The notes beneath the pieces were generated by a model. The model ran no database searches and had not been told where the DNA came from. It saw nothing but the letters and a program-made list of their open reading frames with translations. Positions 1 through 44,138 of a DNA stretch of 44,138 bases are shown one piece after another. The stretch comes from Verrucomicrobiia bacterium (GTDB taxonomy: Bacteria > Verrucomicrobiota > Verrucomicrobiia > Limisphaerales > JAYPXF01): NCBI GenBank assembly GCA_016779125.1, contig JADHOF010000004.1, positions 1-44,138 of the forward strand, in the 5' to 3' direction. Made by a program: the position numbers and the translations under genes. The stretch's first letter is position 1. Every line of letters begins with the position of its first letter.

Positions 1-2
1 AG

Positions 3-458
3 GAGGCCACCCGCGTGCCTATGTCGATGATCGTGCCCGGACTCACCCGGGCCGGGCAGGTGTGCGATCGACCCGTCGGCCTGATCGACCTTTATCCGAC
101 CTTGATCGAACTGTGCGGACTGAAGCCCAAACCTGAACTCTTTGGCCGCAGCTTGGCCCCCCTGCTGAAGCACCCCGGGGCCGAGTGGCCCCATCCCGCC
201 CTGACCACGCACGGTCGCCTGAATCACGCACTGAGGGACGACCGATACCGTTTCATCCGCTACGCGAACGGGGACCAGGAACTCTACGACCATCAGTCCG
301 ACCCGATGGAATACACGAACCTCGCCACCACGGAGGCGGGCAGGAAAGTGATCTCGCGCCTGTCCGAATGGCTGCCCAAGACCGACGTGCCGGAAGCCCC
401 GTCCGAGTCGAAGGGCAGGAAGTCTGCCTCCCCGAAAAAGAAGAAGGGGAAGAAGTAA
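3..458 (+). CDS. Sulfatase, C-terminal fragment (5' end lies outside the window)
   Basis: Frame is open from the window edge (EATRVPMSMIVPGL...); sulfatase C-terminal features: LIDLYPTLIELCGL, RYANGDQELYDHQSDPMEYTNLA; TAA at 456-458; Lys-rich tail. Confidence 0.85.
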   Translation, partial: EATRVPMSMIVPGLTRAGQVCDRPVGLIDLYPTLIELCGLKPKPELFGRSLAPLLKHPGAEWPHPALTTHGRLNHALRDDRYRFIRYANGDQELYDHQSDPMEYTNLATTEAGRKVISRLSEWLPKTDVPEAPSESKGRKSASPKKKKGKK

Positions 459-462
459 TCCC

Positions 463-825
463 TCAGCGGCGATCCAGCGGGGCCGTCGTGATCAGATAGT
501 CCGTCACCGGTTTGCCGCCGATGAGGTGTTCTTGGATGATTCGTTCCAGGACCTCCTCGGTGCACGAGTGATACCAGCTTCCTTCGGGATAAACGACCGC
601 CACGGGGCCGCGCTCACAGAGCTGCAGGCAGTTCGCCTTCGTGCGGAAAACCTGCGCCCCAGGGCCGACCAGATTCAGTTCCTTCAAGCGCCGCTTGAGG
701 TAGTCCCATGCCGCGATGGAGGCCGTCTTGTCGCAACACTTGGGCTTCGTCTGGTCGGCGCAGAGGAAGATGTGGCGGCGATAGGATTCCACGCCAAGCG
801 AGCGAGCGATTTCGGGAAGGTTCAT
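463..825 (-). CDS. Thioredoxin-like (2Fe-2S) ferredoxin domain protein
   Basis: [31 protein letters not shown]...[30 protein letters not shown]; Cys pattern of the thioredoxin-like [2Fe-2S] family; internal ATG at 825 chosen over the longer ORF start. Confidence 0.8.
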
Positions 826-830
826 CAGGT

Positions 831-1301
831 TCAGATTCCCAACTGCTGGGGGGTCACGTGATAGAGCAGCCGCCCGTGCCGCCCGTCCGTGGTTCGGATG
901 CCGACGCAGGCCCCTTTCGCCATGCTGAACGCGCCCGGAGCGCTCATCGTGAGAAGCGAGCGGACGCGTTCGGAGAGGGTGGGCTCGTGGCCGACGAGGA
1001 GAATGTCTTTTCCGGTCAACTGCCCCAACCAATGGTGAAAGTCCTCCAAACCCGTGGAATTCAGGAGGGCACCCGTGAACTGCGGCGGCGGGTACGGCAT
1101 GTTCAGCTCCGCCAGGAGGACCCCGGATGTCTGCCGCGCCCGAATCAGCGGACTCGTGTAGGCCGCTTCAAATTGCACGCCTGCGGCTCGCAGGAAACGT
1201 CCCATCGCCCGCGCCTGCTCAAACCCGGCCCGGGAAAGCTCCCGCTTTTCATCGTCCGCGTGGTCGCGAGCGTCCCCGTGTCTGACAAGGTGAAGTCTCA
1301 T
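831..1301 (-). CDS. sixA: Phosphohistidine phosphatase SixA-like (histidine phosphatase superfamily)
   Basis: [11 protein letters not shown] (RHG motif), [19 protein letters not shown]; start at 1301 rather than the Gly-rich extended ORF. Confidence 0.85.
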
Positions 1302-1461
1302 TTCAGTCGGATGGCTCCAACGATAGACGACACGCTTCGCGGTTGAAATCCGGTTTTTGAAAATCCGCAAGGCGGCACGATAGGAAACATATTTTTCGAT
1401 CTGAGACAGGTCCTCCGACGGTGGGTCAACGGCACAATAGCCTTGCACCTGAGATCCTTGA

Positions 1462-2454
1462 ATGGAGACTTCCCCGCGTTTCCAGCCGGGTCCTGTCCGG
1501 ATGGTTGTCGATATGAGCAGCGAAGCCAAATGCCCGTGTAGTTCCTGTGGGGGAAACATTTCTTTCCCGGCGGAAGCTGCGGGCATCATGGTGAACTGTC
1601 CGCACTGCGGGCAGGAAACCTTCCTGGCCGCGTTCGAGGATGATGCCGAGGAGGACGACGCCGTGGTCGTGGCTCCCACCGTCATGGCACCTCCGGCCGC
1701 TGCAGCCGCGCCGCCACCCCCTCCGCCTCCCCCGCCGAAACCGAAGATCGGTGCGGGTGCCCGTACGACTGGCAAGGGCGGCCCGCCGCCACCACCCCCT
1801 CCCCCTCCGCCATCGACCCTAAAGGCGAGCGCGAAGCCACCGCCGCCACCGCCCGGAGCCCGTCGCAAGTCCGGCAACCTGGCCGTGTCGAAAGCCGGTG
1901 TCGGCGGCGGGCGCAAGATTCACAACGAGCAACTCGGCATCAAGGCCTTGTGGGAAGACGAGGAAGAGAAACTTCTCGCCCATGAGCGGCGCTGCCCGGA
2001 GTGCGGAAAAAAATATTTCGTTGGCGCGAAGTTCTGCCCGGTCTGCGACTACGTGGTCGCGGGCTGGTTGCGATGGTTGCGCCGATTGGGTTGGACGGTG
2101 GTGCTGGCCTTGGCGGTCACCGCCGTCTGGAACTACCGCCGGGTATTCCCCCCCGCCCCCGACGCGGCCGCGGGTCCGGTGAAGACGGGTGTCGAGATCG
2201 TCAGCCACGCCCTGCAGCGCGAAAAAAACGGCGCGCTTCGCTACATTCGCGGCGGCGTGACCAACCATTCCCCCGTGGATCTTTTCTACGTGAAGGTCGA
2301 GTTCGATCTAGTGGACGGCAACGGCCAGATCCTTGGCGTCGCCATGGATCAGAACGCGGTGGTTTCCAGCAACGCGTTCTGGAATTTCAAGGCGATGGTT
2401 TTTGACGACGGGGCCACAGCCTACCGCAATCCGCGTATCTCCGCCGTCCGTTGA
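1462..2454 (+). CDS. Double zinc-ribbon, polyproline-linker, single-TM protein with C-terminal FxLYD-like domain
   Basis: CPCSSCGGN...NCPHCGQE and CPECGKKYFVGAKFCPVCDY zinc ribbons; P9, P10 and P6 runs; TM WTVVLALAVTAVW; C-terminal GGVTNHSPVDLFYVKVEFDLVDGNGQILG; start could be 1501 or 1513. Confidence 0.75.
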   Translation: METSPRFQPGPVRMVVDMSSEAKCPCSSCGGNISFPAEAAGIMVNCPHCGQETFLAAFEDDAEEDDAVVVAPTVMAPPAAAAAPPPPPPPPPKPKIGAGARTTGKGGPPPPPPPPPPSTLKASAKPPPPPPGARRKSGNLAVSKAGVGGGRKIHNEQLGIKALWEDEEEKLLAHERRCPECGKKYFVGAKFCPVCDYVVAGWLRWLRRLGWTVVLALAVTAVWNYRRVFPPAPDAAAGPVKTGVEIVSHALQREKNGALRYIRGGVTNHSPVDLFYVKVEFDLVDGNGQILGVAMDQNAVVSSNAFWNFKAMVFDDGATAYRNPRISAVR

Positions 2455-2478
2455 TGGGAGCGCTCCCGCGCGGCGGGG

Positions 2479-3009
2479 TCACATCCCTTGAATCACCGGA
2501 TGCATGGGCCCGAGGTCCGGATCTTCCAGCGCCATCTTCTTCAGCACCCCTGTCTCGCGTTTGTCTCCGGAGGTGCGAAAGGCGCGTTCCAGCCAGGACT
2601 TCGCCTCGGCGAGGCGTCCCATCTGACAGGCGTAGCAGGCGAGGTTGTAGGGGATGAGAGGTTGTTCGGGGAAAAGCTTCGCGGCGGGATACAGCACCTG
2701 CCAGGCCGTCTCCAGAGACCCGCCGGGCATGCGCCGGGTGGCGTAGGCGCGGTGAATCCAACCGGATTCGAGAAATGGCGCGGCCTCGACGAGCGCGTTG
2801 GCCGCGTCCCGGCCCGCCTCCCAGCTCTCCAAGGCGGCACAGGCGGCCCAAAGAATCTCGAGCGCGTGCGGATGACTTTGATGATCCGTGGAGATGCTCT
2901 CCAGCTCGCCGAGGGCGGATTCGGGATCACCCAGCTCCAACCAGCCCTCCGCCGAGGACGCGTAGTGCGAATCCGGAGGAGGAATGGGTTCGATGGGCGG
3001 AGTCTTCAC
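2479..3009 (-). CDS. Tetratricopeptide-repeat-like protein
   Basis: Helical repeat pattern (AEGWLELGDPESALGELESIS, PYNLACYACQMGRLAEAKSWLERAF); overlaps the next gene by 4 nt (ATGA). Confidence 0.7.
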   Translation of the reverse strand: MKTPPIEPIPPPDSHYASSAEGWLELGDPESALGELESISTDHQSHPHALEILWAACAALESWEAGRDAANALVEAAPFLESGWIHRAYATRRMPGGSLETAWQVLYPAAKLFPEQPLIPYNLACYACQMGRLAEAKSWLERAFRTSGDKRETGVLKKMALEDPDLGPMHPVIQGM

Positions 3010-3536
3010 GACTTGGGGGAGGACTTGAGAAAGGCGACAATCGCCGCGTCGTCGTCTCCCGCCGCCTGAACGGCCTGAAGAAAATCCGCGAGGTGAACGC
3101 CGTGACGACGGAGAAACGGGCGGTCACCGCCGCAGCCGTACATCAGTTCGGGGGGCAGTTCGCCGCGAAGCTTCGCCCGGGCCTTCGCAATGATGCGCGG
3201 CAACCAGGCGATGCCATCAAGCTCGGCGGCCTTGGCCGGGAACTCATCCGGGGAGCGGGTGACGCCGCTGGTCTTCCCCCCTTGTTCGTTCAGAAAATAC
3301 GACCTCCGAACCGCCGTGACCAACAGCACCGTCTCGAAGGAGGGATCACCGCTGTGGCTGTAGTCTTCCACATAGTCAAAAAGCTCCTGCGCACCACAGC
3401 CGATTCCATCGAGGAAGTCCTGCTCATCCGCCTCCAGGAAACGCGTCGCGTCACGGGCTCCGGCCCGACACCGCTTCACGGCCTCCGCAAACACCTGACG
3501 GAAACGGTCCGGCCATTCGTATGGGTTCATTGACAC
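3006..3536 (-). CDS. DUF5069-like protein
   Basis: AELDGIAWLPRIIAKARAKLRGELPPELMYGCGGDRPFLRRHGV resembles the DUF5069 core; 4-nt overlap with the 2479-3009 gene. Confidence 0.65.
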   Translation of the reverse strand: MSMNPYEWPDRFRQVFAEAVKRCRAGARDATRFLEADEQDFLDGIGCGAQELFDYVEDYSHSGDPSFETVLLVTAVRRSYFLNEQGGKTSGVTRSPDEFPAKAAELDGIAWLPRIIAKARAKLRGELPPELMYGCGGDRPFLRRHGVHLADFLQAVQAAGDDDAAIVAFLKSSPKS

Positions 3537-3537
3537 G

Positions 3538-4068
3538 TTATTTTGTCACCTGCTTGATCGCCGCCAACAGTTCTTGATCGTCGGGTTCCACGTCCGAGGT
3601 GAACCGTTTGGCCACCTTGCCATCCGGCCCGACCAGGATCTTTTCGAAATTCCATCCGACAGGATCTCCCCCGGCTGTCAGCATCGAGTAGAGCGGGTGC
3701 TGCCCCTTGCCGGGCGCGATGCGGATCTTTTCCGTCAACGGGAACGTGACGCCGAAATTCTTTTTGCAGAAAGCCGCGATCTCTTTTGGCGCGGCGGGTT
3801 CCTGTCCGCCGAAGTCGTTGCAAGGCACGCCGACCACGACCAGTCCCTTGTCCTTCATCTGCTGATGCAGCATCTGCAGTCCGCGATACTGACCGGTGTA
3901 GCCGCATTCCGACGCCACGTTCACGAACAGCACCGCCCGGCCCTTGAAGCTTTTGAGATCCAGCGCCTTGCCGTTGAGCGCGCCGATGGTGATGTCGTGC
4001 ACGGTGTCGGCGGCCGTGACGACGCCGACAAGCGCGAGGGTGACGAGAAAGAATGAGAGCGTCTTCAC
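3538..4068 (-). CDS. Exported glutathione peroxidase (Cys type)
   Basis: NVASECGYTGQYRGLQ, PCNDFGGQEP, GWNFEKILVGPDGK; N-terminal signal peptide MKTLSFFLVTLALVGVVTAAD. Confidence 0.9.
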   Translation of the reverse strand: MKTLSFFLVTLALVGVVTAADTVHDITIGALNGKALDLKSFKGRAVLFVNVASECGYTGQYRGLQMLHQQMKDKGLVVVGVPCNDFGGQEPAAPKEIAAFCKKNFGVTFPLTEKIRIAPGKGQHPLYSMLTAGGDPVGWNFEKILVGPDGKVAKRFTSDVEPDDQELLAAIKQVTK

Positions 4069-4170
4069 AAGGCGGAATATTTGCGGGCGACGGGAAATGT
4101 CAACGCTTCCTATGTTGCTTCAAACAGAATCGCCTTGGCGCATTCGGCCCCGCCGACCAGCATTGCCGTG

Positions 4171-4770
4171 ATGGGCATCACCGCGAAACAGTTCGCCGAA
4201 CTCGAGGCGCGTTCCCGCAAACGCAGCGGCGGAGGGACGGCGACGCCCGCCTTGAAAGCCAGCCTGGTCGACACGGTCATCATCGGAGTCGACCCCTCAC
4301 TGCGCGGCACAGGATACGGTGTGATTCGTGTCGGCCGTGTTCGTCACGAAGTCCTCGCGGAGGGCACCATCAAATGTCCGACCACCTGGGAGCAGTCGCG
4401 GTGCCTGTTGAAGATCGCCACCGAATTGCGGGACGTGATCGCCAAGACCCATCCAAGCGCCTGTGCCGTGGAAGGCGTCTTCTTCGCACAAAATCTGAAG
4501 ACCGCGATCATCATGGGCGCGGCACGCGGGGCGGCATTGGTGGCGCTTGCCGAAGGAGGCATCGAGATTCACGAGATCGCCACCCGCAAGGTGAAGCAGG
4601 CGATTGTCGGCTATGGAGGTGCCCAGAAATCGGCCGTCGCGAAGATGGTGCAGAGCATGTTGCATCTCCCCAAACCGCCCGAACCCGACGCCGCCGACGC
4701 CCTCGCTCTGGCGATCACCTACGCTCACGAACACGGCCGCCCACAATTGAAACCCCGCAAGAAGATCTGA
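4171..4770 (+). CDS. ruvC: Crossover junction endodeoxyribonuclease RuvC
   Basis: IIGVDPSLRGTGYGVI, CAVEGVFFAQNLKTAIIMGAARGAALVA, IATRKVKQAIVGYGGAQKSAV, DAADALALAITYAH; start taken at 4171 (ORF extends to 4081). Confidence 0.9.
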   Translation: MGITAKQFAELEARSRKRSGGGTATPALKASLVDTVIIGVDPSLRGTGYGVIRVGRVRHEVLAEGTIKCPTTWEQSRCLLKIATELRDVIAKTHPSACAVEGVFFAQNLKTAIIMGAARGAALVALAEGGIEIHEIATRKVKQAIVGYGGAQKSAVAKMVQSMLHLPKPPEPDAADALALAITYAHEHGRPQLKPRKKI

Positions 4771-4875
4771 TTCGTCCTCCGCAAATTCGTAATCGAATCG
4801 TAATCGTCCGTTCCGAACCCCGCCTGCCCGCGCATTGAATTGGAAATCCTCGGTCCGGAGCCCACACTTGCTCCC

Positions 4876-6492
4876 ATGCGATCAATTCGACTCCTTCTCA
4901 TCGCGATGTTGCTCTTCGCGATGAACCTTCCCGCCGCCGAGACCCCCATCCTGAAAACGGGCGCCAAGCTGTTCACGGACCGCGACTACCTGCTCACCGA
5001 AGCGCCTTCGCTGCTGCTTGGAAAACGGTTTCTCCTTACGAGCATCGAGGGATATGAGATGCGGTGCGAGAAGCCCGGCGACCTGTTTGTGATGACCTTG
5101 AGCCAGCCGCATTCCGCCAATCAACAGCAGGCACTCAAGGACATGGGCTTCAGCCGGATCACCACGCCGGAGTTTCAGCTGTTCCCCGGCGAGATCAACC
5201 GCGTCTTCGCATATCGCAAGACTCTCAAGACCGGCGACCAGCTGAAATTCTCCAAGCTCGCGTTTCCCGTCCTTGGAGAAGGACTCGATGTGAAGCTGAT
5301 CGCGGAGCGCGGCAAGCCGGCCCCGAAACGGGAGACTCCCGATGAAGCCCGGAGCCGCATCGCGAGGCATGAGCAGATCGCCGAAGCCGCGTTGGTGCCG
5401 CCGCAGCCGAACATCTCGCCGCTGCCGGACTATGACTACGACCGGCTTGACTACGGCATGACCATCGGCATTGAACGCACACCCGGCGGCCGGCTCTGGG
5501 CGTGCTGGGTCGCGGGCGGCGACAGCCCGGACGCCTTCTTCGTCCTCGCAAGCAGCGATGACAACGGGGAATCGTGGTCGAAGCCCCGGATGGTGCTCGA
5601 CTCACACGACCCAAAGCTGCCCCGAAAACGCAGCATCCTGGTCGGCAATCTCTGGACCGATCCGCTCGGCCGGCTCTGGCTGATCTTCGATCAATCCATG
5701 GACATGTTCGACGGCCGCGCCGGCGTTTGGGCGACGATCTGCGAAAACCCCGACGCCGCCACGCCGAGTTGGTCCCCACCGCGCCGCATCTGGCATGGCG
5801 TCACCTTGAACAAACCAAGCGTGTTGTCCGGCGGCGAATGGATGCTGCCCGTCTCGCTCGATCAACGCGGCGGCTTCGGTCCCTTCAAGGGCTGTTTCGC
5901 GGAACTCGATCCGTTTCGCGGCGCGAACGTGTTTGTGTCCACCGACGCCGGCAAGACGTGGGAACGGCGCGGCAAGGCCGTGTTTCCGAATCCCGATTGG
6001 CATGAGCACATGATCATCGAGCGCCGTGACGGCAGTCTCTGGATGCTGGCCCGCACCCGCACAGGCATCATGGAGTCGGTCTCCGCCGACGGCGGCCACA
6101 CCTGGAGCGCACCGGTCGATTCGGACATCAAACATCCGAACGCGCGCTTTCATATCCGCCGCCTCCGCTCCGGACGCCTGTTGCTGATCAAACACGGGGA
6201 TCAGATTGACACCCACGCGGGGCGCGTTCAATTGAGCGCCTGGCTCTCCGAGGATGACGGCAGGTCGTGGCGCGGCGGACTGGTGCTCGACGAACGCACG
6301 GGCGTTTCCTATCCCGACGGTCTACAGGCGGCGGACGGCACGCTCTACATCTCCTACGACCGCAATCGCTCGGTCAATGGCGAGATCCTCCTCGCCCGCT
6401 TCACGGAAAAAGACATCCTGGCCAAACGCCTCGTCAGCGCGGATTCCAAACTGAAGCTGCTCATCAGCCGCCCCATGGCAAAACGGAAATAG
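4876..6492 (+). CDS. Exported sialidase/BNR-repeat protein
   Basis: Signal peptide MRSIRLLLIAMLLFAMNLPAAE; Asp-box-like motifs SSDDNGESWSKPRM, STDAGKTWERRG, SADGGHTWSAPV, SEDDGRSWRGGL. Confidence 0.85.
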   Translation: MRSIRLLLIAMLLFAMNLPAAETPILKTGAKLFTDRDYLLTEAPSLLLGKRFLLTSIEGYEMRCEKPGDLFVMTLSQPHSANQQQALKDMGFSRITTPEFQLFPGEINRVFAYRKTLKTGDQLKFSKLAFPVLGEGLDVKLIAERGKPAPKRETPDEARSRIARHEQIAEAALVPPQPNISPLPDYDYDRLDYGMTIGIERTPGGRLWACWVAGGDSPDAFFVLASSDDNGESWSKPRMVLDSHDPKLPRKRSILVGNLWTDPLGRLWLIFDQSMDMFDGRAGVWATICENPDAATPSWSPPRRIWHGVTLNKPSVLSGGEWMLPVSLDQRGGFGPFKGCFAELDPFRGANVFVSTDAGKTWERRGKAVFPNPDWHEHMIIERRDGSLWMLARTRTGIMESVSADGGHTWSAPVDSDIKHPNARFHIRRLRSGRLLLIKHGDQIDTHAGRVQLSAWLSEDDGRSWRGGLVLDERTGVSYPDGLQAADGTLYISYDRNRSVNGEILLARFTEKDILAKRLVSADSKLKLLISRPMAKRK

Positions 6493-6709
6493 CGGCAACA
6501 GGCCGATGATTTTGGGTCAGGAAACATTTTTATTCATTTGTCGTAATATTTTGACAAGCGCCAACTACGACCCAGTTCTGCAGTGACCGATTTCGCGCCC
6601 GCCTCAGGGCAGGAGCCGCATAAAGTAATGCTTCACGTGTGGATCTGCGCGGGGGGCCGCCGGCAACGGCGGTTCCTACCGCAATCCCTGAAAAATGACC
6701 CGGAAAACG

Positions 6710-8950
6710 CTAAGGACTCCCGGCTTGGCGGAGGAGGTAGGCCTTGCGTTCGGGCGGTAGAGGCGTTCGGCTCAGCCACGCTTTAGCCGCCGCGGGGTCG
6801 GAGCGCAGCCAGTTCGCGGCAACTCGTTCAATCTTGTATGTCGTTCCCGCTCCCGGCGGCAGTTGCGAAACCCATGATGCCGCCAATTCCGGATGACTGG
6901 ATTCGGTGGCGCGAACGAACGCCTCGATCGCGCGGTTGCGCGAAGCGCTGTCGGGTAGTTGCTCCAAAAACCGGGATGACGCAACCATGTCCGTTTCCGT
7001 CCACACGCTGACCAGATTTGCCATTCCCTTCGCCCGCGCCTCGCCCTCAGGAAACTGTGTCACCCATGCCGCGGCAGATTCGGGGTCCGAAGCGGCCCAA
7101 CTGCCCACGACTTTCGCGGCATGTTTCTCTTGCTCGGAGCCGGGCGGGAGATTGGAAACCAATGACGCGGCTGATTCCACGGAAGTCATCGCGAGTCCGG
7201 AAATCATGCCGCTGATCGCGTTATCACGCATATCCCGGTTCTCCAAACCTTTCACCCAATCGATCGCCGCGTCGAGATCTTCGCGACTCCATCGTCCGGC
7301 CATGCTGGCGATCGCTGTTTCCTTGTTAGCACCGGACGGCAACGTGTTGATCCAATCCATCGTGGCCGCCGGATCGTGTTTCACCCACTCGGAGGCCACG
7401 GTCTCGATGAGGACTTTTGCTGTGTCCCCGGAAAATCGCTCCACAAACTTGGCCGTGCTCGTCGGCGCATCACGCATGCTAGCGGTTACGATCTCCCTCA
7501 ACGCCTCTCTCCGACCTCTGCTTTCCGGCAAGGCGACGGCCCATTCCCGGGCGGCGACCGGATCTTTGTCGGCCCAACGCTCCGCGATCTCAGTGTAGAG
7601 CGGGTGGAAAATCAGACTTGAGGGCTGCTCGGCCAGCAACTTTGCCGCCGCATCGGGCTGACCCGACTGCACCATTCCATCCAAGACGAGCAACGATGCT
7701 GTCGTCGTGGCGCTGCTTGCGGGCAGCTCACGTAACCATTTCAAGGCGGCTTCCGGGTTCGCGCGCCCCCACTGCGTTGCAACATTGCCGACGAAGCGAT
7801 CTCGTTCCGCCCCGATAGCGAGAGTTTCCGCGAACGCGGCCGCGGCGAGCGGATTCGACTTCGCCCAACGCTCACCCAACGAGGACATGGCCGCGTCTCT
7901 GGCGGTCGAACCGGGGAGATCCCTGAGCCACGCGAAGACGCTATTGGGCTCCCGGTCCGCCCATCCTTTGGCAACGATTCCGACAGCATTCTCCCGCTCG
8001 GTCCCTTTCAATTCGAGAGCCAGTCGAGCGGCGGCTTGGGGATTTGTCTCAACCATGGAACCAAACACGGCGAACAGTGTCGTTCGCGCAACCGCTGGAT
8101 CATGAATCTCCCGCAAGAATCCAAACGCGGCCTCGGGATCCTTTTTCGCCCACACGCGCCCCACAGAGGTGATCGCGGCGGCTCGGCTCTTGCCCGAAGG
8201 CAAACTCAACGCGGCGGCCGAGGCGGACCGGGGATCGATGACACCCCAGTTGGAAAAAATCGCGACCACCTTCTCCACCATCTCGCGAGAGTCGGTGATA
8301 CCCTCCCGCTGTAGCACGACAAAGGCCCTTTGCGGGTCAGGTTCCGCAAGTTCATCGGCGATCGCTGCCGCCAGCGAGGAGCGAATCGCACCCTTGGGCA
8401 GTGTCTGCAAATGTGCCAGTGCTGCCTCAATATCATTCTGCATCCACCGGTTGATGACGCTCGATCGGGCGGAATGTCGGCGAGTCGTCGTCGCCAGACT
8501 ATTCGCGAAGCTCAGCGCGGCCGTCGGGTCCGTGTCGGCCCACAAAGGCATTAAGGCATAGACAATCGAGTAGCCATGCTCCGAGTTCATCGCTCCGCGG
8601 AGCAATTCGCAGAGTTCGGGCACCTGATCGGGCGCAACACCGACGAGCGCGGCTGCAATCGCGGCAGCTTTGATGCCGGTCTTGGTGCTGCTCGAATAGG
8701 CGGCGCGAACCCGTGCAGCCACCTGTTCTACCGACGTTGAGTTCGTATTGGCCGCCGCTGCCTGCGCAACCGCTCGTTCCAAGCTCTTAGGTGGATCGGC
8801 CCGTCGCATTTCGGCCGGCTCAGATGCCTCACTCGGCAGGATCGTTCTCTCCTGCCCTGCTCGAATCCCTAGCCAATAACCGAAAAGCCCGGAAACGAGG
8901 CTACTCAAGACCACAGGCATCGCAAAATAGGAGAGGCTTTTTGAGAACAT
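6710..8950 (-). CDS. Membrane-anchored solenoid protein with ~19 degenerate ~32-aa W(A)xxDPxxAAxW repeats
   Basis: Visible periodicity, e.g. RWADKDPVAAREWAVALPESRGRREALREIV / EWVKHDPAATMDWINTLPSGANKETAIASMAG; N-terminal TM MFSKSLSYFAMPVVLSSLVSGLFGYWLGIRAG; ORF start at 9007 possible, 8950 preferred. Confidence 0.8.
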   Translation of the reverse strand: MFSKSLSYFAMPVVLSSLVSGLFGYWLGIRAGQERTILPSEASEPAEMRRADPPKSLERAVAQAAAANTNSTSVEQVAARVRAAYSSSTKTGIKAAAIAAALVGVAPDQVPELCELLRGAMNSEHGYSIVYALMPLWADTDPTAALSFANSLATTTRRHSARSSVINRWMQNDIEAALAHLQTLPKGAIRSSLAAAIADELAEPDPQRAFVVLQREGITDSREMVEKVVAIFSNWGVIDPRSASAAALSLPSGKSRAAAITSVGRVWAKKDPEAAFGFLREIHDPAVARTTLFAVFGSMVETNPQAAARLALELKGTERENAVGIVAKGWADREPNSVFAWLRDLPGSTARDAAMSSLGERWAKSNPLAAAAFAETLAIGAERDRFVGNVATQWGRANPEAALKWLRELPASSATTTASLLVLDGMVQSGQPDAAAKLLAEQPSSLIFHPLYTEIAERWADKDPVAAREWAVALPESRGRREALREIVTASMRDAPTSTAKFVERFSGDTAKVLIETVASEWVKHDPAATMDWINTLPSGANKETAIASMAGRWSREDLDAAIDWVKGLENRDMRDNAISGMISGLAMTSVESAASLVSNLPPGSEQEKHAAKVVGSWAASDPESAAAWVTQFPEGEARAKGMANLVSVWTETDMVASSRFLEQLPDSASRNRAIEAFVRATESSHPELAASWVSQLPPGAGTTYKIERVAANWLRSDPAAAKAWLSRTPLPPERKAYLLRQAGSP

Positions 8951-9195
8951 TGGGTGGCTACTACAAAAAGGGTTGATAAACCGGAACGACAGCAACGCTT
9001 CCCGCATTTCCTACAGATAGCAAAAGCTATTCCCACGCTTCGGTGTAGTCTTCTTCTATACCATCATCGCCAGAAGCCTGTCGGACTTTTTCCGAGAGCT
9101 TTTGCCAGGTTCTTCGAAAATTCCAGTGGGTGGGCGGGATTCGGATGAGAACAACGTGAGTTGCGTTTGGGACCACGTAGTCGCGGCAGCGTCCT

Positions 9196-9309
9196 GGAGT
9201 GCGCCGTCGCACGGCGCTTTGTGGCGGGAGTCCTGCTCCGAAATTGATCAGTTCGCTTTGCGATCGGCTTTTTGCACGCTCTACAAAGCGGTCTGCGAGA
9301 CCGCACTCC
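9196..9309. repeat. REP/BIME-like pair: two 27-nt hairpin elements in inverted orientation
   Basis: 9196-9222 GGAGT-GCGCCGT-CGC-ACGGCGC-TTTGT; reverse complement of 9283-9309 GGAGT-GCGGTCT-CGC-AGACCGC-TTTGT; 21/27 identical, all six differences form three compensated stem pairs. Confidence 0.7.
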
Positions 9310-9483
9310 TTCAACTCGCGGAGGTCTACCTGTTGATGGAACTGCGCTGTCTACTGAACTGTCGAAGAACCAAAACTCGACCACCGACGCCTTGCGTCCA
9401 CATGCCGGGCACGACAATGAGCCCCCAATCCTCCTGCTCGACAAACGGATTGTGAGCGCGGTGTTTTCCGGTATTCCTTTGGC

Positions 9484-10764
9484 ATGCTTCACAGACCCCT
9501 TCCCTTGCTCGCCGGTGCGGTGCTGCTGTCGTCAATCCTCGACGCCGATTCAGCGGCCACGGACTTCGCCACGCTTCCGATGCTGCAGGGCATTCTCCCC
9601 GGGAAAACGGACTATTATGAAATCGACCAGAAGGTTGGCCTCGCCCCGCCGTATCTCGTGTTTCAGGTGAAGACCACCCATGCCACGTACGAAGTGCAAT
9701 CCGTTCGAAGTCTGCTGAAAACCTGCCACGAGATTCGCGTGATGGAGGAATACAGAAAGACGTCCGAGGGAAACCAGACATGGGCGGGTGCCAAGGATTC
9801 GTTCAAAGACATCGGAGCCGGCGCCACGCTGCTGGTCAAAGATCCCAACGCGGCTCGGAAGGCGATCGGTCGTTCGCTCAGCAAGACAGCCCGCAGCATC
9901 GGCCGCTTCTTTCGCAAGCAGACGCAGGACACTCCCGAACGCAAAAGCAGCGAGGGTCGCGACCGCGATCTCGGTGCCGGTGGCAGGAGCTACGCGAAGA
10001 CAGCCCGCGAATTCGCCCACCGTCTGCAGCTGGACGTTTACACAGACAATCCCTACGCCCGTGCCCTGATCAGCTCAGTTGCGGAGCAGCAGGGTGTTGG
10101 CAAGGCGGCGGTCGGCGTGGCGACGTTCCTCCTCGCCCCCGTGCCGGGGTTGCGCACCGTCACCCGAGGCTCGCTGACTTCGGACGCAATCAATGCAGAG
10201 CGGGAAATCCTAATCGCGGACAACAATCCCGCAGAAATGCGCCATCAGATGAAGAAGAGGTTCCTCGCGAACAACGGGCTGGTGGAAGGTCGGGATACGG
10301 ACCCCATCGCCGCCTACGACGCGTTTCTCTCCAACGGCAATTTCAATCCCCGGCAGGAGGCCTACCTCGATCTCTATCTGGAACTGCTCGGCAACATTTC
10401 CGGACGAACGGAGGCGCTAAAACATCTGGGCGAGATCCAGACGGAAACGGACGCGGACCTGATCGTTTCCCAGTATGAACTTCTGGCCACGATTCACCAA
10501 AAGAAGTCCAAGCTGACCCGCCTCATTCCCTTCGGTGCCAACGTGGGCGGTCTCACCATGGACGATGAACTGCTCTTCGCCTGCCCGTTCGACACGCTCG
10601 CAGAAACCGACTACCTGACGGGCCTCGCGAGGGAACTACAGGCCGCTGCAACCAACGTTGCCGCCAAGAAAACGCGATGGCTGATCTTGGGCGAGGCTGA
10701 CGATTTCTTCCAAGGAATCCCCGTCACCGCAAACCTCCTGCTGGATCCCGAACTAAACAAGTAG
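9484..10764 (+). CDS. Exported protein of unknown function
   Basis: 426-aa ORF with signal-like N-terminus MLHRPLPLLAGAVLLSSILDADSAA and balanced composition; no family recognised. Confidence 0.7.
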   Translation: MLHRPLPLLAGAVLLSSILDADSAATDFATLPMLQGILPGKTDYYEIDQKVGLAPPYLVFQVKTTHATYEVQSVRSLLKTCHEIRVMEEYRKTSEGNQTWAGAKDSFKDIGAGATLLVKDPNAARKAIGRSLSKTARSIGRFFRKQTQDTPERKSSEGRDRDLGAGGRSYAKTAREFAHRLQLDVYTDNPYARALISSVAEQQGVGKAAVGVATFLLAPVPGLRTVTRGSLTSDAINAEREILIADNNPAEMRHQMKKRFLANNGLVEGRDTDPIAAYDAFLSNGNFNPRQEAYLDLYLELLGNISGRTEALKHLGEIQTETDADLIVSQYELLATIHQKKSKLTRLIPFGANVGGLTMDDELLFACPFDTLAETDYLTGLARELQAAATNVAAKKTRWLILGEADDFFQGIPVTANLLLDPELNK

Positions 10765-10896
10765 CCGGCGACAAGGTTCGGTCTCAGAATGCGGGACCCA
10801 ACGCACCGGAATGAATTTCGAAAACACCGCTACAGTCACCGTTGGACGAGACCGTTGCCCGACCAGAGTTGAGCGTCCGCGCGTGGTCCCATCACC

Positions 10897-11868
10897 ATGA
10901 AAACCATCCTTGATCGCCGCCAATTTACCACGCTGACCGCATCGGGAACCTTCGGCCTGCTGTCCAGCTCCCTCCTCGGGGCCGCGCCGGCGGACGCTCG
11001 CGAGCATGATCCAGCCGACAAACGCCTCGTCTTGCTGGGACTCAACGCCCTCGCCCGGGCGGCCGACATGAAATACTTCACGGACGGGCACCGGGGCGCG
11101 GCCCTGGTGTCGGCGCACCTCTTGTGCGCGGAAGAAGGCCTGCCGGATCCGGCGCGAGCCCGGATCGAGCAGTTGTTCGACCTGAACTGGGCGCGAACGC
11201 GATTGTGCCAGCCCTTCCCGGATGCCGACCCGGCCCCCGACCAACTCCACAAGATCGGCGAGGCCCTGGCCGAGGGCCGGGGCCAGTTGCGCGAGGTCGG
11301 GCACAACGCGATTTTCGCCATGCTGGCGATCAAGGGATTTCGCATGCTGCCCTCGGCGGCCACGCCGGAGCGGATCGCGGGCGTGTGCCGACTCATCCGG
11401 GAGATCAAACCCTGGCGGGACATCGATCCCGATCCCGAAATCAATCCCCCCTCCTTCACCGATTCGGCGGCCGCATCGGATTTCATTCTGCGCGAGGCGA
11501 GCGCGTCCGTGGACCGCTTCATCGATTTCGGGCAAGGCTTCGCGGGCCACATGCTGACCTTCGGTCAGGCACTCGTGGAGCTGGCGGAAATGGGGGACGT
11601 GGAATGGGCCGAGAGTTGCCGTCTGGCGTTTCGCAAATACGTGACCGTGACGCGACAAGGCCCCAAGGCGGACGATCGCCGCATCGCGGAACACAGGCCC
11701 AACCCCTCGCGACCGAACCAGACCGCCTACTGGAAGCAGCGCGGCGAAAAGACCCTCGGAATCGGGCACGTCTTCAAATACCCCTACAGCTACTACGATC
11801 TGCTGCGCCGCGTGGACAATGCCGAACTGAAACGCGAGTGGGACGCGAAGGCCTTCCGAATATTTTGA
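10897..11868 (+). CDS. Hypothetical protein with Tat-like signal
   Basis: MKTILDRRQFTTLTASGTFGLLSSSLLGAAPADA; ORF of 323 aa with protein-like composition; no family recognised. Confidence 0.7.
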   Translation: MKTILDRRQFTTLTASGTFGLLSSSLLGAAPADAREHDPADKRLVLLGLNALARAADMKYFTDGHRGAALVSAHLLCAEEGLPDPARARIEQLFDLNWARTRLCQPFPDADPAPDQLHKIGEALAEGRGQLREVGHNAIFAMLAIKGFRMLPSAATPERIAGVCRLIREIKPWRDIDPDPEINPPSFTDSAAASDFILREASASVDRFIDFGQGFAGHMLTFGQALVELAEMGDVEWAESCRLAFRKYVTVTRQGPKADDRRIAEHRPNPSRPNQTAYWKQRGEKTLGIGHVFKYPYSYYDLLRRVDNAELKREWDAKAFRIF

Positions 11869-11906
11869 GGCTTTCGACGGAAGCACCCAGCCGCTAGCGT
11901 CCGCCC

Positions 11907-12617
11907 ATGGACGGTGGGGTGAAGATCAAGGATTTGCCGAACGCGGATCGACCACGGGAACGGCTCGCGGAACATGGACCGGACGCGCTGCGCAACGCGG
12001 ACCTTCTCGCGATCCTTTTGCGGACCGGACTGAAGGGACGATCCGCCATTCAGGTCGCGGAAGAACTGGTTGCGCGCTTCGGCCAACTGAAAGGTCTGGC
12101 CACGGCCTCGCTGGATGAACTGTGCACGGTGAAGGGCGTCGGCCGGGACAAGGCGGTGACGCTGAAGGCCGCCTTCACCCTGGCGCAACGAATGGCCCGC
12201 GAACTCCACGCCGATCTGCCCGTGATGGACGCACCGGAAAAGGTCGCGGCGCTCCTGCGCGACGAAATCCGCGAGCATGAGGTGGAGCACTTCCACGCGC
12301 TGCTGCTCAACACCCGCCGCCGTTTGATCCGCCGTGAGATGCTTTCAAAAGGCACGCTCGACAGCACCGTGGTGCATCCACGCGAGGTCTTTCGCGGAGC
12401 CATCGCGGCAAACGCCTCCGCAGTCGTGCTCGTGCACAATCACCCGAGCGGAGATCCGCAGCCGAGCGAGGCGGACATCCGCATCACCCGCGATCTCATC
12501 CGCGCCGGTCAGCTGCTGCGCATCGAGGTGCTGGACCACGTGATTCTCGGCCGGCCCACCGCCGAGCGCCCGCGCGACTTCGTCTCCCTTCGCGAGCTGG
12601 GTTACTTCCACTCCTGA
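11907..12617 (+). CDS. radC: RadC/JAB-domain DNA repair protein
   Basis: KDLPNADRPRERLAEHGPDALRNADLLAILLRTG, helix-hairpin-helix region, JAMM motif VLVHNHPSGDPQPSEADIRIT. Confidence 0.92.
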   Translation: MDGGVKIKDLPNADRPRERLAEHGPDALRNADLLAILLRTGLKGRSAIQVAEELVARFGQLKGLATASLDELCTVKGVGRDKAVTLKAAFTLAQRMARELHADLPVMDAPEKVAALLRDEIREHEVEHFHALLLNTRRRLIRREMLSKGTLDSTVVHPREVFRGAIAANASAVVLVHNHPSGDPQPSEADIRITRDLIRAGQLLRIEVLDHVILGRPTAERPRDFVSLRELGYFHS

Positions 12618-12622
12618 GAATC

Positions 12623-13639
12623 CTATTTCTTGGCCGGCGCAAGCTTCAGCTCAAATTCCGCACCCGCTTGCTGACTCGTGCTGTCCAGATACGGGCTGTA
12701 GTCGGACACCTTCACCATGACACCATCCGGCGAGAACTGCATCAGGCGAAGGTAGCCGTTGCCGCCCTGCGGATCGCGCTGATAGTCGACCAGAACCTGA
12801 TGGACCGTATTGCCCTGCTCGCCTTCGGAGCTGAGCAGGCCGGTGTAGCAAACGTGGCCGCTGAGCACGAAGGTCATGTTGGCGTGTTTCGAAACCAGCT
12901 TCTTCCACAGATCCTCACCGTCGTTGAAGCCCGCATCGCTCTTCGCCAAGGCGTAATTGTCGAGGCCGGCGGGCTTTTTCTGGGGACCGAGTTTAAGCCA
13001 ACGGTTGAAGCGCTTGTTGTCCGGCCGCAGATAGGCGTGCGTGACCATGATCACCGAGCGGTCCCGGTGCTTGGCCGTCACCTCGTTCGCCCAGCGGACC
13101 ACATCGTGACGGGGACCAAATTCAAGCCCGAGGATCATCCAGTCCCGCCCTCCGGCGCTGAACAGATGGTAGTTATTCTCAATCCGCTCCGGCTCCTTGT
13201 CGTAAACTCCGCCATAGGTCGGCATCTTCCGGAATTCCGCCACGCTGAAGTAGTCGCTCATCAACGTGTCGCGAGCCCCGGCTTTCCCGCCGGGACCAAG
13301 GTCGTGATTGCCCGGCACCACGGCGCAGGGAACGGCCGCCGCCATCTTTTTGTGCGCATCCAACGCGATCTGCCATTCTCCGGGCACGTTGTTCTGCGTC
13401 ACGTCCCCGACATGGATCACATAGGCCATGTTGTAGCGTTCTGCGTTTGCCGCGATCCATTCGGTCTGGGCGCTGTAAACCTCGGGAAACTTCCAGGCGT
13501 AGATCTGCGTGTCCGGCATCACCACGATCGTAAACCCGTCCTTCAGCGGTTCCGGCGCGGCGGCCCGAAGCGCATTCGAGAAAACAAACAACGAAGCCAG
13601 AAGAATCAATGTCGGGACGCGGCGAAGAAGTGTGCTCAT
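12623..13639 (-). CDS. Exported metallophosphoesterase
   Basis: VVMPDTQIYAW, VIHVGDVTQNN, VPGNHDLG, MVTHAYLRPD, LSGHVCYTG; start at 13639 gives signal peptide MSTLLRRVPTLILLASLFVFSNALRAAA. Confidence 0.85.
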   Translation of the reverse strand: MSTLLRRVPTLILLASLFVFSNALRAAAPEPLKDGFTIVVMPDTQIYAWKFPEVYSAQTEWIAANAERYNMAYVIHVGDVTQNNVPGEWQIALDAHKKMAAAVPCAVVPGNHDLGPGGKAGARDTLMSDYFSVAEFRKMPTYGGVYDKEPERIENNYHLFSAGGRDWMILGLEFGPRHDVVRWANEVTAKHRDRSVIMVTHAYLRPDNKRFNRWLKLGPQKKPAGLDNYALAKSDAGFNDGEDLWKKLVSKHANMTFVLSGHVCYTGLLSSEGEQGNTVHQVLVDYQRDPQGGNGYLRLMQFSPDGVMVKVSDYSPYLDSTSQQAGAEFELKLAPAKK

Positions 13640-13713
13640 GCGCGAAACGATGCGCGGCTTCGCTCCGGCAGGAAACCAAATTCCAACTCCCGCCCTGCTC
13701 GTAATCCCACTCG

Positions 13714-13740
13714 CGACTACGACTACGATTACGATTACGG
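13714..13740. repeat. Hexanucleotide microsatellite (CGAYTA)x4
   Basis: cgacta cgacta cgatta cgatta cgg read directly. Confidence 0.7.
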
Positions 13741-13895
13741 GTCGGAGCAGGAGATCGGTGGCGGCGAACGGGACAGATGTTTCCATCGCTGCAAGATCGC
13801 CCGCACGTCATCTTGGCGTCATGTGGAGAATGGAACATCCGTCCGGAACAAATTCCCCTGACACCCGACTTAACCGCCACCAATCTCACGCGCCA

Positions 13896-15179
13896 ATGAA
13901 AACGATCCTCGCCCTACTCTGTCTCGCCACGCCGCTCTTCGCCGCCACCGATTGGCCGCAGTTTCGAGGTCCGAACGCCTCCGGCACCGCTGCGGACGCC
14001 GATCCGCCGGTCGAATGGAGCGCATCGAAGAACCTGGAATGGAAGACACCGCTGCCAGGCCCTGGAACGTCCAGCCCGATCGTCGTGGGCGGAAAGGTCT
14101 TCGTGACCTGCTACACCGGATACGGAGACGGCTCGAACGGCAAGATGGGTGACCTGACACGCCACCTGCTGTGTGCCGACCTTGGCAGCGGCAACATCCT
14201 TTGGAACAAGTCCCAACCCGCCGCCCAACCGGAGGATGAATACAGCGGCTTCCTTCGCGAACACGGCTACGCCAGCAATACGCCGGTGAGCGATGGCAAA
14301 CGCGTCTACGCCTTTTTCAGCAAGAGCGGCGTCTTCGCCTACGACCTCAAAGGCAAACAGCTCTGGCACGCCGAAGTCGGCACCTTGTCCAACAATCGCC
14401 GCTGGGGTTCCGGCGCGAGCCTGATGCTGGCGGAAGACCGCTTGATCGTGAACGCCGCCGACGAAGGCCGCAAAATCGTCGCGCTGGACGTCGCCACCGG
14501 CAAGGAGCTCTGGAGCAGCCCGGCCAGCTCGCTCGAACTGGCCTTCGGCACGCCGATCCTGATCAATTCGAACGGACGCGAAGACCTCGTCCTCGGCGTC
14601 GCCGAGGAGCTTTGGGGACTCAATCCCGCGACCGGCAAACTGCGCTGGCTCGCCGCGACCGGCATTCCGGGGAACGTTTCGCCGACCGTTGTCCAGGGGG
14701 ACGGCCTGGCCTTCGTGTTCGGTGGATACCCACGCCGCGCGACCGTCGCCGTTCGCCCCGGCGACAAAGGGGACGTCACCGACTCGAACGTCGTGTGGCA
14801 GATTGCGAAGACCACGTATGTGCCGACACCGGTCCATCACGCCGGCCATCTCTACTTCATCGACGACCAGGGCTTCGCCTACTGCATCAAGGCCAAAACC
14901 GGCGAGATCGTCTACGAGGAACGCGTGAGCGGAAACGACGGCGCGGGCCGGCGCGGCGGCAAACCGTTCTACGCTTCGGCCGTGTTGGCGGGCGATCGCT
15001 ACTACGCCGTCAGTCGAAAAGGCGGCACCTTCGTCGTCGCCGCGAAACCGAAATACGAGGTCATCTCCCACAACGTGATCGCGGACGACGACAGCCAGTT
15101 CAACGCCACACCCGCCCTCGTCGGCAAACGCATCCTGCTGCGTTCGGACTCTACGCTGTATTCATTCACGCGCCCCTGA
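13896..15179 (+). CDS. PQQ-like beta-propeller repeat protein
   Basis: Signal peptide then DWPQFRGPNASGTAADADPPVEWS...LEWKTPLPGPGTSSPIVVGGKVFVT; repeated propeller blades (LVALDVATGKELWSSP-like). Confidence 0.88.
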   Translation: MKTILALLCLATPLFAATDWPQFRGPNASGTAADADPPVEWSASKNLEWKTPLPGPGTSSPIVVGGKVFVTCYTGYGDGSNGKMGDLTRHLLCADLGSGNILWNKSQPAAQPEDEYSGFLREHGYASNTPVSDGKRVYAFFSKSGVFAYDLKGKQLWHAEVGTLSNNRRWGSGASLMLAEDRLIVNAADEGRKIVALDVATGKELWSSPASSLELAFGTPILINSNGREDLVLGVAEELWGLNPATGKLRWLAATGIPGNVSPTVVQGDGLAFVFGGYPRRATVAVRPGDKGDVTDSNVVWQIAKTTYVPTPVHHAGHLYFIDDQGFAYCIKAKTGEIVYEERVSGNDGAGRRGGKPFYASAVLAGDRYYAVSRKGGTFVVAAKPKYEVISHNVIADDDSQFNATPALVGKRILLRSDSTLYSFTRP

Positions 15180-16673
15180 TTCAGCCAGGGAACCCGCGTA
15201 GGCGGGAAAGGGACAATCAGTGCAGAGCGCGTCCGTTCGCGCGCAAAAGTCCCGGACAATCTGGAGCAGGCCCTGCTGTTGCCCCGCGCCGCGCAGGCAT
15301 CCGGCCGATGTCTCGCCGAGCAGACGCCGACGAGCCAGGCGCAACACCGCGTTGTCCTCCGCCTTCGGCCAGGTCAGGAAAAGTTGTTCCACACGCCGAA
15401 CCAGGGCGCGGTTCCGACCCGCCCGGGCTCGCGCGTGCAACCACGGCAGCACGGTGTTCACGGCGAGTTCGTTCAGGCGCGAACGACCCAGCAAGGGCAC
15501 GCGGCCGGGCATCGGCCCGGCAACGAAGGTGCAACGATCCTCCCAGAACGATTCATTCGTCGGGCCGAGCAACGCCATCAACTCCCGGGCCGCAACGGCG
15601 GGCTTCGAGTCCCCGCGACTCCAGTCTTCAATCCGGCGAATCAACCCATCATCCGCAAGCCAACGAGCCGCCAGTGCCAGACGACGCTCCGGGCGATTGA
15701 CCGGTCGCACGCCGCCCAATTGCCAGACGACGATCGGCATTTTGAACTCATCCGCGTCTTCCCTCAGCCGCCACCAGAGGGACCAAAGACGGGACAGATA
15801 ATCGGAACGCCTCCGATCCTCCGCGCTCCATTCGTGAGGCATGAAACCGGAGATCCCGAGCATCAACGCCAAGGTCATCTCCTCCCGCTCCGCGGCCCGC
15901 GCCTTCGAACGATCCAACAACAGCATCGCCTCGGCGACCCGACGCATGGGCCACGCGTTCCGTTTGTAGCCCAGCCCCGAAACCAGCCCGATCATCAACG
16001 CGGCCTCCCAGCCCCGAGCCCGAGCCAGCGCCTCGAAGTGCGCGGCCTTGCCTTCCAGCCGCACGATTCCGGCCTCGTTCAACAAGCCGTCGAGTTGCCC
16101 GGCGGTCAGACGCTTCAGCGGTTCGCAACACACCCCGCGCAGGCGATCCGGCAATTCGCCCGGCGGCTCGCGCAGCGCCCACTCGCGGAGCTTCGGCCAG
16201 GGCGCGTCCAATTGATCCCGAAGACACAGCCAGGGCTCGCGGGCAGTCTCAGGGGCGCTCCAGACCACGCGCAGAATCGTGTTTGCGAAGCTTGGATTTC
16301 GGTCGTGCCCGTGCGCGTGCCAACCGGCGGGTTCCACGTCCACCTCCACGTCTCCGCGCAAAACCTCCTCCCCCTCGATGGCCACCACCGCTTTGCGGAA
16401 ATCCGGCCCGGCCCCGTGATTCCAAAAGCCCGGATGCAACACACGAACCGAGCGCCCGTCACAAAGCCTCAAGTCGTCCCGCAACCGTTGATGCTGCCAG
16501 ACGACCTGCAATACCCGTTCGGGCACACCCGCTTCATCCGTCTCACGCAGGCAGAGTTCATCCAGCGCCTCTCGACGCCAGTCCGCGTAGCTTGATCTGT
16601 TCTTGAATTCCACCACTCCGGCTCCTTTTGTCCCCGACCGGGAACGGCTGGATCTTTCCCCCACGATTGGCAA
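15162..16673 (-). CDS. DUF2851-like protein
   Basis: LHPGFWNHGAGPDFRKAVVAIEGEEVLRGDVEVDVEPAGWHAHGHDRNPSFANTILRVVW resembles DUF2851; start uncertain (GTG options inside). Confidence 0.75.
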   Translation of the reverse strand: MPIVGERSSRSRSGTKGAGVVEFKNRSSYADWRREALDELCLRETDEAGVPERVLQVVWQHQRLRDDLRLCDGRSVRVLHPGFWNHGAGPDFRKAVVAIEGEEVLRGDVEVDVEPAGWHAHGHDRNPSFANTILRVVWSAPETAREPWLCLRDQLDAPWPKLREWALREPPGELPDRLRGVCCEPLKRLTAGQLDGLLNEAGIVRLEGKAAHFEALARARGWEAALMIGLVSGLGYKRNAWPMRRVAEAMLLLDRSKARAAEREEMTLALMLGISGFMPHEWSAEDRRRSDYLSRLWSLWWRLREDADEFKMPIVVWQLGGVRPVNRPERRLALAARWLADDGLIRRIEDWSRGDSKPAVAARELMALLGPTNESFWEDRCTFVAGPMPGRVPLLGRSRLNELAVNTVLPWLHARARAGRNRALVRRVEQLFLTWPKAEDNAVLRLARRRLLGETSAGCLRGAGQQQGLLQIVRDFCARTDALCTDCPFPAYAGSLAESGARE

Positions 16674-16732
16674 AAGTAAACGCCGTTTCAGATTCTGAAC
16701 ACCCGCGCGCCTCGAGAGTCCAAATCAGCACC

Positions 16733-18070
<1,338 letters not shown>

Positions 18071-18163
18071 GGCGATCAACGCACCCCGACGCCGCAATTC
18101 GCCTTTATTGACTGGCCGAACGCGAAGCGTTTCGGGACACTCCCCGCCCGTTTCAGAAAACGC

Positions 18164-19144
18164 ATGAGCACCGAACAGTCCACAATCGACGAACCGATGA
18201 TCGAGGTCCGGGGACTGACCAAGCGTTTCAAGAACCGCGTCGCGATCGAGGATCTCAGCTTCACCGTCGGGCGCGGACAGGTCGTCGGATTCCTGGGCCC
18301 CAACGGCGCGGGCAAGACCACCACCATGCGCATTCTTTCGTGCTACATGCCGGCCACCTCCGGCGTCGTGCGGGTCGGCGGCTGCAACGTGCACACCCGG
18401 CCGGACGAGGTGCGGCGGCAGATCGGTTACATGCCCGAGAACAACCCGCTCCACGTCGAGATGCGCGTGCGGGAGTATCTGAAGTTTCGCGCGCGGCTGA
18501 AGGGGCTTGGCGTCCGCCGGAGCAGGGACCGCGTCGATCACGTCACCGAAATCTGCGGACTCGGCGACGTCTCCTCCAAGCTGATCGGTCACCTCTCAAA
18601 AGGATACCGCCAGCGCGTGGGTCTGGCCGACGCCCTGGTGCATGAACCCGGCCTGTTGATCCTCGACGAACCGACGATCGGGCTCGATCCCCATCAGATT
18701 CGCACCGTGCGCAAACTCATTCGGGATCTGGGCAAGGAGCATACGGTTCTCGTTTCCTCGCACATCCTCTCCGAGATTGAGATGACCTGCGACCACGTCA
18801 TCATCATTCATCACGGCAAGATCCTGGAGGACGACACGGTCGAGGGCCTGCGCCAAAAGATGAGCGTGGAACGGCTCGTGGTCGCCGAGATCGCGGCCCC
18901 AAGGGAGCAGCTGCTCGACTTCCTGGAACATTCCGCGGAGATCCTGCACTTCGACCTGCAACCGTCCGATTCCGACTACCTCACCTGCACGCTGACACCT
19001 TCCGCCATGATGGATCTGCGTCCGCTGGTTTTTGAGACCGCGCGCGAAAACGGCTGGCAACTCCGCGAACTGACCCGGAGCCGACATTCGCTGGAGGATA
19101 TCTTCCTGCGCGTCACCCGCCGCGAAGAGGAGGACGGTTTCTGA
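18164..19144 (+). CDS. ABC transporter ATP-binding protein (GldA-like)
   Basis: Walker A GPNGAGKTTT, signature LSKGYRQRVGLA, Walker B LLILDEPTIGLDP, H-loop SSHILSE. Confidence 0.92.
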   Translation: MSTEQSTIDEPMIEVRGLTKRFKNRVAIEDLSFTVGRGQVVGFLGPNGAGKTTTMRILSCYMPATSGVVRVGGCNVHTRPDEVRRQIGYMPENNPLHVEMRVREYLKFRARLKGLGVRRSRDRVDHVTEICGLGDVSSKLIGHLSKGYRQRVGLADALVHEPGLLILDEPTIGLDPHQIRTVRKLIRDLGKEHTVLVSSHILSEIEMTCDHVIIIHHGKILEDDTVEGLRQKMSVERLVVAEIAAPREQLLDFLEHSAEILHFDLQPSDSDYLTCTLTPSAMMDLRPLVFETARENGWQLRELTRSRHSLEDIFLRVTRREEEDGF

Positions 19145-19896
19145 TGCGCCCCTTTCTCACGCTCACCCGTCGCGAATTGGCCGGCTATTTCGTATCGCTC
19201 ACCGGATACCTGACCATCGCCGCAATCCAGTTTCTGGTCGGTTTGGGAATGCTGCTGCTCCTCGAGGCGTTGAACGGTCAACCCTTCGACATGCCCCTCA
19301 CCGAGGCGTTCTACAACAATCTCTGGTTCTTCCTGATCCTCCTGCTCGCCCCGCCGGTCGTGACCATGCGGACCTTCGCCCATGAGAAATTCTCCGGCAC
19401 CTACGAAACCTTGATGACGGCACCGGTCAGCGACACCGCCGTGGTCATGGCCAAGTTCACCGGCGCGCTTCTTTTCTTTCTTTCCGCCTGGGCCCCGGTG
19501 ATGGCCTATCCCCTGATCCTCCGCCACTTCGCGGTCGATCTGGCGGCCGTCGATTGGGGCGCTCTGGGGGGTACCTTCATCGGTATCCTCCTCTTCGGCT
19601 CGCTTTACACGTCGATCGGCTGCTGCATGTCCTCGATCACGCGCAGCCAGATCATCGCCGCGATGAACGCCTTCGTGATCGGCCTCGGCCTCTTCCTGGC
19701 CAGCTACCTTTCCCATGTCGTCGCGCAACAACCGGGATGGGAGATGGACGTCTTTCGCCACATCTCGCTGATCGACCACATGCGCGACTTCACGCGCGGC
19801 ATCATCGATGTCCGGCAGGTCGTTTTCTATCTGAGCCTGACCGTCTTCTTCCTTTTTCTGACCACCAAATCCGTTGAAAGCCGCCGCTGGCGTTGA
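19144..19896 (+). CDS. ABC-2 type permease (GldF-like)
   Basis: MRPFLTLTRRELAGYFVSLTGYL...; six hydrophobic segments; MRTFAHEKFSGTYETLMTAPVSDTAVVMAKF; TGATG overlap with ATPase gene. Confidence 0.85.
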   Translation: MRPFLTLTRRELAGYFVSLTGYLTIAAIQFLVGLGMLLLLEALNGQPFDMPLTEAFYNNLWFFLILLLAPPVVTMRTFAHEKFSGTYETLMTAPVSDTAVVMAKFTGALLFFLSAWAPVMAYPLILRHFAVDLAAVDWGALGGTFIGILLFGSLYTSIGCCMSSITRSQIIAAMNAFVIGLGLFLASYLSHVVAQQPGWEMDVFRHISLIDHMRDFTRGIIDVRQVVFYLSLTVFFLFLTTKSVESRRWR

Positions 19897-19897
19897 C

Positions 19898-21379
19898 ATG
19901 GACGACCGCACCGACAAACGCGAACGCCGCGCCGTCCCTTCCAGAACCGGGGCCGGCTTCAATGTGTTCGTCTCCAGCCTCGCGCTCCTCGCCATCATCG
20001 TGATGGTCAACTACCTCGCCATGCGGCACCCGTGGTCCTTTCCGCTTTCCAAGGACCGCCACGATCCGCTCGCACCGGTCACGCTTCAGATCCTCAAAAC
20101 CATCACGAACGAGGTCAGCGTCGTGATCTACTACGACCCGGAAGCGCCGCTTTTCACCCACGTCGAAACGCTGTTGAAACAGTACCACGACGCCAACCGC
20201 AGGATTCAAATTGAAACAGTGGACTACCTCCGCCGCCCCGGCCGCGCCGAGGAGATCCGCACCCGTTACCGGCTCGATCCCGGCCTGCAGGAAGCGGTCG
20301 TGTTCGCGAACGGCGAGCAGGTGAAAGTCGTCCGCAAGAACGATCTCGCCGATTACAACGTGGACGACGTGGTCGCCGGCAAGACCAAGACCGTGCGCCG
20401 CAAGAATTTCAAGGGCGAGGCCGTGTTCACATCCGCCCTGCTCTCGGTCATTCTGAACGAGCGTCCCATGGTCGCCTTTCTCACCGGCTACGGGGACGAG
20501 CACAGCCCGACCAACATCAACACGGCCTTCGGTTACGGCCGGTTCTCCGAGCTGCTTCGGGATCAAAACGCCAGCATCGGCGCGCTCAACCTGGCAGGCA
20601 CGGAAGAGATCCCGGCAAGCGTGAAGCTCGTCATCGTGGCGGGTGTCGAGCACGAGATCCCCCCCACGCATCAGGCCAAGCTCAACCGCTATCTGGAATC
20701 CGGTGGATGCCTGCTCGCCACTTTCCGCTACGCCCGGCAATGCGGCCTGGAACGGCTGCTCTATCGCTGGGGCGTGGAAGTCCAGGACCGGCAGGTGATC
20801 GATCGATCCCAATCCGACAAACCCAACCTCGTCGTCATCACCGGTGAAAACTACGGAGACCACGAGATTGTCCGACCACTCAGCCGCGCGAACTCCCCGC
20901 TGGGCTTCGCCGCCCCACGTCCCGTGCGCAGCATCATCGGCCAGGCCGCCGCGGACGCTCCGCAGGTGACCATTCTCGCCGCCACCAGCGCCCAGGGTGT
21001 CGCGGTCGCCGACTACCGTCGCGGCCTGCGCTACAACCCCCAGACCGACAAGACCGGCGTCGTGCCACTGGCCGTCGCCATTGAAAAAGGGGGCATCGCG
21101 GGCGTCTCCGGCGGCACCCGCATCGTGGTGGTCGGGGATTCGCACTGTTTCGACAACGAGATGCTCTCGACCTACGCCAACAACGACTTCGCCTGGAACA
21201 CCGTCAGCTGGCTGCTGGACCGGACGCTGCTCGTGGGCATCACCCCCAAGCGCGTGAACGAATTCCAGATCAGCCTCACGGACCGCAATTTCAACCGCCT
21301 GCAATGGGTGTTTCTCGCCGGCATCCCCGGCGGCATCCTGCTGCTGGGCTGGATCGTCTGGCTGCGTCGACAGATCTGA
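19898..21379 (+). CDS. GldG-family ABC transporter auxiliary protein
   Basis: N-terminal TM, DPLAPVTLQILKTITNEVSVVIYYDPEAPLFTHVETLLKQY, VVVGDSHCFDNEML, C-terminal TM; ATG one nt after upstream TGA. Confidence 0.8.
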   Translation: MDDRTDKRERRAVPSRTGAGFNVFVSSLALLAIIVMVNYLAMRHPWSFPLSKDRHDPLAPVTLQILKTITNEVSVVIYYDPEAPLFTHVETLLKQYHDANRRIQIETVDYLRRPGRAEEIRTRYRLDPGLQEAVVFANGEQVKVVRKNDLADYNVDDVVAGKTKTVRRKNFKGEAVFTSALLSVILNERPMVAFLTGYGDEHSPTNINTAFGYGRFSELLRDQNASIGALNLAGTEEIPASVKLVIVAGVEHEIPPTHQAKLNRYLESGGCLLATFRYARQCGLERLLYRWGVEVQDRQVIDRSQSDKPNLVVITGENYGDHEIVRPLSRANSPLGFAAPRPVRSIIGQAAADAPQVTILAATSAQGVAVADYRRGLRYNPQTDKTGVVPLAVAIEKGGIAGVSGGTRIVVVGDSHCFDNEMLSTYANNDFAWNTVSWLLDRTLLVGITPKRVNEFQISLTDRNFNRLQWVFLAGIPGGILLLGWIVWLRRQI

Positions 21380-21395
21380 ACCCGAACCGAACACG

Positions 21396-23207
21396 TTGAA
21401 TCCACGACAGCCAAAACTACTGCTCGCCCTGGCACTGGCCCTGTTCGCGTACATCGCCGTCTACGAGCGCCCCACCCAATCGGATGCCGTCGATCCGCCG
21501 GAAGCAACCCTGCTGCCAGGCGTGAACGCGGCAGCCGTGAACCGGGTGGAATACCAGTCCGGCAATTCCGTTCTCGCCGCCGAACTTCGCAACCACCGCT
21601 GGCGGCTGGTCGCCCCGAAACCCTACCCGGCGAACGAAACCGCCATCCAGGCCCTGCTGCGTTCCTGCGCCGACCTGAAGTCCCGCGTGGCCGTGCCGAC
21701 GGACGAGATCGACAACCTGTCCGACTTCGGCCTGCGCCCACCGAAGGGCAAACTCACCGTCTTTCAAGGCGCAACCCGGCTGGTGTTGTCGATCGGCGCC
21801 GCCACGCCGGCCAACAACGGGCTCTACGTACAGGCCTCTGATTCGGACAGCATCGACGTCATCGACGCAAAGCTGCTCGAACTCCTCCCGACAAACGCCG
21901 CCCTCTGGCGCAGCCCGCATCTGCTCGATCTGGCCGAAGCCCGCTTCGACCGCGTGCGGATCCGCAATCGCAACAATCTGCTCGTCCTCGAGCGGGGCAC
22001 CAACCGCGTCTGGAGCATCCTGCAGCCGCCGCCGCCAAAGCGCGGAGACTCGGCCCGGCTGGAGCAACTGATCGAGGTCTGGAAACAATGGCGCGTCGCG
22101 GGATTCGTCACCGACGATCCCGGCGTTTCGCTGGAAGCCTTCGGACTCGATCGACCCCAATTGGAACTGTCCTTCGCCCAAGGCACGAACGACGTCCTTT
22201 CCGTCCAGTTCGGAAACTCACCCACGAATCTGCCCGGCACGATCTACGCCCGCCTGCCCGCCAGCGGCAACATCGTGCTCGCGACCGATCAATTCATCCC
22301 CATCTTGCGCGAGGGATACTGGACCTTCTGCGACAAGCGCATGATCGATCCGTTGAAGGACGCCGACTTCGATATCGTCGAGGTGCGCGGCCCCGAATCC
22401 TTCACGCTCCAACGACAAACGAACCAGCTCTGGCGTTCCGTTGACACGAACGGGATCGCCGCCGACCCCGCGCTGATGTTCCACTTCCTCACCCAGCTGC
22501 AAGCCGTGGAAGCCGTGGAAATCGCCCGCGAGGTGGTCACCGATTACAGCGAGTACGGCCTCGACAGGCCGGCCCTCTCCTACCAGCTCCACCAGTCCTC
22601 GACCAACGCCGCCGGCCAGATCACGAACCGGCTCGTCGCCGGCATCGATCTGGGCAAGAGCCTCGTGGACCGCACATTCGTCCGCCGTCACGACGAAAAC
22701 GCCGTCTACGTCGTTCCAAGCGGCCGCTTGGCGTCGCTTCCAAAGGCGCTCTACGAAATCCGCAGCCGGATCCTGTGGGCATTCGACACCAACAACGTCG
22801 CGTCGATCACACTCTTCGAGGACGGCCGCACCAACACGTTGACCCGTGCGACAACCCTGAACTGGACGCGCGACACGACCGGCACGCCACAGGCCTTGGA
22901 TCTCGTCGAAAGCGCCGCCGTCGAGGAAGGCCTCACACGCCTTTCCCTCCTGCAGGCCGAGGCGTGGGTCACCCGGGGCGCGCCGCGATTGCCCACCTAC
23001 GACATCACGGCCCGCAGCCGCGGCCTCTCGATCAATCTGAAGGCGCCTGCCGGCCGCCAACACACGCTGCTCTTCGGCCGCATGCCGCGCGGCCGCAACT
23101 GCTACGCCGCCTATCGCGACCTCGTGGACGGGCAGTGGATCGTGTTCGAGTTCGAGCGCCGCCTGTTTGAGGAGTACGTCTACCCCTACTTCTCCGTGAA
23201 GCAATGA
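21396..23207 (+). CDS. DUF4340 domain-containing protein (TTG start)
   Basis: N-terminal TM; repeated units such as FDRVRIRNRNNLLVLERGTNRVWSILQP...AFGLDRPQLELSF. Confidence 0.8.
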   Translation: MNPRQPKLLLALALALFAYIAVYERPTQSDAVDPPEATLLPGVNAAAVNRVEYQSGNSVLAAELRNHRWRLVAPKPYPANETAIQALLRSCADLKSRVAVPTDEIDNLSDFGLRPPKGKLTVFQGATRLVLSIGAATPANNGLYVQASDSDSIDVIDAKLLELLPTNAALWRSPHLLDLAEARFDRVRIRNRNNLLVLERGTNRVWSILQPPPPKRGDSARLEQLIEVWKQWRVAGFVTDDPGVSLEAFGLDRPQLELSFAQGTNDVLSVQFGNSPTNLPGTIYARLPASGNIVLATDQFIPILREGYWTFCDKRMIDPLKDADFDIVEVRGPESFTLQRQTNQLWRSVDTNGIAADPALMFHFLTQLQAVEAVEIAREVVTDYSEYGLDRPALSYQLHQSSTNAAGQITNRLVAGIDLGKSLVDRTFVRRHDENAVYVVPSGRLASLPKALYEIRSRILWAFDTNNVASITLFEDGRTNTLTRATTLNWTRDTTGTPQALDLVESAAVEEGLTRLSLLQAEAWVTRGAPRLPTYDITARSRGLSINLKAPAGRQHTLLFGRMPRGRNCYAAYRDLVDGQWIVFEFERRLFEEYVYPYFSVKQ

Positions 23208-26200
23208 AACGGCCTCCGAAATGGAAGCGCTTCTGGCTTTGTTGCCGGTGGGGCATCCGCGGTTGCCGAATGGTCCTCCTGCTCGTTCTATTGGCGCTGA
23301 TCGCCGGCTTCATCTGGTTCAATCAGATCGGCATGCCGGACTTCGCCAAGACACTCCTTCAGGAAGAGCTGAAACAGCGGGGCATGGACGTCGAATTCCA
23401 GCGCATGTACTGGAAATGGTTCCGGGGAATCATCACGGAAGATTTGATCATCCACCCATCGAAAGGGCGAATCGGCCCCTCGGTGTTCATCCAGTCCGCC
23501 GACCTCGATCTCGATCTGGAGAAGCTCGTGACGGGCGAACTCAGCGTGAAGGCGATCGAACTCTTTCAAGGCTCGGGCCGATGGCTGGTACGGCCCACGA
23601 ACAAGGAGCCGCAAACACTCACCATCGACAAACTCCACACCGACATTCGATTCCTCCCAGACGACCGCTGGGAGCTCACCCGCTTTGACGCGGTGATTCA
23701 GGGAGTCCACATCAACGCCGGCGGCATCATCACCAACGCCTCCTTCGCCCGCACCGAAAGCGCGCGGGTCCACGTCAAACCGAAGGAAAGCAGGCAACGT
23801 CGCCAGGCCATGGAGCAGGCCGAAGGACAGATCCACGCAGCCCTTGAAAAGTTCTCGTCACTGAAGTTCGCAACCGCGCCCAGCCTGAACGTCGAGTTCA
23901 GCGCGGACGCCCGTCTCCGAGGCGAGATCAACGCCAGAATCTCCGGCAACATCGCCACCCTGGACACCCCGCTGGCGACCTGCCGGGGCGTTCGGATCAA
24001 CGGTCACGTCACCCGCGCCGCCGCCACGAACGCGCCCGCCAAGGCCAGCCTCTCGCTCAGCGCCGACTCCCTTTCGTCCGACTCTCTCAAGACACGTGAA
24101 GCGCGCGGCTTCGCCTTTTTCACGCTGACACCGAACGGCGACTGGAGCGCCCTCTGGAACACAGGCCTCAAGGACGTCACCTCAAGGCACGGCAGCGCCG
24201 ACTATATTTCGTTTGAAGGAAACGCCACGCCCGACCCCAGCGCGCCCAGCAATCATCTCGCCACCGTCTCCCTGAAGGCGGGTGCCCTCAACCTCGGCGA
24301 CACCCGCGTCGCAATGCTCAACCTCACCACCTCGCTCGAAGGCAGCCTGAATCGACGCATTTTGGAGAACGTGCAGATCAAGGGTTCCGCCGAAAGCTTC
24401 GTCCATCGCACCCGCAGCGCCGAACGACTCGCGTTCTCGATCAGCGCCCGGACAAACCACACGGTCACCGCGACGAATCTCACCGCCTGGCAGGTTTCCT
24501 CGGAGATCAACGCCAACGGCTTTCTCGAAAGCGATGTCCGGGTCGAGAGCGCCCGCGTCGGCCTGCGTTGGGATCACCCCATGCTCACGATCAGGGACGC
24601 CCGCTTCGAACTCGATCAGGGCGGAATCGGACTGGACGCGACAGCCGACGTAGTCAGCCGGCAACTCGATCTCGACCTCGAAAGCACGGCGGCGCTCGAC
24701 CAAATCGCACCCCTGCTGGGACCGAAAAACGAACGTTACCTCAACCAATATCGCTTTAAAAAACCACCAATCATCCGGGCAAAAGCCTCGCTGCGCCTGC
24801 CCCCGGGCGACCTGAAATCACTGCGTTGGAAAACCGATCTGGAACCCCTGCTGAATGTCGCCGGACGTATCGAGGCCGGTCCCGGCGACTATCGCGGTCT
24901 CGCCTTTGACGCCGCACACACCGACGTGCTGCTGACGAACGGGCTTCTCATCCTGCCCAACCTCCTCGTGAATCGCCCCGAAGGCGACGCGCGCCTCGCC
25001 TACACCAACAACCTCGCCACCCGCGACTACAGCTTCGGCATCGACAGCGGCATCAACCCGTTGAGCCTCGGCCCCTTGCTCGGCGAAGGCGAACGCAAGG
25101 GACTGGAGCTGCTCTCCTTCGACAACGAGATGCCGCATATCTCCGGCACACTGTTCGGCCGCTGGGGCGATCTGGACCGCACCGCCTTCGCCGCGACGGC
25201 CCGGCTCACCAACGTCGCCCTGCGGGGACAACACTTCGACCTCGTGGACACGCGGGCCTCAATGACCAACGGCTTGATCCTGCTGCGGGACACCACGATG
25301 CGACGCCCTGAAGGTCGCCTCGACACACCGCTCGTCCGGATCGACACCGGCGCGGGTCGGGTCCATCTGACGAACGTGGTCAGCACGCTTGACTTCACCG
25401 TCATTCCGGAGGTGATCGGGCCATCGACCGCCCGGGCCGTGCGAGCCTATGAGTTCCCCGAAGCGGCCGAGGTTGTCATCAACGGCAGCGTGGGCACGCA
25501 CCGCGACGCGGAGCGGGATTCCGACCTGCACTTCGATCTGCGGGCAAAGCATTTCCACTGGTTCAAATTCAACCTGCTCGACACCACGGCGCGCCTCGAT
25601 TGGGTCACGAACCGCCTTTCCATCACCAACCTGCGATCCGCGTTTCATGGCGGATCATTGGCCGGCTGGCTCGATTTCGATTTCGATCCCCCGGTCGGCA
25701 ACGACTTCCGCTTTGACCTGACATTCAAGAACGCCGGCATCCAGTCCCTCATCGCCGACCTCGCCAACCCGAAGAACACGCTGGAAGGCCGCCTCGACGG
25801 AAGACTCCGCGTCACCGACGCGAACACCGCCTACTGGGACAGCTGGCAGGGGGACGGACACGCCTCCCTCACCAACGGGCTGCTCTGGCAGATCCCCGTC
25901 TTCGGCCTTTTCTCCCCGGTTCTGAACACCCTCATTCCCGGCCTCGGCGACAGCCGGGCATCGGACGCGCACGGGACCTTCACGATGACCAACAGCCTCA
26001 TTCTCACCCGGGACCTGATCATTCATTCCCCGCCCGCCCGACTCTACTACGTCGGCACCGCCGATTTCGACGCCAACATCGACGCCCGCGTCGAGGCGCG
26101 TCTTTTCAAGAACAAATCACTCGTCGGAAAACTCTTCGACGTCCTCACATCCCCCATCACCAAGATCTTCGAATACAAGGTCGGCGGCACGCTGGGCCAT

Positions 26201-26326
26201 CCCACCAGCCGCCCGATCAACGAACTCCCGAACATCATCCTCGCCCCGTTAAAACCCCTCCAGGTCGTGGGAGAAATCCTCCAAGGCGGCAACAAGCCTC
26301 CGGCTCCGCCCAGGAAGGAGAAGTAG
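23204..26326 (+). CDS. AsmA-like large envelope protein
   Basis: N-terminal TM followed by GMPDFAKTLLQEELKQRGMDVEFQRMYWKWFRGIITEDLII and long beta-rich body with late AsmA-like segment (LEGRLDGRLRVTDANTAYWDSWQGDGHASLTNGLLW); ATGA overlap with upstream gene. Confidence 0.75.
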   Translation: MKRPPKWKRFWLCCRWGIRGCRMVLLLVLLALIAGFIWFNQIGMPDFAKTLLQEELKQRGMDVEFQRMYWKWFRGIITEDLIIHPSKGRIGPSVFIQSADLDLDLEKLVTGELSVKAIELFQGSGRWLVRPTNKEPQTLTIDKLHTDIRFLPDDRWELTRFDAVIQGVHINAGGIITNASFARTESARVHVKPKESRQRRQAMEQAEGQIHAALEKFSSLKFATAPSLNVEFSADARLRGEINARISGNIATLDTPLATCRGVRINGHVTRAAATNAPAKASLSLSADSLSSDSLKTREARGFAFFTLTPNGDWSALWNTGLKDVTSRHGSADYISFEGNATPDPSAPSNHLATVSLKAGALNLGDTRVAMLNLTTSLEGSLNRRILENVQIKGSAESFVHRTRSAERLAFSISARTNHTVTATNLTAWQVSSEINANGFLESDVRVESARVGLRWDHPMLTIRDARFELDQGGIGLDATADVVSRQLDLDLESTAALDQIAPLLGPKNERYLNQYRFKKPPIIRAKASLRLPPGDLKSLRWKTDLEPLLNVAGRIEAGPGDYRGLAFDAAHTDVLLTNGLLILPNLLVNRPEGDARLAYTNNLATRDYSFGIDSGINPLSLGPLLGEGERKGLELLSFDNEMPHISGTLFGRWGDLDRTAFAATARLTNVALRGQHFDLVDTRASMTNGLILLRDTTMRRPEGRLDTPLVRIDTGAGRVHLTNVVSTLDFTVIPEVIGPSTARAVRAYEFPEAAEVVINGSVGTHRDAERDSDLHFDLRAKHFHWFKFNLLDTTARLDWVTNRLSITNLRSAFHGGSLAGWLDFDFDPPVGNDFRFDLTFKNAGIQSLIADLANPKNTLEGRLDGRLRVTDANTAYWDSWQGDGHASLTNGLLWQIPVFGLFSPVLNTLIPGLGDSRASDAHGTFTMTNSLILTRDLIIHSPPARLYYVGTADFDANIDARVEARLFKNKSLVGKLFDVLTSPITKIFEYKVGGTLGHPTSRPINELPNIILAPLKPLQVVGEILQGGNKPPAPPRKEK

Positions 26327-26340
26327 AACCAAAACCCGCG

Positions 26341-27747
26341 TCAGAAGAGCCCGGTGATTGGGCGGCTTTTCTCCAGCAGGTTGAAGGGACGCCCGGTCGC
26401 GTCGGTCGCCTTGAGATCGTCGATCCCCATCGCGTGATAGACGGTGTGGGCGATGCTCTCGGGGCCCATCGCGTGCTCGACCGGATATTCGCCGAATCGA
26501 TCGGTGGCACCGTAGGTTTGGCCACCGCGAATTCCGCCTCCGGCGAGCACGACACTCTGGCAGGCCGTCCAATGATCCCGCCCGGCTCCTTTCCCGCCAC
26601 CGGAACGTGGATCGCCGATCTTTGGCTTGCGACCCATCTCGCTTGTGACCACGACCAAGGTTTCATCCAACAGCCCGCGTTCGTGCAGATCCTCGATCAG
26701 GGCGGAATAGCAACGATCGAAACGGGGCAGCAGATCCTCTTTCAGGCAGTTGAAATTGTCGCCGTGCGTGTCCCACCCCCCGGCGCTGCGGCATTTCTTC
26801 GCCAAGGGGGAGTTGATTCCATCCACCCTCCAGAAAACCGTGATGAAAGGGACACCCGCCTCGGCCAGACGCCGGGCCATCAAAAGGCTCATGCCGTTCA
26901 GATGCTCGCCGTAACGCTCGCGAACACGCCGAGGCTCCTTGCGAAGGTCGAACGCGTCGGCCGTGGAGGCGTTGGCAAGGAGCTCAAAGGCCTTTTGTTG
27001 CTGGGTCGTGTAGTTCCCGATCACGGGATCCGTTTCCGCCATCCGCCGCGCGGTGTTGACGGCTTCAAGCAGCTCTTTGCGTTCCGCCAGCCGGGCGCGG
27101 CCCACGTCTTCCGACAAGGTCAACGACGGGGCCGTGAAATTCAGCGGTTCCTCGTGGGTGCCATAAAGATAGAACGGATCGTGCTCCAACCCGAGCCGGC
27201 CGGCGAACTGCCCGGGCCGCGTGTAAGGCGCCCGGCTCGGCTTGTAGGGCAAGGTGATCACCTGCGGCAGACGGGGATGGCGCGGCAATCTCTGGCCGAC
27301 CACACAAGCCATGTGCGGCGCGTCGGTCGGATAGGGTCGCCGGTTGTTCCCCTCGGTTCGAAAGGTCAGGTCGGGCACGTTCCCGGTCAGATTGTAGTAG
27401 TAGCCAGCGTGATGATCGCCCGTCGCCAATCCAAAATCGGTCACCGATCGCACGATCGCGAGATGCCGGCCCTGCTTCGCCGTCATGGGCAGGTGTTCCG
27501 AAATGTACACACCGGGGGCGCTTGTGCGGATCGGATTAAACGGGCCGCGGTACTCGCGTGGTGCGTCGGGTTTGAGATCCCACATGTCGATATGGGACGC
27601 GCCACCGCAGAGGAAAAAGAGGATGGTCGATCGGGCCCGCTTGGTCGGGAGGGCTATCCCCGTCGCCGGCGACGCCATCACGGAAGAGCCAAAGCGCAAA
27701 CCACCGAGCCCGATGGTGGATGCCCTCAGAAACGCACGCCGATTCAT
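26341..27747 (-). CDS. DUF1501 family protein with Tat signal
   Basis: MNRRAFLRASTIGLGG, ILFFLCGGASHIDMWDLKPDAPREYRGPF, GWDTHGDNFNCL, VVTSEMGRKPKIGD. Confidence 0.9.
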   Translation of the reverse strand: MNRRAFLRASTIGLGGLRFGSSVMASPATGIALPTKRARSTILFFLCGGASHIDMWDLKPDAPREYRGPFNPIRTSAPGVYISEHLPMTAKQGRHLAIVRSVTDFGLATGDHHAGYYYNLTGNVPDLTFRTEGNNRRPYPTDAPHMACVVGQRLPRHPRLPQVITLPYKPSRAPYTRPGQFAGRLGLEHDPFYLYGTHEEPLNFTAPSLTLSEDVGRARLAERKELLEAVNTARRMAETDPVIGNYTTQQQKAFELLANASTADAFDLRKEPRRVRERYGEHLNGMSLLMARRLAEAGVPFITVFWRVDGINSPLAKKCRSAGGWDTHGDNFNCLKEDLLPRFDRCYSALIEDLHERGLLDETLVVVTSEMGRKPKIGDPRSGGGKGAGRDHWTACQSVVLAGGGIRGGQTYGATDRFGEYPVEHAMGPESIAHTVYHAMGIDDLKATDATGRPFNLLEKSRPITGLF

Positions 27748-27815
27748 GCTCCGCACTTTCCCCGCAAATCCTCAAATGCCAAGCGCAATGACGTTCCACC
27801 GGGCGGTTCAAGAAT

Positions 27816-27856
27816 TGCCGAAAACTGCCAGAAACTACCAGCCGCCGCTTGCTGGT
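27816..27856. promoter_or_regulatory. Candidate operator: 10-bp direct repeats plus hairpin/inverted repeat
   Basis: TGCCGAAAAC-TGCCAGAAAC-TACCAG phased at 10 bp, followed by ACCAGC-N8-GCTGGT (27837-27856), between divergent DUF1501 and DeoR-type genes. Confidence 0.3.
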
Positions 27857-27888
27857 AAAACCCGCCCATGCCACGCTGACGAGACATC

Positions 27889-28644
27889 GTGCAAGCGGAA
27901 GAACGCCAAAAAAAGATCTTCGACTACCTCAAGAAGGTGGAGTTCGCCTCTCTTGAAGATCTCTCGACGCAATTGGATGTATCGGTGTCCACCGTCCGGC
28001 GCGACCTGACGATTCTGGAGGGTGGCGGCAAGTTGAGGCGCACCCACGGCGGCGCGCGACTGGCCATTCCCGAATCCGACGAGTTCGCCTTCGCGTCCCG
28101 GGACGTCCATCAGTTCAACGAGAAGGAATCCATCGGACGCGCGGTGGCGAAGCTGATCGGGCCAAATCAGACCGTGATCATGGACGCCGGCTCCACGGTC
28201 TACCACGTCGCGAAGTATCTGGAGCCGATGACACCGCACATCGTCACAAACTCGCTCCCGATCGCCAATCACTACGCCGCCAACCACCAGGTGGAGGTCA
28301 TCGTGTCCGGCGGCGTGATCTATCCGCGGCTGGGCGTGATGGTCGGGCCCCTCGCGATTCACGCGTTTTCGGAAATCAATGCGGATGTCGCCATCATGGG
28401 CGCGGGCGGGATCACATTGACGGGCATCAGCAATTCGCACGTCCTGCTCATCGACATCCAGCTCGCGATGATCAAAGCCGCCCGCAAGGTGATCTTCTGC
28501 ATCGACCACACCAAGATCGGCCGGCACTCGCTCACCCGCCTCTGCGATCTGGACCAGGTCGACACGATCGTCACAGACGCCGCCGCACCACCGGAATTGA
28601 TCGCCCAGATCCGGGCAAAAGGGGTCGAGGTGATCCTCGGCTGA
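27889..28644 (+). CDS. DeoR/GlpR family transcriptional regulator (GTG start)
   Basis: RQKKIFDYLKKVEFASLEDLSTQLDVSVSTVRRDLTILEGGGKLRRTHGGA; DeoR C-terminal sensor domain. Confidence 0.9.
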   Translation: MQAEERQKKIFDYLKKVEFASLEDLSTQLDVSVSTVRRDLTILEGGGKLRRTHGGARLAIPESDEFAFASRDVHQFNEKESIGRAVAKLIGPNQTVIMDAGSTVYHVAKYLEPMTPHIVTNSLPIANHYAANHQVEVIVSGGVIYPRLGVMVGPLAIHAFSEINADVAIMGAGGITLTGISNSHVLLIDIQLAMIKAARKVIFCIDHTKIGRHSLTRLCDLDQVDTIVTDAAAPPELIAQIRAKGVEVILG

Positions 28645-28649
28645 AGAGG

Positions 28650-29282
28650 TCAGGGCTCGACCGCCAGATCGCGCCACGGAACGAGATTGATCAGGTTCGC
28701 CTCGTGTTTGCGGGCGGAAACCTCGACCACCGACAGGCTGGCGTATTCGATATCAAGCCGGCCGAAGTGGGGAAGCGGAATCTCCAGCAGCGCTGAAAGA
28801 AGGGCCCGCACAACGCCGCCGTGACACACCACCGCAACGGTCTTGCCACGGTTGTCTTCAACGATGCGCCGAATCACCGTGCCGGTTCGCTCCCGGAAAG
28901 CCTGCCCGGATTCGGCCCCCTTCACCCGCCCGGCGTCCAGCTCGTCCAGCCAGCCGAACACGTCGATCTGATATTCCTCCGCCACCGCCATCCAGGTCTT
29001 TCCGGTCCATTCACCGAAATCGATTTCCCTCAGGTCCTCCACAATCTCGGCCGTCAATCCCTGCCGTTCCAGAATCGGATCCGCCGTGGCCCGCGCGCGT
29101 TTCATCGGGCTGCAGTAAAGCCGGTCAAAGCGATGGCGTTCGACATACTCCGCGAGCACGCGCGCCTGATGCCGGCCGGTCGCCGAGAGTTCCATGTCGA
29201 TCGTGCCGCCGAAGATGCGATGATAACGCTCGTCCACCTCCCCGTGCCGCATCAGGCACAACCTTGTCACCGGATCACTCAT
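28650..29282 (-). CDS. Histidine phosphatase family protein (GpmB/CobC-like)
   Basis: LCLMRHGEVDERYHRIFGG, YCSPMKRARATA, REIDFGEWTGKTW, VCHGGVVRALL. Confidence 0.88.
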   Translation of the reverse strand: MSDPVTRLCLMRHGEVDERYHRIFGGTIDMELSATGRHQARVLAEYVERHRFDRLYCSPMKRARATADPILERQGLTAEIVEDLREIDFGEWTGKTWMAVAEEYQIDVFGWLDELDAGRVKGAESGQAFRERTGTVIRRIVEDNRGKTVAVVCHGGVVRALLSALLEIPLPHFGRLDIEYASLSVVEVSARKHEANLINLVPWRDLAVEP

Positions 29283-30031
29283 CCCTCCGCCACCGCCGCT
29301 TCCTGAAGTTTCAAAAGCTGCCCGATTCCCGCCTTGCCCAAGGCCAGCATCTCCGTGAGTTGGTCCGGCGTGAAGGTCGCCGTTTCACCCGTGCCCTGCA
29401 CTTCGATGAATTCCCCCGCCCCGGTCATCACCAGATTCATGTCCACCGCCGCCGCCACGTCCTCCACATAGGGCAGATCGCAGCACGCCGCACCGTTGAC
29501 GATGCCGACACTCACGGCGGCGACCGCATTGACGATCGGGTCCTCCTTGATCTTGCCCTCGGACATCAGTTTCGCAATCGCCAGGCGCAGCGCGACAAAC
29601 GCACCCGTGATGGACGCCGTCCGCGTGCCGCCGTCGGCCTGCAACACGTCACAGTCGATCCACACCGTGCGTTGCCCCAGTTTTTTGAGATCGATCGCCG
29701 CCCGCAGTGAACGGCCGATGAGTCGCTGGATCTCCGTCGAACGCCCGTCCACCTTGCCGCGCGTACTGTCGCGTCCCTTTCGCGCCACCGTGGAATACGG
29801 CAGCATCGAATACTCGGCCGTCAACCAGCCACCAGCGACCCGTTGCTCCTTCATCCAGCGCGGCACGTTTTCCTCCATGCACACGCCGCAGATCACGCGG
29901 GTGTCCCCCCATTCAATCAGGGTCGATCCGGTGGCGTTCGGCGCGATGTGGTTCCGGAACCGGACCGGCCGCAATTCACCCGGCGCCCGTCCGTCCGGAC
30001 GCCCGTTCGTTTTTTGAGTCTCTTCCGACAT
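29279..30031 (-). CDS. rph: Ribonuclease PH
   Basis: [87 protein letters not shown]; 4-nt overlap with phosphatase gene. Confidence 0.95.
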
Positions 30032-30125
30032 GGCGGCGGAGGCTACGCGCCGCCCACGCCCACCTCAACGAGGAAACGGAATTTTGAGGCTTGGACTTTA
30101 CTCCCCGACAAACAAGCCTTCCGCC

Positions 30126-31145
30126 ATGCTTACCGCCGGAGAACTGGCCGAACGCCTGCAGGGCGAAATCACGGGCGATCCCCGGACGCAAATCACCGGA
30201 TTGCGTCCCGCGAACCACGCCCAGGCGGGCGATCTGACTTTCGCCGAGAACGAAAAATACCTCGCCGCCGCCGCGGCAAGCCCTGCGTCGGTGATTCTCG
30301 TTCCGGGTCAAACCGCGCTCGAAGGAAAGACGCTTGTCCGCGTGAAGAACGTGCGCGTGGCGCTTGCCGACTGCCTGGAGCTGTTCTTCCCGGAACGCCG
30401 CTACGAGCCGGGCGTTCATCCGACCGCCACCGTGTCGCCGGGCGCCAAGATTGATCCGACCGCCCACGTTGGTCCGCATTGCATCGTGGAGGACGAGGTC
30501 TCGATCGGGGCCGGCACGACGCTGCTGGGACAGGTCTTTGTCGGCGCGGGCAGCCGCATCGGGGACCATTGCCGGATCTTCGCCAACACGACGCTCTATC
30601 ACGGCACCGTGATCGGCTCAGGCGTCCGCATCCATGCCGGGACCGTGATTGGCTCCGACGGCTACGGGTATGTCTTCGACGGCGCACGGCACAAAAAAAT
30701 CCCGCAGGTCGGCCATGTCGTGATCGAGGACGACGTCGAAATCGGCTCGAACGTCTCCATCGACCGCGGCGCAATCGGCCCGACCACGATCGGCAAGGGC
30801 ACCAAGATCGACAACCTCGTGCAGATCGCCCACAACGTCTCCACCGGACAGAACTGCCTGATCATTTCCCAGACCGGCATCGCGGGCAGCAGCCGGCTCG
30901 GCAACTTCGTCACGCTGGCGGGCCAGGTCGGCATCGCCGGTCATCTCACGATCGACGATCAGGTCGTCATCGCCGCCAAATCCGGCGTGATGCACAACAT
31001 TCCCGCCGGCGAAAAATGGATGGGCGCGCCGGCTCAACCGGACAAGCAGACCAAACGCCAGATGCTGGCCGTGCAACAACTCCCCGAATTGATCAAACGC
31101 GTCCGCGCGTTGGAAAAGCGGCTCGCAGAGCGGGCAGAAGACTGA
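30126..31145 (+). CDS. lpxD: UDP-3-O-(3-hydroxymyristoyl)glucosamine N-acyltransferase
   Basis: Hexapeptide repeats; [51 protein letters not shown]; start 30126 preferred over 30030. Confidence 0.93.
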
Positions 31146-31179
31146 TTGCGCGAATTGAAACCGCGTTCACCTTTCCTCC

Positions 31180-31698
31180 ATGAGCGAACAACAAATCACT
31201 CTCGCCTGCGGCTGTTTCTGGTGCGTCGAAGCCGTCTACCAGCGCGTGCCCGGCGTGTTGAAGGTCGAGTCCGGCTACGCCAACGGCTTGAACGACAACC
31301 CCACCTACCAGCAGGTCTGCACCGGCACCACGAACCACGCCGAGGTCATTCAAATCACCTTTGACCCCGAGCGCACAAAAATTGAAACCCTCCTCGAAGT
31401 CTTTTGGAGCGTTCACGATCCCACCACGCTAAACCGCCAAGGCAACGACACCGGCACCCAATACCGGTCGGGAATCTACCACACGAGCGACGAGCAACGG
31501 CAGCTCGCGGAACAATCGAAAGCCGCCGCCCAAGCCCGCTTCCCGAATCCCATCGTCACCGAGATCAAGCCGCTCGAGAAATACTTCCCGGCCGAGGACT
31601 ACCACCAGGACTACTTCAACCAAAACCCCGGCAACGGATACTGCCAGCTCGTCATCCCGCCCAAACTCGCCAAGTTGGAGAAGCTGGGCCTCGAATAA
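31180..31698 (+). CDS. msrA: Peptide-methionine (S)-S-oxide reductase MsrA
   Basis: ACGCFWCVEAVYQRVPGV, DPTTLNRQGNDTGTQYRSGIY, EDYHQDYF. Confidence 0.95.
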   Translation: MSEQQITLACGCFWCVEAVYQRVPGVLKVESGYANGLNDNPTYQQVCTGTTNHAEVIQITFDPERTKIETLLEVFWSVHDPTTLNRQGNDTGTQYRSGIYHTSDEQRQLAEQSKAAAQARFPNPIVTEIKPLEKYFPAEDYHQDYFNQNPGNGYCQLVIPPKLAKLEKLGLE

Positions 31699-31727
31699 TC
31701 CGGCTCGAAAATTTCAGGGGAAGACGA

Positions 31728-33287
31728 TCACCGCGGTTTTCCGGACCCGTACTTCTCCTCGAACACTTTCACAGGATCGAAGCTTGGCGCGCCGTAGAGC
31801 TTCTGCTGCCGTTCGATGCCGCAATTCGGATAGTAGTCGAAGATGTCTCCGTTCCCGAGTACGCGCGGGTCGCCCTGGGCTTTGAGTTCGCGCTCCAACT
31901 GCGCCCAAAGTTTCGCCTTCAGCCCGGCCTGTTTCGGGTCGGCGGCGAGGTTGTTCACGCAGTCGGGATCGGCCTTGATGTCGTAGAGCTCCTCGTCCGG
32001 GCGCTTGCCAAAGGCGAGTTCGAAATACTTGTAATCCTTGTCGCCGGCGGAGAGGTCGGTGAGGAAACTCTTGGTGGGTGACGCGTCGCAGTTCATGTAA
32101 CCGTATTCGGGATTGCCCACCGGCCAGCGATCCGATTTGAAATTCCGCACGTAAAGCCAGCGGTCGTTCCGCAACGCGCGGGCGGGATAACCGACCGACA
32201 ACAGATCGCCGTCGATTCGACCAAGGTCATGGCGCTCCTTGCCGAGCAGCGTATGGTTGCGCCCGGGGTCGATGCGGCCGGATTTGGTCGCAAGCAGCTG
32301 CTTCACAAAGCTCGCACCGGTCATCTGGGCCGGTGCCTTCACGCCGGCCAGTTCCAACAGGGTCGGCGCGAGATCGGGAAAGGTGATGAAATCCGTAACC
32401 GTGCGGCCGGGCTTGATCTTGTCGCCCCAGCGAACGGCGAAGGGGATGTGAAACCCGTCATCGTAGAGTTGCCCCTTCACGCGCGGGAAGGGCATGCCGT
32501 GATCGGACGTCGCGATGATGATCGTGTTGTCCAACTGGCCCTGCTCCTCCAGATGCTTCAACGCGCGGGCGATGTGGGTGTCATACCACTCGACCTCGAT
32601 GGCGTAGTCGGCCAGGTCGCCTCGAATGACTTCATTGTCGGGATAGTAGGCGGGCACGGTGACCTTTGAGAGATCACGCCCGTCGAGTTTCCAATTGTCC
32701 TTGCCGTAGCTGCGGTGGGGCTCCTTGGTGCCAAGCCAAAAACAGAAGGGCTTGTCCGCCGGCCGGGCCTTGAGGAATTCCGCGAAGTTGCCGGCGTAGT
32801 CGGTGTTCGCCATGCCGGTGTAGGGAGCCTTGGCCTGTTTGGACTGCCAGGGATGCCCGGCCGGATTGATCTTTTCAGCCTTGGGCTTGCCCGGCGAACT
32901 GCCGGCATGAACGCCCGGCCCCCAGCCTTTGCCGGTGAATCCCATGAAGTATCCGGCCTCCTCAAGCAGGAAGGGGTAGAACTTCCACTTCGGACTGAGA
33001 ATCGGATTGTGGTTGCAGGCCTCCTCAAGTTGCCACGAATAGCGTCCCGTCAGGAGGCAGGCACGGGCGGGCGCGCATTTCGGGTTGCAGTTGTACGCCT
33101 GGGTGAAGAGCACGCCCTCCCGCGCGATGCGGTCGAAGCCCGGTGTCTTCACGTATTTGCTCCCGTAGACGCCCATGCTGTCCCGCGACGCGTCGTCCGC
33201 GATGATGAAAAGAATGTTCGGTCGTTCCGCCTCGGCGGCGAAAAGTCCCGCGACGAGGAAGGGGATCAGCGTGATGAGTCGTTTCAT
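31728..33287 (-). CDS. Exported arylsulfatase-type sulfatase
   Basis: RPNILFIIADDASRDSMGVYG; formylglycine signature C-A-P-A-R (KCAPARACLLTGRY); ATSDHGMPF; signal peptide. Confidence 0.93.
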   Translation of the reverse strand: MKRLITLIPFLVAGLFAAEAERPNILFIIADDASRDSMGVYGSKYVKTPGFDRIAREGVLFTQAYNCNPKCAPARACLLTGRYSWQLEEACNHNPILSPKWKFYPFLLEEAGYFMGFTGKGWGPGVHAGSSPGKPKAEKINPAGHPWQSKQAKAPYTGMANTDYAGNFAEFLKARPADKPFCFWLGTKEPHRSYGKDNWKLDGRDLSKVTVPAYYPDNEVIRGDLADYAIEVEWYDTHIARALKHLEEQGQLDNTIIIATSDHGMPFPRVKGQLYDDGFHIPFAVRWGDKIKPGRTVTDFITFPDLAPTLLELAGVKAPAQMTGASFVKQLLATKSGRIDPGRNHTLLGKERHDLGRIDGDLLSVGYPARALRNDRWLYVRNFKSDRWPVGNPEYGYMNCDASPTKSFLTDLSAGDKDYKYFELAFGKRPDEELYDIKADPDCVNNLAADPKQAGLKAKLWAQLERELKAQGDPRVLGNGDIFDYYPNCGIERQQKLYGAPSFDPVKVFEEKYGSGKPR

Positions 33288-34324
33288 TTGTGTATCGGTG
33301 TTCCTGGTTTTGCGGTCGAAGGATGGTGGCCGTCGAGCTTCAAGCGGATGCGAAACAGGCCGCCTCCCGCAGTGACGTAGAGGGTGTCGGATTCGGAGCC
33401 CAGACCGAAGGTGCAGTTGGTCGGCAGCGTCGGTGTCGGAATGTGGACCAACTCTTTCCCGGCCGGGCTGAAGACAACGATGCCGAAACGGCTTTGACTG
33501 CGGACGGCCGCGTAAATGTTTCCCTCCACGTCGATCGCCATTCCGTCCGTGCCGGTCTCCTTGCCGAAGTCTGCCAGCACACGCTTCTTCCGCGCATCAA
33601 CCCGACCGTCCTTCAACAGCGGAAACGCGTTCAAGGTCATCCGGCCGATCTGCGGATCCGCCGGCGCGTTTGGCCCGCCACGCGAGCCATTGTTCGTTTC
33701 GGCGACATAGAGCGTCTTCGCGTCCGGTGACAAATGCACCCCGTTCGGCTTTTCAATCTCGTCTGCACCCAGCAAGCGGATGAGTTTCCCGCTTTCAGGA
33801 TCGAAACGATAAACCCCCATTTCCCCCTGTTCTTCCGGCTCGGATCCGATGTAACGCGGATCGGAAAAATAGATCCCCCCGTCCGGCGCGATCACGAGAT
33901 CGTTCGGGGACAGGAGCCGCCGGCCCTGAAACTTCGAGACCCAAGGCTTCACGTCACCCGACGCGGAAACGATGCACAAAGCCATCGCTCCCCCATTGGA
34001 GCCGCAACAGGCGATCAGGCGACCGGCCCGATCAAACATCAGCCCGTTGCTCTTGCGGCTGTTCCCTGAAAAAACCGTGGTCCGCCGCGTTTTCGGATCA
34101 AAGCGAAGAATCTGCCCCGGCTTGTCGGGTGATCGCGATATGTCGCTGAAGTAGATCCTTCCATCCGGGCCCGCCGCGACGCCCTCGGTAAATTCGCCTT
34201 CGTTCCACAACTCTTCCAATCGGGCGCTTGCGGGAAGGATCCGCTCCGAACCCGAAGGCACCGCCGCACGAAGGCAACACACGGCCGAAAACAACAACGC
34301 GCAAACACGAACAAGGGAACTCAT
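33284..34324 (-). CDS. SMP-30/gluconolactonase-like protein
   Basis: EGVAAGPDGRIYFSDI, GGIYFSDPRY, EKPNGVHLSPDAKTLYVAET, GTDGMAIDVEGNIYAA; signal peptide start at 34324; 4-nt overlap with sulfatase gene. Confidence 0.88.
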   Translation of the reverse strand: MSSLVRVCALLFSAVCCLRAAVPSGSERILPASARLEELWNEGEFTEGVAAGPDGRIYFSDISRSPDKPGQILRFDPKTRRTTVFSGNSRKSNGLMFDRAGRLIACCGSNGGAMALCIVSASGDVKPWVSKFQGRRLLSPNDLVIAPDGGIYFSDPRYIGSEPEEQGEMGVYRFDPESGKLIRLLGADEIEKPNGVHLSPDAKTLYVAETNNGSRGGPNAPADPQIGRMTLNAFPLLKDGRVDARKKRVLADFGKETGTDGMAIDVEGNIYAAVRSQSRFGIVVFSPAGKELVHIPTPTLPTNCTFGLGSESDTLYVTAGGGLFRIRLKLDGHHPSTAKPGTPIHK

Positions 34325-34423
34325 GACGGCGCATGATAGGCCAGGCAAAGCCGACCGCAATCGCGTATGTCGGGACAATGTCACGGCCCGGATCGGGAAT
34401 CCGAAATGAGCCGGACGTCCGCT

Positions 34424-35071
34424 TCAGTCGAACTGATCCATCCGACGCCGAAAGGCCGCGCAGGCGGCGGCGGGATCGTCGGCGCGAAGGATCGCCGAGA
34501 CGACACAGATTCGACGGGCTCCGGCATCAAGGACCTCGTCCAGGTTGTCCAGATTGATTCCGCCAATCGCAAACCACGGCACGGCGACATGCCGCTGTGC
34601 CCAACGCACGTACTCCAGGGTCACGGGAGCCCGACCGGGTTTGGTCGGGGTGGCGTAGATCGGGCCGATGGCGAGATAGTCCGGTGCGGTGCGAAGCGCG
34701 CGCTTCGCCTGCTCCGGGGCATGGGTGCTGAGTCCTAGCAACATTTCCTTGGGGCATCCCCGCACCTGATCAGCGCTCGTGTAACCGGCGTCAAAGAAAT
34801 CCTCCTGGCCCAGGTGACAGATTGGAGCACCCAATTGAAGGGCCAGGCGGGGATGATCATTGATGACGAATCCAACGCCGGCGGCGTGGCAGACGGGCAG
34901 GATCGATGCCGCCAACTCCTTCACCCGATCCGGCTCCGCTCCCTTGGCCCGGAGCTGAACCAGGTCTGAACCCGAATCGCAAAGCATCCGCGCGAGGTCG
35001 ACGGGGTTCCGGCCATCCAGATACCCCGTGTCAACGAAGGTGTAGAGACGACACCTTGAAAGGGGCTTCAT
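34424..35071 (-). CDS. thiE: Thiamine phosphate synthase
   Basis: [79 protein letters not shown]. Confidence 0.92.
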
Positions 35072-35094
35072 GATTCCGGCGGTGGAGATGCCGC

Positions 35095-36471
35095 TCAGGC
35101 CTTCTCTTCGATCAATTCCCGGCGCCCACCGGAGAGAAGTTCTTCAACGAAGTTCGTCGAGTAGACGCCACGACGGAAATTGGGATCCTGAAGGATCGCC
35201 TGCTGAAACGGCAGCGTGGTCTTGATGCCGGTGATCATATATTCGCCGAGGGCGCGGCTCATGCGCTCCATCGCCTCGCGGCGGTCCTTGCCGTAGGCGA
35301 TGAGCTTGCCGATCATCGAATCGTAGTAGGGGGGAATCGTGTAACCCGCGTATGCGTGGCTGTCCACGCGAATGCCCTGTCCGCCGGCCGGATAATACAT
35401 CTCTATCCGTCCCGGACTCGGGCGGAAATTGTCAAACGGGTCTTCAGCGTTGATCCGGCATTCAATGGCGTGTCCGGTGAGTGTCGGCGTGCCGATCTTC
35501 AGCGGCTCTCCCATCGCGATGAGGATCTGCTGTTTCACGATGTCAATGCCCGTGACCTCCTCGGTGATCGGATGCTCCACCTGCACGCGCTTGTTCACCT
35601 CGAGAAAGTAGAAGTTGCCGTCGTCATCCGCGATGAACTCGACCGTGCCGGCGTTGGTGTACTGGGCTGCCTCCGCGATTCGAATCGCGGCTTTGCTCAT
35701 GGCTTTCCGCAAACTCTTGAACTTGTTCTCAATCAGCGGCGAGGGGGTTTCCTCGATCAGCTTCTGATGCCGCCTCTGAATTGAACAATCGCGCTCGCCA
35801 AGCGAAACAATGTTCCCCTTGTTGTCCCCGAGGATCTGGATTTCGATGTGATGCGGATTCTCGATGTATTTCTCAATGTAGACTCCGGCATTGCCGAAGG
35901 CCTTGTCCGCCTCCGTGCGACACGTGTGGTAGCCCTTGATCATCGAGATGTCGTTGTGCGCGACACGCATACCGCGACCGCCACCACCGGCCACCGCCTT
36001 GATCATCACCGGATAACCGATCTTCTTGGCCACAGACAGGGCTTCCTGCTCGCTCTCGACGATCCCGTCCGACCCCGGTGGAAGTGGCACTCCAGCCTTT
36101 TTCGCCAAAGAGCGGCTGACCTGCTTGTCCTGAAGCGCGTTCATCGCCTTGGAACTGGGTCCAATGAAACGAATGTTGCAACTCTGACAAACGTCCGCGA
36201 AATGGGAATTCTCCGAAAGAAATCCATATCCCGGATGAATCGCATCCACATCTGTGATCTCAGCGGCCGAAATCAGGCGATCTATCCGCAAATAGCTATC
36301 GCTACTGGCACCTTTACCGATACAGATTGCCTCATCAGCAAGCTGAACGTGCATGGAATTTGCATCCGGCTCTGAATAGACCGCGACAGTACGAATTCCC
36401 ATCTCACGACAGGTACGCATGATGCGGAGGGCAATTTCGCCACGATTGGCTACCAGAATCTTCTCAAACAT
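35095..36471 (-). CDS. accC: Biotin carboxylase subunit of acetyl-CoA carboxylase
   Basis: MFEKILVANRGEIALRIMRTCREMGI, HPGYGFLSEN, KAVAGGGGRGMR, FLEVNKRVQVEHPITEEVTGID. Confidence 0.97.
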   Translation of the reverse strand: MFEKILVANRGEIALRIMRTCREMGIRTVAVYSEPDANSMHVQLADEAICIGKGASSDSYLRIDRLISAAEITDVDAIHPGYGFLSENSHFADVCQSCNIRFIGPSSKAMNALQDKQVSRSLAKKAGVPLPPGSDGIVESEQEALSVAKKIGYPVMIKAVAGGGGRGMRVAHNDISMIKGYHTCRTEADKAFGNAGVYIEKYIENPHHIEIQILGDNKGNIVSLGERDCSIQRRHQKLIEETPSPLIENKFKSLRKAMSKAAIRIAEAAQYTNAGTVEFIADDDGNFYFLEVNKRVQVEHPITEEVTGIDIVKQQILIAMGEPLKIGTPTLTGHAIECRINAEDPFDNFRPSPGRIEMYYPAGGQGIRVDSHAYAGYTIPPYYDSMIGKLIAYGKDRREAMERMSRALGEYMITGIKTTLPFQQAILQDPNFRRGVYSTNFVEELLSGGRRELIEEKA

Positions 36472-36508
36472 GGCTCTTCGACGGATTTTCGAAAAAAGGG
36501 CGGAGACC

Positions 36509-36952
36509 TCAGAGAGGCTTGATCTTGAAAAGGGCCTGACCGAATTCGACGGGCTTTGAGTTGTCCACCAAGATCTTGGTGATCACGCCCCGGGCTTCCG
36601 CCTTGATCTCGTTCATCACTTTCATTGCCTCGATGATGCAAACGACCGTGTCGGGTCCGACTTCCGAGCCAACCTCAACATAGGAACCGGCCTCCGGTGA
36701 GGGGGAGCGATAAAAAGTGCCGATCATCGGTGATTTGATATCGGCCTCATTCGAAGGGGCGGCCACCGATTTCACGGCAGCCGCACTGGGCGCAGCCGGA
36801 GCCGGGGCTTCCACCACCGCCTGCTCAGAGACCACCCTGGCCTGGGTCCCTCGCTTGAGTTTTATTTTGAATTCTTCCTTCTCGAGCTCGAACTCGGTGA
36901 TCGAGTTTTTCTTCATCAAATCAATGATTGCCTTGATGTCTTTGAGTTCCAT
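36509..36952 (-). CDS. accB: Biotin carboxyl carrier protein of acetyl-CoA carboxylase
   Basis: MELKDIKAIIDLMKKNSITEFELEKEEFKIKLKR; biotinylation motif IEAMKVMNEI; start at 36952 preferred over 37000. Confidence 0.95.
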   Translation of the reverse strand: MELKDIKAIIDLMKKNSITEFELEKEEFKIKLKRGTQARVVSEQAVVEAPAPAAPSAAAVKSVAAPSNEADIKSPMIGTFYRSPSPEAGSYVEVGSEVGPDTVVCIIEAMKVMNEIKAEARGVITKILVDNSKPVEFGQALFKIKPL

Positions 36953-37070
36953 AGGTGAATCCCGGTTCTCTTTGCCTGGCTGCTTGTTTGAAGTTGTCAC
37001 TCTGGGGGAATTGGAAACGGCAGTCGATCAGGTCGTCCGCCAAATTTAATATGTTACGAACTTGCGGCGG

Positions 37071-37099
37071 AGAATCTGCCAGCCCAATTATCAGGTCAA
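37071..37099 (-). promoter_or_regulatory. Possible sigma70-like promoter upstream of accB
   Basis: Minus strand TTGACC (37099-37094), 17-nt spacer, GATTCT (37076-37071); -10 is a weak match. Confidence 0.22.
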
Positions 37100-37156
37100 G
37101 CCCTCTTTTCTAGTTACCAAGAAAGCCACATGCCCGTTTTAGCAGTACCAGCGATT

Positions 37157-37585
37157 CTACTTTAATGTTAACGCTGCATCCAGCGCCAACAGGTAACTAC
37201 CGACCCCAAAACCGGCAATTTGACCGGCACAGACCGGAGCGATCATGGAGACATGCCTGAATTCCTCCCTTGCGTGAACGTTAGAGATATGGATTTCAAT
37301 CGTTTTCACCCCAGATCCGGCAATTGCGTCCCGCAAACCGACACTGGTGTGGGTGTAGGCGGCCGCGTTCAGAATCACGACGTCAAACACACCTCGCGCA
37401 GCTTGTATCCAGGTGATCAGTTCGCCTTCGATGTTGCTCTGACGGAAATCGACTTCGATTTCGCGTTTCGCCGCAGCGGCTCGGACCTGGGATTCGATCT
37501 CCGCCAAGGTCAGCGTGCCGTAGATCCCCGGCTCGCGCTGACCAAGGAGATTGAGATTGGGTCCGTTTAGAAAAAGTACTTTCAT
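37157..37585 (-). CDS. aroQ: Type II 3-dehydroquinate dehydratase
   Basis: LFLNGPNLNLLGQREPGIYG, RQSNIEGELITWIQAA, LNAAAYTHTSVGLRDAI, EIHISNVHAREEFRHVS. Confidence 0.96.
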   Translation of the reverse strand: MKVLFLNGPNLNLLGQREPGIYGTLTLAEIESQVRAAAAKREIEVDFRQSNIEGELITWIQAARGVFDVVILNAAAYTHTSVGLRDAIAGSGVKTIEIHISNVHAREEFRHVSMIAPVCAGQIAGFGVGSYLLALDAALTLK

Positions 37586-37649
37586 GGCTGTTCTGCTGTT
37601 GTAAACACGGGATCCAAAAAAAGGCGGAAATGCGGAGCGACCTCTCGGT

Positions 37650-38762
37650 TCAACCGAGTTTTAGCTTTAGAAAACCCACTTCGAGTGCGAGCGATTCCTG
37701 CACGTTGGTGTGAAGAAGCCGCGCGGTTCCCTCGATGGTTCGCAAATTTTCAAGCGCGGATTCGGCATCGATTCGCCCCGCGACCTTGGCGGTGAGTTCG
37801 TCAAAGCGACTTAGTTGCAGCAGTTCCCCACCAATGTCCAAGGTCCGCAGCCACACATCTCGCAACCACCATTCCAGCGCCAGGAGCATTTCACCCCGAC
37901 GCCTGCGGTATTCCGCCTCGACACCGGCCTTCAATTCATTTTCCCACTGCTCCTTCAATTTCGGCTCAACATCGTCGTAACGTCGGAGCGGCGAGGCCTG
38001 TTCCAACTGTTCCGCGACAGCGCCTTTCATTTCTTCCAAAAGGCCGAGCAACTGACCCAAAAGCTTGTAGCGATCCAACAGGCCGCTTCCGTGATCCACC
38101 GCCATCTGCGCGAAAGACTCTATCAACGCCAACTGCCGCTCATCAAATCGCATGTCCGCCCCGCCGCCGAAGGTAAGCCGGAGACAGCGTGACAGAATGG
38201 TGTCCAAAAGGCGTTGCGGCTCGGTCGAAAGCAGAATGATGACGCAGTCTGGAGGCGGTTCTTCGAGGGTTTTCAGGAAAGCATTGGCCGCTTCGACCTT
38301 CAAACGGTCAGCTGCAACGATAACGGCACACTTAAAGCGGGCATCATTCGCCTTGAGATTGATCTGCGAGATCAAGGACCGGATCTGATCCGTCAGGATG
38401 AGGCGCGATTTTGACTCCGGCCGCACCCACCGCACATCCGCGTGGCCGCCTGAAATCACCTTCCGGCAATTGAGGCATTGATCGCAGCAATCGGACGGAA
38501 GAATGTCGCCCGATTCCATGACAGGCTGATCGCAATTCAGCGTCTTGATCAGATTGCGTGCGACTTCCTCCAGCTCCTCAAGGTGGTTGCCGGTCAACAG
38601 ATAGGCATGCCCCAGCCGGCCCCGCCGCAGACTGCGCTGCAACAGCTCCACACCCGGTCCGGTTGATACGATGTCCGCGAATGCCACGCGCGGATCGTGA
38701 AGCGGCCGCCGCAAAATTCCAAACCCGTATTCATAGCCACGGGCAATGGCTTTGGGCGACAA
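37650..38762 (-). CDS. holB: DNA polymerase III delta' subunit-like protein
   Basis: RRGRLGHAYLLTG, Cys cluster CCDQCLNCRKV, KVEAANAFLKTLEEPPPDCVIILLSTEPQRLLDTILSRCLRL. Confidence 0.85.
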   Translation of the reverse strand: MSPKAIARGYEYGFGILRRPLHDPRVAFADIVSTGPGVELLQRSLRRGRLGHAYLLTGNHLEELEEVARNLIKTLNCDQPVMESGDILPSDCCDQCLNCRKVISGGHADVRWVRPESKSRLILTDQIRSLISQINLKANDARFKCAVIVAADRLKVEAANAFLKTLEEPPPDCVIILLSTEPQRLLDTILSRCLRLTFGGGADMRFDERQLALIESFAQMAVDHGSGLLDRYKLLGQLLGLLEEMKGAVAEQLEQASPLRRYDDVEPKLKEQWENELKAGVEAEYRRRRGEMLLALEWWLRDVWLRTLDIGGELLQLSRFDELTAKVAGRIDAESALENLRTIEGTARLLHTNVQESLALEVGFLKLKLG

Positions 38763-38777
38763 CGAGCGAAGGTCAAA

Positions 38778-39665
38778 TCAGAAGGTCACCTTGAACGGCG
38801 TGTCCTGACCGGTGACGACAAAGACAAGTCCGTCGCTTTCAATGGATTTGCACACGATCGGCACAGGGCCGGATTCGGTGGTCACCGTGATTTCCTTGCC
38901 GATGACCACCTGATGGGTGGCGTCGGGTGTCTTGACGGTGGCGATCCGCCGCTTTGAGGTAATCATGACGTTCTTGACGTCGAGGAAGGCCTCCGGAGCG
39001 GCCATTACGGCGTTGATCGCGGCCACAGGGTCCGTGGCCGGTCCTCCTCCAAAGGTGGACATGATTCGTTCTTTCCAGCTCGGTTCGCCACCCTTGGCGA
39101 CCGGGAGCGGCGACGGGCCGGCGGATTCGTTGAGCAGCTGTTCTAGTTTGGCTTCCAGATTCTTGCCGCCGCTGATGAAGCGGACGACGCCTTGTCGATC
39201 CACCAGCCAGATGCTTGGGAAATGGGTGATGCCGAATTTTTTTACGGCCGCGTCGTTCTCGCCCTGCCGGTTGAAGTGCTGTGGCCAAGGCAGATTCTCC
39301 TTGGCCAAAACCTTGTCCAGCTCCTGCCGGTCGAAATCGGCGTTGATGCCGACAATCTCAAGTCCGGCGTGGTGAAACTTCTGGTACGTCGCGAGTTTGG
39401 CGGGAAACATCTCCATGCACTTCGGACTCCAGCTGGCCCAGAAGTCGAGCATCAGCACGCGGCCACGGAACTTGGCGAGGTCGATGGGGGCGCCGGCCAG
39501 ATCCAAGCCGTTGAATCCGGCCGTCGTGATATTCTGTCCCACCCACTTCCCGTAGTTGGCGTCGTCTGGAAAGAGCATTTCCTCGCCGTTCTCCTCCCTG
39601 CATCCGCACGCGGTCGCCGCGACGATCAGCGCGAGGAGCCGGGCGATGGTCGAGCGGAGTTTCAT
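38778..39665 (-). CDS. TlpA/thioredoxin-fold lipoprotein with SxxC active-site variant
   Basis: Lipobox-like LIVAATACGC; LMLDFWASWSPKCMEMFPAKL; THFPSIWLVDRQGVVRF; extra C-terminal domain. Confidence 0.85.
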   Translation of the reverse strand: MKLRSTIARLLALIVAATACGCREENGEEMLFPDDANYGKWVGQNITTAGFNGLDLAGAPIDLAKFRGRVLMLDFWASWSPKCMEMFPAKLATYQKFHHAGLEIVGINADFDRQELDKVLAKENLPWPQHFNRQGENDAAVKKFGITHFPSIWLVDRQGVVRFISGGKNLEAKLEQLLNESAGPSPLPVAKGGEPSWKERIMSTFGGGPATDPVAAINAVMAAPEAFLDVKNVMITSKRRIATVKTPDATHQVVIGKEITVTTESGPVPIVCKSIESDGLVFVVTGQDTPFKVTF

Positions 39666-39756
39666 GGGGCGGAGGTGGGCGGCGAACCGCGTCGTGGATG
39701 TGCAATAGCCGGGATGGTCTCGTTTGATCAAGCACAAGCCGGCCGGCTTGCCCCGC

Positions 39757-40995
39757 CTACTCGGCGACGGCGATGAGATGATCCCGGGTGCGGATGAAGA
39801 TGCGCCCGCCCGCGACGGCCGGCGTCGCGAAGCAGGGTTCGTTCAACAGATTGGTCGCCAGGATGGTGAAGGTGCCGTCGGCAGGCAGCACGGACACCTC
39901 CCCCTTCACGCTGACCCGATAGATGTGCCCGCCCGCGCAGACGGCGGAGCTGTAGCCTTCTCCACCGGCGCGTTCATTCCAAAGCGTCTCGCCGGTGCGG
40001 TTGTCGGCGCAGGTCAGGATACCCTGATCGTTCCAGAGATAGATCCAGCGATCGACGATCAGGGGTGTCGGGATATGCGGCACGGATCGCTCGATGCGCC
40101 AGATTTCTTTTGCCTCTGTCCTTCCGGGAACAGGGCGCAGGGCGACGACGTGTTTCAGCTTGGTCACGAAGCCGCAGGAACCAATGACGAGATCGCCTGC
40201 GGTCACGGGAGAGCCGATCGCCCGTTCGGAGGAGGGTTTTCCGAAGACGTCGTTCTCCCAAAGCACCTTGCCGGTCGCGGGATCAACCCCGGTGATCCCG
40301 TGATGCCAGTTGGTAAAAACCAGGGTTTCGCGTCCTTCGGAGTCGCGATAAACGCACGGCGTCGAATAGGTCAGGCTGCGGCTGTCCCGCGCAATCCGCC
40401 AGCGCACCTCGCCGTTTGCGCGATCAAGGGCCAACAATGAGCTCTCGCCATCCTGATCGTTGTTCAGGATGAGCAGCTCTCCGTGCAAGATCGGCGACGC
40501 CCCAAATCCGTGACCGCCCTTGACCGGGCCGAGATCCGTTTCCCACGCCTTCGTTCCGTCGTGTTGGTACGCGATGATGGTCAGAGCCTTCGGCGTTCCC
40601 CAGGTGAAGTAGACTCGTTGTTCGTCCACGGTCGGTGTCGATGAGGCAAAGGTGTTCTGGCGATGGTGCCTGTGTTTTTCAGCCTCAAGGGTATGTCGCC
40701 AAAGTATCCGGCCCTTGACCGCGTCCACACAGAGCGGCATGCGCGCGCCGGAATCCTCGTCGCCCGCCAGCAGAAAGACGCGGTTCCCCTGCACGACCGG
40801 TGAACCGTGCCCGATGCCCGGGAGCTTGGTCTTCCATTTGTAGTTTTCCACCGACCATTTCACCGGAATTTTGTCGGCCGCTTGGCCGGATCCGTTAGGG
40901 CCGCGAAAACGGGTCCAATCGTCGGCTCTCAGGTCGCTGAGGAGGCAGATGAATCCGATGAGAATGTGGCGGGATAAGGGAATGGCCGTCTTCAT
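39757..40995 (-). CDS. PQQ-like beta-propeller repeat protein
   Basis: DDWTRFRGPNGSGQAADKIPVKWSVENYKWKTKLPGIGHGSPVV; blade motifs LLALDRANGEVRWR, GVDPATGKVLWEN, CADNRTGETLWNE; start 40995 (signal) preferred over 41049. Confidence 0.88.
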   Translation of the reverse strand: MKTAIPLSRHILIGFICLLSDLRADDWTRFRGPNGSGQAADKIPVKWSVENYKWKTKLPGIGHGSPVVQGNRVFLLAGDEDSGARMPLCVDAVKGRILWRHTLEAEKHRHHRQNTFASSTPTVDEQRVYFTWGTPKALTIIAYQHDGTKAWETDLGPVKGGHGFGASPILHGELLILNNDQDGESSLLALDRANGEVRWRIARDSRSLTYSTPCVYRDSEGRETLVFTNWHHGITGVDPATGKVLWENDVFGKPSSERAIGSPVTAGDLVIGSCGFVTKLKHVVALRPVPGRTEAKEIWRIERSVPHIPTPLIVDRWIYLWNDQGILTCADNRTGETLWNERAGGEGYSSAVCAGGHIYRVSVKGEVSVLPADGTFTILATNLLNEPCFATPAVAGGRIFIRTRDHLIAVAE

Positions 40996-41292
40996 GGTGT
41001 CAAACCGCCGTTCGATTCGCGGCTGTACAGAATCATTCACTTTGTGCATCGCGACTGTCGATATTTTGTCAGCGACCGGACGAACGCCGAAAAAAGGACG
41101 GGATTGGGACGAATATTGTCCGATTGGGATGTGGCATGGGCACTGCTATGTGGTTCGGTGTTGAGTTTGATCTTTGCCAGTCCATTTGACCCGCCGTTTC
41201 CGCTCCTTCAAAAGCGGAAACGCCCTCCCCACCGCACCCCCTGAAGCGAGCCGGATATTCTTCATCCGCTTCTCGCTCTTATCGAAAACGAA

Positions 41293-41320
41293 CCGGTGAT
41301 CCGCCTCGGCGGATCACCGG
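41293..41320 (-). terminator. Strong hairpin terminator candidate containing the stop codon of the upstream gene
   Basis: CCGGTGATCCGCC-TC-GGCGGATCACCGG (13-bp perfect stem); T-rich on both flanks (atttgttttt on +, ttcgttttcg on -); TGA stop of the 41314 gene is in the stem. Confidence 0.6.
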
Positions 41321-44138
41321 ATTTGTTTTTCTTGGGCCATGGTGCTGTCGGCAGATTGAGCCGGGCGGACGAAAACCGGATGATTCGGATCTCCTCCGGA
41401 GTGCAGGTAGGCGAGCAAATCAAGAACTTGCGCCTTGCCGAGAGTGTTGAGCAGCCCGGCGGGCATGGTTGAGACAGGGGACGCTTTTTGACCCATGATC
41501 TGTGCCTTATCGACACGGGTGGTTTTTTCGGAGAGCGGGTGTTCTCGCACGAACAACACCTCCGCGTTCTCGCCTTCCAAGACACCTGTGATCTCCTCGC
41601 CATCGCGCAGCGTGAACACAGTGGATTGGTAGTTCTCGGCGACGACCTTGGACGGGTTCAAAATGTGGTCGAGCAGATCGTGAGGCCCGAAACGCCCCCC
41701 GACGCCTGTGAGATCCGGACCGACGAGTCCGCCGGTGAGACCCGGATCGCTGCTGACCCGATGGCAGCTCACACACCGCGCCTGAACGAGCGCCTCGCGC
41801 CCGCCCGCATGGGATCGACCGGTCAACGGGGTTGCGAGTTCGCCGGCGAAATGCGCTGCTTCCCAATTTTTTACGAAACGGGCCGGCGCGCTTGGAATCT
41901 CAACCGGCGGCGACGCGTCCGCAAAAAACTCGGCAAGTTCCGATCGTTCCCCGGGTGTCAGGGCGGCCACGAATTCTTCGCGGACTTTTTTGACAGCCCG
42001 GTGGTAGTTCCTCGCCCCGGGCATGGAAGCCGCACGCCTCAGGGCCTCGAACACGGCGCGCCGGGCGGACGGCGTCCAACCGTCGCGAACGAGACGCAGG
42101 TAAAAGGTGTATTGAAGCAGGTCCTCGGACCGTTCGGCCTTCTCGAGGAGCGGCAGTGTGAGCGGAATCACCTTGGTCGAGCGCAGATACACCAGCAGCT
42201 CAATCAGGTCGTGATTGACCTGCCAGGCCGGGTGCGGGTAGGCGGCTTCCGCCCAAGCGAGACAGCTCCGACGCAGATCCTCGTCCGGTCCACCTTTTCG
42301 AATGAAGGCGAGCGCCATCGTGCGGGTGACCGTTGTCGCCATAGTCAGGTCGCTCGAAAGCGGGGTCTTCAGCAGATGGGTGACGATGTAGTGCAAGGGC
42401 ACGTCCACACTTGCTCGGGCAAGCGCGAGCAAGCGGTCCGGATTGGGTGTTGCTGCCGGGGTTTCAAGAAAGCGTTCGACCCTGTCGGGGTTCGCGTGTT
42501 CGAGCCAGTTTTCGAGCACAAGTCTCTGACTGTGACGAAAGAAGCGATTCGTGCGCAGGTTGCTTTCCAAAAGCGGTCGTTCCGAGGAGCGGACGCCTTC
42601 CCACGAACGGTTGAAATTCGTGCGGGTGTGGTCCTGCTCGAAGTACTTGCGCTTGAGGCGAAGTTCCGTCCACTCCCGTTCGCGTTTGCTGGCGGCGTCG
42701 AATCCGGCGCTGATCGCGGAGGGATCCCCGACCCAGCTGATCCGGTAGAGGCCGGACCGGGTTCCCCGTCCCCCCGTGATAAACCAAAGCCGCTCGTCCG
42801 GGCCGACTACCAGATCCGTGACATTCAATGGACGGCCCGACACGAACACTTCTGGAGTGCCACGATAGGAGCCGTTCACGTTGTCGAAGTGGATCGCCAG
42901 AATGCGGCCGTATGCCCAATCACAGGCGAACAGCGTGGATTGGTAACGCATCGGAAATTGAAGCGTGGACCCGAAGGCCGTCGCGGTCGGGGAGGCGAGC
43001 CCGACATCAAGCGCGCTTGGAAGCGTGTCCGGATAGTGGGCCGGGAGGCGACCGGTTCCCCGGCGCCATCCGTAGTCGCCTCCCGAAACAACCTGCAGGA
43101 TGCGGGTGGGCATGTACCACGGCGTGCCGACGTCGCCCTCGGTGTCGGCGTCGAAGGTGAAGAGTTCGCCCGCGAGATTGGAGGCGATTCCCATCGGGTT
43201 GCGAAAACCGCCCGCGAACAGTTCGAAGACCGTGCCGCGCGGATCCATCCGCAGGATGAATCCCCCGGTCGCGTTGGCGCGGCCGCCAAACATCGCGCTG
43301 TCCCACTCGCATGGAATCAACCGTTCCGCGACGGCCCTGCGGAGCGGCGCATTCGCGACAAGCTCGGGCGGCAGCTCGACGTCGTTTCCGAAGGCGACGT
43401 AGAGATTCCCGTCACTGCCGATCAACATCTTGTTCCGACCGTGTCCAAAACCGCCTTCGGTTCGGAGGATTGTCCGGCGATACTCATGACGACCGTCGCC
43501 GTTCCGATCCAAAAGCATCACGAGTTCCTTTCCTCGATTCGCGTGTGCGTAAAGGCGGCGTCCCAGGTGGACGAGTCCCCGCACCTCCTCCAGCGTGTCG
43601 TCGATCAACTCGACCTGGGTCACAGTTTGAAAGTTCTCCAATTGCAGCCGGATGAGCCCGCGTTTTTCCCGGGCGAGAATAAGGTTCTTGTTTTCATCAA
43701 AGGTCATCGCGATCCAAGAACCCTCCTCGGGATGGGCCGAGCGGATCAGTTCCACCCGGAAGCCGGGCAGCGTCTGGATCGACTCCGGCGGCGTCGCCGC
43801 TCCGGCCCCGCTGGCCAGTCTCCATCCGTTGTAGGCGTCGAATGCCGCGCTCGGCGGGAAGGGCTCGGCCTCACCTGCGGCAGGCTTGAAGGGCTTGGCC
43901 GGACTCCAATTCTCGCCGTCGGTGCCGGCCAGCCAGTTTGTGTCGGAGACAATCCACTCGCGCCCCGCGAGACCGCGATTCAACTCGACACGAAAGGCCA
44001 TGTGCGGTGCCTTGTTTGTCCCGGTCACGGCGAGCGTCAGGCGATTGGTGCCCGGCTGAAGCAGCGGGGTGAGATCGAATTCCGCCAGGCGGTTGGTTGA
44101 GCGAAGCTCGGACCCGTTCAGCTGAATGAGGACATCGC
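41314..44138 (-). CDS. PVC-type membrane-bound dehydrogenase/propeller with C-terminal c-type heme domain (5' truncated by window edge)
   Basis: LPGFRVELIRSAHPEEGSWIAMTFDENKNLILAREKRG, GGFRNPMGIASNLAGELFTFDADTEGDVGTPWY, heme motif CVSCH (ALVQARCVSCHRVSSDPGLTGGLVGPDLTGVG); frame remains open from 44028 to window edge. Confidence 0.9.
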   Translation of the reverse strand, partial: DVLIQLNGSELRSTNRLAEFDLTPLLQPGTNRLTLAVTGTNKAPHMAFRVELNRGLAGREWIVSDTNWLAGTDGENWSPAKPFKPAAGEAEPFPPSAAFDAYNGWRLASGAGAATPPESIQTLPGFRVELIRSAHPEEGSWIAMTFDENKNLILAREKRGLIRLQLENFQTVTQVELIDDTLEEVRGLVHLGRRLYAHANRGKELVMLLDRNGDGRHEYRRTILRTEGGFGHGRNKMLIGSDGNLYVAFGNDVELPPELVANAPLRRAVAERLIPCEWDSAMFGGRANATGGFILRMDPRGTVFELFAGGFRNPMGIASNLAGELFTFDADTEGDVGTPWYMPTRILQVVSGGDYGWRRGTGRLPAHYPDTLPSALDVGLASPTATAFGSTLQFPMRYQSTLFACDWAYGRILAIHFDNVNGSYRGTPEVFVSGRPLNVTDLVVGPDERLWFITGGRGTRSGLYRISWVGDPSAISAGFDAASKREREWTELRLKRKYFEQDHTRTNFNRSWEGVRSSERPLLESNLRTNRFFRHSQRLVLENWLEHANPDRVERFLETPAATPNPDRLLALARASVDVPLHYIVTHLLKTPLSSDLTMATTVTRTMALAFIRKGGPDEDLRRSCLAWAEAAYPHPAWQVNHDLIELLVYLRSTKVIPLTLPLLEKAERSEDLLQYTFYLRLVRDGWTPSARRAVFEALRRAASMPGARNYHRAVKKVREEFVAALTPGERSELAEFFADASPPVEIPSAPARFVKNWEAAHFAGELATPLTGRSHAGGREALVQARCVSCHRVSSDPGLTGGLVGPDLTGVGGRFGPHDLLDHILNPSKVVAENYQSTVFTLRDGEEITGVLEGENAEVLFVREHPLSEKTTRVDKAQIMGQKASPVSTMPAGLLNTLGKAQVLDLLAYLHSGGDPNHPVFVRPAQSADSTMAQEKQIR

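Follow-up and report, generated by a model that had tools for sequence, protein, structure and literature searches.

A tail-to-tail pair of GGAG-tagged hairpins in a Verrucomicrobiia bacterium, very probably a BIME-like member of a Verrucomicrobiota-wide REP family

Between two divergent open reading frames of a Verrucomicrobiia bacterium lie two short hairpins in inverted orientation. Their flanks and loops are the same, and they differ only inside their stems, where both members of each altered base pair have changed. What sort of element is this, and what could keep the stems paired while their sequence changes? A preliminary description, made from a 44,138-nt stretch of DNA (the window), favoured a REP/BIME-like element and kept a structured RNA as the alternative. 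We have high confidence that the locus is a tail-to-tail REP pair (BIME-like) of a Verrucomicrobiota-wide GGAG family, which would be mobilised by a RAYT of a clade with the motif NHYH where that enzyme is present, and whose members in the window's genome would be relics. As the tag is GGAG instead of GTAG or GTGG, this would be a genuine REP/BIME of the kind proposed, differently tagged.

The hairpin pair and its copies in the same genome

Read directly, arm 1 (27 nt, 9196..9222, + strand) is GGAGT-GCGCCGT-CGC-ACGGCGC-TTTGT, that is the GGAG tag and a T, a 7-bp stem, the loop CGC and the tail TTTGT. The reverse complement of arm 2 (27 nt, 9283..9309, − strand) is GGAGT-GCGGTCT-CGC-AGACCGC-TTTGT, with the same parts. 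The spacer between the tails (9223..9282) is conserved in part among the copies in the same genome. Flanks and loop are identical, and all six differences make up three stem pairs (positions 4–6 and their partners), just as first described. The position of the pair is likewise confirmed: it sits in a 476-bp gap (9008–9483) between divergent ORFs at 6710–9007 (−) and 9484–10764 (+), neither of which has a significant match in Pfam or NCBIfam. In predicted DNA folding each arm, taken singly, forms the 7-bp stem with its CGC loop, at −9.5 kcal/mol for arm 1 and −7.7 kcal/mol for arm 2. Shuffled sequences folded equally well in 2 of 200 cases for arm 1 and in 1 of 200 for arm 2. The 146-nt region as a whole is of ordinary stability (z −1.57).

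The conserved REP unit is longer than the 27-nt hairpin. Alignments of the copies in the same genome extend it upstream to TCGCGGCAGCGTCCT, which in the window lies 5′ of arm 1 (9181..9195, + strand) and belongs to the order-wide consensus. Arm 2 of the window is without its 5′ flank. Comparison with the copies C178 and C250 shows that it was removed by a 27-nt deletion between two CACTCC direct repeats (deletion site 9309..9310).

How often does the pair recur? Pattern searching of the genome, a draft assembly of 3.83 Mb that is 81% complete, gave eight exact matches, and these constitute four inverted pairs: that of the window (C294), C178, C250 and C27. There are at least three single hairpins besides. 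The genome-wide copies that had been looked for are thus present as inverted pairs, but their number is low, a covariance model finding about 10–12 credible hairpins. The GGAG tag is present in both arms of all four pairs, and each pair has one CCGT-type arm and one GTCT-type arm (with GTTT on one side in C178). The compensatory differences therefore distinguish the two kinds of arm in a single heterodimer and did not arise in the window. Recurrence of the inverted pair at four places in this genome, together with occurrence of the unit across the order, argues that the pair is not due to chance. The copies C178, C153 (an outer unit discussed below) and C294 are outside ORFs of at least 150 aa.

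The repeat across the order and the pairing of its stem

In the order at large, the unit comprises the GGAG tag, a T, a 7-bp GC-rich stem, a loop of 3–4 nt (some copies have a longer one) and a tail of TTT, and upstream of the tag there is a conserved CGCG..AGCGTCYT. Among 97 genomes of the order, a covariance model, one of the checks initially suggested, found the unit GCGTCYTGGAGTGCG-stem-loop-CGCTTT in 81; the exact pattern GCGTCCTGGAGTGCG-N-CGCTTT is present in 13 of the 97 (its reversed control gave one match in total). The model scored at most 64 candidates per genome, under stricter filters, and in many relatives the number of matches is at or close to that ceiling. The conserved GGAGT/TTT flanks are therefore not peculiar to the window, other copies with them being present both in its own genome and across the order. 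A scan of GTDB genomes found at least 118 stretches, and nearly all of the matches listed are from Verrucomicrobiota; also among those listed are a few records labelled Sphingopyxis, Planctomyces, Proteobacteria and similar, which may be mis-binned or chance matches.

Dimers are either tail-to-tail, with heads 86–159 nt apart (mostly 86), or head-to-head, at 25–36 nt. The BIME arrangement of two inverted REPs and a spacer is found, and as is often so for BIMEs and REPINs it can be arrayed (loci L305 and L312). In contrast to BIMEs and REPINs, both dimer orientations occur here, and the heterodimer of the window is inside a larger inverted-repeat unit. Sites within ORFs of at least 200 aa account for 66 of 119 (55%) against a background of 85%, which is an intergenic preference and not an exclusive one. 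[Arrays in L286 (1959–2609, −) and L290 (1891–2280, −) are read as repetitive ORFs with runs of ECASPLALGG, ECGSPLPL and AVPCRF.]

Sites for the analysis of covariation were selected by the conserved head (up to two mismatches) and CGCTTT at a fixed spacing, and pairing of the interior was not demanded. Fully paired stems are present at 171 of the 207 sites, with 82 distinct interiors. For 50 aligned sites, 94.8% of cells are paired in comparison with 77.4% after shuffling, and double-sided changes number 63 against 20 in shuffles, the three outer stem pairs being fixed by site selection and hence uninformative on covariation. Neither the observed pairing nor the covariation score was attained in any of 500 shuffles. 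In the tag region of the same 50 sites the G-G-A near the stem is invariant and the G-T nearly so, the head having been allowed up to two mismatches at selection. To judge from these alignments, the stem of the hairpin is under selection, as the two arms of the window had led one to suppose.

RAYT genes in relatives, and the rival explanations

A search with NCBIfam REP_Tyr_transpos (NF047646) led to RAYTs that adjoin the hairpins in L286, L290 and L293. The clade has the motif NHYH. Its protein matches the NCBIfam model below that model's cut-off, aligns with E. coli TnpA-REP (PDB 4er8, E 6e-6), and has no Pfam match even at E 0.1. Of 293 genomes in the order, 70 encode a relative of the L293 RAYT at E≤1e-20. 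At 30 loci of the clade, GGAGTGCG hairpins are on both sides of the gene in 15 and on one side in 4, and there is none nearby in the other 11; the reversed control tag gave 0. Genomes with an L293-type RAYT (25 of 97) all have at least 12 matches to the covariance model, and the median number of matches is 55 with the gene and 5.5 without it (Fisher p 3e-8, Mann-Whitney p 1e-8, phylogeny being ignored and counts being capped at 64). A RAYT gene between inverted copies of one hairpin is what Nunvar et al. defined as a REPtron (PMC2817692); with the GGAG hairpin, this arrangement is found in relatives and not in the window's own genome. The proposal of a REP/BIME-like element is borne out by such flanking hairpins, by the strong covariation of the stems, and by the copies in that genome and throughout the order.

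Two other candidates for the mobile partner were rejected. The best Pfam Y1_Tnp matches are mostly IS200-like proteins, and at none of their 40 loci is there an adjoining GGAGTGCG hairpin, so the linkage is limited to one RAYT clade. In public loci, intervals between inverted heads that stand far apart were searched for an autonomous element and none was found, and the 1.57-kb interval in L174 is without a transposase. Other RAYT lineages of the order (L270, L272, L277, L278, L285, L288 and L289) have GGAG-tagged hairpins of different sequence on their flanks, for instance GGAGC-GCCGAGC-ATT-GCTCGGC, so that GGAG tags are not restricted to the GGAGTGCG family. [In L271 and L272 the RAYT-like domain is within very long GC-rich open frames (>1,000 aa), which are probably open by chance.]

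Does the window's genome have the enzyme? Looking for a RAYT gene elsewhere in it had been suggested as a check. The matching clade is present in relatives, but the sole RAYT detected in the genome itself (G000) is GTAG-flanked and so does not qualify as the partner. A search for relatives of the L293 RAYT at E≤1e-20 found none in G000, which is 81% complete, or in the same-genus G001. The RAYT that G000 does have, C158 (L273 around 1402–2184; L105 1289–1977), is degraded. It groups with GTAG-flanked RAYTs, and is ruled out as the cognate enzyme by the GTAG hairpin adjoining it, GTAGCGCAGGCTTCCAAGCCTGC, and by the one in-frame TAG that has to be read through for its match. Without a cognate RAYT, mobilisation in this genome cannot be current, and the REP copies of the window are most likely relics that no longer move, the alternative being that the enzyme is encoded in the 19% of the genome absent from the assembly. 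Together, the degraded GTAG-flanked RAYT and the stranded GGAG REPs would be the remains of two REP systems in one genome.

The following course of events is envisaged. In genomes that have it, the NHYH-clade RAYT, a single-strand-specific nuclease, would bind the folded hairpin and, with the GGAG tag as guide, would cut beside it and copy or move the unit to new sites, by preference intergenic ones. Selection for a hairpin that the enzyme can bind would maintain pairing of the stem while its sequence drifts. In a genome with no detectable cognate RAYT, such as that of the window, the few surviving copies would be immobile, and some of them would be carried on as passengers in an inverted-repeat element of about 290 bp and of another kind.

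That element deserves attention, as it provides a different account of the locus. The REP pair of the window is held in a MITE-like inverted-repeat unit of 264 bp (9108..9371; 292 bp in C178 and C250; further copies in L060, at L059 69–360 and at L057 1641–1806), with a left end repeat at 9108..9127 (+) and a right one at 9353..9371 (−). Its ends, GGTTCTTCGA...TCGAAGAACC, are common to four places in the genome (C294, C178, C250 and C153). The hairpin pair could then be just the inner part of a MITE of about 290 bp, one that makes a target duplication of 8 bp and has a DDE transposase as its mover, and its likeness to REPs would be incidental to its mobility. The shared ends speak for this, as does the 8-bp repeat TTCAACAC flanking the C178 copy, which looks like a target duplication, and the end-to-end complementarity, which is greater than in every shuffle for C178 and C250. 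But a target duplication is seen in C178 only, complementarity of the ends is not above shuffles in C294 and C153 (it is in two of the four copies), and the ends, which we take to resemble those of ISL3, have no evident mover, since an ISL3 transposase (PF01610) was sought in the 81% complete assembly and had no match there. In C153 the outer ends are present and the inner hairpin pair is absent. Conversely, C27 carries the pair without the outer ends, which makes the REP pair a passenger of the outer unit, and many relatives have single hairpins with no outer unit. Such wide distribution without outer ends largely contradicts a MITE origin for the family as a whole, and we regard it as improbable; the outer unit is best read as reflecting a passenger relationship and not an alternative origin of the REP family. 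[C250 and C153 have a further stretch of about 60 bp in common, which lies upstream of the outer unit.]

Strong covariation, and GC-rich stems that are followed by TTT, would also suit a structured RNA, or a terminator or attenuator in the divergent gap, where selection on the transcript would preserve the stem. However, the hairpin region has no match in Rfam, no terminator-like or promoter-like site is present in the divergent gap, and the pair is between divergent genes and not at 3′ ends. The contexts of the copies are many and unrelated, both orientations occur, and there is the linkage of the hairpins to a RAYT gene. The structured RNA that was initially kept as an alternative is accordingly set aside as very improbable. 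An equally slight chance is given to a REP of the CGTC type, which Di Nocera et al. (2013) described as having no dedicated transposase. There is a likeness in that these too are hairpin repeats with CGTC upstream (GCGTC in the consensus here), and CGTC REPs are without linked RAYTs (PMC3733652). Yet CGTC is their terminal tag, whereas here it does not adjoin the stem and is 2 nt upstream of GGAG; the stem is without the A-T first pairs given for CGTC families (PMC3733652); and linkage to a dedicated RAYT clade contradicts the absence of a transposase by which those families are defined.

The GGAG tag and residue 101

A REP pair of a RAYT-linked family is thus the preferred reading, and it remains to place the family among those known. 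It resembles REPtrons and the GTAG superfamily (Nunvar 2010, PMC2817692; Di Nocera 2013, PMC3733652) in having a tetranucleotide tag 5′ of a short GC-rich hairpin, covarying stems, many copies that are mostly intergenic, inverted dimers, and a RAYT gene flanked by its own hairpins. It differs in the second base of the tag, which is G, in the T between tag and stem, in the long conserved 5′ flank, and in its host phylum, Verrucomicrobiota. By description, the partner RAYT is also like TnpA-Y1 subclass 2.8 and the groups of Bertels (PMC6006769), with an NHYH motif and a Pro-rich N-terminus; for subclass 2.8, however, GT[AG]G REPs and YIHYNP are reported (PMC6006769), against GGAG and YVHQNP or YVHQNA here. 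In the publications consulted, REP tags are GTAG and GTGG or the degenerate GYAG, GYRG, GTRG and GTMG (PMC2817692, PMC3733652). GGAG, which is neither a terminal GTAG nor one of these variants, was not found in the main texts consulted.

Within the order, no RAYT locus mixes GGAG with GTAG or GTGG hairpins under an automatic flank-labelling rule. RAYTs from loci L264–L323 were labelled by tag, four of the GGAG labels (L272, L289, L318 and L320) being given by hand, and a tree of the 38 labelled proteins requires 2 changes of tag, in comparison with a mean of 9 when shuffled. H101 of E. coli TnpA-REP is listed as one of the GTAG-contacting residues (PMC6006769). The residue in the corresponding column, which is blank in the L264 row, is His in all 10 scorable GTAG/GTGG-flanked RAYTs, and in the 28 GGAG-flanked RAYTs it is Thr in 25 and Arg in 3. 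Concordance being complete, the residue was set equal to the tag for the tree test, and there are only two independent contrasts of tag with residue 101, too few for significance. Since H101R is reported in some GTAG-associated RAYT subclasses (PMC6006769), Arg at this position is not diagnostic of GGAG. It is tentatively suggested, with the odds leaning somewhat the other way, that verrucomicrobial RAYTs read both GTAG and GGAG, that residue 101 decides between them (His for GTAG/GTGG, Thr or Arg for GGAG), and, jointly with this, that the switch of tag requires no fewer than two changes on the RAYT tree, a matching change of residue accompanying each of them.

Where might the cut be? For a Marinomonas enzyme the tag guides the choice of cut site, and A3-G4 of GTAG is proposed to select CT (PMC8266576). 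GGAG retains A3-G4, and where the stem meets TTT there is an invariant C|T, so that this junction is a candidate site and the enzyme might reasonably be expected to cut at CT.

An apparently new REP tag class, GGAG, is thereby added, paired with a defined RAYT clade and in a phylum for which little has been written on RAYT biology. One order contains both GTAG-flanked and GGAG-flanked RAYTs, the tag and a residue in contact with it vary in step there, and these natural enzyme/hairpin pairs of both tags make RAYT tag recognition directly testable. If the suggestion about residue 101 is true, the specificity of a single-strand transposase would follow a simple code. For annotation, the family accounts for a very common repeat of Verrucomicrobiota, including the ECGSPLPL and AVPCRF runs in spurious or extended ORFs, and ORFs in its arrays probably give rise to spurious protein annotations in the phylum.
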